Source: Dictyobacter arantiisoli
Lineage (GTDB): Bacteria; Chloroflexota; Ktedonobacteria; Ktedonobacterales; Ktedonobacteraceae
Direction of reading: 5' to 3'
Length of the DNA stretch: 62,211 nt
Assembly: GCF_008326305.1 (NCBI RefSeq)
Contig: NZ_BIXY01000036.1
Span: 1 to 62,211 of the forward strand
Below the pieces are notes generated by a model. It saw nothing but the letters and a program-made list of their open reading frames with translations, was not told the DNA's origin and ran no database searches. The position numbers were made by a program, and so were the translations under genes. This document shows, piece after piece, positions 1 to 62,211 of this stretch (the first letter of the stretch is position 1; each line of letters starts with the position of its first letter).

Positions 1-117
1 GTGCAGGAAAGGTGCACAGCACCTTTCCTGCACTACACACTAAAAAGGGCGCAGGCGCGCACGCGCCTGCCAGCCAGGGAGCAGCAAGATCCCGCTGGTA
101 TTGGGGGCTGACACTCT
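1..117 (+). repeat. Partial copy of 201-bp MITE-like palindromic repeat, cut by window edge
   Basis: This is the right-hand part of a repeat that is complete at 123-323. It starts inside a hairpin (arm 1-15, loop ACA 16-18, arm from 19), continues with the shared GC-rich module (about 43-102, containing the palindrome GCAGGCGCG/CGCGCCTGC) and ends in the terminal repeat GGGGGCTGACACTCT (103-117). The left end lies outside the window. No gene is supported here; the short frames are repeat-derived. Confidence 0.75.
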
Positions 118-328
118 CTATGAGTGTGTCAGCCCCCCATGCTCGCCGCGATCTCTGTGCATGAGTTTTCGCACCTGCGGTGCTCAAACAGATTTTTATT
201 ATGTGATGTAGAAAAGGTTCGAAGAACCTTTTCTACATCACATAATAAAAAGGGCGCAGGCGCGCACGCGCCTGCCAGCCAGGGAGCAGCAAGATCCCGC
301 TGGTATTGGGAGGCTGACACTCTCTATG
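118..328 (+). mobile_element. Complete 201-bp MITE-like element with 5-bp flanking duplication
   Basis: The element body is 123-323. Its ends are imperfect inverted repeats, AGTGTGTCAGCCCCCC (123-138) and GGGAGGCTGACACTCT (308-323), which pair at 14 of 16 positions. It is flanked on both sides by CTATG (118-122 and 324-328), which looks like a target-site duplication. The interior has a 27-bp perfect hairpin (194-220 with 224-250, loop GAA) and the GC-rich module shared with 43-102. It encodes no protein, so it would need a transposase in trans. The family assignment is inference. Confidence 0.7.
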
Positions 329-464
329 GTGCAATTTTCATATTTATAATGACAGGTCGGATATTTTTATAAATTCATTATGTCCATATGGTTAAAATGG
401 TGTTATCCTTATATAAAGCATGGAAGATGCATTGTTGTGTTTGTTTAGATGGAAAGGGAAGTGT

Positions 465-1382
465 ATGACATACGAGGCGCCAGAGCACGATCCTCAGCAG
501 CTAGAACATATTATGGCGACTGTTTTTACATGTCGTAGTATTGTGAAGTATAATCTTACACTGGGCGATACCCAGAAAACAGAGCTATTGGATGATATTG
601 ATACCGCCCTGGAGGTATTACGCACGCAGCTGATTGCACAACCAACCGTAAAACCTGATGCAACACATGCGCACCCGCAAAGCCGGAATCTGTTTAGTCC
701 TGTGACAGAGGATCAGGCGCAACCCAATCAGTCCGGTCTCACTCCTGAAGAGACATTGCAATCGCTCTATCATATGTATCATAGATATGTTGATACTCAG
801 CAGTCTACCAGTATCAGTACTTTTATTGAGCGTTTTAATGACGTAATGACAACCCTTAATGATATACAACGTTTCGCAGAAATGAACGGTAGCTCTTATG
901 AGCCCTGTTCACCACAGGCGATCATAACCGATCCTTTGCAGAGAATACGCCTCTTTATCTCCGATATCTATTATATCTTCATGGATTTTATGCGTTTGTT
1001 GTCTGAAGTACTCCAAAGCAATGATGTGCAGTTGGATACGGAGAAACTTTCCTCTTTATCAGATAGGGAAAAAAGCCAGAGGGAGCTTGGACATCTACCC
1101 TCGATAGCTCATCCTCATGGAGAGACCTATAGCTTGAGCTTATTGGCTCAGGTGTACACTCATCACCAGCAATTAATCCACATGAAAGGGCATTATGCGC
1201 ATCGTATCAATGAAAGTACTGCATTTTTAGAGTTTCTCAAGGAGCGTTTTGTACCACAAGCCAGCGAACAGCCCGAGCTTGTGAAGCATATCGATGGGGT
1301 AGTGAAGCTACTGCTGGATATGCAGCATCTCCTCGCTGGTTATGAACGGGTAGCAGCCGCTTTGCTTGGACTGGGGAGCTAA
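465..1382 (+). CDS. Hypothetical protein, 305 aa
   Basis: I do not recognise this protein. It appears soluble: no signal peptide, membrane segment or metal motif is visible. It is Gln/Leu/His-rich and looks largely alpha-helical, with long stretches compatible with helical bundles. I chose the ATG at 465 because the purine-rich GGAAAGGGA (451-459) lies at good spacing in front of it; the in-frame ATG at 420 would add 15 residues without a clear ribosome site. The gene is monocistronic and follows the MITE cluster at 1-328. The next gene, 1508-1846, runs in the same direction after about 125 bases, so co-transcription is possible. Function unknown. Confidence 0.7.
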   Translation: MTYEAPEHDPQQLEHIMATVFTCRSIVKYNLTLGDTQKTELLDDIDTALEVLRTQLIAQPTVKPDATHAHPQSRNLFSPVTEDQAQPNQSGLTPEETLQSLYHMYHRYVDTQQSTSISTFIERFNDVMTTLNDIQRFAEMNGSSYEPCSPQAIITDPLQRIRLFISDIYYIFMDFMRLLSEVLQSNDVQLDTEKLSSLSDREKSQRELGHLPSIAHPHGETYSLSLLAQVYTHHQQLIHMKGHYAHRINESTAFLEFLKERFVPQASEQPELVKHIDGVVKLLLDMQHLLAGYERVAAALLGLGS

Positions 1383-1507
1383 TCGGCAAGCAACAAAAAG
1401 ATAGCTAAGTTGTCTGTTCCAGGAGCAATTTGAAGCCAAAGAAAGCGCTCATCCTTGTAAACAGTAGAGATGTCGTTTTGTTGTTTGAGAGATGAGAGGT
1501 TCATCGT

Positions 1508-1846
1508 ATGAATGTTATGGCTATCGGGCATGCTGAATTATATATCTATCCAGAGAAAGTTGCTCCTCAAGATCGCATTGTATCTCCACAGCGCATTGAT
1601 GTAGCCAGCACGCAAGAATTATTAGAGGTTCTGACTTCAATGTCTGCTGAGACCAGTTTTAGCGTCTTGCTGGTGATCAATGAGTGTGTCGTGGGAAATG
1701 GCAAATACTTTATGACCCATGAGACGGTGACGATTCTGCATGAGTTTGGAGCCTGTATAGGTTTCCTGGTCAAGCCACTGGCGCTGCTACGTGAGGCACG
1801 CCTGGAGTACCAGCAACGCTATCGTGAGGAGCAGGCAGCAGAATAG
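1508..1846 (+). CDS. Hypothetical protein, 112 aa
   Basis: A small soluble protein of unknown family. It has a beta/alpha pattern with hydrophobic strands (for example SVLLVINECVVG and IGFLVKPLALL) and a charged C-terminal helix. A GAGAGGT ribosome site (about 1492-1498) precedes the ATG. The last codons overlap the left arm of a 20-bp perfect palindrome (1831-1850 with 1864-1883), so its transcript end is probably defined there. No catalytic motif is visible and I do not assign a function. Confidence 0.65.
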   Translation: MNVMAIGHAELYIYPEKVAPQDRIVSPQRIDVASTQELLEVLTSMSAETSFSVLLVINECVVGNGKYFMTHETVTILHEFGACIGFLVKPLALLREARLEYQQRYREEQAAE

Positions 1847-1883
1847 CCGCCCTCGTACGGAGAGCGGCTATTCTGCTGCCTGC
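1831..1883. terminator. 20-bp perfect hairpin between convergent genes
   Basis: The arms 1831-1850 and 1864-1883 are perfectly complementary with a 13-base loop. The left arm includes the 3' codons of the gene ending at 1846. The gene at 1924 runs towards it on the other strand, so it probably serves as a bidirectional terminator or mRNA end-protecting hairpin. There is no clear U-tract. Confidence 0.6.
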
Positions 1884-1923
1884 CAGGTATAAAGCGTCTG
1901 GATGGTGTATTCAGGTATAAGCT

Positions 1924-3060
1924 TTAGCGTTTGGCGCGTTCGTATTGCTTGGGCCATGCGATATCGCTGCCGAGTTCATGGGCGGCGCGTAGGGGCCAGT
2001 GTGTATCGCGCAGCAATTCACGCGCTAAAAAGATCATATCGGCCTTATCCTGTTCGAGGATGTTATTGGCCTGGGTTGGCTCGGTAATCATGCCGACCGC
2101 ACCTGTGGGAATCTGGGCCTCGTGATGGATGGTGTCTGAAAAGGGTACCTGATAGCCGGGGCCAACGGGAATTTTGGCCTGCTTCACATTGCCACCGGTC
2201 GACACATCGATCAAATCCACTCCGTGCTCTTTAAGTGCCTGGGCTACCTCAACGGATTCCTCTAATGTCAGACCACCCTCCTCTAACCAATCTGTGGCCG
2301 AGATGCGAACGAACAACGGCAGTTCTGCGGGCACAACTTCTCGGATGGCATCCGTGACTTCGAGCAGGAAGCGCATGCGATTTTGTAATGAACCACCATA
2401 TTCATCTGTGCGGTGATTGGAATAGGGTGAGAGAAATTGATGGATCAGATAGCCATGGGCGGCATGGATCTCCAGGACCTGGAAGCCTGCTTTTAAGGCT
2501 CGCTGCGCTCCACACTGGAAGTTTTTGACGACTTCAGCTATTTCAGCAACGCTTAATGCTTCTGGTTGGGGATAGGTATCTGCGAATGCAATGGCACTGG
2601 GAGCTACGGTTTGCCAGCCACCATCTTCAGGCTTGACTTCACCATCGCCTGGCTCATCCCACGGCCTGTGAGTTGACCCTTTTCTTCCTGCATGAGCCAA
2701 TTGCATGCCTGCTACAGCCCCTTGCGCTTTGATGAAGGAAGCGATGCGGGAGAGCATCTCGATATGTTCATCGCGATAGATGCCAAGATCCTGGGGTGAA
2801 ATACGCCCACGTGCTTCGACGGCAGTAGCCTCGGTGATAACAAGTCCAGCTCCACCCACGGCTAACGCGCCCAGATGCACCAGATGCCAATCCTGTGCGA
2901 AGCCATCTTCTGCTGAATACTGGCACATAGGAGCGACTGCGATACGATTTTTGAAGGTCAGGTTGCGCAAAGTATATGGTTCAAATAGCTTGACTATTCC
3001 ACTATGCTTTTGTTTACCCGTTACGGCTGTCTGTGTAGCGCCGGTTGGGAGTGTGCTCAT
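1924..3060 (-). CDS. NADH:flavin oxidoreductase, old yellow enzyme family (YqjM/NamA-like)
   Basis: Predicted FMN-dependent ene-reductase of about 378 aa that would reduce activated C=C bonds of enals, enones or related electrophiles with NAD(P)H. The TIM-barrel family signatures are clear: PMCQYSAEDG with the Cys typical of the YqjM (thermophilic-like) class, the HAGRKGS segment, the substrate-anion pair in EIHAAHGYL, and the downstream SNHRTDEYGGS motif. The start at 3060 is favoured by a GAGGAG site eight bases upstream; longer in-frame starts to 3132 would add residues not expected in the family. It sits just downstream of the aldehyde dehydrogenase (stop 3273, same strand), so both may be co-expressed in aldehyde/enal detoxification. 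The substrate is unknown. Confidence 0.9.
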   Translation of the reverse strand: MSTLPTGATQTAVTGKQKHSGIVKLFEPYTLRNLTFKNRIAVAPMCQYSAEDGFAQDWHLVHLGALAVGGAGLVITEATAVEARGRISPQDLGIYRDEHIEMLSRIASFIKAQGAVAGMQLAHAGRKGSTHRPWDEPGDGEVKPEDGGWQTVAPSAIAFADTYPQPEALSVAEIAEVVKNFQCGAQRALKAGFQVLEIHAAHGYLIHQFLSPYSNHRTDEYGGSLQNRMRFLLEVTDAIREVVPAELPLFVRISATDWLEEGGLTLEESVEVAQALKEHGVDLIDVSTGGNVKQAKIPVGPGYQVPFSDTIHHEAQIPTGAVGMITEPTQANNILEQDKADMIFLARELLRDTHWPLRAAHELGSDIAWPKQYERAKR

Positions 3061-3272
3061 ACAAAAAAACTCCTCAATATGTTTCATCTCTAAGGATAGG
3101 TAGCCGTTCGCGCCGAAAACAGTGGGGCGCATCTATCTGATAATTATTGTTTCCATCTATGACAACACAACCACATGCCTCGATTATTTCATGCTTTGTT
3201 GTCCACTGTTCTGATAGTGTGCGTCCTGTGATGTACTTGTGAGTATTTCCAGTGAGCGATTTTGGCGAACGA

Positions 3273-4997
3273 TTAGCGTCCCATCGCGGTGGCTGCAATG
3301 TCGAGCAATTTCCGCCAGGAGGGTGCGGTTTCAAAGTAGGTGAGCTTCTTAAAGAGCTTGTACGCCACCTTGTTCTGGCTGACAAACCAGGGCGGTGTCA
3401 TGAGACTACGGAAGGGTGCGCGCAAGACACATTTTTGCAATTGCGAGAACATCAGGGTATTATGAACGATCCCGTTGCCGGATTGAATATCTTCGATACT
3501 GTGTCCAGGGAAGGCTCCCCAGGGCGTGACTGAGATGACAAAGCTGGTACCAGCCCAGTAGTTGACGCCGATAGTGCCATAGCGTAAGTCGGCGATGGCC
3601 TGATCAATGGCTGCGGCTACCCCAGGTAGCTTGAGAGTAGCGGGATGGACAATCAAGGTGACGTTCAGGGTGCCCCAGAGTTGTTGATTAGCAAAGGTGA
3701 CGGCTTTTTGAATATATTCTACGATCGTGGACGCCTCCAGTGCGGTCTCAGCGCAGAGGCTACAGAAGGCTTCTGTGGTAAAGCAGATATCATCGCTCTG
3801 GTTGGCCGGAACATCAGGTATGAAGGTCCAGGGCAGCAATGTTTGATCCTGTTGTCCAAAGAGTTCCGCTTCGGGATGGGCGGCGAGGAAGCGCTGTTGG
3901 CGTTCACGCGCACCGGGATAATAGGCGGGACGGGAGGGGAGCTGCGCGAAGATGTGACGCATCTGCTTGAGGAGCTGCGTCCGTTGGGTCCAGTTGCGTT
4001 GTTGAATGATGACACGGGTGGCATTGCAATTGAAGCCTTCGTTGTTCGCCACGGATGAGACAAGGTGTTCGGCCTGATAGGCGATATCTTTCTGGCTCCA
4101 TGGTCCAGGGACAATGATGACGGGACTGACATTGCCCAGTTCGCCGGTAATCGGTTTGGTCAACAAGGATTGTCCGCTTGCTTTACGCTGTTCTCCCTCT
4201 TCACCTGTCCCAAAGACGATGGCCTCAAAGGTTTTGTCCGAGCCAGTAATATGAATCTCATCAATACCGGGATGCTGGCAGAGATAGCTGCCCTCATCGG
4301 CACCGCCGTAGACGATATCCAGAAAGCCTGGCTTAATCAGGGCGCGAAATGCTTCGGTAAGCAAGGGGCCAAGGTAGGCATTGACTGGATTAGCTTTGTA
4401 GAGTACCACCCTGTTCTCTACAAATAATTTGTAGAGGAGATCCAGCGGTCCGATGCTGGCGACATTGCCCGCGCCCAGTACCAGTGCCAGTTTGCCTTCC
4501 TGTTCTTTTGTCTGATAACTGATGGCCTGTGTGTCTGGGAGACGCTCCACTGTGACGCCAGGCTGCATCCAGACCTCTGCCGTTACGCCTGGGAACAGGA
4601 CGCGATCATAGGGGCGAAAAGGAAAGACTTGCGCGGTTACCTGTCCATCCGGCCGTGTTACGACTGGTCCGGGAATGTGGGGATGTCCGTCTTGTTGAAT
4701 ATCGCTCAAGACCTGACGTAACTGGCGCAAGGTTAGGAGTACAGGCCATGCGCCACCCCCCCAATCCTCACTTACCAGTGGATCATGCTCATCCAATCCT
4801 TTCGCCTGTGCGATAGCGGCGACCCAGCGTTGCGCCAACGAGGCAAAGTCCGTGATTAAGGTATCGATGATTGCAAGACGCGTGGCAAGCGGTGTGCGTA
4901 TCCAGGCATCTTTGTGCTCGGTCAATGTTTGGACCGCGCTATCCATACTTGTGTGCGAGGATGGGGCAATCTCTCCCAAATGTGTATCAACCGTCAT
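3273..4997 (-). CDS. Aldehyde dehydrogenase family protein, 574 aa
   Basis: A divergent member of the NAD(P)-dependent aldehyde dehydrogenase superfamily. Family features are visible in order: a Rossmann-like segment with GAGNVASIG (residues about 175-183), ITGSDKTFEAI (about 250-260), the general-base Glu in GELGNVSP (about E286), and the nucleophile region GFNCNATRV (about C324). At about 574 residues it is longer than the usual 480-500 aa enzymes, with extra N-terminal sequence. ATG 4997 is preceded by GAGGAAAAG; the upstream in-frame start (5084) would add an arginine-rich tail without support. The old yellow enzyme gene lies downstream on the same strand. The physiological aldehyde cannot be read from sequence. 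Confidence 0.88.
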   Translation of the reverse strand: MTVDTHLGEIAPSSHTSMDSAVQTLTEHKDAWIRTPLATRLAIIDTLITDFASLAQRWVAAIAQAKGLDEHDPLVSEDWGGGAWPVLLTLRQLRQVLSDIQQDGHPHIPGPVVTRPDGQVTAQVFPFRPYDRVLFPGVTAEVWMQPGVTVERLPDTQAISYQTKEQEGKLALVLGAGNVASIGPLDLLYKLFVENRVVLYKANPVNAYLGPLLTEAFRALIKPGFLDIVYGGADEGSYLCQHPGIDEIHITGSDKTFEAIVFGTGEEGEQRKASGQSLLTKPITGELGNVSPVIIVPGPWSQKDIAYQAEHLVSSVANNEGFNCNATRVIIQQRNWTQRTQLLKQMRHIFAQLPSRPAYYPGARERQQRFLAAHPEAELFGQQDQTLLPWTFIPDVPANQSDDICFTTEAFCSLCAETALEASTIVEYIQKAVTFANQQLWGTLNVTLIVHPATLKLPGVAAAIDQAIADLRYGTIGVNYWAGTSFVISVTPWGAFPGHSIEDIQSGNGIVHNTLMFSQLQKCVLRAPFRSLMTPPWFVSQNKVAYKLFKKLTYFETAPSWRKLLDIAATAMGR

Positions 4998-5221
4998 CTT
5001 CTTTTCCTCATAGAAACGATAATGCATTCGACGCATCTTCATGTCTGATCTTATTCTATGCCAAAGCCTGCCAGATAGCAACATGCCTGTCAGGTTGGTT
5101 GCGGGAGTGAGATGACGATTTTTGATATTCGTGTTATTCTACAGGAAAATAGATGTATTTATGGGTTTATTCTAGCCGTGTACATATTCCCTTTACGTAC
5201 ACTCTTAAATAAGGAGCAGAT

Positions 5222-8200
5222 ATGCCATCACAGGGTTACGTACGTTTCCCACATATCTATCAGGATCGCATTGTCTTTGTGGCAGAGGATGATCTGTGGT
5301 TAGTTTCTAGCGCTGGCGGACGGGCCGAGCGCCTTACTGCGGGTCTCGGTGAAGTGAAGCATCCGCGTTTTTCGCCTGATGGGGAATTATTAGCCTTTGT
5401 CGGACGTGAGGAGGGACCCAGCGAGGTCTATGTGATGCCTGCTCAGGGTGGGATCGCGCAACGCTTGACGTTTCATGGGAGCAATTGCCGTGTCCTGGGA
5501 TGGACACCGGATGGCTCGGAGATCCTCTATTCCAGCAATGCCGAGCAATTCACCGGACGCTTTGAGACAATTTATGCGGTGAAGCCCACCGGCGGCGCTT
5601 CACGACATCTTCCCGTCGGGATGGCAAGCGCCATTTCTTATAGTTCAACCGGTGGTGTTGTGCTGGGTCGTAATACGAATATGCGCGAATTCTCGCACTG
5701 GAAGCGCTATCGCGGCGGTACAGCAGGCCATCTCTGGTGCGATCGTACAGGTGACGGGCAATTTGAGCGGCTGTTACAATTGGGCGGAAATGTCGCTGAT
5801 CCCTGCTGGGTGGGAGAGCGCATCTACTTCCTTTCGGACTATGAGGGTGTGGGAAACGTGTATTCGTGTACCCCCACCGGTGAAGATCTACGCAAGCATA
5901 CACAGAATACCGATTTTTATGCCCGTCATCTCTCAAGCGATGGCAAGCAACTCGTCTATCAATCGGCGGCGGATCTGTATCTGTTTGATCCGCAGACGGA
6001 AGAGTCGCGCCATCTTGAAATCACATTGCCCAGTATTCGCAGTCAGCGCAGCCGCAAGTTTGTTACGGCCTCCAGCTATCTGGATACCTATGCCCTCCAT
6101 CCTCAGGGCCATATGATTGCTCTCACAACGCGTGGTAAGGCTTTTACTCTCGGCAATTGGGAGGGCCCGGTTCTTCAGTATGGTGAGACTGATGGTGTGC
6201 GCTATCGCTTTTTAGAATGGCTGAATGATGGCAAAAAGCTTGTGGCAATCCATGATGCCCCCGGCTACGAAGAGCTAATTGTCTTCACACCCGAAAGTGC
6301 AGAGGCGCCACGTACGTTCCCTGAGATTGAGTTTGGGCGTGCAACCGATTTGACTCTCTCTCCGACCGATGATAATGTGGTCATTGCGAATCATCGCAAC
6401 GAACTGATCCTGGTCAACCTGGAAGATGGCACATCACGGGTACTGGATCATAGCGATCATGGTGGTATTCATGGAGTGGCCTGGTCCCCTGATGGGATAT
6501 GGGTGGCGTATGGATATGCCCTGGCATCCAGTAAAGTCGCTATCAAGCTAGCAAATATTGAGACTGGTGAATTACATCAAATTACCAATCCCATTTTGAC
6601 TGACAGCCGGCCCGCCTTTGATCCCGAAGGCAAATACCTCTACTTTCTGGGAGAGCGCATCTTTAATCCCGTACGTGACAACTTGCATTTTGATCTCAGC
6701 TTCCCCCGTGGTGTCAAACCTTATCTGATCACCCTGCGCAATGATCTACGTTCTCCCTTTATTCCTGAGTCCCGTTCTCCTGAGGAGAAAGAAAAGGAGA
6801 AGGAGAAGGAAAGAGAGAAGGAGAAAGACGAGACTCCTGAGTCGGCTGAGACAAATGGCGCGCATGAGGATGGTCAGAGCGAGTCGAAAGAGAAGAAGGT
6901 CCCGGCTATCACGATTGATTTCGACGGCATCACTGAACGCATCTTACCGTTCCCGGTTGCAGAGGGGCGCTATCGCCGCATTGCAGGTATCAAGGGCAAG
7001 GCGCTCTTCCTCTCATTCCCGGTTGAGGGTGTGCTTCACAGTCCCGCAGCGGGACGTGGCACACTGGAGTTTTATGATTTCGATGCGTATAAGACCGAGA
7101 AGCTTTTTGATGGCGTGGGGAGTTTTGACCTTTCTCGTGATTATAAGACCTTGATCTATAGTCTCCATCATCGTCTGCGAGTCGTGAAGGCAGGAGAGAA
7201 ACCCAAGTCTGAGGGGAATAGTGACCGACCGACACGGGAGAGCGGCTGGATTGATCTGCATCGCGTTAAGGTGTCGGTACAGCCATCAGCCGAGTGGAAG
7301 CAGATGTTCGCGGAAGCCTGGCGTCTCCAGCGTGAACAGTTCTGGAGCGAGGATATGTCTGGTATTGATTGGGAGGCAGTCTATCAACAATACGCTCCCC
7401 TGGTCGAACGTGTCAGTTCACGCTCAGAATTATCTGATCTGCTCTGGGAGTTGCAGGGTGAATTGGGTACCTCACATGCTTATGAGATGGGTGGTGATGT
7501 ACGACATGGCCCCCATTATCGACAGGGCTTCCTGGGTGTCGATTGGAAGTATGATGAGGAGCATGAGCGCTATCGTATTGCTCATATCGTCAAGGGAGAT
7601 CCTTCTGATAGTCAGTCCACCTCGCCATTAACCAGTCCAGGACTGAATCTTGCAGTTGGTGATGCGATCCTGGCGATCAATGGACAGCGTGTTGGCGCTG
7701 GACGAGGACCAGCGGAATTGCTGGTTAATCAGGCCGGTAACGAGGTTCAACTGCTGGTTGAGCAGGCTGAGAGCAAGGAGACGCGAACCGTCGTGGTCAA
7801 GGCTCTGGCCAGTGAAACGCCCGCCCGTTATCGCGAATGGGTGGAAAACAATCGCCGCCATGTCCATGAAGCCTCGCAGAATCGCGTTGGCTACATCCAT
7901 ATCCCCGATATGGGGGGACCAGGCTATGCCGAGTTCCATCGCGGCTATCTATCCGAGTATGACTATCCCGCACTTCTGATAGATGTTCGTTGGAATGGCG
8001 GTGGAAATGTCTCTGGCTTGTTGCTTGAGAAACTGGCGCGCCGACGTATCGGTTACGATTTCCCGCGCTGGGGACAACCGGAAGCCTATCCCAGTGAATC
8101 GCCACGGGGGCCCATGGTTGCCCTGACCAATGAGCATGCTGGCTCAGATGGCGACATCTTTAGTCACAGCTTCAAGCTGATGGGATTAGGTCCCTTGATT

Positions 8201-8488
8201 GGTAAGCGTACCTGGGGCGGAGTAATTGGCATCAGCCCACGCCATCATCTGGTGGATGGAACTGTCACTACGCAGCCCGAGTTCTCTTTCTGGTTTAAGG
8301 ATGTTGGTTGGAACGTTGAAAACTATGGTACCGATCCTGACATCGAAGTAGATATCGCGCCGCAAGACTTCGTCAAAAGTAACGATCCACAATTGGAGCG
8401 TGCCATCGCTGAAGCTTTACGCCTGAGCGAAGAATATCCTGTACTTGAACCCCGACCTGGCGAACGCCCACGCCTGGGTCGCTTCTAG
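5222..8488 (+). CDS. Tricorn protease homologue (S41-type), 1088 aa
   Basis: A large cytosolic serine protease that by family knowledge would act downstream of the proteasome or other proteases, trimming peptides. The order is an N-terminal beta-propeller with repeated SPDG-type blades (residues about 1-310), a second propeller (about 320-680), a helical bundle, a PDZ segment (about 755-850) and the C-terminal catalytic domain. The tetrad is intact: Ser751-His752 in GTSHAYE, nucleophile Ser975 with Asp976 in GSDGD, and Glu1020 in PEFSFWF. This matches the spacing of the Thermoplasma enzyme. Residues about 520-560 form a Lys/Glu low-complexity insert encoded by a GAGAAG-like microsatellite (6781-6832). 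AAGGAG precedes ATG 5222. No signal peptide. Confidence 0.93.
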   Translation: MPSQGYVRFPHIYQDRIVFVAEDDLWLVSSAGGRAERLTAGLGEVKHPRFSPDGELLAFVGREEGPSEVYVMPAQGGIAQRLTFHGSNCRVLGWTPDGSEILYSSNAEQFTGRFETIYAVKPTGGASRHLPVGMASAISYSSTGGVVLGRNTNMREFSHWKRYRGGTAGHLWCDRTGDGQFERLLQLGGNVADPCWVGERIYFLSDYEGVGNVYSCTPTGEDLRKHTQNTDFYARHLSSDGKQLVYQSAADLYLFDPQTEESRHLEITLPSIRSQRSRKFVTASSYLDTYALHPQGHMIALTTRGKAFTLGNWEGPVLQYGETDGVRYRFLEWLNDGKKLVAIHDAPGYEELIVFTPESAEAPRTFPEIEFGRATDLTLSPTDDNVVIANHRNELILVNLEDGTSRVLDHSDHGGIHGVAWSPDGIWVAYGYALASSKVAIKLANIETGELHQITNPILTDSRPAFDPEGKYLYFLGERIFNPVRDNLHFDLSFPRGVKPYLITLRNDLRSPFIPESRSPEEKEKEKEKEREKEKDETPESAETNGAHEDGQSESKEKKVPAITIDFDGITERILPFPVAEGRYRRIAGIKGKALFLSFPVEGVLHSPAAGRGTLEFYDFDAYKTEKLFDGVGSFDLSRDYKTLIYSLHHRLRVVKAGEKPKSEGNSDRPTRESGWIDLHRVKVSVQPSAEWKQMFAEAWRLQREQFWSEDMSGIDWEAVYQQYAPLVERVSSRSELSDLLWELQGELGTSHAYEMGGDVRHGPHYRQGFLGVDWKYDEEHERYRIAHIVKGDPSDSQSTSPLTSPGLNLAVGDAILAINGQRVGAGRGPAELLVNQAGNEVQLLVEQAESKETRTVVVKALASETPARYREWVENNRRHVHEASQNRVGYIHIPDMGGPGYAEFHRGYLSEYDYPALLIDVRWNGGGNVSGLLLEKLARRRIGYDFPRWGQPEAYPSESPRGPMVALTNEHAGSDGDIFSHSFKLMGLGPLIGKRTWGGVIGISPRHHLVDGTVTTQPEFSFWFKDVGWNVENYGTDPDIEVDIAPQDFVKSNDPQLERAIAEALRLSEEYPVLEPRPGERPRLGRF

Positions 8489-8500
8489 GACAGATCTAAC

Positions 8501-8595
8501 CTCGACTTTGTACAATTTTGAAAACGTGAGCTCGAAAATGCGTCGCGCTCGCCCTTTTTCGCAGGCTCAAATGCCTAAAAATGTACAAAGTCGAG
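8501..8595. repeat. 95-bp element with 14-bp perfect inverted ends
   Basis: CTCGACTTTGTACA (8501-8514) pairs perfectly with TGTACAAAGTCGAG (8582-8595). The interior pairs only weakly. It lies just after the tricorn stop codon and directly beside the MITE at 8601. It could be a non-autonomous element or a terminator-like hairpin; only one copy is seen in the window. Confidence 0.55.
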
Positions 8596-8600
8596 TTAAC

Positions 8601-8801
8601 AAAGTGTTTGATTCCCCTCACCAGCGGGATCTTGCTGCTCACCTGCTGGCAGGCGCGCAAGCGCCTGCGCCCTGTTTAGTGTGTGGTGCAGGAAAAGTGC
8701 TATGCACTTTTCCTGCACCACACACTAAAAACTGTTTTGAGCACTGCAGGTGCGAAAACTCATGCACAGAGATCGTGGAGAGCATGGGAATCAAACACTT
8801 T
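8601..8801 (-). mobile_element. 201-bp MITE-like element, second complete copy, opposite orientation
   Basis: The ends AAAGTGTTTGATTCCC (8601-8616) and GGGAATCAAACACTTT (8786-8801) are perfect 16-bp inverted repeats. Length and internal order match the copy at 123-323 on the other strand: GC-rich module, a 26-bp perfect hairpin (8675-8700 with 8704-8729, loop TAT), then a module containing TGCAGGTGCG and a CATGCACAGAGATCG segment. The terminal repeats differ in sequence from the first copy but keep the same architecture. No target duplication is obvious here. The remaining bases to 8949 carry the promoter region of the next gene; nothing else is recognised. Confidence 0.7.
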
Positions 8802-8949
8802 TTCTCTTTTCGATCTGTCCAAAGAGGACCACAGCTTTTTTGTGACAATTTCGCGACATTTTTGTGATACCAGCTTTACATTTACCCCTTATGCTAGAAA
8901 TGATTCAATTTGATACGCGCCATTAGAGTATTCAGAAAGGCCATTTGCG

Positions 8950-9591
8950 ATGTCACAATCATTTCAGCCTTCACAGGAACAGATTTTTCAGCAGCAGCGC
9001 AGTGCTGCACATGATAATGATACCTCTTTCGATCCTCAGCAATACGAGCGTCAGTACCATGCTCAATGGCCTGGCGATATTCCTTCTTCACCTGAAGAGC
9101 CGCAACAGGTGCCGCCAATGCAGGCAGGGCCGGGTCAGCAGGTGCCTCTCTATACCTATGGGTATGTGCCACTCTATGCTACAACGCCTCCACCAATTAT
9201 GGGCAGTAATGTGTTTGGACAGATGGAAACTCCATCTGCCGCAAGGCTGGGTGGTGTACTGAGCTATCTGGGTGGCTGGTTCACCGCTATCCTGATGATT
9301 TTATTCGTGAAGCAGAATCGTTTTGTGCGCTTCCATGCTATGCAATCGCTGCTCTTCTTTGGAGGCTATACCTTCCTGTTTATTGTATCCCTCCGCTTGA
9401 TCAGTCTGCATATCACACTGATCCGATATCCAGTTATACCGTTTTTTGTGATGCTCAATGTGATTGCGTTTGTGGGTTGGATAGTGGGTTTAATCGGAGC
9501 GTTATCTGGAAAATATATTGGATTGCCATTTGTGTCTGAGTGGGCGCATCGTTTTGCTCGGGATCGCCACAAGCCTGGTACGGTGAAATAA
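8950..9591 (+). CDS. DUF4870 / Tic20-like integral membrane protein, 213 aa
   Basis: The N-terminal third (about 1-95) is a Pro/Gln-rich, low-complexity cytosolic segment. The rest carries the DUF4870 pattern: ARLGGVLSYLGGW, a membrane helix, then the basic VKQNRFVRFHAMQS motif followed by two or three further hydrophobic helices (about 135-195) and a short basic tail. The family is widespread and of unknown function, distantly related to the Tic20 channel fold. GAAAGG lies ahead of ATG 8950. It is a single gene ended by the hairpin terminator at 9633-9675. Confidence 0.85.
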   Translation: MSQSFQPSQEQIFQQQRSAAHDNDTSFDPQQYERQYHAQWPGDIPSSPEEPQQVPPMQAGPGQQVPLYTYGYVPLYATTPPPIMGSNVFGQMETPSAARLGGVLSYLGGWFTAILMILFVKQNRFVRFHAMQSLLFFGGYTFLFIVSLRLISLHITLIRYPVIPFFVMLNVIAFVGWIVGLIGALSGKYIGLPFVSEWAHRFARDRHKPGTVK

Positions 9592-9632
9592 GTGGATGGT
9601 GGTATGCTTGCTGTTCATATATCAGGTATCAG

Positions 9633-9675
9633 GAAAGTCCCCGAACACAGCAGAGGCTGACGGGGACTTTCTTTG
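9633..9675 (+). terminator. Rho-independent terminator after DUF4870 gene
   Basis: GAAAGTCCCCG (9633-9643) pairs with CGGGGACTTTC (9661-9671) and is followed by TTTG. It lies between convergent genes and could work in both directions. Confidence 0.75.
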
Positions 9676-9695
9676 TTGGTTGTTGGGATCTCTTT

Positions 9696-10184
9696 TTAGT
9701 CGTTACTGCTCTGTGAGATATGACTGTACTCAGCACCAGCATTGTTGACGTAGATGCCGGGTTGGGCGATATACGCGGTCTCAAGGACTCTCAGAATGGC
9801 TGTGCCGTCCAGATAGATATCGGTTTGCTCGACCTGCTGAATCAGGCGTAACGTGTGCCAATCTGCTGGATCAAAGTCGGCTGGTAGTGCGATGACGCGA
9901 TTAACGACCGGGGCGACACCAACTGTTTCGACTGCGAGTGCCCAGCGCTCTTGCTGCTGAATGAAGCGTATGAGCAGGCGTGCCTTGTTGCTATAGTGGG
10001 CTAGAATGCCCAGCGCAGATTGTCCTTCGGATAGAGGAGCAATCAGACGAAGGGTGGCTCCAAATTCAAATTGAGGTAGGGCAGTCCCCTTCAAGATGAT
10101 CTGTTCTCCAGCGGTGCTAGCAATCTGTGTAAGTGTATCTTCCTGTAAATGCCAATCTAAAAATACGATTTGTTCTGTAATCAT
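9696..10184 (-). CDS. Probable concanavalin A/LamG-like beta-sandwich protein, 162 aa
   Basis: The protein is a continuous run of beta-strand-like segments with the look of a single concanavalin-type sandwich as found appended to glycoside hydrolases: FGATLRLIAPL, ALGILAHYSNKARLLIRF, WHTLRLIQQVEQTDIYLDG. The WHTLRL...DIYLDG pairing is typical of such lectin-like folds. There is no signal peptide or catalytic motif, so it would be a cytosolic binding module of unknown ligand. AAGGAA lies upstream of ATG 10184. The family assignment is by pattern only. Confidence 0.6.
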   Translation of the reverse strand: MITEQIVFLDWHLQEDTLTQIASTAGEQIILKGTALPQFEFGATLRLIAPLSEGQSALGILAHYSNKARLLIRFIQQQERWALAVETVGVAPVVNRVIALPADFDPADWHTLRLIQQVEQTDIYLDGTAILRVLETAYIAQPGIYVNNAGAEYSHISQSSND

Positions 10185-10713
10185 GGATGTGTAATTTCCT
10201 TGTTGTGGCTTGATCTGGCTTGATCTGGTTTGATTGTGGTTTGCGCTCCAGGCTACTGATTATCTGGCTGTATCAAGGCAGCGGACAGCCTGCCAGTATG
10301 CGCTATGTAAGATGTTGGAAGTAGAAGAACGATTTTTGAAGGATGTCCTGACTCACTGTAAACTGTTATGAACTCTAGCATAGCTATCTCCCCTTGTCAA
10401 TGTCTCCTTTTCCCTCCACTTCTATACCTCTTAAAGGGCCTGAAGTCCCTGGTCCTGGAAGAATGTCCTGAGAAATAGAGGACCTTTGACTATGGATATA
10501 TTGGCGTTTTGTCTGTAGCTGTGTTGGTATTGTGAGTTGTTCGTGCTCGTTTTCCTTGAATATGTTGATAAATAGCTGTATGTACTGACATAAATAGCCC
10601 TACCTGGATGATCCGGGTGGTCTATATAATAACCTTAAAGAGAATACATGAGACAATCTATAAAAGTATGTGTTCTTCCCGTTTTGCGGTATGTAGTAGA
10701 AAGGATATATGTA
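10185..10713. other. Intergenic region upstream of S53 protease
   Basis: A divergent promoter region of about 530 bases. A TATAAT hexamer at 10625-10630 is the only promoter-like element I can point to, without a convincing -35 box at 17 bases. The first part (10201-10240) has a short TGATCTGG direct repeat. No ORF or RNA gene is supported. Confidence 0.4.
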
Positions 10714-12117
10714 GTGCGCTATTCCTTCCATACGCGAATGCGAACGCGTAATCCATTGATATTTTTGTTGCTGATATGTTGCTGCCTGGGTTCTTTGTTG
10801 AGTACCTCAATCCAGGGACATGCCTCCGCGAATATGTTTACACAGGTGATCCATAAACATCATGCCCTCCGTTGGTTGAGTAAAGATCCTCCCGATGACG
10901 CAGGCTGTCGAGTCCAGATGCAGATGCCCTGTTATAGTCCAGACGAAATCCACAATGCCTATGGTTTGACGCCGTTGCTGCACAATGGTTTCAATGGCAC
11001 CGGTCAGACCATCGTGTTAATTGATTCTTTTGGGAGTCCTCATCCACTGGCTGATCTCAAACGATTTGACAAAGATTATGGTTTACCAGATCCCCCATCG
11101 TTTAAGGTCCTGAATCCCCTGGGGACGGTCCCGTTTGATACCAGTAATTCGGACCAGATGGGATGGGCCCAGGAGACGAATCTCGATATTCAGTGGGCAC
11201 ATGCGATAGCTCCCGGTGCCGGTATCGTATTGTTGACCAGTCCCGTCTCTGAGACCCAGGGCGTCCAGGGGCTGCCAGAGTTTTTGAAATTAGAGCAGTA
11301 TGCTGTTAATCATCACCTCGGCAAGATTATCTCTCAAAGCTGGGGTGCTACAGAAGAGACGCTGTTTATGCCCACTGGCAAGCAGGTAATGAATAATTTC
11401 AATACATTTTACCAGGCAACCACCAGCGAGCAGCATGTAACCTTTATTGCTTCATCCGGGGATAGCGGTAGTGTCAACCCTGATGTCAATGGCAATAACT
11501 ATCCTTTTGCGACTGTTGGTTTTCCGGCTGATTCGCCCTGGGTGACTGCGGTGGGTGGTACGAGCTTGCACGCTGATACGAGTGGTAACTATCAGTCTGA
11601 AACGGTCTGGAATGGTGGAGTCGGCAATGCCTCGGGCGGTGGCTACAGCCAGTATTTTAAAGCACCTGACTTTCAGAAGTCGTTACCCGCAAGTGCTATT
11701 GCTGGCTCGCATGGATATCGAGGCGTACCTGATGTCTCCTACAATGGAGATCCCACTACAAGTATTCCGGTGTATCTCAGCTTTATGAGCGAACCCGGCT
11801 ATTATCTATTCGGGGGTACCAGTTCGGGCGCACCTCAATGGGCGGGCCTGGTGGCTATTACCAACCAGCTGGCGGGCCATCCGCTTGGCTTTATCAACAA
11901 TGAACTGTACAATATTGGTAGTAATCCCTCATTGTATGGTCTGGCATTTCATGACATCATTCAAGGAAATAATACGCAGGGCAACATCAGTGGCTTCAGT
12001 GCCAGCGTCGGTTGGGATCCGGTGACAGGTTGGGGAACACCAAAAGCGACGTACTTGTTACCTCTACTCGCCCATCTACCAGCGCTTACCGTTATTCCCT
12101 TCAGCAAGCACTGGTAG
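10714..12117 (+). CDS. S53 family (sedolisin/kumamolisin-like) secreted acid protease
   Basis: Predicted extracellular serine-carboxyl protease active at low pH. The catalytic ExxxD pair lies in WAQETNLDIQW (Glu codon 11173, Asp codon 11185), the oxyanion Asp in SSGDSG (about 11457-11474), and the nucleophile Ser in GGTSSGAP (codon 11821). The usual N-terminal prodomain is very short or absent: mature-like sequence begins within about 60 residues of the signal peptide. I place the start at GTG 10714 because GAAAGGA (10699-10705) precedes it and it gives a clean signal peptide (RTRN, hydrophobic core, HASA cleavage); ATG 10648 is an alternative that adds 22 residues. The C-terminus has the GWDPVTGWGTP calcium-site region. 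Single gene, convergent with the kinase. Confidence 0.9.
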   Translation: MRYSFHTRMRTRNPLIFLLLICCCLGSLLSTSIQGHASANMFTQVIHKHHALRWLSKDPPDDAGCRVQMQMPCYSPDEIHNAYGLTPLLHNGFNGTGQTIVLIDSFGSPHPLADLKRFDKDYGLPDPPSFKVLNPLGTVPFDTSNSDQMGWAQETNLDIQWAHAIAPGAGIVLLTSPVSETQGVQGLPEFLKLEQYAVNHHLGKIISQSWGATEETLFMPTGKQVMNNFNTFYQATTSEQHVTFIASSGDSGSVNPDVNGNNYPFATVGFPADSPWVTAVGGTSLHADTSGNYQSETVWNGGVGNASGGGYSQYFKAPDFQKSLPASAIAGSHGYRGVPDVSYNGDPTTSIPVYLSFMSEPGYYLFGGTSSGAPQWAGLVAITNQLAGHPLGFINNELYNIGSNPSLYGLAFHDIIQGNNTQGNISGFSASVGWDPVTGWGTPKATYLLPLLAHLPALTVIPFSKHW

Positions 12118-12125
12118 CGACACCC

Positions 12126-12215
12126 ATGATTTTCCCGTTCTTTGTGTATGAATTTTTGCATCTGAGATGCTTAGAACAATAATATAGTTGTTCGCAACTC
12201 AGATGCTCAAACACT
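12126..12215. repeat. Degenerate MITE-family fragment forming an imperfect hairpin
   Basis: The segment resembles the CATGCTC...GAGTTTTCGCACCTG...GCTCAAACA module of the 123-323 element, present in two inverted pieces. GCATCTGAG (12158-12166) pairs with CTCAGATGC (12198-12206). It separates the convergent S53 and kinase genes and may act as their transcript end. Confidence 0.55.
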
Positions 12216-12242
12216 TTCTTTTCTTCTCTTTTCTGGCGTGTG

Positions 12243-14093
12243 TTATTCAGTTTTGATGTTCCAGACCTGTACGGAGCCATTGCCGTTGGCAGAGACGATA
12301 TGTTTGCTGTCCGATAGCCACGTGATGGCAAAGGCTGATGCTGTATGGACGGGATAAATACCGACCTGGTTGCCATTCCCATTGCTGTTACCTGCGCCGT
12401 TATTGCTGGCAGTGCAGGCATGCCAGACATGCACCTTATGATCTTTACTGGCGGAGGCAATCCAATTTCCATCTGGTGACCAGAGTACCGTGCCAACCCA
12501 GTCATTATGTCCACGATATTCGCAGAGCAAGTGTCCTTTGTTGAGTGGCTCCCAGATATGGACAATGTTATCTTCACCCGCGGAGGCGATGCGCGTGCCG
12601 TTACTGGACCAATCGATAGCGCGAATCCAACTGGGATGTCCACGATAGAGGAAGAGTCGGCGCCCCTGCCCGCTATCCCAGATATGAATTTCGTGTCGCG
12701 CACCCGATGCCAGAACCTTGCCATTGGGAGACCAGGCCAGAGCGCGTACCCATTGTGTATGTCCATGATAGATCAGTTGTTGTTGTCCTGTCGTGGCCTG
12801 CCAGATATGGACGGTATTATCTGTCCCATTGCTGGTTGAAGCGATCCATTGACTGTCTGGCGACCAGACCAATGCCGATACAATGCCATGGTGACCGTTA
12901 TAGATGGCTTTGTGCTGTCCCGTGCGTGTATCCCAGACGTGAATGCTTAGATCCAGGCTGGCGGAAGCGATAAATTGTCCATCCGGCGACCAGGCCAGGG
13001 TTGTCACGCTTCCCATATGCCCTTTATAAGTCAGTATGCATTCACCTGTGGTTGCGCCACGTATCTGAATAGTGCGCTCACGGCTCCCATAGGCAATCTT
13101 ATGCTTGTCAGGTGACCAGGCCAGGGCATAGATAACATCGTTGATGGTTGCATGTTCTTCCATTCCTCTGGCAGGTACACAGCGCGATGGGGACGCAATG
13201 TCCAGAGGCTTTGTTTCCAGCACGGGCGACGTCTCTGGTGGGTAGGAGGCAGATGACCAGGTTGGCTGGATGATACCCTGATCCGCCAGATAGGTTTCTT
13301 CGAGTGTGCGCGCGAAATCCTGAATAGAGCTAAAGCGTAGGCGAGAATCTTTTTCTAACGCGCGCATAATGACCGCCTCGACGGCTGGTGTAATCTCTGT
13401 CTGTTCTTTATTGAGCGAGGGAGGACGTGTAAACGCATGCTGTACAATCACCTCTTCATAGGTGCCATTGAAGGGACGCTGACCGCTCAGCCATTCATAA
13501 GCAATGATTGCCAGCGCATATTGATCACTGGCGGGCTGTGGTTTGCCACGTGCCTGTTCTGGAGCCATATACGCAATTGTGCCCGAGACATCGCGAATGG
13601 GATGTTGCGATGAACTTTGCGCCACCACAGCCAGTCCAAAGTCACTCAACAGAATATCATGCTGGCGCCCCAACAGGAGATTCTCCGGCTTAATATCGCG
13701 ATGGATCAATTTGTTGTCATGGGCATATTGTAAAGCGTTGGCGATTTGCTTAATGAAGGCCACAACCGTTGCGAGAGGTAATTTGCTCCCACTTTTATAG
13801 TGTTGCCGGAGTGAACCGTTAGGGGCATAGCTCATGACCAAAAAAGGAACATGCTCCTCGACTCCAAAGTCGAGGATACGCACAATGTGAGGATGCTCAA
13901 GCTGTGCTATTATGCGCGCCTCCTGTTGAAAATGCTCGATTTCCTCGGATGCGAGGCGCGTATCCAATATTTTAATCGCGGCGCGGGTACCTAAATAGAC
14001 ATGTTCACCCAGGTAAACATCCGCGAAGCCACCGTGCCCCAGGATGCTGACGAGACGATAGTGACCAATCTGTTGACCAATGCGGTCGGACAT
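12243..14093 (-). CDS. Ser/Thr protein kinase with C-terminal seven-blade WD40 propeller, 616 aa
   Basis: A Hanks-type kinase (residues about 12-270) with glycine loop LGHGGFADVY, VAIK-like AAIKILD, catalytic HRDIKPEN, DFG and APE motifs all intact, so it should be active. After a Pro/Ser-rich linker (about 270-315) come seven WD40 repeats (about 318-616), each with a WSPDG-type turn and HIW/HVW ends, which would close one propeller. No membrane helix separates the two parts, so it is probably a cytosolic kinase that senses or docks partners through the propeller. Such fusions are common in multicellular bacteria such as Ktedonobacteria, myxobacteria and cyanobacteria. A purine-rich GGAAAG precedes ATG 14093. 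Substrate unknown; no cognate regulator lies next to it. Confidence 0.93.
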   Translation of the reverse strand: MSDRIGQQIGHYRLVSILGHGGFADVYLGEHVYLGTRAAIKILDTRLASEEIEHFQQEARIIAQLEHPHIVRILDFGVEEHVPFLVMSYAPNGSLRQHYKSGSKLPLATVVAFIKQIANALQYAHDNKLIHRDIKPENLLLGRQHDILLSDFGLAVVAQSSSQHPIRDVSGTIAYMAPEQARGKPQPASDQYALAIIAYEWLSGQRPFNGTYEEVIVQHAFTRPPSLNKEQTEITPAVEAVIMRALEKDSRLRFSSIQDFARTLEETYLADQGIIQPTWSSASYPPETSPVLETKPLDIASPSRCVPARGMEEHATINDVIYALAWSPDKHKIAYGSRERTIQIRGATTGECILTYKGHMGSVTTLAWSPDGQFIASASLDLSIHVWDTRTGQHKAIYNGHHGIVSALVWSPDSQWIASTSNGTDNTVHIWQATTGQQQLIYHGHTQWVRALAWSPNGKVLASGARHEIHIWDSGQGRRLFLYRGHPSWIRAIDWSSNGTRIASAGEDNIVHIWEPLNKGHLLCEYRGHNDWVGTVLWSPDGNWIASASKDHKVHVWHACTASNNGAGNSNGNGNQVGIYPVHTASAFAITWLSDSKHIVSANGNGSVQVWNIKTE

Positions 14094-14571
14094 ACGAGGA
14101 CTTTCCAGGGAGTAGATCCCTTTTTCTCTTGATCTAAATTCTTCTTATGCAAAGTATAAACAGGGAAGCGAGAAAAGAAAAGCCTCTTTTGATTAAATTC
14201 AGCCCGAGGATAAGAAAAAGAAGTTCTTTAAGCTTTCTTATGTAGGCGAGATAGTGGAACAGTATGTGTCCTGTTAACAAGCCGTTCAGATGCCTATTCT
14301 CACGCTCAAGATGCGCTTCTCTAAAGATGAGATGGCAAGCAGAGCAGTGATCACAAGCTATGGAACGAAAATTAGAAGCCTGAGAGATAATTTAGGAGAG
14401 GCTTAACCTTTCATGGAAGGCGTGAAAAAGTGTATCCACCTCTCTTCTGGTGATCGTATATACCACAGAAGGGAGAGAACAAACATACATCTCTCCCAGC
14501 CGGAATAATTTTCATACTGCGAAACACTTTTGAGTTGTACGATTTGATTAGTGATAAAAGGAGTTCATACC
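14094..14571. other. Divergent intergenic region
   Basis: About 480 bases between the kinase and the YeaQ-like gene, which are transcribed outward. It is A-rich near 14160-14250. I see no convincing promoter pair, repeat, RNA or ORF apart from the AAAGGAG ribosome site at about 14557-14563 used by the next gene. Confidence 0.4.
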
Positions 14572-14883
14572 ATGGCAGTTTTCGCAACCGTAACAGCATT
14601 AACCCTTGCAGACGTCACCCTTAGCTCAATCATCTGGTGGTTAGTTGTTGGTTTGATCGCTGGTGCATTGGCTGGTCTGGTCATGCGTGGTGGTGGTTAT
14701 GGCATCATCGGAGATATTGTGGTTGGTCTGGTTGGTGCGTTGGTTGGTGGTTTCCTGGCGGGCTTACTGGGTATTGGTAGCAGCAATGTGATTGTCTCAA
14801 TTGTTATCGCCTTCATCGGTGCCTGTGTCTTCATCGCCATCTTGCGAGCCATTGCTGGTAGCACCCATCGTAGTGCTCTATAA
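14572..14883 (+). CDS. GlsB/YeaQ/YmgE family stress-response membrane protein, 103 aa
   Basis: A small, very hydrophobic, Gly-rich inner-membrane protein with three predicted helices: IIWWLVVGLIAGALAGLV, IIGDIVVGLVGALVGGFLAGLL and VIVSIVIAFIGACVFIAIL. This is the transglycosylase-associated (GlsB/YeaQ) pattern; homologues are induced by general stress, but the molecular role is unclear. I place the start at ATG 14572 because AAAGGAG sits eight bases upstream; the GTG at 14551 overlaps that site. It is a single gene ended by a strong terminator. Confidence 0.88.
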   Translation: MAVFATVTALTLADVTLSSIIWWLVVGLIAGALAGLVMRGGGYGIIGDIVVGLVGALVGGFLAGLLGIGSSNVIVSIVIAFIGACVFIAILRAIAGSTHRSAL

Positions 14884-14942
14884 CCAAAAATAAGCAGGAT
14901 GCGTAGAAATAACTTCTATACAATACGATCCAGGCTTATCCA

Positions 14943-14990
14943 GCATCGATCCCCCAAAGGCCAGCAGTGCCCGGGGGATCGATGCTTTTT
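14943..14990 (+). terminator. Strong rho-independent terminator
   Basis: GCATCGATCCCCC (14943-14955) pairs perfectly with GGGGGATCGATGC (14973-14985) and is followed by TTTTT (14986-14990). Confidence 0.88.
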
Positions 14991-15159
14991 GGCATCCTTC
15001 TTTTGTAAATTTTCAGGCAGCGAATCGTATTATAAAGACAAGCGCATGGATGTTCAGGCATGCTACAATGAACATTGCATTCGCATGATATGAATTCCAT
15101 AAAGTGATAGGTTATAAGTGAAGAACAGTATTCTCCACGTTTTGAGATGAGAACCTCTG

Positions 15160-15507
15160 ATGTTTGAACGATATCCAACTGATCGTGTATCGCTGGAGCG
15201 AGATTGTGATCTTGAATTTGTGATTGCCAGCGGTCCAGGCGGACAGCATCGCAATAAAGTCGAGTCAGGCGTGCGTCTGACCCATCGTCCTACGGGTGTG
15301 GTCGTCATGGCTACCGAGCGGCGTTCCCAGCACTCCAATCGAGATGTCGCGTATGAGCGCATGGCTGAACGTCTTGAGGAGCGGCAACGTATTCGTACGC
15401 CTCGCAGGCCAACTCGTCCCACGGCAGGTAGCCGTATCCGCCGTCTGGACAGCAAGCGTCTGCTCAGTACGCGTAAACGCCTGCGCTCCTTGCCCTTCAA
15501 TGATTGA
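15160..15507 (+). CDS. Peptide chain release factor-like protein with GGQ domain, 115 aa
   Basis: Only the peptidyl-tRNA hydrolysis domain of class I release factors is present: GGQ sits in SGPGGQHRNKVES, followed by VRLTH and TGVVV as in RF1/RF2 and ArfB. There are no codon-recognition domains. The C-terminus (about 75-115) is strongly basic (Arg/Lys-rich), resembling the ArfB/YaeJ tail that enters the empty mRNA channel. The likely role is rescue of stalled ribosomes, but many such short GGQ proteins are uncharacterised. The ribosome site is weak (GAGATGAGAA). It precedes the propeller lipoprotein on the same strand by about 70 bases; no functional link is evident. Confidence 0.82.
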   Translation: MFERYPTDRVSLERDCDLEFVIASGPGGQHRNKVESGVRLTHRPTGVVVMATERRSQHSNRDVAYERMAERLEERQRIRTPRRPTRPTAGSRIRRLDSKRLLSTRKRLRSLPFND

Positions 15508-15576
15508 TAGGGCATTTTGCTTAACTAATTGTGTTTTTTCACCAATGTGATAGATCAGATCCAAGGAGCATTGGAT

Positions 15577-17007
15577 ATGTATAGAGAAATATCTTCTTCG
15601 CCTTTTGTGCGCTGGTCTCGCTATTTATTTTCCTGCCTACTCTGTATGCTGGCGCTGACCCTGATCAGTTGTTCGAGTGGGGCGACCGCGAGTCCGGTCA
15701 GTACCAGTCCCACCAGTCAACCAACGGTAGTTGGAACCACCGCTGCGAGTTCCAGGAAGTGGGATGATTGGTTCACGTATCACCACGATATGACCCGTAC
15801 CGGTTATCTGGCCTCAACTCCTGATCCTCAGCATCTCACCAAAGCCTGGCGTATCAGTCTGGATGGAGCGGTCTTCGCGGAGCCGCTGATGGTCAAAGGG
15901 CATGTGATTGTGGCGACGGAAGGCGATTCGCTTTACGCGTTAGATCCTCGACAGGGGAGTGTGCTCTGGCATACCAACATAGGCACGCCGGTCCAGCGCT
16001 CAACACTCCCCTGTGGAGATATTGATCCGCTGGGCATCACCGGCACGCCAGTCTATGATCCCGCTACGGGTTTGATCTTCGCAGTTGCTGAGATCAGTGG
16101 CCCCCAGCATGTTCTGATTGGTGTGGATGCCGCTACGGGTGCGGTAAAGCTTCGCCGCACGGTGGACATTCCTGGCATGGAGGTAGATGTGCATCAGCAG
16201 CGCGCCGCGCTGGCCCTATCTCATGGTATGGTTTATATTACCTATGGCGGTCTGGCGGGCGATTGTGGACAGTATCGCGGTACTGTCGTGGCATCCCAGA
16301 CAAACGGCAAAGGGAATCTCCTATCCTATCAAGTGCCGGTTACACGGGAAGGCGGCATCTGGACCACGCCCGGACCAACCATTGATAAACAGGGGAATGT
16401 TTATGTTTCAGTTGGCAATGGCGAAGCGACGAGCGGCGACTGGGATCATAGTGACTCTGTGTTGCGTCTCTCATCTCAATTGCAACTCCAGGATGGTTTT
16501 GCTCCCACACAATGGCAGCAAGAGAACAGCCATGATACTGATCTCGGCTCGATGGGGCCAGCGCTCCTCTCCAATGGCCTGATCTTTATCGCTGGCAAAT
16601 CTGGTAGCGGCTATGTTGTGCGTGCCAATGCGCTGGGGGGGGTAGGAGGACAACTCTCTGAAACCAGAGTCTGTGATGGCATGGCAATGGGCGGAGCCTC
16701 AATCGTCGGCTCTCAGGTCCTCATCCCCTGTAATGATGGTGTCCGGCGCATCACCGTCCACAATAACGGATCGGTCTCGGTCGACTGGCATGCCTCGAAC
16801 ATGGTCGATCCCGCCATTGTCGGGGGTCATACCGTATATGGTCTGGATGGCGGCGGCACGCTCTATGCGGTTGATCTTGCCACTGGTGCCACCCGTACCA
16901 GCATCAGCCTATCTGAAGATGTACCGCACTTTGCAACCCCGATGTTATCCGGCACAAGCCTGTTTGTCGGTACCAATAACGGCATCGTAGCTGTCAACCT
17001 ATCCTGA
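15577..17007 (+). CDS. PQQ-like beta-propeller lipoprotein, 476 aa
   Basis: A predicted surface lipoprotein. The N-terminus has a basic stretch, a hydrophobic core and the lipobox LISC (Cys about 32), followed by a Ser/Thr/Pro-rich linker (about 35-60). The rest is a single propeller of PQQ/outer-membrane-BamB type repeats: DSLYALDPRQGSVLWH, LIGVDAATGAV, TLYAVDLATGA. There is no PQQ-dehydrogenase catalytic Asp/Ca site that I can recognise, so it is more likely a binding or scaffolding propeller than an enzyme. ATG 15577 is chosen because AAGGAG lies eight bases upstream. It ends in a 16-bp hairpin terminator. Confidence 0.87.
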   Translation: MYREISSSPFVRWSRYLFSCLLCMLALTLISCSSGATASPVSTSPTSQPTVVGTTAASSRKWDDWFTYHHDMTRTGYLASTPDPQHLTKAWRISLDGAVFAEPLMVKGHVIVATEGDSLYALDPRQGSVLWHTNIGTPVQRSTLPCGDIDPLGITGTPVYDPATGLIFAVAEISGPQHVLIGVDAATGAVKLRRTVDIPGMEVDVHQQRAALALSHGMVYITYGGLAGDCGQYRGTVVASQTNGKGNLLSYQVPVTREGGIWTTPGPTIDKQGNVYVSVGNGEATSGDWDHSDSVLRLSSQLQLQDGFAPTQWQQENSHDTDLGSMGPALLSNGLIFIAGKSGSGYVVRANALGGVGGQLSETRVCDGMAMGGASIVGSQVLIPCNDGVRRITVHNNGSVSVDWHASNMVDPAIVGGHTVYGLDGGGTLYAVDLATGATRTSISLSEDVPHFATPMLSGTSLFVGTNNGIVAVNLS

Positions 17008-17037
17008 TTTTGCATGCCATAAGGTATTGTTCATAAA

Positions 17038-17083
17038 AGGAAGCGGATAAATGTCTTCACTGGCAGGCATTTATCCGCTTCCT
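17038..17083. terminator. 16-bp perfect hairpin between convergent genes
   Basis: AGGAAGCGGATAAATG (17038-17053) pairs perfectly with 17068-17083. It lies between the convergent lipoprotein and the hypothetical gene at 17165, a probable bidirectional terminator. Confidence 0.65.
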
Positions 17084-17164
17084 GATGATTTATATTTGCT
17101 TTGCCATTTGCATCGGAATGCAGATACTTTTTATTCCAGATATGGTTGATGACCTGGAGGACAT

Positions 17165-17632
17165 TTAGACGCTTTGCTCAACCCAGAGTGTGATCTGTTT
17201 GACAGTGATTTTGCCTTTTGAGAGCAGGGGACGTATGTCGGGATGGCGGGTGACCTGGTCGATGAGGCGATCCCGATTCTCGGGATCCAGGAGCGCAGGA
17301 TGTTGGGAGCGGTCGACCTCAATGGTTGCTTGAATGATGTTGTGGGCGATGGTTTCTGGCGTTTCTGTGTTGGGGATGGGAGCGTCCTGTGTGCTTACTG
17401 TTTCTGTAGGCGCTGCTATCGAACTGGCGGCAACTTGTGGGGCCGAATCAGGGACACTACTGGATGCTTGTTGTGCGTGCTCTGGATGCAGTTCATTGAG
17501 CCATTTGAGTAATTCCTGGACCTGATGGGCGTCCAATTGTAATGGCCGCAACAGGGTTGGAGCCTGGATTTGTAGTGAGCCGTCGTCATCGCTGCTGACG
17601 GTATACATGCCGAGTTGCTTCCTGCTTCTCAT
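17165..17632 (-). CDS. Hypothetical protein, 155 aa
   Basis: I do not recognise a family. The N-terminal half (about 1-50) is a small alpha/beta region with VQELLKWLNELHPEHA. The middle (about 55-95) is a disordered Ser/Ala/Thr/Pro linker. The C-terminal part (about 95-155) looks helical with ENRDRLIDQVTRHPDIRPLL. No signal peptide or membrane segment. AAAGGG precedes ATG 17632. It appears to be monocistronic. Confidence 0.65.
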   Translation of the reverse strand: MRSRKQLGMYTVSSDDDGSLQIQAPTLLRPLQLDAHQVQELLKWLNELHPEHAQQASSSVPDSAPQVAASSIAAPTETVSTQDAPIPNTETPETIAHNIIQATIEVDRSQHPALLDPENRDRLIDQVTRHPDIRPLLSKGKITVKQITLWVEQSV

Positions 17633-17725
17633 CGTGCTACCCTTTCTCTCTCTGTATCCTTCTTGTCGCTTGCTAGATATATTTTTATCTGTTTGCTATC
17701 GTACCATATATTTTTCGATGAGCGC

Positions 17726-17767
17726 TTGCTGGCCGGGTTGGGATTGGCGTCCAGGCCCGGCCAGCAA
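17726..17767. terminator. 12-bp hairpin downstream of aldo/keto reductase
   Basis: TTGCTGGCCGGG (17726-17737) pairs with CCCGGCCAGCAA (17756-17767). It lies eight bases beyond the stop codon of the minus-strand reductase gene and precedes an A/T-rich stretch on that strand (ATATTTTTCG region), consistent with a terminator. Confidence 0.6.
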
Positions 17768-17774
17768 GGAGCAG

Positions 17775-18731
17775 TTAATGCCAGCCGCTTACTTTGTCTA
17801 AGTGTTCTCCTTCTTCCTGCGTAATACGCAGATTGAGGGCGTTCAATAGTTCCTGCGTCTGTTCGACTGAGGTGGCGCTAGCAATGGGAGCGGTGATACC
17901 CGGTCGACCAATAATCCAGGCCAGGGCTACCTGGGAGGGAGTCGCCTGATGTGTCCTGGCAATTTCCTCAACCTGCGCCAGGACAGCAAAGCCTTTTTCA
18001 TTCATATAGTTACTCTGCACGCCTTGTGCACGCTGGCTCTCTGGCAGCGCTTGCCTGGGCTGATATTTTCCTGTCAGAAAGCCGCTAGCGAGCGAGGAAT
18101 AGGTGATGACACTGATTTCCTGTTCCTTGCATAACGCTTCCAGGTTTTTTTCATAGGTAGCGCGGTTCAGCAGGTTATAAGGTGGTTGGATACATTCATA
18201 GCGATCATAGTGATGTTGCAAACTGATGCCAAGCGCTTCAGCCATGCGTTCCGCTGTATAGTTTGAGGCCCCGATATAACGGACTTTGCCGGCTTTAATC
18301 AATTCATTAAAGGCTCCCAGTGTTTCTTCCAGTGGCGTATTGGTATCATCGCTATGCGCCTGATAGAGATCAATATAATCAGTTTGCAGGCGGCGAAGTG
18401 AGGCATCAACTTCTTGTAGAATATAGTCGCGTGATAAGCCACGCTTTCCATCTCCCATCTGCATTCCGATCTTGGTGGCAATGATGACCTGTTCACGATT
18501 TTTGCGTGCTGCCATCCACTTACCCAGGATGGTCTCTGACTCACCGCCGCTATGGCCGGGTACCCAGGCTGAATAGACATTTGCCGTATCAATAAAATTG
18601 CCGCCGCCCTGAACATAGGTATCAAGTACCGCAAAAGAAGTGGCTTCATCGATGGTCCAGCCAAAGACATTGCCACCCAGGCAGAGTGCTGAAACCTCTA
18701 AGTCAGTTCGTCCTATCTTACGTGTTAGCAT
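17775..18731 (-). CDS. Aldo/keto reductase, 318 aa
   Basis: NAD(P)H-dependent carbonyl reductase of the TIM-barrel AKR superfamily. The catalytic tetrad is visible: Asp and Tyr in DTANVYSAW, Lys in IATKIG and His in YQAHSDD. The C-terminal cofactor-binding region (ITAPIASATSVEQTQELL) is also present. ATG 18731 is chosen because AAAGGAG lies just ahead; the longer frame to 18815 would add a tail read from AT-rich promoter DNA. The gene is divergent from the PPOX protein at 19022. The substrate is unknown; such enzymes handle a broad set of aldehydes and ketones. Confidence 0.92.
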   Translation of the reverse strand: MLTRKIGRTDLEVSALCLGGNVFGWTIDEATSFAVLDTYVQGGGNFIDTANVYSAWVPGHSGGESETILGKWMAARKNREQVIIATKIGMQMGDGKRGLSRDYILQEVDASLRRLQTDYIDLYQAHSDDTNTPLEETLGAFNELIKAGKVRYIGASNYTAERMAEALGISLQHHYDRYECIQPPYNLLNRATYEKNLEALCKEQEISVITYSSLASGFLTGKYQPRQALPESQRAQGVQSNYMNEKGFAVLAQVEEIARTHQATPSQVALAWIIGRPGITAPIASATSVEQTQELLNALNLRITQEEGEHLDKVSGWH

Positions 18732-19021
18732 CGTAGCTCCTTTATTTGTGCAGTGGCTGTATATATTGTAATTATATATATAGCTACCACTCTGTATATG
18801 TTCATACGGGTACACACAAGGTTATGTTTTATGGATCATCCCCCATTTCATTATGACACATCTTCATGGAGGCATGATCCCTGGCGTATCGAGCAGGTAA
18901 TTGAATGGGTCGCACTACGACAGAGTTGATTGGGGATACGGGAAGGTGTGGGATGTTGTAGATTGTTATAGGATTTGTGAATGTGTAGGCATTGCATGCC
19001 GAGTATTGAGAGGATTTGTGT

Positions 19022-19450
19022 ATGGCTGTAACGACAATTTCTGAGGAGTGTCGCACGTTTCTTTCTGAGAAGGTGCATACGGCGAAACTGGCTACGGTGC
19101 GTGTGGATGGTCGTCCGCATGTGGCTCCTATCTGGTTTGTGCTGGATGGCGATACAGTGATTTTTATGACAGGTCGCGATACGGTGAAGGGGAAGAATCT
19201 GGCTCGTACAGGACAGGCGTCTTTGTGCGTCGACGATGAATATCCTCCTTTTTCGTATGCCATGATCGATGGCACGGTGACGCTGTCTGAGGATCTAAAA
19301 GAGATGAAGCCATGGTCAACAAAATTGGCCGCTCGCTATATGGGAGAGGCCGAGGCTGAAGCTTTTGGCGCTCGCAATGCGGTAGAGGGGGAACTTCTGG
19401 TACGCCTGACACCGACGAATATTGTGTTCTTAAAAAACATCGCTGACTGA
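19022..19450 (+). CDS. PPOX class (pyridoxamine oxidase-fold) F420/flavin-dependent protein, 142 aa
   Basis: A split-barrel protein of the pyridoxamine 5'-phosphate oxidase-like superfamily. The KLATVRVDGRPHVAPIWFVLDGD and KGKNLARTGQASLCVDDE patterns (each spanning one strand pair) are characteristic of the PPOX-class F420-dependent group known from Actinobacteria and Chloroflexota. It would bind a flavin or F420 as a dimer and reduce an unknown substrate. GAGAGGA lies upstream of ATG 19022. It stands alone and ends facing dhaM across a long palindrome. Confidence 0.82.
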   Translation: MAVTTISEECRTFLSEKVHTAKLATVRVDGRPHVAPIWFVLDGDTVIFMTGRDTVKGKNLARTGQASLCVDDEYPPFSYAMIDGTVTLSEDLKEMKPWSTKLAARYMGEAEAEAFGARNAVEGELLVRLTPTNIVFLKNIAD

Positions 19451-19592
19451 ACAACTTTTGAGTTGACAAGAGCGCCCGGACAACCATCTCCACATGGCAG
19501 TTCAGGTGCTCTTTGTATTGTTTCGATTGTTCATCTATCTGCTTCTCCTGACCATCAATCTTAAGTTTTCGCGCATGAAGCTCTAAAAATAC

Positions 19593-19705
19593 TGGCTCTC
19601 CGTCCTTGCGGGTGAAAGCGGGGTGCAGGGGCGGCAGCCCATGACGGAGCGCGAGGTGTCCTCGCAAACTCCCCCTCCTCTCAATCCCCCGGAAGGATAG
19701 AGAGC
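19593..19705 (-). repeat. Interspersed repeat family B, copy 1
   Basis: This stretch matches the reverse complement of 56364-56479 over about 110 bases. Shared blocks include TTGCGGGTGAAA, GGCGG-AGCCCATG, TCCTCGCAAACTCCCCCTCC and GGAAGGATAGAGAGC. It is non-coding in both places. The rest of 19451-19592 holds no feature I recognise. Confidence 0.65.
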
Positions 19706-19782
19706 ATAAATACTTTTGTAATGTTTTGCAGGATTAGCACTTAAGTGCCAATCCTGCAAAACATTACAAAAGTATTTATGCT
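19703..19782. terminator. 80-nt near-perfect palindrome (33-bp perfect outer stem) at convergent gene ends
   Basis: Arms 19703-19735 and 19750-19782 are perfectly complementary. The centre GCACTTAAGTGC (19737-19748) is itself a perfect palindrome, so only one mismatch (19736/19749) interrupts the whole structure. It includes the dhaM stop codon (19776-19778). It resembles the MITE hairpins in its stem pattern. A bidirectional terminator is likely; a replication- or structure-related role is possible. Confidence 0.75.
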
Positions 19783-20180
19783 TGATGACCTTTGGGCATG
19801 TCGTGCCCGTTGTTAGCGGCCTCAGCTACCTCTTGTAAGGTGCTGCCTGCGGAGGCTTCTACGGCGGCCAGGACGGCCCCTTCGACCAGGGGTGCAGTAC
19901 TGATAATAACACGCTCTTTTTCCTGGGCATCCAGCATCTCCAGGGCCATTTCCGTGATCATTACGGCACTACCCAGGTCGAGCAGGACCAGTGTCCCATC
20001 GGGGCTGGAGGCTTTCTGTAGCGCCGCTGCGACCTTGTCGATTGAGGTGCCAATTGATCCGTCATCGGTTCCACCGGCTACGGCAATGGTAACTTCACCC
20101 ATCGACATTTGTCCAGCCAGTTCTGCAACACCTTCGGCCAGACGTGCGCTATGTGACACGATTACAATACCAACTGCCAA
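19776..20180 (-). CDS. dhaM: Dihydroxyacetone kinase phosphotransfer subunit DhaM (EIIA domain only)
   Basis: A 134-aa PTS EIIA(mannose)-type domain that would carry phosphate from HPr to the ADP bound in DhaL. The phosphorylatable His is in VSHSARLAEGV (about His10). The TDDGSIGTS and LLDLGSAVM segments are typical of DhaM. Unlike E. coli DhaM it lacks the HPr and EI domains, so general PTS proteins encoded elsewhere would be required; none is in the window. The start is TTG 20180, with AAGGAGG six bases upstream. It follows dhaL by 41 bases and is the last gene of the glycerol block. Confidence 0.92.
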   Translation of the reverse strand: MAVGIVIVSHSARLAEGVAELAGQMSMGEVTIAVAGGTDDGSIGTSIDKVAAALQKASSPDGTLVLLDLGSAVMITEMALEMLDAQEKERVIISTAPLVEGAVLAAVEASAGSTLQEVAEAANNGHDMPKGHQA

Positions 20181-20221
20181 AATATCCTCCTTGCAGGGGC
20201 TTCCACTTCCCCTACTCTTGC

Positions 20222-20857
20222 TTATGCTTGCTTGATGCTATCGGCCAGTGCCTGTAAGAGGAGCCAGCAGGATGTCGCGCCGGGATCTTGATGGCCGACA
20301 CTGCGTTCACCAAGATAACTGGCTCGTCCCTTGGTGGCTGTCATCTCAATTGTTGCTTTCGTTCCTACCTCCGCGCCTGCAACCATTGCCTGGACAATCT
20401 GCGCGAGTGAAGCCTGTGCGGCCTGTGCCTGTTTCGCTGCTTCAATCGCGGGAGCCAGGGCATCCAGCATCGTCTTCTCGCCGGTCTGGGCCTTGCCACG
20501 TGCTTTAACCCCCTCCAGGGCTGCCTCAAATAGGGTGATCAGATCCGCGCTTTCCAGTGTTTGTTTGCCCGCCGTAGCCACGCCTGCGCGCAGAAAAGCG
20601 GTACCATAGAGCGGTCCACTGGCTCCGCCTACGGTAGAAACCAGAGTCGTACCCGTCGTTTTCAGTAAAGTACTGATATCAGCCTCTTCCATCCCCGCCA
20701 GTTTCTTATTGACAGCCTGAAAGCCACGATCCATATTAATGCCATGATCAGCATCCCCGATTGCAGAATCGAGTTGCGTTAAATAGGCATTGTTTTCGTG
20801 AAGTACCTGCCCTGAACGTTGTATCCAATCTCGAATATCCCCAGTCGTCACAGGCAT
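20222..20857 (-). CDS. dhaL: Dihydroxyacetone kinase ADP-binding subunit DhaL
   Basis: A 211-aa all-helical subunit that holds ADP/Mg and transfers phosphate from DhaM to dihydroxyacetone on DhaK. The Mg-nucleotide motif GDADHG is present (about residues 34-39), and DPGATS near the C-terminus fits the family. ATG 20857 is chosen because AAAGGAG lies nine bases ahead; the 20878 frame start is upstream of that site. It is spaced 24 bases from dhaK and 41 from dhaM, a clear operon arrangement. The product is dihydroxyacetone phosphate, which enters glycolysis. Confidence 0.93.
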   Translation of the reverse strand: MPVTTGDIRDWIQRSGQVLHENNAYLTQLDSAIGDADHGINMDRGFQAVNKKLAGMEEADISTLLKTTGTTLVSTVGGASGPLYGTAFLRAGVATAGKQTLESADLITLFEAALEGVKARGKAQTGEKTMLDALAPAIEAAKQAQAAQASLAQIVQAMVAGAEVGTKATIEMTATKGRASYLGERSVGHQDPGATSCWLLLQALADSIKQA

Positions 20858-20881
20858 AGATAATAACTCCTTTAGCAATCC

Positions 20882-21883
20882 TTAGCGGCCCCAGCGTAGC
20901 GCCGGAGTGTGTACCGGTGCGTCCCAATATTTCAACAGTTCATCATCCAGACGGACCAGCGTGATTGAGCAGCCCGCCATATCCAGCGCAGTGATATAGT
21001 TGCCGACCAGCGAACGGGCAATAGAAATAGCTTTGCCTTTGAGAATACGTTGCAGGGCATTGTAGACAATATATAACTCAATCAGCGGTGTGCCACCCAT
21101 GCCATTGACCAGCGCCAGGACTGATTCACCATTTTTTAATTGTAAATCTTCAAGGATAGGTGTGATCAGGGTCTCCGTAATATCATCAGCGTTAGTTAGT
21201 TTGGTGCGGCGGCGTCCTGGTTCGCCATGGATACCGATACCAATCTCCATTTCATTCTCGCCCAACTCGAAAGTTGGCTTGCCTGCGGCAGGGACGGTAC
21301 AGGATGTCAGGGCCATCCCCATACTGCGACCATGATCGTTAACTTTGCGAGCCAGCGCCACAACCTGATCCAGCGAAGCCCCTGCCTCCGCGTAGCCACC
21401 GACAATCTTCTCTAGCAGGACCGTCACACCTACACCGCGCCGACCAGCCGTATACAAACTATCCTGTACTGCGACATCGTCATTGGTGATCACGCTGGCA
21501 ATTTGAATACCTTCGGCGTCAGCCAGTTCTGCAGACATCTCAAAGTTCATGACATCCCCGGTATAGTTTTTGACAATGTGCAGAACGCCTTTCCCGCCAT
21601 TAACCGCATGTGTCGCGGCTAGCATTTGATCGGGAACAGGAGAGGTAAAGACGGCTCCAGGACAGGCTGCATCCAACATTCCGTAGCCAACGTAGCCTCC
21701 ATGCATGGGTTCGTGTCCACTACCGCCACCTGAAATAATACCCACTTTATCGCGTATTGGTGCATTTTTGCGCACAATAATCTGGTTTTCCAGATCAACC
21801 GTAATCAAATCAGGATGAGCAAGTGCCATACCAGCCATGGCCTCTTTTACCACATCATCGGGATTATTGATGAGCTTCTTCAT
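20882..21883 (-). CDS. dhaK: Dihydroxyacetone kinase substrate-binding subunit DhaK
   Basis: A 333-aa subunit that binds dihydroxyacetone covalently as a hemiaminal with His. The His is in [10 protein letters not shown]. Other family signatures are [16 protein letters not shown] and [17 protein letters not shown] 21883 has GAGAGGA five bases upstream; the in-frame ATG at 21889 overlaps the site. It forms the PTS-dependent kinase with dhaL and dhaM downstream. About 110 bases separate it from glpD, with an imperfect hairpin (21947-21981) between, so the dha part may have its own transcript level. Confidence 0.94.
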
Positions 21884-21946
21884 GTGCATCCTCTCGTCTT
21901 TTCGTGTCAGGTTGGGACTTTTAGATCTTGCAAGCACATCATACAG

Positions 21947-21981
21947 GCTAACGCGTATCTGATCTTAGTATACGCGCTAGC
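21947..21981. promoter_or_regulatory. Inverted repeat between glpD and dhaK
   Basis: GCTAACGCGTAT (21947-21958) pairs with ATACGCGCTAGC (21970-21981) at 11 of 12 positions. It could be an mRNA-processing hairpin, attenuator or operator inside the glycerol/dihydroxyacetone block. Confidence 0.45.
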
Positions 21982-21996
21982 TGAGATGTTTGTGTA

Positions 21997-23676
21997 TCAG
22001 TGTCTTTCAGCCAGTACCTCTCGCTGGATGTTTGTACGATAGGTTTGTATCAATTCCTGTTGTGCATTCGAGGGCCAGTTGAACTCGCTGCTCATCAATT
22101 GCGTGACATCGTTTAAGACATCCTGCCCGCGTGCGCGGTCTTCCAATACAATTGAAGTGCGCCGTGCCAGAATATCCGAAGGTGTCATGGCCATTTCATA
22201 GCGGCAGGCATAGATCACCTCGGCCCGGATATAGGGTAAATCGCTGATCAATTGCTGAGCCAGACCAGGATTTTGCTCAATACTATCGTAAATGAGATGG
22301 GCATTGGAGCCGTAGCTCGTACCCAGATGGTGAATAATCTCGTTGCTCAAGCCTGCCTGCACACCACGTTTTTGTAATTCATGTTCTACTCGCGGCCAGG
22401 CTGCACTTCCCTGTAAGGGCAGGTTCTGGGTTGGATGGGTTGGCTTGACGCCATCGCGGCGATTGATCACATCCAATGTGTCCTGTGCCATCCGTCGATA
22501 GGTTGTTAGTTTCCCGCCGGTAATCGTGATCAAGCCTGTGGGGCTTTCAACCACGGCATGGGTCCGTGAAAGTTTGGCGGTTGAGGCATTTTTCTGTCGA
22601 GTCTTCACCAGTGGTCGATAGCCAGCATAGGTACTGATGATATTATCTTCAGTAAGATGTACTGAGAGATAGCGATTAAGGTATTTGAGTAGATAGGCAA
22701 TATCTTCCTGTGTCGCAGTGGGATGATTGAGATCACCTGATCCAGTATCAGTGGTCCCAAAGATGACACGCGACTCCCAGGGGACAATAAAGAGGATACG
22801 CTTGTCTTCGGTTTCAGGTAAGACGACGGCATCCTCTCCGACCTTTAGATCCTCGCGTGAGAAGACCAGATGTACGCCTTTACTGGGCTCAACCTGGATC
22901 TCAGGCATAGGGCCAGCCAGGGCTTCCACCTGTTCAGCAAAGACACCGGTTGCATTAATGATATGGTGTGCCCGCACCGTCAGGTTTTGATTGCCCATCA
23001 CATCATGAATATGGGCTCCAGTAATCTGACCATTCTCCATCTCAAAGCCAGTTACTTCCGTGTAGTTTGTGATGATCGCTCCATAGCGAGCCGCAGTCCT
23101 GATGAGAGCCATCGTCAGACGGACATCGTTAGTCTGACCGTCATAATAGATGAAGCCCTCTTTAAGCCCTTCTGGGATCAAGGATGGCGCACGTTCAAGT
23201 ACTTCCTCGCGACTGATATGGTGGTGGCTGGCGATATTGTGCCGCCCTGCCAGACCATCGTACATATACAGACCAATGTTCAGTAAGGTATTCAGTCCGA
23301 CGCCACCAGGCGTGGTAAACGGCATACCAACGGGATGAAGGTCTCCTTCGTAGATCGGGAGCACAAAGGCGACAGGTTTAACCAGATAGGGCGCGTTCTG
23401 AATGAGCAGGCCACGTTCTACCAGGGCTTCGCGGACCAGGGCGAAATCGAAATTAGGGAGATAACGAATGCCGCCATGGGCCAGTTTGGTTGATTTACTG
23501 CTGGTGCCACTGGCAAAATCCATCTTTTCAAGCAGTGCGACCGAGTAACCACGTGAAGCAGCATCTAGAGCGACACCTGCGCCGGTTACACCACCACCAA
23601 TGACTAACACGTCAAAATGATCGCTGCTCAGCGTGTTGAGGTTTTGTGTACGTTCGTGTGCTGATAGAGAATGCAT
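21997..23676 (-). CDS. glpD: Glycerol-3-phosphate dehydrogenase, FAD-dependent (GlpD)
   Basis: Oxidises sn-glycerol 3-phosphate to dihydroxyacetone phosphate and passes electrons to the quinone pool at the membrane. At 559 aa it has the family's full length. The N-terminal FAD motif is VLVIGGGVTGAGVALDAASR, followed by SGTSSKSTKLAHGGIRYL, which is characteristic of GlpD. The C-terminal helical domain is present. No ribosome site is obvious before ATG 23676; translation may depend on the upstream glpF transcript. It follows glpF by about 100 bases, which contain an inverted repeat. Confidence 0.94.
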   Translation of the reverse strand: MHSLSAHERTQNLNTLSSDHFDVLVIGGGVTGAGVALDAASRGYSVALLEKMDFASGTSSKSTKLAHGGIRYLPNFDFALVREALVERGLLIQNAPYLVKPVAFVLPIYEGDLHPVGMPFTTPGGVGLNTLLNIGLYMYDGLAGRHNIASHHHISREEVLERAPSLIPEGLKEGFIYYDGQTNDVRLTMALIRTAARYGAIITNYTEVTGFEMENGQITGAHIHDVMGNQNLTVRAHHIINATGVFAEQVEALAGPMPEIQVEPSKGVHLVFSREDLKVGEDAVVLPETEDKRILFIVPWESRVIFGTTDTGSGDLNHPTATQEDIAYLLKYLNRYLSVHLTEDNIISTYAGYRPLVKTRQKNASTAKLSRTHAVVESPTGLITITGGKLTTYRRMAQDTLDVINRRDGVKPTHPTQNLPLQGSAAWPRVEHELQKRGVQAGLSNEIIHHLGTSYGSNAHLIYDSIEQNPGLAQQLISDLPYIRAEVIYACRYEMAMTPSDILARRTSIVLEDRARGQDVLNDVTQLMSSEFNWPSNAQQELIQTYRTNIQREVLAERH

Positions 23677-23687
23677 AGCTTGTATTT

Positions 23688-23753
23688 ACGTACAGACGTC
23701 AAATAGTTTTTATATGCTATTTCGCATACCATGCGCCATTCACGTCTGTACGT
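23688..23753. promoter_or_regulatory. 12-bp inverted repeat between glpF and glpD
   Basis: ACGTACAGACGT (23688-23699) pairs perfectly with ACGTCTGTACGT (23742-23753), with a further ATGC/GCAT pair inside. It may be a processing or stabilising hairpin in the glpF-glpD mRNA, or a regulator site. Confidence 0.5.
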
Positions 23754-23779
23754 CCTTTCGTTGGGATTATTAGAAAGCA

Positions 23780-24664
23780 CTACGAAGCTGGTTCACGGAG
23801 CGACTCACCTTTGCGGACCGCGTCACCTGAAGCTGACAATTTTCTCGCTTCAATGACTTTGCCGATAGTGTAATCATAGATGAATGCTCCCACAGCCCCA
23901 CCTGCTAATGGAGCAACAATTGGTATCCAGGTATAGTAATTAAGACTACGACCACCATCCACCAGCGCAATCCACAAACGCGGACCGAAGTCACGGGCGG
24001 GATTAATCGCATATCCGCTATTGAGACCAAATGATGCGCCGATGGCGGCGATCAGAAGTCCAATAATCAAAGGATTCAGATTGGCCTGGACTGGTTGATT
24101 GCGAATATCGGTAATGGCAAAAATGAGTCCGACCAGCAATGCGGTACCGACGAACTCGTCTCCAAAGGCTCCAAAGAGTCCGACGAAGGGTTTGGGTGCG
24201 GTATAAAAGACCGTGCCTACGGTATTGGTAAGGGATGCTCCTTTTGCCAGGCTAACCGCATGATTAATGGCACCTTTATAGACGAAGTACACAATGGCCG
24301 CGCCGATGAAGGCTCCTATAACCTGAGCTAGCATATAGGGGATGACCTTGTTCCAGGGGAATTTACTTCGTACCGCAAAGCCCAGAGTGACCGCTGGATT
24401 CAGATGTGCTCCACTGATTGCCCCCGCCACATAAATGCCGAGCATGACCGCGAAACCCCAGCCAAAGACTATAATGATCCATTGGTTCGCGAATAAGCTG
24501 GGTTGAGTGGCCGTGCCACTCGGTCCTAATGTATTGAACAGTGCAAATGAAGCAACACTGCCAGCACCAAACAGAATCAGAACCATTGTACCAACAAGTT
24601 CAGCGATGCACTCACCTAATGTTCCTGCAAGTGGTGAAGTTCGCCTTACAACTGGTGTTTCCAT
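23780..24664 (-). CDS. glpF: Glycerol uptake facilitator (MIP/aquaglyceroporin, GlpF)
   Basis: A 294-aa channel with six membrane helices and the two half-helix motifs: NPA in SGAHLNPAVTLGF and in SGYAINPARDFGPR. The Asp after the second NPAR is typical of glycerol-conducting members rather than water-only aquaporins. A short Arg-rich N-terminus and a charged C-terminal tail lie in the cytosol. GGAGTGAAAG precedes ATG 24664. It lies between glpK and glpD on the same strand, which supports glycerol as substrate. Confidence 0.94.
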   Translation of the reverse strand: METPVVRRTSPLAGTLGECIAELVGTMVLILFGAGSVASFALFNTLGPSGTATQPSLFANQWIIIVFGWGFAVMLGIYVAGAISGAHLNPAVTLGFAVRSKFPWNKVIPYMLAQVIGAFIGAAIVYFVYKGAINHAVSLAKGASLTNTVGTVFYTAPKPFVGLFGAFGDEFVGTALLVGLIFAITDIRNQPVQANLNPLIIGLLIAAIGASFGLNSGYAINPARDFGPRLWIALVDGGRSLNYYTWIPIVAPLAGGAVGAFIYDYTIGKVIEARKLSASGDAVRKGESLREPAS

Positions 24665-24830
24665 GAACTTTCACTCCGTTCTGGTCGCTAATTGTTCCTG
24701 ACAACTATCTGTATGGTTGAGCTTACATCCCTGCACTGCTGCATAGAGGTGATTGATTAATTCGGGCACGTTGAACAAAGACGTTAAACAGCTTGTGTCT
24801 CAGGTAAAGATTCCGGCTAAGGATGAAAAA

Positions 24831-26336
24831 TCAGGGTTTGGCCCAGCCAAGTGAACGCTGTACCGCACGTTTCCAATCATGATATAAACTCTCGCGCTCA
24901 TCGGCACTCATGCGGGGCTCAAAGGTACGATCAATCGCCCATAGTTTGCTAAGCTCTTGCTGGCTGTGCCAGAATTTGACTGCCAGCCCAGCCAGATATG
25001 CGGCCCCTAATGCAGTCGTCTCAGCAATTTCTGGACGTTGTACCGCAATACCCAGGATATCTGCCTGAAATTGCATCAGCAGATTATTAACGACGGCACC
25101 ACCATCAACGCGCAAGGTTTTTGCCTCGATACCGCTATCGGCAGTCATCGCTTCAAGAACTTCGCGTGTTTGATAGGATATTGACTCCACCGTTGCGCGT
25201 GCGATATGTCCCATCGTCGTGCCGCGTGTCAGGCCTACAATGGTGCCACGAGCATAGGGGTCCCAGTAGGGTGCGCCCAGACCCACAAAGGCTGGCACCA
25301 GAAAAACACCACCATTATTCTCCTCCGTCTGGGCCAGACTCTCCACTTCTACGCTCGATCTGATGGCGTGTAAGCCATCACGTAACCATTGCACGGCGGC
25401 TCCTGTAACAAAGATACTTCCTTCCAGGGCATAGGTGATTTCTGGCTTCTCTTTTTTGCCCAATCCCCAGGCAATCGTTGTGAGTAGACCATTTTTGGAG
25501 TGAATAGCCTCGGTACCGGTATTCATCAGCATAAAGCAGCCAGTGCCATAGGTATTCTTTGCCATTCCTTTTTCGTAACACACCTGTCCAAACGTCGCCG
25601 CCTGTTGATCACCTGCGATCCCTGCGATTTTAATCGCGCCCCCAAAGAACTCAGGATCGGTTTCGCCATAGACACAACTGGAAGGGGCGACCGTTGGCAG
25701 CATCGAACGAGGAATTCCCAATTCGGTGAGAATTACCTCGTCCCACTTTTTTTCGTAAATGTTGAAGAGGAGTGTACGCGAAGCATTGGTATAGTCGGTA
25801 ATGTGGACGCGCCCCCTGGTCAGTCGCCAGATGAGGAAGGTATCAATATTACCAAACAGCAGCTCTCCACGCTCAGCTTTTTCACGTGCCCCCTGGACAT
25901 TATCCAGAATCCATTTTACTTTCGTGCCAGAGAAATAGGCATCGGTGACCAGACCTGTGCGGGCGCGAATTTCTTTATCAAAGCCTTTCTCTTTCAGCTC
26001 ATCACAAATGGGCACCGTCAGACGGCTTTGCCAGACAATCGCATTATGGACTGGCCGACCGGTACTCTTTTCCCACACGACAGCGGTTTCACGTTGATTG
26101 GTAATGCCCAGTGCGGCGATATCGGATGCTCTCGCTCCGGCCTTCCGCAAGGCCTGTTGCGCCACGCGGAGCTGCGTATTCCAGATATCTTCTGGATTAT
26201 GTTCGACCTCGCCGGGCTTGGGATAGATCTGGGGAAACTCTTCTTGATCAATACTGACAATATTACCTTCATGGTTAAAGAGGATTGCTCTGGAGCTGGT
26301 TGTTCCTTGATCTAAACTTAGCACAAAACGAGCCAT
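24831..26336 (-). CDS. glpK: Glycerol kinase (GlpK)
   Basis: ATP-dependent kinase converting glycerol to sn-glycerol 3-phosphate, 501 aa, full family length. Visible signatures: [15 protein letters not shown] at the N-terminus, the TNQRET substrate-site segment, [13 protein letters not shown], and the FGGY C-terminal motif region [24 protein letters not shown] lies six bases before ATG 26336; the longer frame to 26375 covers that site and is rejected. It is the first gene of the glpK-glpF-glpD-dhaKLM series. About 166 bases separate it from glpF. Confidence 0.95.
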
Positions 26337-26846
26337 GAAAAACTCCTCTTCTATAACGTTGTACTTCGGCGTCAACGTCTGGTTGCTTTAACGATACATG
26401 TAATACGAATGACTAACCTTGTACGTTCCACACTCAATCTTACAGCACTTGTGGCTAAAGATACTTGAAAGCGTTTTTCATCTTAGCTAGAGCAAGGGGG
26501 GATCTGTGATAGTGCAGAGCTTTTTTTGCCCTGTTATTGTTGTGTCTATCGAGATAACATCTTCTGCTCTTCATTTGTTTGGATGAATTTACTATAGAAG
26601 ATTTATCTTTTCCTGCTATGATCAGCTATCATTTCTGGCTGAGCATATGATACGTCATTATATCATTTTGGCAGGGAGCGTGTGGCTGCTGTTTATGTTG
26701 TGCCATTGATAAAGAATGCCGGGTTGCGCGGATGTTATAATTAGCTACATTAATGGGAAGCCCGGTGTTCTGCGGATACGTTAGCCAGAGCATAACAGGA
26801 TAATGGATCGTATCTGTGGTCGTGTTAGTTAGTAGGAGTTTGTTGT
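26337..26846. other. Divergent regulatory region between glpK and aminotransferase
   Basis: About 510 bases. It must contain promoters for the glycerol block on the minus strand and the aminotransferase on the plus strand. A TATAAT at 26736-26741 is present without a well-spaced -35 box. No ORF, hairpin or riboswitch fold is recognised. Confidence 0.4.
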
Positions 26847-28019
26847 ATGCCTATTTCAGCTCGTCGTGTTGAGACTTTTGGGACGACTATCTTCACCGAA
26901 ATCAATGTTTTAGCCCAGCAATATCACGCCTTAAATCTGGGACAGGGGAAGCCGGATTTTGATACACCATCTGATATTGTGGCTGAACTGGTCAAAGCGT
27001 CACAGGCTGGAAATTATAATCAATATGCGCCGGGGCCGGGTACGCCAGACTTACGGCAGGCCGTGGCCCATCATGCGGCCCGTTTCTATGATCTGGATAT
27101 TGATCCTGACAGAGGAGTGATTGTGACAGCCGGGGCGACCGAAGGATTGTTATCCTGCGTCCTGGGATTAGTTGATCCTGGCGATGAAGTGATTGTGATC
27201 GAGCCATTCTACGATTCCTATGTCCCCAATATCATCATGGCCGGAGCTGTTCCTGTCTTTGTTCCCTTGCATCCGCCGACCTGGACCTTTGATCCCGATG
27301 AATTGCGGGCCGCTTTCAGCAATAAAACGCGAGCAATCATTCTCAATTCTCCCCATAATCCCACTGGACGTGTCTTCACACGTGAGGAACTGACCCTGCT
27401 GGCAGAATTATGTATTGAGCATGATGTGATCGTGATTAGCGATGAGGTCTACGAACATCTCACACTTGGAGATGCCAGCTATCTCTCGATTGCCACCCTT
27501 CCAGGTATGTTCGAGCGCACCGTCACTGTTAGTAGTGCCGGAAAATCCTTTAGCGCCACCGGTTGGAAGATCGGCTGGGTCTATGGACATCCTGATATTC
27601 TGGATGGCGTCGCACGGGCGCATCAATTTATCACCTTTGCCGTCCATCATCCTACCCAGCAGGCGGTAGCGTATGCGCTCAATCAGCCGGATAGCTACTA
27701 TCGCGCCTTTAAAGAGATGTATGAAGATAAAGTAGAGCTCTTGATGTCCTCGTTGGAAGGGAGCGGCTTGCAGTATAGCAGGCCACAGGGTACCTATTTT
27801 ATTATGGCTGACTTTTCGCACGTCTTTGATGGGATGCCTTTTGACTTCACGCGCTACTTGATCTCGGAGATAGGTGTGGCCTGTATTCCACCCGAGTCAA
27901 TGTATAGCAAGGAGCACAGGCATATCGGCAAAAACTATGTGCGCTTCTCTTTCTGTAAAAGCGACGAGGCGCTGCGTCAGGCACGTATCCCTCTGCAAAA
28001 ACTCCGCCTCAAAGCTTAG
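26847..28019 (+). CDS. PLP-dependent aminotransferase, class I/II, 390 aa
   Basis: Fold-type I aminotransferase related to the kynurenine/methionine/aspartate aminotransferase group. Family signatures: LGQGKPDFDTP at the N-terminus, NSPHNPTGR with the PLP-contacting Asn, SDEVYEHL with the Asp and Tyr, and the Schiff-base Lys in SSAGKSFSATGWKIGW. The C-terminal arginine in VRFSFCK contacts the substrate carboxylate. AGGAG precedes ATG 26847. It runs convergently to the thioesterase that ends the NRPS/PKS operon, so its membership in that pathway is uncertain. Substrate specificity cannot be told from sequence. Confidence 0.92.
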   Translation: MPISARRVETFGTTIFTEINVLAQQYHALNLGQGKPDFDTPSDIVAELVKASQAGNYNQYAPGPGTPDLRQAVAHHAARFYDLDIDPDRGVIVTAGATEGLLSCVLGLVDPGDEVIVIEPFYDSYVPNIIMAGAVPVFVPLHPPTWTFDPDELRAAFSNKTRAIILNSPHNPTGRVFTREELTLLAELCIEHDVIVISDEVYEHLTLGDASYLSIATLPGMFERTVTVSSAGKSFSATGWKIGWVYGHPDILDGVARAHQFITFAVHHPTQQAVAYALNQPDSYYRAFKEMYEDKVELLMSSLEGSGLQYSRPQGTYFIMADFSHVFDGMPFDFTRYLISEIGVACIPPESMYSKEHRHIGKNYVRFSFCKSDEALRQARIPLQKLRLKA

Positions 28020-28070
28020 GATTTTTTTCCTGACAGTGAGACGGAGCTATTTCTTGCATGCATGATGGCG

Positions 28071-28805
28071 CTAGCGATAATAGGGTTGGATGGCTTGCAG
28101 TAGTTGTGCTTGCTGGTTATGGAGATAGAAATGTCCTCCCTGAAACATCTGTTGGGTGATAGGCCGCGTACTCTGGGCCTGCCATGCGGCGAGATCACTT
28201 GCAGGGATATCCTTATCTGTTTGACCACCGAAGACAGCAATGGGAAGATTGAAGGGCTCCTCGGGCTGATAGTTGTAGGTCTCGCACAACGTAAAGTCGG
28301 CGCGTAAGGTCGGTAGAAAGAGTTGGAGCAGTTCTTCGTTTTGGAGGACTGCTTCAGGCGTGCCGCCCAGGGTGCGGAGGGAGTGAATAAACTCAGCATC
28401 AGGCTGACTATGGACTGGCTCACTACGGCGTGGGAGCTGAGGGGCACGATGAGCGGAGACGAACAGACGTGTTGGTAGTGTCAGCCGTTGCCGACGTAAT
28501 TCACGCGTCAATTCAAAACTCAATAAGGCACCCATGCTATGTCCAAAGAATTGAAATGGCACATTCATGTACGGCAGGAGTTGTTGTGCCAGTTGTGGCA
28601 CCAGTGCCGCAGTATCTGTATAGGCGGGCTGCTGTAGTTTCATTTCGCGACCCGGCAACAGGACTGGACACACCTCCACGCCTGGCGGCAAAATTTGCTG
28701 CCAGGTGCGGTAGATGGAGTTGGCACCTCCCCCGGCATAGGGGAAGCAGAAAAGCCGATTGGATGGATGTGACTGATTCGACACGATCCAGGGTGTATTT
28801 GTCAT
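28071..28805 (-). CDS. Type II thioesterase of the PKS/NRPS cluster, 244 aa
   Basis: An alpha/beta hydrolase of the GrsT/TEII family, which clears misprimed or stalled acyl chains from carrier proteins. The nucleophile Ser is in FGHSMGALLSFEL, and the catalytic His in GGHFYLH near the C-terminus. The FPYAGGGANSIYRTW opening is typical. It begins 18 bases after the NRPS stop codon on the same strand, so it is the last gene of the assembly-line operon. It is the only thioesterase in the cluster; no integrated release thioesterase is present. Confidence 0.92.
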   Translation of the reverse strand: MTNTPWIVSNQSHPSNRLFCFPYAGGGANSIYRTWQQILPPGVEVCPVLLPGREMKLQQPAYTDTAALVPQLAQQLLPYMNVPFQFFGHSMGALLSFELTRELRRQRLTLPTRLFVSAHRAPQLPRRSEPVHSQPDAEFIHSLRTLGGTPEAVLQNEELLQLFLPTLRADFTLCETYNYQPEEPFNLPIAVFGGQTDKDIPASDLAAWQAQSTRPITQQMFQGGHFYLHNQQAQLLQAIQPYYR

Positions 28806-28823
28806 TCTTAAGACCTATTTCCA

Positions 28824-34228
<5,405 letters not shown>

Positions 34229-34232
<4 letters not shown>

Positions 34233-37200
34233 CGACTCAAATCTTCTTTCTGGACTATTTGACTGAGTAATGCTTCTACCTGCTCGTCGGAGCGTTGGTC
34301 GATTTGTTCCAGGAGCAGCGCTGCATCCTGAGGGTCAAGGCTTTGGACGGCCTCGTCGATACCCTGTGAGATCTGTGCATGTGAATCAGGCATCATTTGA
34401 GCAAGTAGGGTATCGACATCTTGATCCGAGAGTTGATCTAAATGTGCTAACAGGCTTTCCGCATCCTGCGCAAAAGGATCGACCAGCAGACTGGTAGCGA
34501 CAGGCGTGAGATCCGGTTTTTCTATGAGTGTTGTTTCTATGACCTCTACTGCTACGATCTCTTCACTTGCGGCTGTCGTTTCTGCTGCCTGTGGGACAAT
34601 GATAATCTCGGTCAGTTGCTGGCATACCTGACTGGCGAATTGTACGATGCTTGGTCCCTGTAAGAAGGTTACAATCGGAATACGGATCGTGAGTTCCCCT
34701 TCCAGGCGATTTTTAAGCTCAATCGCCATCAGAGAGTCCAGACCCAGGGCCGTCAATGGTTGATCGTTGTCCAGGCGTTCCAATGGCATGCGCAATATGC
34801 TGGCAACCTGGCGCTTCAAATACTCTTCGAGGACTGATTGCCATTGTGTGGCCGGAGTTTCGCGTAAGGTTTGCAGGATCGAATTGGCCTGGGTGGCCTG
34901 CCCGGTTGGCTGTTTCTGTTGCACGAGATGGCGTACCAGGGGCAGACTGGCAATTTGCTGATAATATTGTGCCAGTAACTCCCAATCTAGTTTGAGCACT
35001 CCAATACGCGCCAATCCCTGTGGAATCAAGATATCCAGTGCTCCAAGTACCTGCCTGGGATTGATACGTTGAATGCCGCGTGATTCCCAATATTCGTGTA
35101 CGCGTAGTCCTTCGGCAGTTCCACCGAAGCCAATCTCGGAGATTGCGCCCCAGTCAATGCTGATGGCTCGCTGCCCATGTGCTCGTTGATAGTGCGCCAG
35201 GATATCCATAAACTCACCGGCGGCGGCATAGTTGCCCTGGGCCGCGGAACCAAAGAGCGAGGCACCGGATGAGAAGGATACAAAGAAGTCCAACTCCTGC
35301 TGTTTAAGCAGGTTATAGAGCACCCAGGTACCGATGACTTTGGGACGGAATACCGCCGCTAAGCCTGTTGTTGTCAACTGCGCCAGCGGACGCACCAACG
35401 ACTCACCCTGTGCATCCTGCCAGACCGACGCGGCATGGATAACGCCACGAATTGGTGGATGCCCCTGTTGGGCGAACGTATCCAGCCAGTTGCCGAGCTT
35501 CTCGCTATCCGTGATATCCAGGGAAACATAGTGAACCTGTGCCCCCAATGCTTCTAGTTCAAGAATACCAGTCGCTTGTAACGCCTGACGACTGCCCGCT
35601 GGCAGTGTCTTCCAGGCCGCACGCTCCGGCAGGGCACTGCGCCCCAACAGGATGAGATGGCCTGCACCCTGGCGTGCAAAGTGTTTGGCGACCTCTAAGC
35701 CCAATCCCCACAGGCCACCGGTGATCAGATAGCTACCATCTGTGTGAATCGTGAGGGGTTCCGGTGTGAGCGCCTGACTGTGTATCATGCGCGCGACATA
35801 ACTCCGGGTATCTCGGAAGGCGATCTGATCTTCCTCCGCATAGCTGCTAAGCGCGCTCAGCAACTGCTGTGCCGATTGGCGATTGGTTGCTTCGGGATCA
35901 AGATCAATCAGACCACCCCATAGCTCTGGATGTTCCAGTGCGGCTGTCTTCCCCAGTCCCCAGAGAGGTGATTGGGTAATTTCTAGCTGTGCGTTCTGCG
36001 TTGTATCCTCGCTAACCGCCTGTGCGCCTCGCGTAACCAACCAGAGCCGGGGTGACTTGCTGCCGCCCTGTTCAATGATTGTCTGAATCAATTGCAGGGC
36101 GTGCCCGGTACTGAATACCTGATCCTCTTCTAATGAGGCCACACTGGTTGCTGCGGTTGGCGTAGTATCCAGGCTCCAGAGATGGATAATGCCAGTCACA
36201 GCTTGCTGCTGTGTAATCTCTTGTAGCAAGCGTCGTGTATCCTCGACGCGTTCGGGATTGATCTGATACTGTCCCGTGGTGAGGGCGCGATAGTGGCTTC
36301 CCGCCACAACACGAATGCTATTAGCTCCCTGTTGCTCAAGTTGTTCAAGCAGTTTTTGAGCGATGCCACTTTTGTCCGCGAAAACCAACCAGTTTCCCTG
36401 TAAGACAGTGGGATCGGGCTTCTTGAGCGTCGCGCTCTCCCAATGCAGTTCATACAACCAGTTGGCTAAATCGGCACTCTCCTGGAATGATGTGGTTGGC
36501 GCACTTGTCTGTGCACTTGTTGTGCCTGCCAACACTGTATGTTGTAACTGTAAGCCCTGTGCCTCGGCCAGTAGTTCACCTTGATCGTTGAAAATACGCA
36601 CATTGCCTTCGATCACATCTGCATTGGTGGTGAGATTTGAAGTAAGATATGCCTGGCTCCAGACGACACTATTCAATGGTCGATGCTGTTCAAAGCTACG
36701 GATACCGGTAGGCAAATACAGATCTGTCGCACTGTTCAACAGAGCGTCAGGTAAGGTTGCCGTCAACACAAGCAAGCAAGCGTCAAGCAGAGTGGGATGA
36801 ATCTGATAGGCCTGGGCATCCTGAAGCAGATCAGTGGCAAGCTTAATCTGTCCCAGCGATTCGCCATCGCGTTTCCAGAGGCGTTTGATCCCCTGAAAAT
36901 GCTCGGCCAGTTGAATACCGTGGCGATCCAGATTGCCATAGAAATCTTCCAGATCGACGCTTTCCTGGCAACGCTGCCGGATCGCACCCAGCGATAGCTC
37001 GTTGTCGGTCTTGCTAACCACTTTCTCAACAGGTTTCTCCACCACGCTGACCGGGCTTGATTTATGATGACCATTGCTCCCGTTACTATGGTAGTTGCTG
37101 GTGACACTCACTATTTCATTCTGCACCAGCACAGGCTGCTTGCTCAGTTCAGCATTGGCGGTATCTTTAAGCTGATTAAGATAGGGCAGGCTCTGCATTA

Positions 37201-38233
37201 CCAGATCAACATCCACGCCCCAGTCCATCTGACAGGCGATTTCGTTGACGCCCGCACCCTGTAACTGGATGATCAGATCCCGACACTTATCTGGAGTCCC
37301 GATCAGGACGCGCTGCGTAGAGATCAGGCGATCCATCACGAAGAGCAGATAATCATTGAGATCCTGTTCCGAAAGGCTATTGAAATCAACCTTCTGACCC
37401 CGGCTATACGCGATGGCGTTCGCCAGATAGGAGGCTGATTTGAGATATTCGGTGAAGGGACCCTGGATTTGTTTGCGTATCGTCTCTTCATCATTACCGA
37501 TAAAGGTATGCAGCATCACAGAAACCTGGCCAGTGGCTGGATCGAAGCCGTGTTCGGCGCGGGCCTTGCGATAAATAGCCAGTTTCTCAGCCAGTTCCGG
37601 GACAGATTGATTGTACATATGTGTCAGGACATTGGCCCCGATTTCGCCCGCTCTGGCAAAGGTTTTAGGATTGCCAGCAGCTGTGATCCAGAATGGCAGG
37701 TCGCGTTGGATGGGAGTTGGATAGGTCTGGATTTCGGCCTGCTTTCCATCCCCACCGATAACCTGTATCTTTTTACCATGCCAGAGCTTCTGTACCGTCT
37801 CGATATCCCGAAATAACACCTCGTTGCGTGCCTCATAGTTTTCAGGCGCTAACGAGAAATCGGTTGGATGCCAGCCAGAGGCAAAGGCAATCCCGACCCG
37901 ACCATCTGAGAGATTATCGAGCATCGCCCACTCTTCGGCGACCCGGATCGGATTGTGCAGCGGGAGTACGACACTCCCGGCATGTAGCTTGATCTGTCTG
38001 GTTTCCCGGGCCAGTGCCGCCAGCAGGACTACTGGATTGGGATACAGCCAGCCATCCCTGGTGAAATGGCGCTCAGGTATCCAGATCGATGAAAAATCAT
38101 GCTGGTCAGCGAATTTAGTGCTTTCAATCGCCAGACGGTATTTATCGTTATCAAATGGTGTCTCATTACTCGAAAAAAAGATAAGACCAAAATCTATATG
38201 CTTAGCGCCCCTGGCCTTGCTTGGTGATGCCAC
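34229..38233 (-). CDS. PKS protein 2: LLM monooxygenase - C-terminal DH half - KR - ACP, 1334 aa
   Basis: Residues about 10-345 are a luciferase-like flavin monooxygenase of the type found inside natural-product megasynthases. Residues about 405-565 are only the second hotdog of a PKS dehydratase (EDFYGNL...HFQGIKRLW...HPTLLDACLL, with the catalytic-type Asp484). The first hotdog is at the end of the preceding protein. A ketoreductase follows (about 590-1060) with TGGLWGLG, Lys965, Ser989 and Tyr1002; the residue four after Tyr is Gly1006 where Asn is usual. The ACP (about 1130-1205) has LGLDS, Ser1167. The C-terminal tail (about 1255-1330) has two similar acidic helices (LSDQDVDTLLAQ and RSDEQVEALLSQ), probably for docking to the NRPS. 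GTG 38233 has GGAGG just upstream. It lies in the same frame as the upstream PKS gene. Confidence 0.92.
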
Positions 38234-38263
38234 AATATCCTCCAGACTAGTAACCCACGTTCC

Positions 38264-41200
38264 TCAGTAAGATTGAATTTTGCCAGTTGCATGTAGCGTC
38301 CAGAGGCTATGAGGTTGCTCCGGCATACCAATCGTATGGCTGTAAATTGAAAATGATGCCTGCTGATTGGAATCATAAGAGAGCACAACCTGAACCTTCT
38401 GGGAGCCTGTCTCCGGTAAGAGCAGAAGCTTTTTCAACTCTATCTCTTTAAGGATATGCTTGCGATCCCCCAGCGCCTCACGACTCGCTGCCTGAGCCAT
38501 CTCAATATAAACTGAAATCGGCAGAGCCATTGAACCCTGGATGCGATGGTCACGGAGATAGGGCAGATCCTGTATATCCAGTGTGCTTTCCCATACATGG
38601 ATACTTGCTGGATGAGCCAGCGCCATATACTTATCCAACAAAGGATGGCGCTGGTGTGCTTTGGCTTCCCGCACTGGTTCCTGGTGTTCGGCCACTCTTT
38701 GTACTTGAACGGTTGGCAACTCTGTATTCTTCTGGACATCATTGTTGCTGGCGAACCAGTAGCGCTGACGCTCGAAAGGATAGGTTGGGAGGGCGATCCG
38801 ACGGCGCTGATAATCGCGATCAAAACCTGACCAGTCGACAGCAAAGCCGAGTGTATAGAGCTTGCCAACGCTTTCCAGTAGCGTTTGCCAGTTGCCATGC
38901 TCTTTATGCAAGGACGGGAGCCAGTAGACGCCTTCCTCTGCAATGCAGCGTTTGCCCATATTTGTTAATGTCGTTGTAGGACCAATCTCCATAAAGACAT
39001 CATAGCCATTGGCGACCAGGGTTTGCATACCGGGCGCGAACTGGACAGCGCTGCGTGTCTGGGTACGCCAGTACTGGGCATCGATCCTCTCTCCCGCGTT
39101 GAGTATCTGTCCATTAATATTGCTGACCAGAGGAATACGCAAGGGCGCGAACGTAATCTCGCGTGCGGTTTGTTCAAAGGCATCCAGCATTGGCTCGATT
39201 AATGGCGAGTGGAACGCGTGCGAGACCGTTATTGGATGGGTGGCGATACCATCGGCTGTGAGCTTTTGGATGATCTCTCCTAATGTAGTGGCATCGCCCG
39301 AGAGTACTACGTTCTGCGGCCCATTGATGGCGGCGCTAGAGACAAGGTGCTTGACTGGCTCGATATAGGACATGAGCTTTTCGGGCTCGCTGAATACCAC
39401 CACCATCGCGCCGCCATCTGGCAGGGCTTGCATCAGGCGACCACGCTCCGTGATCAATTTCAGTCCATCTTCCAGGCTAAACGCACCGGCCACGCAGGCT
39501 GCCACGTATTCACCCACACTATGTCCCAGCACAATATCCGGTGTAATCCCCCAACTGCGCCATAATTCTGCCAGCGCATACTCAAGGGCAAAGAGCGCAG
39601 GCTGGGTATAGGTTGTCTCATCCAGAGAAGGATTCTCCAGCGCTGGATAGAGGACTGAAACCAGGGGCTGCTCCAGATATTCCTGTAGGACATGATCACA
39701 CTGATCCAGAATACGTCGGAAGGTAGGCTGGGTATCATAGAGCTGACGTGCCATGCTGATGTATTGCGAACCCTGTCCAGTGAACAGGAAGGCAATTTTA
39801 TGGCGTGTTGAAACCTGCTTGCGCCCATGTTGTAACGTCGGCGTCTGCTTGCCTTGTATATAACTGGCTAATTGTCCACGGAGCCTCTCGGCGGTTGTGG
39901 TAGTGATTGCCAGGCGTGAAGCAAAGTGTGCGCGACCTGTGTTGGCGGTATAGCTCAGATCTGCCATACTCACACCAGGATGCTCTTTCAGATAATTCTG
40001 ATAGTTTTTCGCGCTGTGCAGGAGTGCTTCCTCGCTCTGAGCCGAGAGCGTCAGGAGATGCTGAGAACGCTCGACATCATTGGCGATTGGTTGAACATCG
40101 GGTGCCGCCTCCAGGATCATATGCACATTGGTACCGCCAAAGCCAAAGGCACTCACGCCCGCGATACGTTCCCGGGTCGGCCACGCCTGGACCTGTGTAG
40201 GGATGGCAAAGGTGGTGTCTACAAAAGAAATGTGCTCATTGAGCTTCTGGAAATTCAGATTGGGGACAATCTCGCCCTTTTGCAGGCAGAGTACCGTCTT
40301 AATCAGACCCGCAATACCAGCCGCTGATTCCAGATGCCCGATATTACTCTTGACCGCCCCCAGCAGCACAGGATGCTCTGGGATCTGTTGCTGCATCAGG
40401 ACTGCTTTGAGGGCCGCAACCTCGATGGGATCACCCAGAGGAGTGCTGGAGCCATGTGTTTCGACAAAGCTCACCTGCTGTGGCTCGACATTGGCATTTT
40501 TGAGTGCCTGCCGAATCACCGCCTCCTGGGCGGGACCATTGGGAGCTGTCAGGCCATTGCTGCGACCATCCTGATTTACCGCTGAGCCACGAATGACCGC
40601 CAGGATATTATCGCCATCGCGTTGCGCTTCAGCCATGGATTTCAGGAGCACGAGACCACAACCTTCGCCTCGTACATAGCCATCGGCGGCATCATCAAAT
40701 GTCTTACAATGACCGACCGAAGACATCATACGGGCCTGCGAGAAGGTGATCGTTAAATCTGGCGTCAGAACCAGATTGACACCGCCTGCCAGGGCCAGCG
40801 AGCATTCATGATTGCGTATGCTTTGACAGGCTTGATGGACAGCAAGCAAGGATGAGGAGCAGGCGGTATCCATTGCCATACTGGGGCCGCGCAAGTCCAG
40901 TACATAGGAAATGCGGTTTGCGGCGATGCTATGTGCGTTGCCTGTGCCCGCGTAGGCATCGGCATCCTCTGGACGGCGGAATTGTAGCCGTGAATAATCA
41001 TCGCTACTGATACCGACAAAGACACCTGTCTGGCTACCTGCAACTGTATCGGGTGCATGGCCGGCCTGTTCCAGGGTCTCCCATGCGACCTCTAACAGCA
41101 AGCGCTGCTGTGGGTCCATCCCATCAGCCTCGCGTGGCGAGATACCAAAGAATGCTGGATCAAATTTATCAATATTTTTGAGAAAGCCGCCCCAGCGTGT

Positions 41201-43579
41201 ATTCATCTTGCCGGGTGTTGCGGGTGTCTCAGCATAGTAAGACTGACTATCCCAGCGCTCAGCAGGAACCTCAGAAATACCATCGATGCCATTGCGCAAT
41301 AGCTGCCAGAACTCCTCAGGATTATTCGCACCCGGGAAGCGGCAACTCATACCGATAATCGCGATATCATCTTCCGCGTAGGCACGTTTTTTTGGAGCTG
41401 GATGCAGAGTATCAGCAACCTGTTCCTCATTTGCCAGATAACGAGCCAGCGCATCGATACTGGGATAATCATAGGCCAGAGTAGGCGAGAGAGGTTGTTG
41501 TAACAGATCCTCTAAATCGGCCGAGAGGCTGACCGCCAGGGCCGAGTCCATTCCATAGTAGGCAAATGGAGCGTTTACATCAATCGCGCCCGGTTGTACC
41601 TTTAATGCCTGTGAGACATGCTCAATCAGCCAGACACGCAATTCAGCCGCGTTCAGTGTATGAGCACTCTTTGAATCTGACGCTACCCGGGTAGGAGTAA
41701 CTGGTGGCTGAACTGGTTGGGCTGCTAATTTGGTTGCTGTCCTTTTCTCGCGAACTTTGCTGGTAGCCTTTTTCTCTTTAAGAACTTTTGCTTTTGGTTC
41801 TGCCCCGCCTGTTGCAATCTTTGTAGAATCGCCTTGCTGCCAGGCTTTGACGACATCTAGAGACCCATTCAAGAAACTCTCGCGTGTGCCACGGCGTTGT
41901 ACCTTGCCACTCGATGTTTTTGGCAGGCTTCCAGGCTTAATCAGAGTAATGGCGTAAGCCTGAACCTCATGTTGTAACGCGATAGCCTGTCGTATCTCTG
42001 CAATAACAAGCTCAAGATCAGCTGAGAGGGAGGTGCGTTCGACTTCATGCACGATCACCAGACGTTCTTCGCCATCGGCCTCTATCGAGAAGGCCGCACC
42101 ACCATTGAGGCGTAAAGCCTTACTGCTGGTTTCTACCGTCTTCTCAATATCCTGGGGATAATGGTTACTCCCGCGAATAATAATCAGATCCTTCAAGCGC
42201 CCGGTAATAAATAATTCGTTGGTATCTGAGAAACCCAGATCGCCGGTTCGCATGAATGGACCCTGTCCATCGGTCAGGTATGCCTGGAATGTTTCGGCTG
42301 TTTCCACAGGTCGCTGCCAGTAGCCCTGAGCCACGCTTGGTCCAGAGACCCAGATCTCACCCACATGATAAGGTGAGCAAGGGGTGCGCGTTTCGGGATC
42401 AACAATCAATACTGTTTGATCAGGCTGGCTCTTACCAATACTGACCAGTGTGCGGGCATCGAATGCATCCGCTGTCGTCTCAGCCGCTTGATCCTGTTTG
42501 AGCGCGCTGCCATCGAACGATTTCACTGTTGGATAGACCCCTTTGCTGCCAGCGCTCACAACCAGTGTCGCCTCTGCCAGACCATAGCAGGGATAAAAAT
42601 AATTGGGGCGGAAGCCGGTTGAGGTAAAGGCGGAGGCAAAGCGTTCCATAGTATCTTCGCGTACAGGTTCAGCACCATTGGCGACGGTCGACCAGTTACT
42701 TAAATCGAGCGTCTCTTTTTGTTCTGGGGTAACCTTACGCACACAGAGATCAAAGGCGAAATTAGGGCCTCCACTGATCGTTGCTCTGGTGCGAGAGATG
42801 GCCTGGAGCCAGCGATATGGTCGTTGTAAAAATGTCGTTGGGGCCATAATCGTCGACTCATAGCCCGCATAGAGTGGTTGCAGAACTCCACCGATCAAAC
42901 CCAGGTCATGATAGAGTGGAAGCCATGTAACGCCATGTGCATCTTCGGGATGTTGACAATAATTTGCCACCAGCGATGAGTTATGCAGCAAATTTCCGTG
43001 GCTAATCATGACCCCTTTAGGGACACCTGTCGAGCCGGATGTATATTGCAAGAAAGCCAGTGTATCGCTATTGACATCTGGCATTGTCCACTGCTCTGCG
43101 ATCGCAGTGGGAAGTGTATCAGTCACAAAGAGTGGGGTTGTTTGTAATTCGGGTGTTTGTGCGATGAGGCTTGTCACTTTGCCTTCCATCGCTGTTGATG
43201 TTAGAACTGCATGGGCAGCAACATTTTGGGTAATAGCTCGGAATTTTGTCAGTGTACGATCCGAGCGGACCGCCGATGGTGGGTATACAGGGACGGCAAT
43301 GATGCCACTGTACAGGCAACCAAAAAACGCGGTAATAAAATCTAACCCTGATGGGTAGATGAGTAAGGCACGTCCCCCGCTGGGCACACGCTCCCGTAAA
43401 GAAGCGGCAATAGTTCTTGCTTGGTGATCAAGCTCCGCGAATGTGAGGGCATCTTTTTCTTTTTCTCCGTCAGTCAGAAAAGTGTAAATGCGCTGTTCGG
43501 GCTGTTGGATTGTCCTCCAGCGAAGGAGATTGACCAGAGTAGAAAACTTACGCGAGGGTGGCGATATACGTGTTTCCAA
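38264..43579 (-). CDS. PKS protein 1: FAAL - ACP - KS - AT(malonyl) - N-terminal DH half, 1771 aa
   Basis: A fatty acyl-AMP ligase (about 1-580; YTSGSTGVPKG, TWLPLYHDLGLIGG, C-terminal Lys in SSGKVQRR) would load a fatty acid onto the ACP (about 645-725; GMDS, Ser679). A Lys/Thr-rich linker (about 590-640) joins them. The ketosynthase (about 735-1160) has Cys907 in DTACSSS, His1042 in ETHGSS and His1082 in NIGHLE. The acyltransferase (about 1260-1560) has GHSVGEY (Ser1354) and HAFH (1454-1457), the malonyl-CoA pattern. The C-terminus is the first hotdog of a dehydratase with HRIQGSMALP (His1678) and ends right after HATGKIQSY. The start is TTG 43579 with AGGAA upstream. It is the first gene of a four-gene operon. 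Confidence 0.93.
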   Translation of the reverse strand: METRISPPSRKFSTLVNLLRWRTIQQPEQRIYTFLTDGEKEKDALTFAELDHQARTIAASLRERVPSGGRALLIYPSGLDFITAFFGCLYSGIIAVPVYPPSAVRSDRTLTKFRAITQNVAAHAVLTSTAMEGKVTSLIAQTPELQTTPLFVTDTLPTAIAEQWTMPDVNSDTLAFLQYTSGSTGVPKGVMISHGNLLHNSSLVANYCQHPEDAHGVTWLPLYHDLGLIGGVLQPLYAGYESTIMAPTTFLQRPYRWLQAISRTRATISGGPNFAFDLCVRKVTPEQKETLDLSNWSTVANGAEPVREDTMERFASAFTSTGFRPNYFYPCYGLAEATLVVSAGSKGVYPTVKSFDGSALKQDQAAETTADAFDARTLVSIGKSQPDQTVLIVDPETRTPCSPYHVGEIWVSGPSVAQGYWQRPVETAETFQAYLTDGQGPFMRTGDLGFSDTNELFITGRLKDLIIIRGSNHYPQDIEKTVETSSKALRLNGGAAFSIEADGEERLVIVHEVERTSLSADLELVIAEIRQAIALQHEVQAYAITLIKPGSLPKTSSGKVQRRGTRESFLNGSLDVVKAWQQGDSTKIATGGAEPKAKVLKEKKATSKVREKRTATKLAAQPVQPPVTPTRVASDSKSAHTLNAAELRVWLIEHVSQALKVQPGAIDVNAPFAYYGMDSALAVSLSADLEDLLQQPLSPTLAYDYPSIDALARYLANEEQVADTLHPAPKKRAYAEDDIAIIGMSCRFPGANNPEEFWQLLRNGIDGISEVPAERWDSQSYYAETPATPGKMNTRWGGFLKNIDKFDPAFFGISPREADGMDPQQRLLLEVAWETLEQAGHAPDTVAGSQTGVFVGISSDDYSRLQFRRPEDADAYAGTGNAHSIAANRISYVLDLRGPSMAMDTACSSSLLAVHQACQSIRNHECSLALAGGVNLVLTPDLTITFSQARMMSSVGHCKTFDDAADGYVRGEGCGLVLLKSMAEAQRDGDNILAVIRGSAVNQDGRSNGLTAPNGPAQEAVIRQALKNANVEPQQVSFVETHGSSTPLGDPIEVAALKAVLMQQQIPEHPVLLGAVKSNIGHLESAAGIAGLIKTVLCLQKGEIVPNLNFQKLNEHISFVDTTFAIPTQVQAWPTRERIAGVSAFGFGGTNVHMILEAAPDVQPIANDVERSQHLLTLSAQSEEALLHSAKNYQNYLKEHPGVSMADLSYTANTGRAHFASRLAITTTTAERLRGQLASYIQGKQTPTLQHGRKQVSTRHKIAFLFTGQGSQYISMARQLYDTQPTFRRILDQCDHVLQEYLEQPLVSVLYPALENPSLDETTYTQPALFALEYALAELWRSWGITPDIVLGHSVGEYVAACVAGAFSLEDGLKLITERGRLMQALPDGGAMVVVFSEPEKLMSYIEPVKHLVSSAAINGPQNVVLSGDATTLGEIIQKLTADGIATHPITVSHAFHSPLIEPMLDAFEQTAREITFAPLRIPLVSNINGQILNAGERIDAQYWRTQTRSAVQFAPGMQTLVANGYDVFMEIGPTTTLTNMGKRCIAEEGVYWLPSLHKEHGNWQTLLESVGKLYTLGFAVDWSGFDRDYQRRRIALPTYPFERQRYWFASNNDVQKNTELPTVQVQRVAEHQEPVREAKAHQRHPLLDKYMALAHPASIHVWESTLDIQDLPYLRDHRIQGSMALPISVYIEMAQAASREALGDRKHILKEIELKKLLLLPETGSQKVQVVLSYDSNQQASFSIYSHTIGMPEQPHSLWTLHATGKIQSY

Positions 43580-44228
43580 TTTTACTATTCCTGGTCGGGA
43601 AATATCGAGTGCAGATTGCTAAAATATAGACAAAAAGAACCCGAGTAACATATTTATTAATGCGTCTATTATTGATAATACCTTCAAGTCATGTGGCTGT
43701 CAACCGCTGTATCGAGGGTAAAAATTCAGCCTGGCAGGCGGTGCTGACCATGAAAAGCGCTGAGAAAAAATCCCCACGCTGCAATTTTCTGCTCTTTCCA
43801 GCACTATATTTATGTGACATTATAGCAGAGGGGGCTGAGGTTCTGTATGGTCTATTCACCCCTTTTACTGCATCTGCATGAAAAATCGACTTGTATTTTA
43901 CATGAAGCTATAGTTCTGATGGGCAAGATAGTAGTCATACCTTTGTAAGCAGGCACCCTGGGTGCGAAACCTCATGTGCGGAAGCTCACAGAAGATAGGA
44001 GTGTCTGGCACAATCGGAACATAGATGGTGAAGAGCAAGAAAATGTTTGTGCGCGTTGAAGTAGAAGAGAAGAGTAAACAGTCACGATAGAGAAAGAGAA
44101 GAGGACCAGACCATCCGAGAGAGCATTAGAGAAATGAAACGTATTATAGAGAGATAATAATTACAGTTCCAGGTTAGTTGCTCTTGTGAGGTGGTTTTGG
44201 TCCTCTTTTAGCATTGTGTCTCTAAATA
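43580..44228. other. Upstream region of the PKS/NRPS operon
   Basis: About 650 bases between the PKS operon and the HTH gene, both on the minus strand. It should contain the operon promoter. Around 43960-43995 is a faint match to the GTGCGAAA-CTCATG module of the MITE family. No ORF with coding character, no clear promoter pair and no terminator are seen. Confidence 0.4.
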
Positions 44229-44426
44229 TTATTCAGCAGCGCTAGCGGCAGAAGGATCGCCGATCACGCGATTCAGGGTCTCGCGTTTAATACGATAAGC
44301 CTGACGCTCATTAACGTGTGGCAAAATGACAGCTTCCAGCGCGCCCTGCTTGACCCAACGGCGTACAGTTGTATCGTCAACACGTAAAATTTGAGCAACT
44401 TCGGATACAGTTAATAACTCGCTCAT
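44229..44426 (-). CDS. Small helix-turn-helix DNA-binding protein (BldC/excisionase-like), 65 aa
   Basis: A one-domain winged-helix protein of the MerR-like excisionase/BldC type: LLTVSEVAQILRVDDTTVRRWVKQG (helix-turn-helix), then a wing and a short Ala/Ser tail. Such proteins are small transcription regulators of development or excisionases; there is no integrase nearby, so a regulator is more likely. ATG 44426 is preceded by AAGGAG; the longer frame to 44474 is rejected. It lies upstream of and in the same direction as the PKS operon, about 650 bases away, so a regulatory link is possible but unproven. Confidence 0.82.
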   Translation of the reverse strand: MSELLTVSEVAQILRVDDTTVRRWVKQGALEAVILPHVNERQAYRIKRETLNRVIGDPSAASAAE

Positions 44427-45143
44427 TATGGTAATCTCCTTGTTATTTTTAAATTCATGCATATTGCCTGTCATTGACTACTCTTCCAGCCTTGCTGGGT
44501 CGGGGCTATCAAGCACACAGACCAGAAGGCAAAAGCAGTAGCCACCGCGCGACAGGATTACACAAGAGAACATTGTATGTGCATTGTACAACAACGTGTC
44601 ATGCAAGTAAAGAAGAATGTAACTTTTGGTATGCATATGCTATGTCACTTGTGTCTGCGTTATTCAACTACCAGCAGTTTACTGTGCTGTTTCGTAGATG
44701 CTAGCATAGGCAAATCCTATTTTGTCTGTATCAGCATGACTCACATGTAATCAATACTCACCACGGCCTACATGCTACAGCTACAAATCCCTTAGAATGG
44801 GTGCAGCTGTGCTTAGTAAGTAAAACTGAGATGTGTTTTATGTTTATCGATGCACACACGTGCTACAGGATTTACCTGTTAAAACGAAACTTGTTCCGGT
44901 ACCGATACAAAAGAGCCTCTATGGCAAAATAAATAGCCAATTTGGTATATTTATAGGTGGCCCAATCTTCTTTCTTCTCTCCCTACTGCCGAAGGTGGCA
45001 ATAAAGAGAACTAAAAAGCCCTGGATCAGGCCATTTTACTGTTGAAAAAAGAGGCTGGTTTTGGTACACTGGTAAACGAAAAATGCCTCTTTGCGCGCTA
45101 TTCTTTTCTCAATTATATGTTGTTGCTAGGGAGGTTTTGTTTT
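44427..45143. other. Divergent region between HTH gene and htpG
   Basis: About 715 bases. Apart from the htpG promoter candidate at 45042-45070 I see no ORF with coding character, no CIRCE-type heat-shock operator and no RNA gene. Confidence 0.4.
45042..45070 (+). promoter_or_regulatory. Candidate housekeeping promoter of htpG
   Basis: TTGAAA (45042-45047) and TACACT (45065-45070) are separated by exactly 17 bases and lie about 75 bases before the htpG ATG. This also argues that the TTG-initiated longer frame at 45042 is not the true start. Confidence 0.45.
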
Positions 45144-47021
45144 ATGTCTACGGACACACAGAAGGAAACGCTTGGTTTTCAAGCGGAAGTAAAACAGTTG
45201 TTGGATCTGATGATCCATTCGCTGTATAGTAACAAAGAAATATTTCTGCGTGAGTTAGTATCAAACGCGTCAGATGCCATTGACCGCCTGCGTTTTGATG
45301 CTCTCTCTAATTCTGCTCTTTATGAGCATGATACTGATTTCAAAATTCGTATTGCTTACGATAAAGATGCTCGTACCATCACGATTTCTGATAATGGTAT
45401 TGGTATGAATCGTGAGGACGTGATTGAGAATCTGGGAACGATTGCGAAATCAGGCACCCGGGAGTTTTTTCAGGCTCTGACAGGTGATCAGCAGAAAGAT
45501 GCCAATCTGATTGGTCAGTTTGGTGTTGGTTTCTACTCGTCATTTGTGGTCGCTGATCAGGTGACGGTATTAACACGTCGCGCTGGAGTTCCAACTGCTG
45601 AGGCGGTGCGCTGGGAATCCACAGGACAGGGTGAATACTCAATCGAGACAATCGAGAAAGAGTCCCGTGGTACTGACGTAATTTTACACCTGCGTGCCGA
45701 TGAGGATGAGTTACTTGATGGTTATCGCCTGCGCACGATTGTCCGCAAGTATTCTGACCATGTGACCTTACCGATTGTCATGAAGTCAGAGGACAAGGAT
45801 AAGGATGAGTGGGAGGTCGTCAACACGGCTTCGGCGCTCTGGACGCGTCAGCCGAGCGAGATTACTGAAGAAGAATATAACGAATTCTATAAGCATATCT
45901 CGCATGATTTCAGTGATCCTCTGGCGCATATCCATAGCCGCATGGAAGGCACACAGGAATACACAATTCTGTTGTACGTGCCAGGCCAGGCACCCTTTGA
46001 TCTGTACACCCGTGAAGTTCATCATGGTGTCAAACTCTATGTGCGCCGTGTCTTCATCATGGATGATGCTGAAAAGTTGATGCCTCGTTACCTGCGTTTC
46101 ATCCGTGGTGTCATCGATTCAACCGATCTACCACTCAATGTTTCGCGTGAGATCTTGCAGCAGAACCGTATGATTGATGCCATCCGTTCTAATTCGACCA
46201 AGAAGGTATTGACGCTGTTCTCTGATCTGGCAAATAGCGATGCAGAGAAATATGCAACCTTCTGGGAGCAGTTTGGCCGTGTGGTAAAAGAAGGCCTGTT
46301 AGAGGATGCCAGCAACCGGGATCGCCTGGCGAAACTCTTACGCTTCTCCACCACCACCTCTGGCAGCAATGCCCAGACTGTCTCGCTGGAAGAGTATATT
46401 GGACGCATGAAAGAGGGCCAGGACAAGATCTATTATATTGTGGCTGATAGCTATGCGGCTGCAAAGGATAGTCCATTACTGGAGATTTTCAAGAAGAAAG
46501 GCATCGAGGTTCTCTTGTTGTCTGATCCTGTTGATCATCTGGCAATCCCTGAGCTCCAGGAGTATGAGGGTAAGCAATTGCAATCCGTCTCCAAGGGAGC
46601 GGTAGACCTCAGCAATCTGGAAGATGAGCAGGAGAAAGAAGAGCAGCAGAAGAGTGCTGATGAGGCGAAGGGCTTGCTGGAGCGCTTGAAAGCAGTCCTG
46701 GGTGAAGAGGTCAAAGAGGTCCGTACAACCAATCGTCTGACCACATCTCCGGCCTGTCTGGTTGTGGATGAATATGGCATCGATCCTAGCCTGAAGCGTC
46801 TCTTACAATCTGCCGGTCAGCAGATTCCGAACGACAAGCCGATTCTGGAAATCAATCCCCAGCATCCTATTGTCGTACGCATCAAGAATGAGAATGATGA
46901 TCAACTCTTCGCAGATTGGGCTCACGTTCTCTTTGATCAGTCTGTCCTGAGCAGTGGCGAACAGCTTGACAATCCTGTCACGTTTGTCAATCGCTTGAAC
47001 AGTCTGTTAGCACAACTCTAA
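45144..47021 (+). CDS. htpG: Molecular chaperone HtpG (Hsp90), 625 aa
   Basis: Cytosolic ATP-dependent chaperone. The GHKL ATPase domain (about 1-225) shows [37 protein letters not shown] and GQFGVGFYS. The middle domain (about 230-500) includes [23 protein letters not shown] and [13 protein letters not shown] with the catalytic Arg. The C-terminal dimerisation domain is complete. ATG 45144 is chosen because GGGAGG lies just upstream and the family begins near [15 protein letters not shown]. It is transcribed alone and ends in a hairpin terminator. Confidence 0.96.
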
Positions 47022-47041
47022 GCTTCTACGCTGATAACACC

Positions 47042-47079
47042 AAAAGAACCGCTTGCGCACTTGCGTAAGCGGTTCTTTT
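47042..47079 (+). terminator. Rho-independent terminator after htpG
   Basis: AAAAGAACCGCTT (47042-47054) pairs perfectly with AAGCGGTTCTTTT (47067-47079), so both sides have an A/T run. Confidence 0.8.
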
Positions 47080-47666
47080 CATCCCAACTCGTAGAAGCCA
47101 CCCTTCATGGGCAATACCGCTTCAATAAAAGGCATGATAAACAAAAATGGAGGGGAATGCGTACCTCAATAATAGTGCCCGGGCATGGGACATCGCGTTG
47201 GCACGCACCTACACTTCTCCATTGTCATTCTCGGTATTGAATTCAGGTGTATGTAGCTACATACATCCTCAGCGAGTCATAAAGCCCGACCGCGAGGATC
47301 GGGCCTTCATTGTTGGGATATTCTGCTTGCTTGTATGGCAATGTGTACAAAATAATTAGCTTAGAAATTTGTGCAATTTGCACAAACAATAGTCAAATAT
47401 GATTCGTGAACATCACCTAAATTGTGCGTAAGGTAGAGGTAAGAAGTAGGCTGTATACACTAGTGCATAAAGATTTTTTAAGGTCCTTTTTTTGGTCTCT
47501 TTTTGGCTTCCATTTGGCAAATTTTATCGTATTATATGTATGTAAGCGAAAGCGAAACACAAACAATAAAGCCACTGAGGAAATAAGCTGCTATATTGAG
47601 TATTTCCCTCAGTCAACAAAAAAAGAAAAATTAGTCACTTAAGGGGAACCTCAAGGAGGAGCACAG
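47080..47666. other. Intergenic region with operator-like palindromes
   Basis: About 590 bases before the 79-aa gene. It contains the perfect palindrome at 47368-47386, a small GCCCGA/TCGGGC hairpin near 47288-47308 and an imperfect hairpin at 47574-47613. No convincing ORF. Confidence 0.45.
47368..47386. promoter_or_regulatory. 19-nt perfect palindrome, operator-like
   Basis: TTTGTGCAA-T-TTGCACAAA is a perfect 9-bp dyad around one base, the size and symmetry of a dimeric repressor site. It lies about 280 bases upstream of the 79-aa gene at 47667. Confidence 0.5.
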
Positions 47667-47906
47667 ATGAATTTACAAAATACTCACAAAGATCACATGA
47701 AAATTGGCCGCTACCAGTCCTGGATGGAGGATGGTCAGCTTAAATTATACTGCCATGAATTTGGCAATTCCAGTGGCATGTATTGCTCGATGAGCGTAGA
47801 AGAGACGAAAGGCCTATTAGAGCTCTTGAGCCGCAACAGTACAGGCATTAATGAGGCTCTTTATGTGCACGAAAATGATGCAATCGCCCAGAGCCATTTT
47901 GCGTAA
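47667..47906 (+). CDS. Small hypothetical protein, 79 aa
   Basis: A soluble 79-aa protein with a strong ribosome site (AAGGAGG, about ten bases before the ATG). The pattern is a short beta-rich first half (IGRYQSWMEDGQLKLYCHE) and a helical second half (SVEETKGLLELLSRN). No family is recognised. A bulged hairpin (47574-47613) lies upstream in its probable leader. It ends before a long bidirectional hairpin. Confidence 0.65.
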   Translation: MNLQNTHKDHMKIGRYQSWMEDGQLKLYCHEFGNSSGMYCSMSVEETKGLLELLSRNSTGINEALYVHENDAIAQSHFA

Positions 47907-47996
47907 GAAGTAGCCATGAAGATGTGTGTTTGCAATGGCGCACCACATCACTAAGAGCTACACTTACGTATGATGCTAAATATCTTATAGCAGATT

Positions 47997-48052
47997 AAAG
48001 CCGTTCTGGCTTCCTCGAAGCGAAAGCTCTTCGAGGAAGCCAGAACGGCTTT
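47997..48052. terminator. 24-bp perfect hairpin between convergent genes
   Basis: Arms 47997-48020 and 48029-48052 are perfectly complementary with an 8-base loop; A and T runs flank both sides. It separates the 79-aa gene from the convergent aldo/keto reductase and should terminate both. Confidence 0.8.
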
Positions 48053-48086
48053 TGCATTGCGAAAGATAGGCGGGCACTGGCGCGGG

Positions 48087-48947
48087 TTAGACGAACAGAG
48101 GTTGCATATCAAGGCGAGCAACCATTGCAGCCATCTCGCTATCAGGCGTCTTCTCTTCAAAGCGGCTGGCGGCATCGAGTACCTTCGGGAGGAGATGGAT
48201 ATCTCCCACGGTATTCAAGAAGATGCCAGGCAGTCCCAGCGCCCAGTGAACGGCTCGATCAATGTCTGCCTGTTCTACTAATGGCGCATACCAGGTATTA
48301 TGTGTATGCTGATCTCCCATATACGGTTTATAGGCAATTGATTTAATCGTTTGAACTGCAATGTTGCGCTGGCGGCAGGTTTCCAGCAAGGCATTGAAGT
48401 TTTCCGCATAATAGGAATTTTGCAGCATGACATAGTTGTAGGGCAAGAGTACCGAGTCAAAGTCAAAGCGCTCCAGACTACGACGGTGGGTTGCGGCGAT
48501 TTGTGTGCCATGGCCGGTGATACCAATTGCGCGTACCAATCCCTGCTTTTTGGCTTCAATGGCTGCCTCAATCACGCCACCAGAGCTGAGCGCAATATCC
48601 CATTCAATAGGATCGGCTAGATTGTGAAATTGCCATAGATCAACATGATCAACTTGCATGCGCTCTAATGAACGCTGTAACTCTTCCATGGCCTTATCAG
48701 CGGTACGTTCGCCTGTCTTGGTTGCCAGAAAGAAATCAGAGCGATGGTGTTTCAGCCAGGGAGCGAGCCGTAATTCTGCCTCACCATAACTGGCAGCTAC
48801 ATCAATGTGGTTGACGCCATATTTGAGCAATACTTCCAGCGTCTGGTCGGCCTCAGCCTGCGTCACTGGTCCCAAAGCCGCAGCTCCAAACAGTGTGCGG
48901 GTACTCATATGACCAGTACGTCCAAATGGCAACTTTGCGATTGTCAT
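48087..48947 (-). CDS. Aldo/keto reductase, 286 aa
   Basis: TIM-barrel NAD(P)H-dependent reductase, of a subgroup different from the one at 17775. The tetrad is present: Asp and Tyr in [10 protein letters not shown], Lys in LATKTG, His in LWQFHNL. The middle segment [16 protein letters not shown] fits oxidoreductases of the YqkF/ferredoxin-like AKR group. GGAGAAG lies ahead of ATG 48947. It is a single gene between a terminator and the divergent M20 peptidase. Substrate unknown. Confidence 0.9.
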
Positions 48948-49189
48948 AAATACACTTCTCCTCGCTCGTTTTTTACTTTATCCTATCATTGTAGCAGATT
49001 ATGGAGCGTGCTGTTGTACACTGACAACATGTCTCTCCATGTTAGCAATACGTTTGAGCCTCTTTTTCAGCTTTATCAGAGCTGTCCTTGGATATTATAA
49101 TGCCTGCAGGAACAAGTTGTCTTGCTTTGTGAGAGTATGAAGCTCTATGTGAATGGTTATTTAACGCTTTGAGCGAGAGGAAGTAGATT

Positions 49190-50341
49190 ATGTCGCTATC
49201 ATCGGAGTATTTAGAACGTATCCGCCGTGACGCTACGGCACGAATTGGGGACGTTGCCGCACTGACGCAACGTATTTGTTCCGTGGCTGCTCCCACAGGC
49301 GCTGAGCGGCAGCGAGCTGAGTTTGTGGCTGAACTCTGGCGTGAACGCGGCTATACGCCAGAAATAGATGCCATTGGCAATGTCTATGTACGGCGTGGAC
49401 AGCGATCCACTTTGCCTGTAGTCATGCTGTTGACACATATCGATACCGTCTTTCCGGCTGAGACGCCTCTGCGTATTCGGCGTGATGGTAATCGGCTCTA
49501 TGGGCCTGGGATCAGCGATAACAGCGTGAGCGTGGCTGGGGTTATGACGGCGCTGGAGATGCTGGATGCCTATGGCCTGGAGACAGAGCTTGATCTGGTG
49601 GTGGTGGATAATGTTGGTGAGGAGGGATTGGGCGACTTGCGCGGGGCCAGGGCTGCGGTTGAACGCTATCGAGAGCAACTCGCGGCGGTCCTGGTAGTGG
49701 ATGGGAGTCTGGGCACGGTGGTCAATGCGGCGGTAGGTTCGAAACGCTGGCAGATTACCGTCACCGGCCCTGGTGGGCATTCTTTTGGTTCCTTTGGCAT
49801 GCCCAGCGCGATCCATGGCCTGGGCAGGATTATCGCAGGTCTGTCCACGATGCAGGTGCCGACGGAGCCGCGTACGACCTTTAATGTGGGGATGATTGAA
49901 GGCGGCACATCGATTAATACCATTGCGCCGCGAGCCACTGCATTGCTGGATCTGCGTTCGACCGATGTGCTGGCTCTCAAGCAGTTGGAAGAGCAGGCGC
50001 GTGCGATCATTATGCAGCAAGCAGGCGCGGGCTTGCGTACAACGATTACACAACTGGGTGATCGACCAGCGGGACGCCTGCCGGAGACTGATCCACTGGT
50101 CCAGCTGGCGCTACAAACGTTGCGCTGGTTGGGGATTGAACCCCACTGTGCCGTCTCCAGCACCGATGCCAATATCCCCATCAGCCTGAATATTCCCGCT
50201 GTATGTGTTGGGATCACGCATGGAGAGAAGGCCCACACGGTCGATGAATTTATGTATATCTCTTCAATTGGGCAGGGTCTGGCCCAGGTGGTACGGTTAT
50301 TGCTAGAGATATGCGCTCAGGCAGCGTCCCGCTTGCGGTAA
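49190..50341 (+). CDS. M20/M28-type zinc metallopeptidase or deacylase, 383 aa
   Basis: A dinuclear zinc hydrolase of the M20 family (peptidase T/carboxypeptidase G2/ArgE/DapE group). Metal ligands by pattern: His and Asp in LLTHIDTV, bridging Asp in GPGISDNS, catalytic Glu pair in NVGEEGLGD, Asp in LVVDGS and the last His in EKAHTVDEF. The lid/dimerisation domain (about 185-290) includes VTGPGGHSFGSFG with the conserved His. GAGGAAG precedes ATG 49190. No signal peptide, so it acts on cytosolic peptides or N-acyl amino acids; the exact substrate is not determinable. Confidence 0.9.
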   Translation: MSLSSEYLERIRRDATARIGDVAALTQRICSVAAPTGAERQRAEFVAELWRERGYTPEIDAIGNVYVRRGQRSTLPVVMLLTHIDTVFPAETPLRIRRDGNRLYGPGISDNSVSVAGVMTALEMLDAYGLETELDLVVVDNVGEEGLGDLRGARAAVERYREQLAAVLVVDGSLGTVVNAAVGSKRWQITVTGPGGHSFGSFGMPSAIHGLGRIIAGLSTMQVPTEPRTTFNVGMIEGGTSINTIAPRATALLDLRSTDVLALKQLEEQARAIIMQQAGAGLRTTITQLGDRPAGRLPETDPLVQLALQTLRWLGIEPHCAVSSTDANIPISLNIPAVCVGITHGEKAHTVDEFMYISSIGQGLAQVVRLLLEICAQAASRLR

Positions 50342-50460
50342 GTAGCGTGCATGCTCGACGTTTTTTGAGGCCAATTGCATGAAATCTTGGCTTATCATGG
50401 GAATCGACAGGTTTGAAGCCGGTAAGACAACTCTGGAATTGAGACACTAAGTACAGACTA

Positions 50461-51321
50461 TCATAAATACTTTCCGAGTTTCTGTTCGAGCTTTTCAACG
50501 GTGTACGTCCATTTGATCGGCTTGGCTGTTTGATTGTAATAGGCGATGTACTCGTTCAGAGCGGTTTCTAGTGCATGGGTCGAAACAAAATGATTGGGCT
50601 GTAAACATTTGCGTTGAAGGAGACTGAACCAAATTTCGATCTGATCCAGCCAAGACGCGTTGGGAGGCAACCAATGAACCTGGAAGTGAAGTCGACCTTC
50701 ACACGCCAGTTCCTGCTCACGCAGCCAGCCTTCGAGCTGTTTCGGGGCATGCGTGGTTCCATTGTCCAGGATGAAGGTCACCGTCTGCACGTGTCGGCGG
50801 AACGCTTCAGGAATGATCTCCTGCTCAAGAAAAGCCTGGAAATCGACAAAGCATTTCCGTTGTCGACAGGTGCCGTAGACCTTGCCGTCAGCGATGGAGA
50901 GTCCAGCAAACAGATGGCGTGCGCCGCGTCGGTGATAGCGGGCTTCATGCAGCATTGGCTTCTGCAGACAGGCAGGACGAGGAGGCTGCTCTCCTTCACA
51001 GGCTTGAAGGGAGGTTTTCTCATCGAGACTGACCAGCCACGTCCCTGCGCGCAAGAGCGTTTGCGCCTGGGCATACGCCTCCAAAACGGGGCGGGCTCGT
51101 TGCAAGAATGTCTGAGGATCATGGATGTGTTGCCAGGCATGAAAGCGCCACGGGCGAAGATGGTCTGCCTTGAGCCATCGACCCACCGTGTTGGCCGAGA
51201 TGGGGGGAAGCGTAGGATCTTGGGCGATGTGGTGGGCCACCTCGGTTCGACTCCAACGGGAAAGTGGCACCTGGTGTTGAAGTGGCAAGCTGCAAGCAAT
51301 GGCTGTCACTTGGACACGCAC
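50461..51321 (-). CDS. IS630 transposase, catalytic part (ORF B), 286 aa
   Basis: The DDE endonuclease domain: first Asp in VSLDEKTS, second Asp in FILDNGTTH, and Glu in SWLDQIEIWFS, with the usual spacing and a C-terminal YNQTAKPIKWTYT segment of the family. The GTG at 51321 is only the first in-frame start; its open frame continues upstream through the T5C5 run into the HTH frame, so the functional product is probably a fusion made by +1 frameshifting. Its stop is inside the element end. Confidence 0.88.
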   Translation of the reverse strand: MRVQVTAIACSLPLQHQVPLSRWSRTEVAHHIAQDPTLPPISANTVGRWLKADHLRPWRFHAWQHIHDPQTFLQRARPVLEAYAQAQTLLRAGTWLVSLDEKTSLQACEGEQPPRPACLQKPMLHEARYHRRGARHLFAGLSIADGKVYGTCRQRKCFVDFQAFLEQEIIPEAFRRHVQTVTFILDNGTTHAPKQLEGWLREQELACEGRLHFQVHWLPPNASWLDQIEIWFSLLQRKCLQPNHFVSTHALETALNEYIAYYNQTAKPIKWTYTVEKLEQKLGKYL

Positions 51322-51322
51322 T

Positions 51323-51601
51323 TCAGGGGGAAAAATGCCTCGGTGCTCCGCTGCGAGGTGCGTCAGTCAGGCAGTGGGTGGCCACCCAGCGTCCACGCCA
51401 TTTGCGTACAGTGCGATCTGTGGTACCACTGGCCTGGGCAATCTGTTGATTGCTCTGTTCGGGATGGGCGTTGGCGGTAAGAATAATCCGCGCACGCAGA
51501 GCCAGACTCTGCTCTGTGGTATGAGCACGAACAAGGTGCTCAAGTTGTTGTGTTTCATCGGCAGTCAATTCTATGGGAAGACTGGGTTTGGGACCACGCA
51601 T
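51323..51601 (-). CDS. IS630 transposase, N-terminal HTH part (ORF A), 92 aa
   Basis: A helix-turn-helix DNA-binding domain that recognises the element ends: LALRARIILTANAHPEQSNQQIAQ and TDRTVRKWRGRW. It ends at TGA (51323-51325) directly after TTTTTCCCCC (minus strand). The catalytic frame is +1 relative to it. An ATG with AGGGAGG (about 51611-51617 on the minus strand) upstream serves as start. Confidence 0.85.
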   Translation of the reverse strand: MRGPKPSLPIELTADETQQLEHLVRAHTTEQSLALRARIILTANAHPEQSNQQIAQASGTTDRTVRKWRGRWVATHCLTDAPRSGAPRHFSP

Positions 51602-51684
51602 GTCGTTTTACCTCCCTGTTCCAGTCTATCCTTTCACCTTGGGGCTGTCAAACTCGGAAAGTACTTGTGATAGCTTGTACTTAG

Positions 51685-52431
51685 CGTTCACGTTTAAATG
51701 AAATTTTCGTTGGGACCTAACGGCACCAACCATCCCTTGTGTTGTATCGCATCGTATAATGAAAGACCATCTAGTAGGCTTGCTTCATGCTTGCAGTGGC
51801 TTTATCAAATGCTTTAAATGTTATATCAGCAAAGTGCATCAGTTCGTCCGATTGTGACTGTTTTTTGCTTTGTTGTTGCTACTGCTCTTACTTCCGCAAT
51901 TTCTTATGTATACATATTATACAGACTTTCTCAAGTTAAGATGTTGACATATCTTAACTGCAGATACTTGGTGCTACAACAGCGAGCACATGCCGGTTTT
52001 GATATAAGATGTTAGTTATTGACTTCACACAGGTCTTGAAGACAAGATGCCTGCCAATCACCCCATTAGCCCTATTTTGTTTCGCCTTCCAAGCATTATA
52101 TAATTGATGTATATCACGATCATCTATCAGTGCTGTAATTACGATTGAGGAGTAATTTGTCTATATCGGTCTAAAACTTAGTAATTATTATTGACATAAA
52201 TGAATATTTACGTTATATTATATAGTAACCAAATGACAATAATTATTGTATTCTATAATTAGTAACTTGAAAGGATAGTTTTTAAACTGTTAGTGATTTT
52301 ATCATAGTAAAGAGAATATGGATATCCTCATTCTTCTATTAAGTAGAATTGTTCGTATTTTTACGTTTATGTAGTAAGATGTATGCAGCTTAGCTATTAA
52401 GAGGCAGTTTGCTATCTAGGAAGGAATCTAG
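51685..52431. other. AT-rich intergenic region
   Basis: About 750 bases of markedly AT-rich DNA after the IS630 element. It includes a perfect 9-bp dyad AGTTAAGAT/ATCTTAACT (51934-51942 with 51951-51959). Near 52418-52424 is the AGGAAGG ribosome site of the G1 protease. No coding ORF or RNA gene is supported. Confidence 0.45.
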
Positions 52432-53507
52432 ATGAATTATTTACGACGGATCTCACCTGTCCTTGCGACATGTTTATTTAGTGTTCTGTTTTTTTTGTCA
52501 TCGCTCCTATAAATGTTTTCGCATCACCCTCTGTTTTTTACCATAGTAGTCAATCTACAAAAAACACTTGCCTTCAACCACCACAAAACGTTGATTTGAT
52601 GACACTTTCTGATACAGAACTCCTTTCTTATGGTCTCCCTACTCATAATGAAATAAAGGGAGAACTTACTTTCTGGACTAAAGCTCTTGCTCATGCCAAA
52701 CACCGTACCTGCGGCACTAGTATTAGCAGAATCAAAACCAAGACTCAAATTCATCCTCCTAAAAAAGTTGAGAATTGGTTACGGTCTAATAACTGGTCGG
52801 GTAATGAAGCGACTGGAAATCGAGCAACATACAGGGTAGCATATGTAGAGTTTAATGTGCCAACTATTGCAACAAATGATCTACATGCAGCAGTAAGTGT
52901 TTGGGCTGGTGTTGGTGGGGACTATAGTTTTGGAGGTTCCAATGCAGTACTGCCTCAAGTTGGTGTATTTTCGCAACCTACATGTACAGGGTCTAGTTCA
53001 GCCTCTTGCCAGTACAATGAATCATTCTGGGAAATTGCAGGTCCCAAAAATGACCCTGGCCAGATGAATCTTCCTCTGTCACAGCTTAATGCCGGTGACC
53101 GAGTATATGCGTATGTGAGTTCAAATGTTAATAATGATGGTGATAATTACTTTTTTATCTCGAATGAGACAGTGAACAACTATAACTCCCATATGGATAC
53201 TTCTAAAGTCTTCTCGGATAGCGCAACAGGTGAGTGTATTGTAGAGCGTCCAGGTTTCCTAAATGGTGGTTTATACGATCTCGCAGACTTCAACACCAAC
53301 GCAGGTCATTCTATAGAACTTGATAACTGCACAATTGGAGATAGGAATGACAATCAAAAAGGTATTGGTAATTGGCCCCATGATGGAATGCAGTTGTGGA
53401 ATACAAGCTTCACATATGTGATGGCTCAACCTGGCTCTATTTTTAATAATGGCTACAATTACTCGGTATATTGTACAACATATTATAACTCGTGTTATAA
53501 TCAATAA
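52432..53507 (+). pseudogene. G1-family (eqolisin-like) secreted protease, frameshifted in the signal peptide at a T8 run
   Basis: ATG 52432, with AGGAAGG upstream, begins a signal peptide (MNYLRRISPVLATCLFSVLFF) that stops in frame soon after a run of eight T (52489-52496). The rest of the signal sequence and the whole mature protein continue in another frame (positions divisible by three): FVIAPINVFA, then the mature chain from about 52524. One extra T would restore one frame. The mature part matches glutamic peptidases: Gln in NAVLPQVGV and Glu in ECIVERPGF, both expected catalytic residues present, with the LYDLADF segment. The first in-frame start in the main frame is TTG 52596. This may be a true mutation, slippage-controlled expression or a homopolymer sequencing error. 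Confidence 0.75.
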
Positions 53508-53517
53508 CACGAGTTAT
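53485..53517 (+). terminator. 14-bp hairpin at end of G1 protease gene
   Basis: ATAACTCGTGTTAT (53485-53498) pairs perfectly with ATAACACGAGTTAT (53504-53517); the stop codon lies within it. Confidence 0.65.
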
Positions 53518-53581
53518 TAATCAATTTCTACTTTTCTCTATATTGCCTTTAATAAATAAGGTGTTAAGAGATAGTGGATTT

Positions 53582-53634
53582 AAAATAAAGTCATGCATAA
53601 AAATTGATAAATATTTTATGTATGACTTTATTTT
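53582..53634. terminator. 21-bp hairpin between convergent genes
   Basis: Arms 53582-53602 and 53614-53634 pair at 20 of 21 positions with an 11-base loop. It directly precedes the stop of the minus-strand propeller gene (53639) and is flanked by A/T runs, so it probably terminates both convergent transcripts. Confidence 0.7.
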
Positions 53635-53638
53635 ATCT

Positions 53639-55105
53639 TCATAAAAGCGAATAAAGTGTACGGTGCCAAAGTACATGCCCATCGACTGCACGCAAGGTAA
53701 ACAATTCTATCTGACCTTCACTGGCATACACAGCATAAATAATTCCTTGTTGAATGATTGGGAAGGCAATTTCTTGCCGGGCTAGTTGCACTTGCCAGAG
53801 GCGATGACCGGTATTGATTTGAATGGCAATAATAAGGCTAGAACGAAGATTATCCGTTGTAAGCATAGAAACATAGATAGCATCCCCTTCAGCATTAAAT
53901 GAACCAAACAGTGTTCCAGGGCGTGTTTGATATTGCCAGAGTAAGATTCCTGAAATTGATTTCAGGGCGTAAATTGATCCGTCTTCTGCTGAAACAAATA
54001 CAATACCCTTAGCTACAGATTTTAGGGATATGTTACTTATTTCTGAAGGCGCAGTCGATGGTAACTTATAGCGCCAATGTACATCTCCATTACTTGTTTG
54101 TAGCGCTTCTACATAGCCATCCACAACTGTGTAAAGAGTTGAACCGTCTGCTTGCAATATAGAAGCATTCATATGATCCAGAGAATTTTGCCAGAGTAGT
54201 GAGCCACTCGATGCATTCAATGCATATATATGAGCACCTGAAGATTGAGATCCTGGGGTGTAGGAAGTAAAGTATAGATTGCCTTGCAAGATAATAGGTG
54301 GAGAAAGAAACGCATCTTGATTCGTTACATGATATTGCCAGATGGCTCTTCCATCGCTAGCTTTTAACGCGTATACAGTTTTTGTAGATTTATATGTGTA
54401 TCCATAAAGAATGTTGTTCACTACTGTTGGCGGAGCACGATTCTCACTACCAAATGGAGATTGCCAGAGCAGTTTTCCATCACTAATACGCATCGCGAAT
54501 GTAGAGTTTGTTCCACTTGTGTATAAAATTCCATTTGTTACCATCGGATCCCCGGTATTGGGGATCTTATAAATATGTGTTGAAGTTCCTGTCTTAATAG
54601 AATAGGACCGAATATCGTTTCCCGTATTTATATAAAGATCAGTTCCATAGATAAATGGTTGAGGCTGAATAGAAATTGCCAAACTGGATGTTCCTTGCCC
54701 ATTCGGAGAAACATTACTTTCCTGACCGGGGAATATACTAAACTGAGAGAATATGAAAACAATTGCACTTAAAGAAAATACTACAATGATAATAGCAATC
54801 AATAAATTGAGGCGCCAAACCTTTTTCCTTGAGTGCTTTAATTGGGGAATTGCTTGACTCGTATTCATAGCGGTTGCTATATTTGATTGATATGTTTTTT
54901 GATCTAGTCGCTGGAACACTGATTTTTTTGCCTCTTCTAACATCAGGGCGTTTATCTGTTGGTTACTGTAGAGTTGTTGCAAATTTTGAATCAGATTTTG
55001 ATTACGATTTGATGGTTGCATTTGATTGTCATCCCTCCTATTCTCGATGAAGTCAGTCACGCGTTCGTCAACCGTTTCGGGAGTAAAAGGATCGTCTGTA
55101 AACAT
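53639..55105 (-). CDS. Membrane-anchored PQQ-like beta-propeller protein, putative anti-sigma partner, 488 aa
   Basis: A cytosolic N-terminal region of about 95 residues (Asn/Gln-rich, DERVTDFIENRR) precedes one membrane helix (LNLLIAIIIVVFSLSAIVFIF, about 100-120). The extracellular part is a single propeller with repeats such as VYALKASDGRAIWQY, IYALNASSGSLLWQN and LFTLRAVDGHVLWH. The gene starts 18 bases after the sigma-factor stop with GAGGAGA upstream of ATG 55105. This arrangement is the usual one for an ECF sigma factor and its membrane regulator, but no zinc anti-sigma motif is visible, so the anti-sigma role is inference. AT-rich like its neighbours. Confidence 0.82.
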   Translation of the reverse strand: MFTDDPFTPETVDERVTDFIENRRDDNQMQPSNRNQNLIQNLQQLYSNQQINALMLEEAKKSVFQRLDQKTYQSNIATAMNTSQAIPQLKHSRKKVWRLNLLIAIIIVVFSLSAIVFIFSQFSIFPGQESNVSPNGQGTSSLAISIQPQPFIYGTDLYINTGNDIRSYSIKTGTSTHIYKIPNTGDPMVTNGILYTSGTNSTFAMRISDGKLLWQSPFGSENRAPPTVVNNILYGYTYKSTKTVYALKASDGRAIWQYHVTNQDAFLSPPIILQGNLYFTSYTPGSQSSGAHIYALNASSGSLLWQNSLDHMNASILQADGSTLYTVVDGYVEALQTSNGDVHWRYKLPSTAPSEISNISLKSVAKGIVFVSAEDGSIYALKSISGILLWQYQTRPGTLFGSFNAEGDAIYVSMLTTDNLRSSLIIAIQINTGHRLWQVQLARQEIAFPIIQQGIIYAVYASEGQIELFTLRAVDGHVLWHRTLYSLL

Positions 55106-55123
55106 ACAATTGTCTCCTCTCAT

Positions 55124-55654
55124 TTATGCATGATAGGTATTGCGCAGATGATTTATCGCTCGTGAGAGTAGCACTCGAACAGTGCTATCACGCTTGCCCA
55201 AGATGGATGCGATCTCGACGCAGCGAAGTCCATTGGCAAAACGAAGGAATAATACTTGTTGCTGCAAAGGTGGTAGACGATGTATAGCAACTTGTAATTG
55301 TTGGAGTTCTTCTTGCTTAATTACTTTTTGTTCGGGATCTTCATTCTTGTCTCCACTAAATATTTCCTCTACCAGTTGTAGTGCTACCTCTGGCATCTTT
55401 CCTGTTTTTCGATATTGATCAATGATCTTATGCTGGGCTACGCGCCGTAGCCATGCAATTTGTTCGTTCGTACTGAGACTGAGAAAACCTTTCCATTCTA
55501 GTGCCGCGAGAAAAACTTCCACCAGAAGATCTTCTGCTTCTTCTTGAGAAGAAAGACGCGAACGAACGTAAGTGAAAAGAGGGAAAGACATTCTCTCATA
55601 AAGGATTGCCATTGGCGAGTCCTCTAAATAAGTGTCAAATAACTTTTTTTTCAT
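55124..55654 (-). CDS. ECF-type RNA polymerase sigma factor, 176 aa
   Basis: Group 4 sigma-70 factor. Region 2 (about 15-85) includes PLFTYVRSRLSSQEEAEDLLVEVFLAALE and AWLRRVAQHKIIDQYRK. Region 4 (about 115-172) has LPPLQQQVLFLRFANGLRCVEIASILGKRDSTVRVLLSRAINHLR, the helix-turn-helix that reads the -35 element (described here as positions, spanning two segments). No region 3 and no C-terminal extension. GAGAGAG precedes ATG 55654. Co-directional with the propeller gene, forming a two-gene operon. Confidence 0.92.
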   Translation of the reverse strand: MKKKLFDTYLEDSPMAILYERMSFPLFTYVRSRLSSQEEAEDLLVEVFLAALEWKGFLSLSTNEQIAWLRRVAQHKIIDQYRKTGKMPEVALQLVEEIFSGDKNEDPEQKVIKQEELQQLQVAIHRLPPLQQQVLFLRFANGLRCVEIASILGKRDSTVRVLLSRAINHLRNTYHA

Positions 55655-56605
55655 GCTCTCTCTCAAATTATCTTAATAGCCTTGCAAAGATTACTATACA
55701 TCTTGCATCCTGTTCATATACATTTGAAGCAAGTTAATTTCAAAATGCGTTACGTTAGATTGATAGTGCGCAGCATGATTTTCAAAAATAATTTGCAGAT
55801 TATATTTCGTAGCATACAATTTGGATTTCATTTCTATGTTCATTCTGATTTGAAATAAGCAACATAGACTACTCTTGGAAAACATATTTTGCACATCAGT
55901 GACACTATTAAATCGTAAAAAGCGCCAAAACGTTACAGTGTAATTTACTTCTACATTTTTTGAAAAAATATATGTCTTAGTGACTGCTATACAGAAACGG
56001 GTTAAGTCAGTTTCACGTTGGGATGCAGTACTAGTAGCAGAGATAACATGACTCTCTCTTCATCTGGCGCCGTAGTGGGACGATAATTCATCACTGTCTA
56101 TCATATGGGTCTGCGTTATAAATATCTAGTAAATGGGGTAAATCTGGACGGCGTCCGAGTGCGTTTATGATATGATGATTATGATATAGGTAGCCGTATC
56201 CACGCAAGGGGATATGGTTGATGAGATCGATTGAAAGCGGCACCCCTCGTGGGGAAACCGCATTGTCCGCTCTTCCCTTCAGGTGAGAGGCGCGTGCGAT
56301 GGATTTCTCCACGAGGAATGCCGCTCTGTCGTTGTCTTTCCGTTGTCTTTTTGTAAACTATTTGGCTCTCTATCCTTCCAGAGGATAGAGTGGAGGGGGA
56401 GTTTGCGAGGACAGCCATTCCCCCGGCATGGGCTTCCGCCTCTGCACTCCGTTTTCACCCGCAATGACGGAGTGCCGACTATTTCTGCAATGATGCTTTA
56501 TTTGCGCTGTATGCACTGCTTTAAAAGAAGAATAATCGCTGACGATGCTTGATTAATGATACATAATGCTGAACCATTGTGTCACATCTATCTAAAGGAG
56601 TTCGC
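55655..56605. other. 950-base non-coding region with repeats
   Basis: The first 550 bases (55655-56200) are AT-rich and without coding character. From 56200 the composition becomes GC-richer and repeat-like, including the family B copy at 56364-56479 and a CTATCC/GGATAG hairpin at about 56370-56390. An AAAGGAG site (about 56594-56600) belongs to the next gene. Confidence 0.45.
56364..56479 (+). repeat. Interspersed repeat family B, copy 2
   Basis: The reverse complement of 19593-19705 with roughly three quarters identity by eye; shared blocks are GCTCTC, GGAGGGGGAGTTTGCGAGGA, CATGGGCT and TTTCACCCGCAA. Non-coding. Confidence 0.65.
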
Positions 56606-57811
56606 ATGAGTTTCCTCGCGTATCCAAGCACGACCGAACAAAAAGAGTTGCTGGCACTGGCTGGCGAACTGGCTGATATCTTTGCTCAACGGGCCTCCGA
56701 GCACGATTGGGAAGGTCGCTTTCCTGTAGAGAATTTTAAAGATTTACAGAAAGCTGGCTACCTTTCTCTCTCCATTCCACGTGACCTGGGTGGTCAGGGG
56801 GCGTCGCTTTTGGATCTGGTCCACGCGCAGTATCGTCTGGCGCAGGGAGATGCCTCAACGGCTCTGGTGGCCTGTATGCACCTGATGCACATTGGTCGGC
56901 TGGTAGAGGATCGTACAGAGCATCCAGAGCCGATTTTGCGTCTGTGTCAGGATGTGATTGAGCATGGCGCGATGATCAATAGCGCGGTCAGCGAGCCAGC
57001 TACTGGGAGTCCCAGCCGGGGTGGTCGCCCGCAGACAACGGCATATCGCCAGCCCGATGGTTCCTGGCAGATACGCGGTCGGAAGAACTTTACCACTGGC
57101 AGTCACGCCCTCAGCTATTTTATTGTGGGATGTAGTATCGAGGATCAGGCTGGCACCGCTTCAGGACTGGCTCCCCTGACAGCGGAGCGTGGGAATTTCC
57201 TGGTCCCCAGCAACGTTCAGGGCGTGAGTATCGAGGATACCTGGAATACTGTGGGCATGCGTGGATCTGGCAGCAACGATTTGATCCTGGATGATGTTCA
57301 TATCTCTCCTGAAAGCTATCTGGATGTTCTGGTACCCACGGAGCCTTCGATTCAGACGAAGCAGGGTGTCTGGGGATTAGTACTGGCAGCTGGCTATCTG
57401 GGCATTGCTCAGGCGGCCCGTGACGAGGCGATACGCTTTGCACAGACACGTCGTCCCAACTCTCTCAAGCAGTCCATCGCCACTGTGCCACATATTCAGG
57501 ATAAGCTGGGAAAGATTGAGGTGTTGCTTTTGGAGAGCCAGGCTGTCCTCTTTGGCCTCGCTGAGCACTATACTGAGGACAATCAGCATGTGGATGTGGC
57601 GCTGATAGGGGCTGCCAAATATCTGGCGGTCAACAACGCCATTCAGATCATCGATCTTGCTATGCGGGTCGTGGGAGCCGCCAGTTTAGCTCTCACGTCG
57701 CCCCTGCAACGCTATTACCGCGACATCCGCGCTGGCCTGCACAATCCTCCCATGGATGACGTGGCCCTGTCTGCCCTCGCCAAACGCGCCCTTGGTCCTG
57801 AAGTACTGTAA
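56606..57811 (+). CDS. Acyl-CoA dehydrogenase family flavoprotein, 401 aa
   Basis: N-terminal helical domain (about 1-120), central beta domain (about 121-235; AVSEPATGSPSRGG and GRKNFTTGSHALSY are the FAD/substrate strands) and C-terminal four-helix bundle (about 240-400). The RGSGSNDLILDDVHIS block is typical. No obvious catalytic Glu of true acyl-CoA dehydrogenases is seen; the C-terminus YYRDIRAGLHNPPMDD resembles the DszC/HpaH-like monooxygenase branch, so it may be a flavin-dependent dehydrogenase or monooxygenase of another substrate. AAAGGAG precedes ATG 56606. Single gene. Confidence 0.87.
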   Translation: MSFLAYPSTTEQKELLALAGELADIFAQRASEHDWEGRFPVENFKDLQKAGYLSLSIPRDLGGQGASLLDLVHAQYRLAQGDASTALVACMHLMHIGRLVEDRTEHPEPILRLCQDVIEHGAMINSAVSEPATGSPSRGGRPQTTAYRQPDGSWQIRGRKNFTTGSHALSYFIVGCSIEDQAGTASGLAPLTAERGNFLVPSNVQGVSIEDTWNTVGMRGSGSNDLILDDVHISPESYLDVLVPTEPSIQTKQGVWGLVLAAGYLGIAQAARDEAIRFAQTRRPNSLKQSIATVPHIQDKLGKIEVLLLESQAVLFGLAEHYTEDNQHVDVALIGAAKYLAVNNAIQIIDLAMRVVGAASLALTSPLQRYYRDIRAGLHNPPMDDVALSALAKRALGPEVL

Positions 57812-57836
57812 GCCCTCAATTGACCTCTCAATGCTC

Positions 57837-57875
57837 GCATGTGGACGGATAAAGAGTGCTTGTCCGTTCACATGC
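57837..57875. terminator. Hairpin between convergent genes
   Basis: GCATGTGGACGGA (57837-57849) pairs with TCCGTTCACATGC (57863-57875), with one G-T pair. It separates the dehydrogenase from the convergent acetyltransferase. Confidence 0.6.
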
Positions 57876-57904
57876 TTCATCAAGCCCGTGTGTTTGTACG
57901 CAGG

Positions 57905-59080
57905 TTAGAAGGTCTCGAACAGATAAGGCTGTTGCAATGGGAACATGCGACTGAAAACCGTTTGTAGTTCAGTGGATGGATCTCCCCAGCCGCGCAGGGC
58001 AAAGGTCGCTGGTTCATTGGTGCCATAGATGAGTGAGGTGAGGGCCTGGATGCTTAATTCACAGTCGGCCGTCGCGCTGGGACTAATCTGTAGCTGTCCC
58101 TCATGGGTGGCAAAACGGTAGGTGCCATTGTTCCAGGGACAATATTCATCATGGATGCGGGCACTAAAGCTTCCCGCTCCCGTATGCACTCCGGCCAGCT
58201 TATCAATGGCGATGATGCGTCCCAGCGGCGGCTCAATGCTGCTGACCTGTACATTCAGGTCAGGCCACCAGGTTTCGGGACGCTCAAAAGGCGGGAGGAT
58301 CATTTCAACCGTTTGCACATGATCAATATGTCGTGCTAACCATTCCAGTAAGAGATAGCGGCCCTGGATATCGTCATACCAGAACTGGCTGGCTTCCAGC
58401 GTCCCACCATGCCCGCTGATCTTATACGTCATCATCCCTTTGATTGTCCCATCTACCCGCGCTATCGCCAGCCATTGCCCGTTTTTGTCACGCCAGGGTA
58501 ATTTAAAGTTGGGAGAGAAGAGTCCCATGCCGTGGATCTGTGGTAGTCTGGTGCGGATATATTCCTGATAGAGATCGTAGCCCTGAGCGATATCTAATAA
58601 CTCGACGGCACCATTCCAACTTTTCTTGAGCAGCGGCTGTAATGGTTGGGGCGCAAAGCGTATACGTTTAGGCTGCGTAAAAGTGGTATAGCCCAGTCGT
58701 GTATAGAAGGATTCACGAAATGGATAGAGGGTAGAAATAGCCACTCCCTGTTCATAGAGTTGCGCAAAGATAGAGCTGAGCATTTGCCTGGCATAGCCCT
58801 TGCGCCTGCCTGTTGGATGGGTTGATACCACTCCCAGACCATTGCCCGCATAGAGCTGACCACGAATATTCAGGGTCATAGGAAAACTGGCTGCACTGGC
58901 AACGGGTTTCTCATCCTCAAAAACCGCGAAATAGCTAGCTTCACCAGCTGGAGGATAATATTTTTGCCACTCCGCCGGTTCTGGCAATGGAGGCGTTGCC
59001 CTGAAGGCATAGGCAGACATAGGACGGAGCACAGAGAGGACTTCATCCTGTTTTAACAGGCGAATAGTGATCTCACTCAT
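57905..59080 (-). CDS. GNAT-family acetyltransferase of the Eis type, 391 aa
   Basis: Three-part architecture of the Eis family: an N-terminal GNAT domain (about 1-150) with the acetyl-CoA loop VSTHPTGRRKGYARQML, a second degenerate GNAT domain (about 155-285), and a C-terminal sterol-carrier-like domain (about 290-391). The chain ends in YLFETF, and the C-terminal Phe carboxylate takes part in catalysis in characterised members. Eis enzymes acetylate amines such as aminoglycosides or lysines; the substrate here is unknown. The ribosome site is weak. A short dyad ATTTGCG/CGCAAAT (59113-59128) lies just upstream of the start. Confidence 0.88.
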   Translation of the reverse strand: MSEITIRLLKQDEVLSVLRPMSAYAFRATPPLPEPAEWQKYYPPAGEASYFAVFEDEKPVASAASFPMTLNIRGQLYAGNGLGVVSTHPTGRRKGYARQMLSSIFAQLYEQGVAISTLYPFRESFYTRLGYTTFTQPKRIRFAPQPLQPLLKKSWNGAVELLDIAQGYDLYQEYIRTRLPQIHGMGLFSPNFKLPWRDKNGQWLAIARVDGTIKGMMTYKISGHGGTLEASQFWYDDIQGRYLLLEWLARHIDHVQTVEMILPPFERPETWWPDLNVQVSSIEPPLGRIIAIDKLAGVHTGAGSFSARIHDEYCPWNNGTYRFATHEGQLQISPSATADCELSIQALTSLIYGTNEPATFALRGWGDPSTELQTVFSRMFPLQQPYLFETF

Positions 59081-59463
59081 AAAGGGGTGGTCTTTCTAGT
59101 TTTTATTGAAGTATTTGCGTTCGCAAATGGAAGAGAAAAAGGAAGGTTCCTGCTCTCATCTTTATGATGCCATGGAGGAAGGGGACCTGTCCAGTTTGTG
59201 TGCCTTCCTCTCTGGTGATTCGTTTTCAGGTAGTGTATAATAGCAAACCGTCAGCAAATGTTTTGTACAACAGTTAACCTGTACACTTCCACGGGGTAGC
59301 ACAACTTTTGTTTTATTCCACTCCTCATATAAATTCTGATTGTGTGAAGGGGACTGCTATGATATACTAAGGAACAAAATGTGGGCTACTTTTGTTATCA
59401 TATGTAGAAGCGCCCATATGGCCTTCTGAACAAGACAATTTAGACGAAAGGGGAATTTCATCA
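59081..59463. other. Divergent region upstream of small CxxC protein
   Basis: Contains the ATTTGCG-TT-CGCAAAT dyad (59113-59128) next to the acetyltransferase start. A promoter candidate for the small protein is TTGTGT (59340-59345), 17 bases, TATACT (59363-59368). Nothing else is recognised. Confidence 0.4.
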
Positions 59464-59652
59464 ATGCCTAAGAAGGGTGAACTTTCTAAAACCGCTCGTG
59501 CCTCTATGGCGAACCGTGAGACCGTAAACCATGTCACAAAGCATGTCTGCGCTTCTTGCAATGAGCCTATCTGGTTGACCGATCTGTATCCAGTCAAAGT
59601 CCTGGGTAAAGGTATGTCTTTCTACCATAAGGACCATTATAAGGTTCAATAA
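59464..59652 (+). CDS. Small basic protein with CxxC...HxxH zinc-binding pattern, 62 aa
   Basis: A 62-aa protein with a basic N-terminus (MPKKGELSKTAR) and a compact second half carrying CASC and YHKDHY, that is CxxC followed about 24 residues later by two His, a plausible zinc knuckle. AAAGGGG lies ahead of the ATG at 59464. It has its own promoter candidate and a strong terminator, so it is likely expressed alone. No family recognised; the size and charge would suit a nucleic-acid- or ribosome-associated protein, which is only inference. Confidence 0.7.
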   Translation: MPKKGELSKTARASMANRETVNHVTKHVCASCNEPIWLTDLYPVKVLGKGMSFYHKDHYKVQ

Positions 59653-59715
59653 GCTAGCATTTCTGTCTCGCGTCTGATCCTTCCTGGATCAGCACGACAG
59701 ATAGCACAAAAGATT

Positions 59716-59755
59716 AAACAAGCTCCCCAGCCTCGATGAGTGAGCTTGTTTTTTT
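59716..59755 (+). terminator. Rho-independent terminator
   Basis: AAACAAGCTC (59716-59725) pairs with GAGCTTGTTT (59742-59751), followed by a T run. Confidence 0.8.
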
Positions 59756-59794
59756 ATACTTGTAAAGATTTCTAAGCCAGGGCTTTCCAATTCT

Positions 59795-59895
59795 TTTTGT
59801 TGCCGCATTCGGCGGCAGGGAGAGAGGAGGGAAGGTGGGGAACACCCACACCCCGGCAGAGGGGCTACTTTCCCTCTGCACCCCCTGCATCCGTG
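59795..59895 (+). repeat. GC-rich repeat-like segment upstream of pheA
   Basis: The block ACACCCCGGCAGAGGGGCT followed by CCCTCTGCACC resembles part of repeat family B (CCCCGGCATGGGCT...CCTCTGCACTCC near 56420-56450). It includes a GCCGCATTCGGCGGC hairpin. It lies directly ahead of the pheA ribosome site. Confidence 0.45.
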
Positions 59896-59908
59896 AGGAG
59901 ATATATGT

Positions 59909-60790
59909 ATGGCGCAAACAACAAATGCTGATTCTGCACAAGGAACTGCTGTGGCTGCTGTCGTCCGGGTTGCTTTTCAGGGCGAACTGGGGGCTTTCGG
60001 CGATGAAGCGGTGCGAAGCTACTTTGGTGCTCAGCTACAGTTGAAGCCAGAGCCGATTCCCTATCGTACTTTTGCCGAGGTTTTTCGCGCGGTATCCGCT
60101 GGCGAAGTGGATCATGGATTGGTACCAGTCGAGAATTCACAGGCCGGTAGTATTAATGATGTCTATGATCTCTTACGGCAACATGATCTCTTTGTGACTG
60201 GTGAAATCGTGCATCCGGTTAATCATTGCTTGCTTGCCTTGCCTGGACAAAGCATTAGTGATATCAAGCGCGTTATTTCGCATCCACAAGCCCTGGCACA
60301 GTCAGATGTCTATCTGCGTGAGCTAGGGGTAGAGATTGTCGCGACCTATGATACGGCTGGTAGTGCCAAGATGGTGTATGAGGAGCAACTGGAGGGCGTA
60401 GCGGCTGTGGCCGGAGCAGGGGCGGCTGAACGGTACGAATTAAATATTCTGGCTCATGGTATCCAAACCATCAAGGATAACTACACGCGTTTTATCGCAC
60501 TATCGCGAGAGCCAGCGCCACGTCAGGCTGGTAGTGCCAAGACCATGTTAGTTATGGCGACAGCTCATCAGCCAGGCACCTTAAATAAATGCCTTTCCTA
60601 TCTGTCCGACAACCAGATCAATCTGATTAAGCTTGAGTCGCGCCCATCGCGTCAGCGACCCTGGGAATATGTCTTTTATCTCGATTTAGAAGGACATCGT
60701 GACGATCCCGTTGTACGCAATGCGCTCGCCGATCTCGCGGGACAGACCATCTTTTGCAAAGTGTTAGGTTCCTTTGCCCGCAGCCTCTAG
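59909..60790 (+). CDS. pheA: Prephenate dehydratase
   Basis: Converts prephenate to phenylpyruvate in phenylalanine synthesis. The catalytic domain (about 20-205) has VAFQGELGAFGDEA, VPVENSQAGSINDVYDLL, and the essential Thr-Arg-Phe in NYTRF. A C-terminal ACT domain (about 220-293) with GTLNKCLSYLSDNQINLIKLESRPS binds phenylalanine for feedback control (positions given across two segments). It is a monofunctional 293-aa enzyme without chorismate mutase. GAGGAG precedes ATG 59909. It is convergent with mrp across a 31-bp palindrome. Confidence 0.95.
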   Translation: MAQTTNADSAQGTAVAAVVRVAFQGELGAFGDEAVRSYFGAQLQLKPEPIPYRTFAEVFRAVSAGEVDHGLVPVENSQAGSINDVYDLLRQHDLFVTGEIVHPVNHCLLALPGQSISDIKRVISHPQALAQSDVYLRELGVEIVATYDTAGSAKMVYEEQLEGVAAVAGAGAAERYELNILAHGIQTIKDNYTRFIALSREPAPRQAGSAKTMLVMATAHQPGTLNKCLSYLSDNQINLIKLESRPSRQRPWEYVFYLDLEGHRDDPVVRNALADLAGQTIFCKVLGSFARSL

Positions 60791-60811
60791 CCTGTTATAA
60801 ACCACGTAATC

Positions 60812-60878
60812 TATAAAGAGTCCCCACGATCGGTATCTCATCACAGGGATGAGATACCGATCGTGGGGACTCTTTATA
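60812..60878. terminator. 31-bp perfect hairpin between pheA and mrp
   Basis: Arms 60812-60842 and 60848-60878 are perfectly complementary with the 5-base loop ACAGG. It lies between convergent genes, with A/T ends on both sides; a bidirectional terminator. Confidence 0.82.
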
Positions 60879-60893
60879 CGGTATGCCTGGTTG

Positions 60894-61928
60894 TTAGCGT
60901 TGGATTTTGAGCGTACTGGTAAAGTTAGCTGCTAATTCTTCATACGGTTCGGCATAATACTCTTCGACGCGACCGGCATCACAAAGGGTCGTGAGTGAGG
61001 TATCAATGGGCAGTGCACCAAGTAAGGGAGCACCCGTCATCGTAACGAGATCTGTCCCATTACTGGGTCCAAAGATTTCGTAGCGCTCGCCTTTAGGAGT
61101 CTCAAAGTATGACATATTTTCTACCACGCCTACGATCGAGCCTTTGAGTTGTTGCACCATGTTGATACATTTCATTACAATCATGGTCGCCAGCATTTGT
61201 GGTGAAGAGACCACTACCACGCCATCCAATGGTAGCGCCTGCATAACGGTCATTGGCGCATCGGATGTACCTGGAGGAAGATCGACCAGCAAATAATCGA
61301 GATTGCCCCAGTCGACATCGCTATAGAATTGTTTGATGGCACTTGAAATCATCGGGCCACGCCAGACAACTGGATCGCTTTCCTTTTCAAGGAACATATT
61401 CATCGAAACAATTTTGATGCCGCCTTTACTGCGCAATGGTTCAATACCACCATTGGCAGATTTCGTTGGCTGGCCTTTGGTACCAAACATGCGGGCGATA
61501 CTGGGTCCGGTGATATCACCATCCAGGATACCGACCTGGAGCCCCTGGCGGCGCAACGAAACAGCCAGCAGTCCGGTGACCAGAGATTTTCCCACGCCAC
61601 CTTTACCGCTCATAATAGCAATTACTTGCTTAATTTTGCGATCAGGGCCAGCGGAGGCCATGGTCAACGGCACACCACGTCCTACCGGAGCCTTCTTGGG
61701 CGTTATAGATGTGGGTTGGCCAGTGGCTGCGGCATTCAAGTCTTTTATGAGTATATCGAGCTTCTCTGGTGTAAACCGGTGTGTGCGAGCCCCACCAGCC
61801 ACGCTCTCACGTGCCCCTACCGCACAGGCTGTGCAGGGTAGGCCATGACCGTGAAAAACCTTGACTGTTGCGGGGAACTGTGTCACAACATCATGTATAA
61901 CCATGTCGGCTGTAATAGTTTCCGCCAT
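60894..61928 (-). CDS. Mrp/NBP35-family ATPase with N-terminal DUF1858 domain, 344 aa
   Basis: An iron-sulfur cluster carrier-type ATPase. The N-terminal DUF1858 domain (about 5-70) has HGLPCTACAVG, whose CxxC could bind a cluster. The P-loop domain (about 95-344) has the deviant Walker A GKGGVGKS, LDGDITGPS and LLVDLPPGTSDAP. The usual CPxC cluster-binding motif after ENMSYF is missing; the sequence there is ETPKGERYEIFG. AGAGGA precedes ATG 61928; the longer frame start at 61949 is rejected. It would deliver or sense Fe-S clusters in the cytosol, with the N-terminal CxxC possibly replacing the lost site. Confidence 0.9.
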   Translation of the reverse strand: MAETITADMVIHDVVTQFPATVKVFHGHGLPCTACAVGARESVAGGARTHRFTPEKLDILIKDLNAAATGQPTSITPKKAPVGRGVPLTMASAGPDRKIKQVIAIMSGKGGVGKSLVTGLLAVSLRRQGLQVGILDGDITGPSIARMFGTKGQPTKSANGGIEPLRSKGGIKIVSMNMFLEKESDPVVWRGPMISSAIKQFYSDVDWGNLDYLLVDLPPGTSDAPMTVMQALPLDGVVVVSSPQMLATMIVMKCINMVQQLKGSIVGVVENMSYFETPKGERYEIFGPSNGTDLVTMTGAPLLGALPIDTSLTTLCDAGRVEEYYAEPYEELAANFTSTLKIQR

Positions 61929-62211
61929 GTTACGTATCCTCTTGCGCAAGACAGGCCAGCAAATGACCTGTCTTGCCCTATTCTGTGAAAGATAATTTTA
62001 TATGCGATAAGAATGCTAAATCCTACTTGCGTACTCAGATATTATAGCACACCCTGATGAAAACTGACTATATGGATGTAGTTCTGGGCAGGGCTTTTTG
62101 GTGTACCCGAAAGTCCCGAAAGAGTAAAAAAAGGAGCCATATCTTGCTAAAATAGGAAAATCATTACGCACCTATGAAAGCGAGAAATGGCTTGGATGTA
62201 CCTTAACATAT
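61929..62211. other. Upstream region of mrp, to window edge
   Basis: About 280 bases. It holds the AGAGGA ribosome site for mrp (about 61938-61943) and otherwise no recognisable ORF, repeat or RNA. Confidence 0.35.

What the first reader, a model, noticed from the sequence alone, without database searches (positions are those of the whole stretch)
1..328. MITE-like family with internal hairpins that keep perfect pairing while their sequences diverge
Copies at 123-323 and 8601-8801 are both 201 bp, in opposite orientation, and a third is cut by the window start. Each contains a 26-27-bp perfect hairpin with a three-base loop (GAA, TAT, ACA). The stem sequences differ at many places, yet every change is matched on the other arm. 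The palindrome at 19703-19782 fits the same stem pattern. Such compensatory change suggests selection on a folded RNA or single-stranded DNA, or frequent arm-to-arm correction, rather than passive decay.
Basis: seen in the sequence. Interest (0 to 1): 0.72.

Follow-up and report, generated by a model that had tools for sequence, protein, structure and literature searches.

The report
Transposon hairpins that self-correct their arms
A 203-bp transposable repeat, present in roughly 200 copies in a soil bacterium (genus Dictyobacter), carries a long DNA hairpin whose two arms keep copying each other and whose tip keeps flipping over, so the hairpins stay perfect although their sequences differ widely; the cause appears to be DNA copying slips at the hairpin rather than selection for a working RNA.

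Summary
The 203-bp elements at 122-324 and 8600-8802 belong to a MITE-like family (216 motif sites) with inverted-repeat ends and 3-bp TNA-type target duplications (63 of 97 copies). In 134 copies, 110 stems are perfect over 24 bp. Arms differ 1.0% within a copy but 23.7% between copies, and there are 64 distinct perfect stems. Partner bases across the loop are almost completely associated (V near 1.0); neighbouring bases in one arm are not (0.40). The evidence favours arm-to-arm correction by DNA template switching over selection on folded RNA: the 3-nt loop occurs in both orientations (51 of 122 in the minor one; 7 of 94 for an 8-bp stem; 0 of 139 for a 5-bp stem), four copies identical over about 190 bp differ only by loop inversion, G.T is no commoner than A.C (9 vs 12), mismatches cluster beside the loop, and decayed copies keep near-perfect stems. 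Dictyobacter aurantiacus shows the same. The palindrome at 19703 is not a demonstrable member. No source transposase was found. The process is known; this family and scale appear undescribed.

The parts
1..118 (+). third copy of the element, cut by the contig start; its loop (ACA) is at 16-18 and its GC-rich hairpin and right end are intact
119..121 (.). 3-bp target duplication TAT, left of the full copy
122..324 (+). full-length 203-bp element (MITE-like)
122..138 (+). left terminal inverted repeat, GAGTGTGTCAGCCCCCC
171..183 (+). 5-bp hairpin GCACC-TGC-GGTGC inside the conserved motif CATGAGTTTTCGCACC; its loop is never found inverted
193..251 (+). main self-correcting hairpin: arms 193-220 and 224-251, loop GAA 221-223
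256..275 (+). 8-bp GC-rich hairpin GCAGGCGC-GCAC-GCGCCTGC; its loop is occasionally inverted in other copies
308..324 (+). right terminal inverted repeat, GGGAGGCTGACACTCTC
325..327 (.). 3-bp target duplication TAT, right of the full copy
8600..8802 (-). second full-length 203-bp element; its lower end abuts a different short repeat (8501-8595), so no intact duplication remains
8675..8729 (-). main hairpin of the second copy: arms 8675-8700 and 8704-8729, loop 8701-8703

Best explanation
This is a family of short, non-autonomous DNA transposons (MITEs, with IS5/IS1031-like 3-bp TNA target duplications) whose centre is a 24-28-bp inverted repeat with a 3-nt spacer. The inverted repeat is kept perfect at the DNA level by template switching in replication. 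When the new strand folds back on itself, one arm becomes the template for the other and any difference is erased or fixed on both sides. When it switches to the opposite strand and back, the spacer is inverted. Point mutations therefore become paired changes, stems diverge between copies without losing pairing, and the loop orientation is randomised. Hairpins are lost by deletion or small indels, not by accumulating mismatches. Shown: transposition signature, paired change, loop inversion, dependence on arm length and spacer, persistence in truncated and decayed copies, replication in a congener. Inferred: that replication template switching is the reaction, rather than another strand-exchange reaction at palindromes.
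For: Arm mismatch is 0.96% per bp within copies and 23.7% between copies; 110 of 134 stems are perfect, with 64 distinct stems. Cramer V for partner positions is about 1.0 (lowest 0.71, at pair 2) versus 0.40 for neighbours in the same arm. Loop in the minor orientation: 51/122 for the long stem, 7/94 for 8 bp, 0/139 for 5 bp. Eight of 14 perfect stems present in two or more copies carry the loop both ways. Four copies identical over about 190 bp have TAT x2 and ATA x2 loops. 22 of 31 mismatches lie in the 6 loop-proximal pairs, p = 1e-7, the zone that would prime a fold-back and cannot be rewritten by it. A.C 12 versus G.T 9. Conserved distal positions: 49 paired, 3 unpaired deviations; the 22 copies with the most divergent flanks have 0.45 mismatches per copy against 9.6 expected without correction. 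Decayed copies with unique near-perfect stems: L333:3597, L340:1122, L341:12348, L342:2367. Terminal repeats, with a spacer of about 170 bp, mismatch at 14.3% within copies versus 20-23% between. No stems with 4-11 mismatches: hairpins are nearly perfect, carry a small indel, or are gone. Congener G003 = D. aurantiacus: 24/26 perfect, 25 different stems, loops GGAT 7/ATCC 4 and GAAT 2/ATTC 2. Template switching is known to homogenise arms and invert spacers (PMC8604942, PMC8794818, PMC7202029).
Against: Many copies are young: private flank substitutions are 0.4-0.8% per site, so the low mismatch of young copies does not by itself prove correction after insertion. No pair of strains was available to watch one insertion change in place. 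Whole-hairpin exchange between copies clearly also occurs: copies with nearly identical flanks can have different stems. The window's genome is a 256-contig draft, so a few loop orientations could be assembly errors. In the 5-bp hairpin pairing is no better than chance, although a stem that short is not expected to be corrected. Some of the 22 'divergent' copies are right-truncated, which inflates their flank divergence.
Confidence: 0.8

Rival explanations
1. Selection keeps the hairpin because a folded RNA or single-stranded DNA of the element is needed, for instance for transposition, and compensatory mutations restore broken pairs one at a time.
For: Perfect pairing with different sequences across copies and across species of the genus; the overall multi-hairpin layout is conserved in congeners.
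Against: Selection does not predict wholesale loop inversion in copies otherwise identical over about 190 bp or its dependence on stem length. G.U intermediates are no commoner than A.C. Truncated or decayed copies that have lost an end keep near-perfect stems. The mismatches that do occur sit at the centre of the palindrome, where folding and extrusion should be most sensitive.
Confidence: 0.08
2. The hairpin is reset during transposition itself: the element passes through a single-stranded or hairpin intermediate whose repair copies one arm and randomises the loop, so each new copy starts perfect and then decays neutrally.
For: Unpaired mismatches in young copies are close to what the private flank substitutions predict (about 1.5% expected, 1.16% seen per bp). 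Loops differ between nearly identical copies that are separate insertions.
Against: Old, truncated and decayed copies should then carry many mismatches, but they do not; mismatches do not rise with flank divergence (Spearman rho 0.05, p 0.58).
Confidence: 0.08
3. Ectopic recombination shuffles whole hairpin cassettes between copies, and the perfect pairing merely reflects a pool of perfect source hairpins.
For: Stem type is weakly linked to flank type, and near-identical flanks can carry different stems.
Against: It does not create new paired variants: 64 perfect stems exist, neighbouring stem sites are shuffled (V 0.40) while partner sites are not, and private changes are found paired on both arms. 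It does not explain inverted loops.
Confidence: 0.03

Closest known systems
Template-switch mutation at inverted repeats (quasipalindrome correction and spacer inversion; PMC7202029 in E. coli, PMC8604942 in yeast, PMC8794818 in RNA genes)
   Same: Arms homogenised, spacer inverted as a block; [quoted passage not shown]
   Different: Those are scattered single events or reporters; here one multi-copy family shows it in many copies, with loop orientation near balance.
Small inversions in hairpin loops of plastid genomes (e.g. PMC6824564)
   Same: Loop of a hairpin flips back and forth repeatedly while the stem is kept.
   Different: Single loci compared between species; here more than a hundred copies inside one bacterial genome, with arm homogenisation measured as well.
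Bacterial MITEs derived from IS5/IS1031-type insertion sequences
   Same: About 200 bp, terminal inverted repeats, high copy number, 3-bp TNA-type target duplication.
   Different: No parent transposase found here; central long perfect hairpin with a variable stem; left and right ends often of different types.
REP/REPIN palindromes
   Same: Very numerous short palindromic intergenic repeats in a bacterial genome.
   Different: Here there are terminal inverted repeats and target duplications.

Membership tests
MITE | short element with terminal inverted repeats in many dispersed copies | tested here: met
   216 motif sites, 0 in the reversed-pattern control; both ends recognised in 98 copies
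MITE | target-site duplication on insertion | tested here: met
   identical 3-mers at one register in 63 of 97 copies; 0-2 at every other register
MITE | related autonomous transposon with matching ends | tested here: inconclusive
   none at PF13340 and PF01609 loci; no PF13359 match; no complete transposon at 30 perfect-end loci examined; draft assembly of 256 contigs
IS5 family, IS1031-type origin | 3-bp TNA target duplication | tested here: met
   TTA 15, TCA 13, TAA 10, TGA 9 of 63; also TAT 6. The link of TNA to IS1031 is from general knowledge
IS5 family, IS1031-type origin | IS5-type transposase acting on these ends | tested here: inconclusive
   transposase genes exist in the genome but none is flanked by these ends
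REP/REPIN | no target duplication and no long terminal repeats | tested here: not met
   3-bp duplications and terminal repeats present
REP/REPIN | associated RAYT (Y1) transposase | not tested
   no search made
Structured RNA | match to a known RNA family | tested here: not met
   no Rfam family at gathering score; only generic microRNA hairpin models below cut-off, scoring much alike on both strands
Structured RNA | G.U tolerated over A.C on one strand | tested here: not met
   G.T 9 versus A.C 12
Template-switch evolution of inverted repeats | arm homogenisation | tested here: met
Template-switch evolution of inverted repeats | block inversion of the spacer, commoner with longer arms | tested here: met
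   0/139, 7/94, 51/122 for 5, 8 and 24+ bp
Template-switch evolution of inverted repeats | effect lost when the arms are far apart | tested here: met
   terminal repeats: within/between mismatch ratio about 0.65, against 0.04 for the hairpin
Template-switch evolution of inverted repeats | reaction observed in the organism | not testable with these tools
   needs strains or a mutation-accumulation experiment

The most novel reading that the evidence does not exclude
In Dictyobacter, palindromes with short loops are rewritten so often that they form a self-repairing class of DNA: hairpins of dead transposons persist as near-perfect 'ghost' palindromes after their flanks have decayed beyond recognition (53-142 short-loop hairpins per Mb in the window genome, G001 and G003; 35 in G002; 15 in another genus, G008). 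This would imply an unusual replication or palindrome-processing trait of the host, or a reaction tied to the element itself.
Probability: 0.2. Interest if true: 0.75.

Novelty: new variant of a known kind. Interest (0 to 1): 0.57.

Why it matters
Paired changes in a stem are usually read as proof of selection on RNA structure. This family is a large natural counter-example in which DNA copying gives the same covariation, with built-in controls (loop inversion, stem length, spacer length, decayed copies). It gives a way to tell the two causes apart and a system in which template-switch rates can be measured. Covariation tests on repeat-derived hairpins should include loop orientation and A.C versus G.U counts.

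Tried and rejected
Known RNA family: none. Autonomous partner at PF13340 and PF01609 loci, PF13359 and a perfect-end pattern search: none found. Missing SbcCD as a host cause: SbcD-like proteins occur in 30 of 31 relatives but none passes the curated cut-off of TIGR00619, so uninformative. Membership of the palindrome at 19703-19782: single copy, flanks at background. Exact motif search across named genomes: no hit. Detection bias (decayed stems overlooked): checked and excluded; failures are contig ends, gaps, deletions, small indels or unrelated sites. A first count of small-hairpin loops mixed both strands and was redone with oriented copies. The copy at C46 near 30170 (L088), a head-to-head fusion of two left halves, was considered as direct proof of a template switch; its two ends are of different types, so it may instead be a recombination product of two copies.

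Full report
WHERE IT IS. The window is the whole of contig 36 of a 7.2-Mb draft genome in 256 contigs. A congener used below (G003) has a contig of 6,133,338 bases, the exact length of the Dictyobacter aurantiacus S27 record, so the window most likely comes from a Dictyobacter species (class Ktedonobacteria, phylum Chloroflexota).

OBSERVATION. The hairpins are present as described. The family has 216 motif sites in the genome (up to 3 mismatches, 0 in the reversed-pattern control). From fetched stretches I compiled 198 non-redundant sites, of which 134 have an intact 3-nt-loop hairpin. Of the 63 others (one further site was the mirror duplicate of a counted hairpin), 12 are cut by a contig end, 2 contain N gaps, about 9 have a hairpin with a small indel or an altered loop, and the rest lack it, by deletion or because they are unrelated sites.

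ANATOMY. The element is 203 bp: terminal repeat; conserved motif with a 5-bp hairpin (GCACC-NNN-GGTGC); main hairpin of 24-28 bp with a 3-nt loop; 8-bp GC-rich hairpin with a 4-nt loop; CCAGC...GCTGG segment; terminal repeat. At a tip 4 nt outside GTGT, the flanking 3-mers are identical in 63 of 97 copies, mostly TNA, and in 0-2 copies at any other register. This is the mark of DNA transposition.

PAIRED CHANGE. Over 24 pairs, 110 of 134 stems are perfect, 18 have one mismatch, 5 have two and 1 has three. The mismatch rate is 0.96% per bp within a copy; arms of different copies differ by 23.7%; there are 64 different perfect stems. In a 90-copy set the association between partner positions is about 1.0 (one position 0.71), while positions 1-5 bp apart in the same arm have only 0.40. 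Whatever shuffles or mutates neighbouring sites does not separate partners.

SELECTION OR CORRECTION. Six results separate the two. (1) Loops occur as reverse complements: GAA 35/TTC 28, ATA 16/TAT 14, ACA 14/TGT 7. Four copies identical over about 190 bp have TAT, TAT, ATA, ATA. GAA to TTC by point mutation would need three transversions. (2) Inversion depends on stem length: 0/139 at 5 bp, 7/94 at 8 bp, 51/122 at 24+ bp; published yeast data saw spacer inversion only with arms over 9 bp (PMC8604942). (3) Mismatches are strand-symmetric: A.C 12, G.T 9. (4) 22 of 31 mismatches are in the six loop-proximal pairs, where a fold-back must already be paired to prime correction; selection on extrusion would predict the reverse. 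(5) Mismatches do not rise with decay of the flanks: the 22 most diverged copies have 0.45 per copy where 9.6 would be expected (some are truncated, which inflates their divergence). An unbiased hairpin scan of 190 kb found four decayed copies with unique stems, perfect or with one mismatch. (6) Terminal repeats of the same copies, about 170 bp apart, are not homogenised: 14.3% within against 20-23% between.

MECHANISM. Template switching during replication predicts all six: intramolecular switching rewrites one arm from the other, intermolecular switching inverts the spacer (PMC8794818; PMC8604942; PMC7202029). The reaction itself is inferred. Exchange of hairpins between copies also happens, since copies with nearly the same flanks can carry different stems. 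Because many copies are young (private flank substitutions 0.4-0.8% per site), correction after insertion rests mainly on old and truncated copies and on the loop flips.

REPLICATION. Related families occur in three congeners, with only a 23-27-bp motif well conserved in some. In G003, 24 of 26 motif-oriented hairpins are perfect with 25 different stems, and 4-nt loops appear both ways: GGAT 7/ATCC 4, GAAT 2/ATTC 2. That genome is held in two contigs, so short-read fragmentation is not the cause there. Short-loop hairpins of 18 or more pairs number 53-142 per Mb in the window genome, G001 and G003, 35 in G002 and 15 in another genus (G008); shuffled controls gave none.

WHAT IS NOT SHOWN. No transposase with these ends was found. 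No transcript data were available. No strain pair was available. The palindrome at 19703-19782 is not shown to belong. No paper in the library was found describing this family; that library is incomplete.

Noticed in passing
window 19703-19782: An 80-bp palindrome with 40-bp arms, one mismatch and no spacer; single copy in the genome, flanks unlike the MITE family.
   Followed up: partly
window 8501-8595: A second short repeat with CTCGACTTTGTACA ends abuts the copy at 8600; similar units lie next to several other copies (L018, L022, L033, L049).
   Followed up: no
window 60812-60878: A 31-bp perfect inverted repeat with a 5-nt loop, not of the MITE family, possibly a terminator.
   Followed up: no
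L088, near 2990-3160 (contig 46 near 30170): Head-to-head fusion of two left halves of the element, giving arms of about 75 bp with a few mismatches and two left-type ends.
   Followed up: partly
L025 (contig 42 end), L450, L452: Three MITE copies are interrupted in the GC-rich hairpin by the same sequence (CCTAAGTTTGGTCCAAA...), close to contig ends; possibly an insertion sequence that targets the hairpin.
   Followed up: no
L112 / G003 contig 1 near 3836450-3836540: In the congener a 38-bp unit carrying the conserved motif (CTGCGCATGCGCTTTCGCACCAGC...) is repeated in tandem three times.
   Followed up: no
L323 (G008 contig 1 near 6.8 kb): A 604-bp perfect inverted repeat with a 4-nt spacer near the start of a complete chromosome of another genus; real or an assembly artefact.
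   Followed up: no
contigs 1, 33, 42, 91, 96, 148, 166: Copies often sit in tandem, sharing a single 3-bp duplication between neighbours, as at window 1-324.
   Followed up: partly
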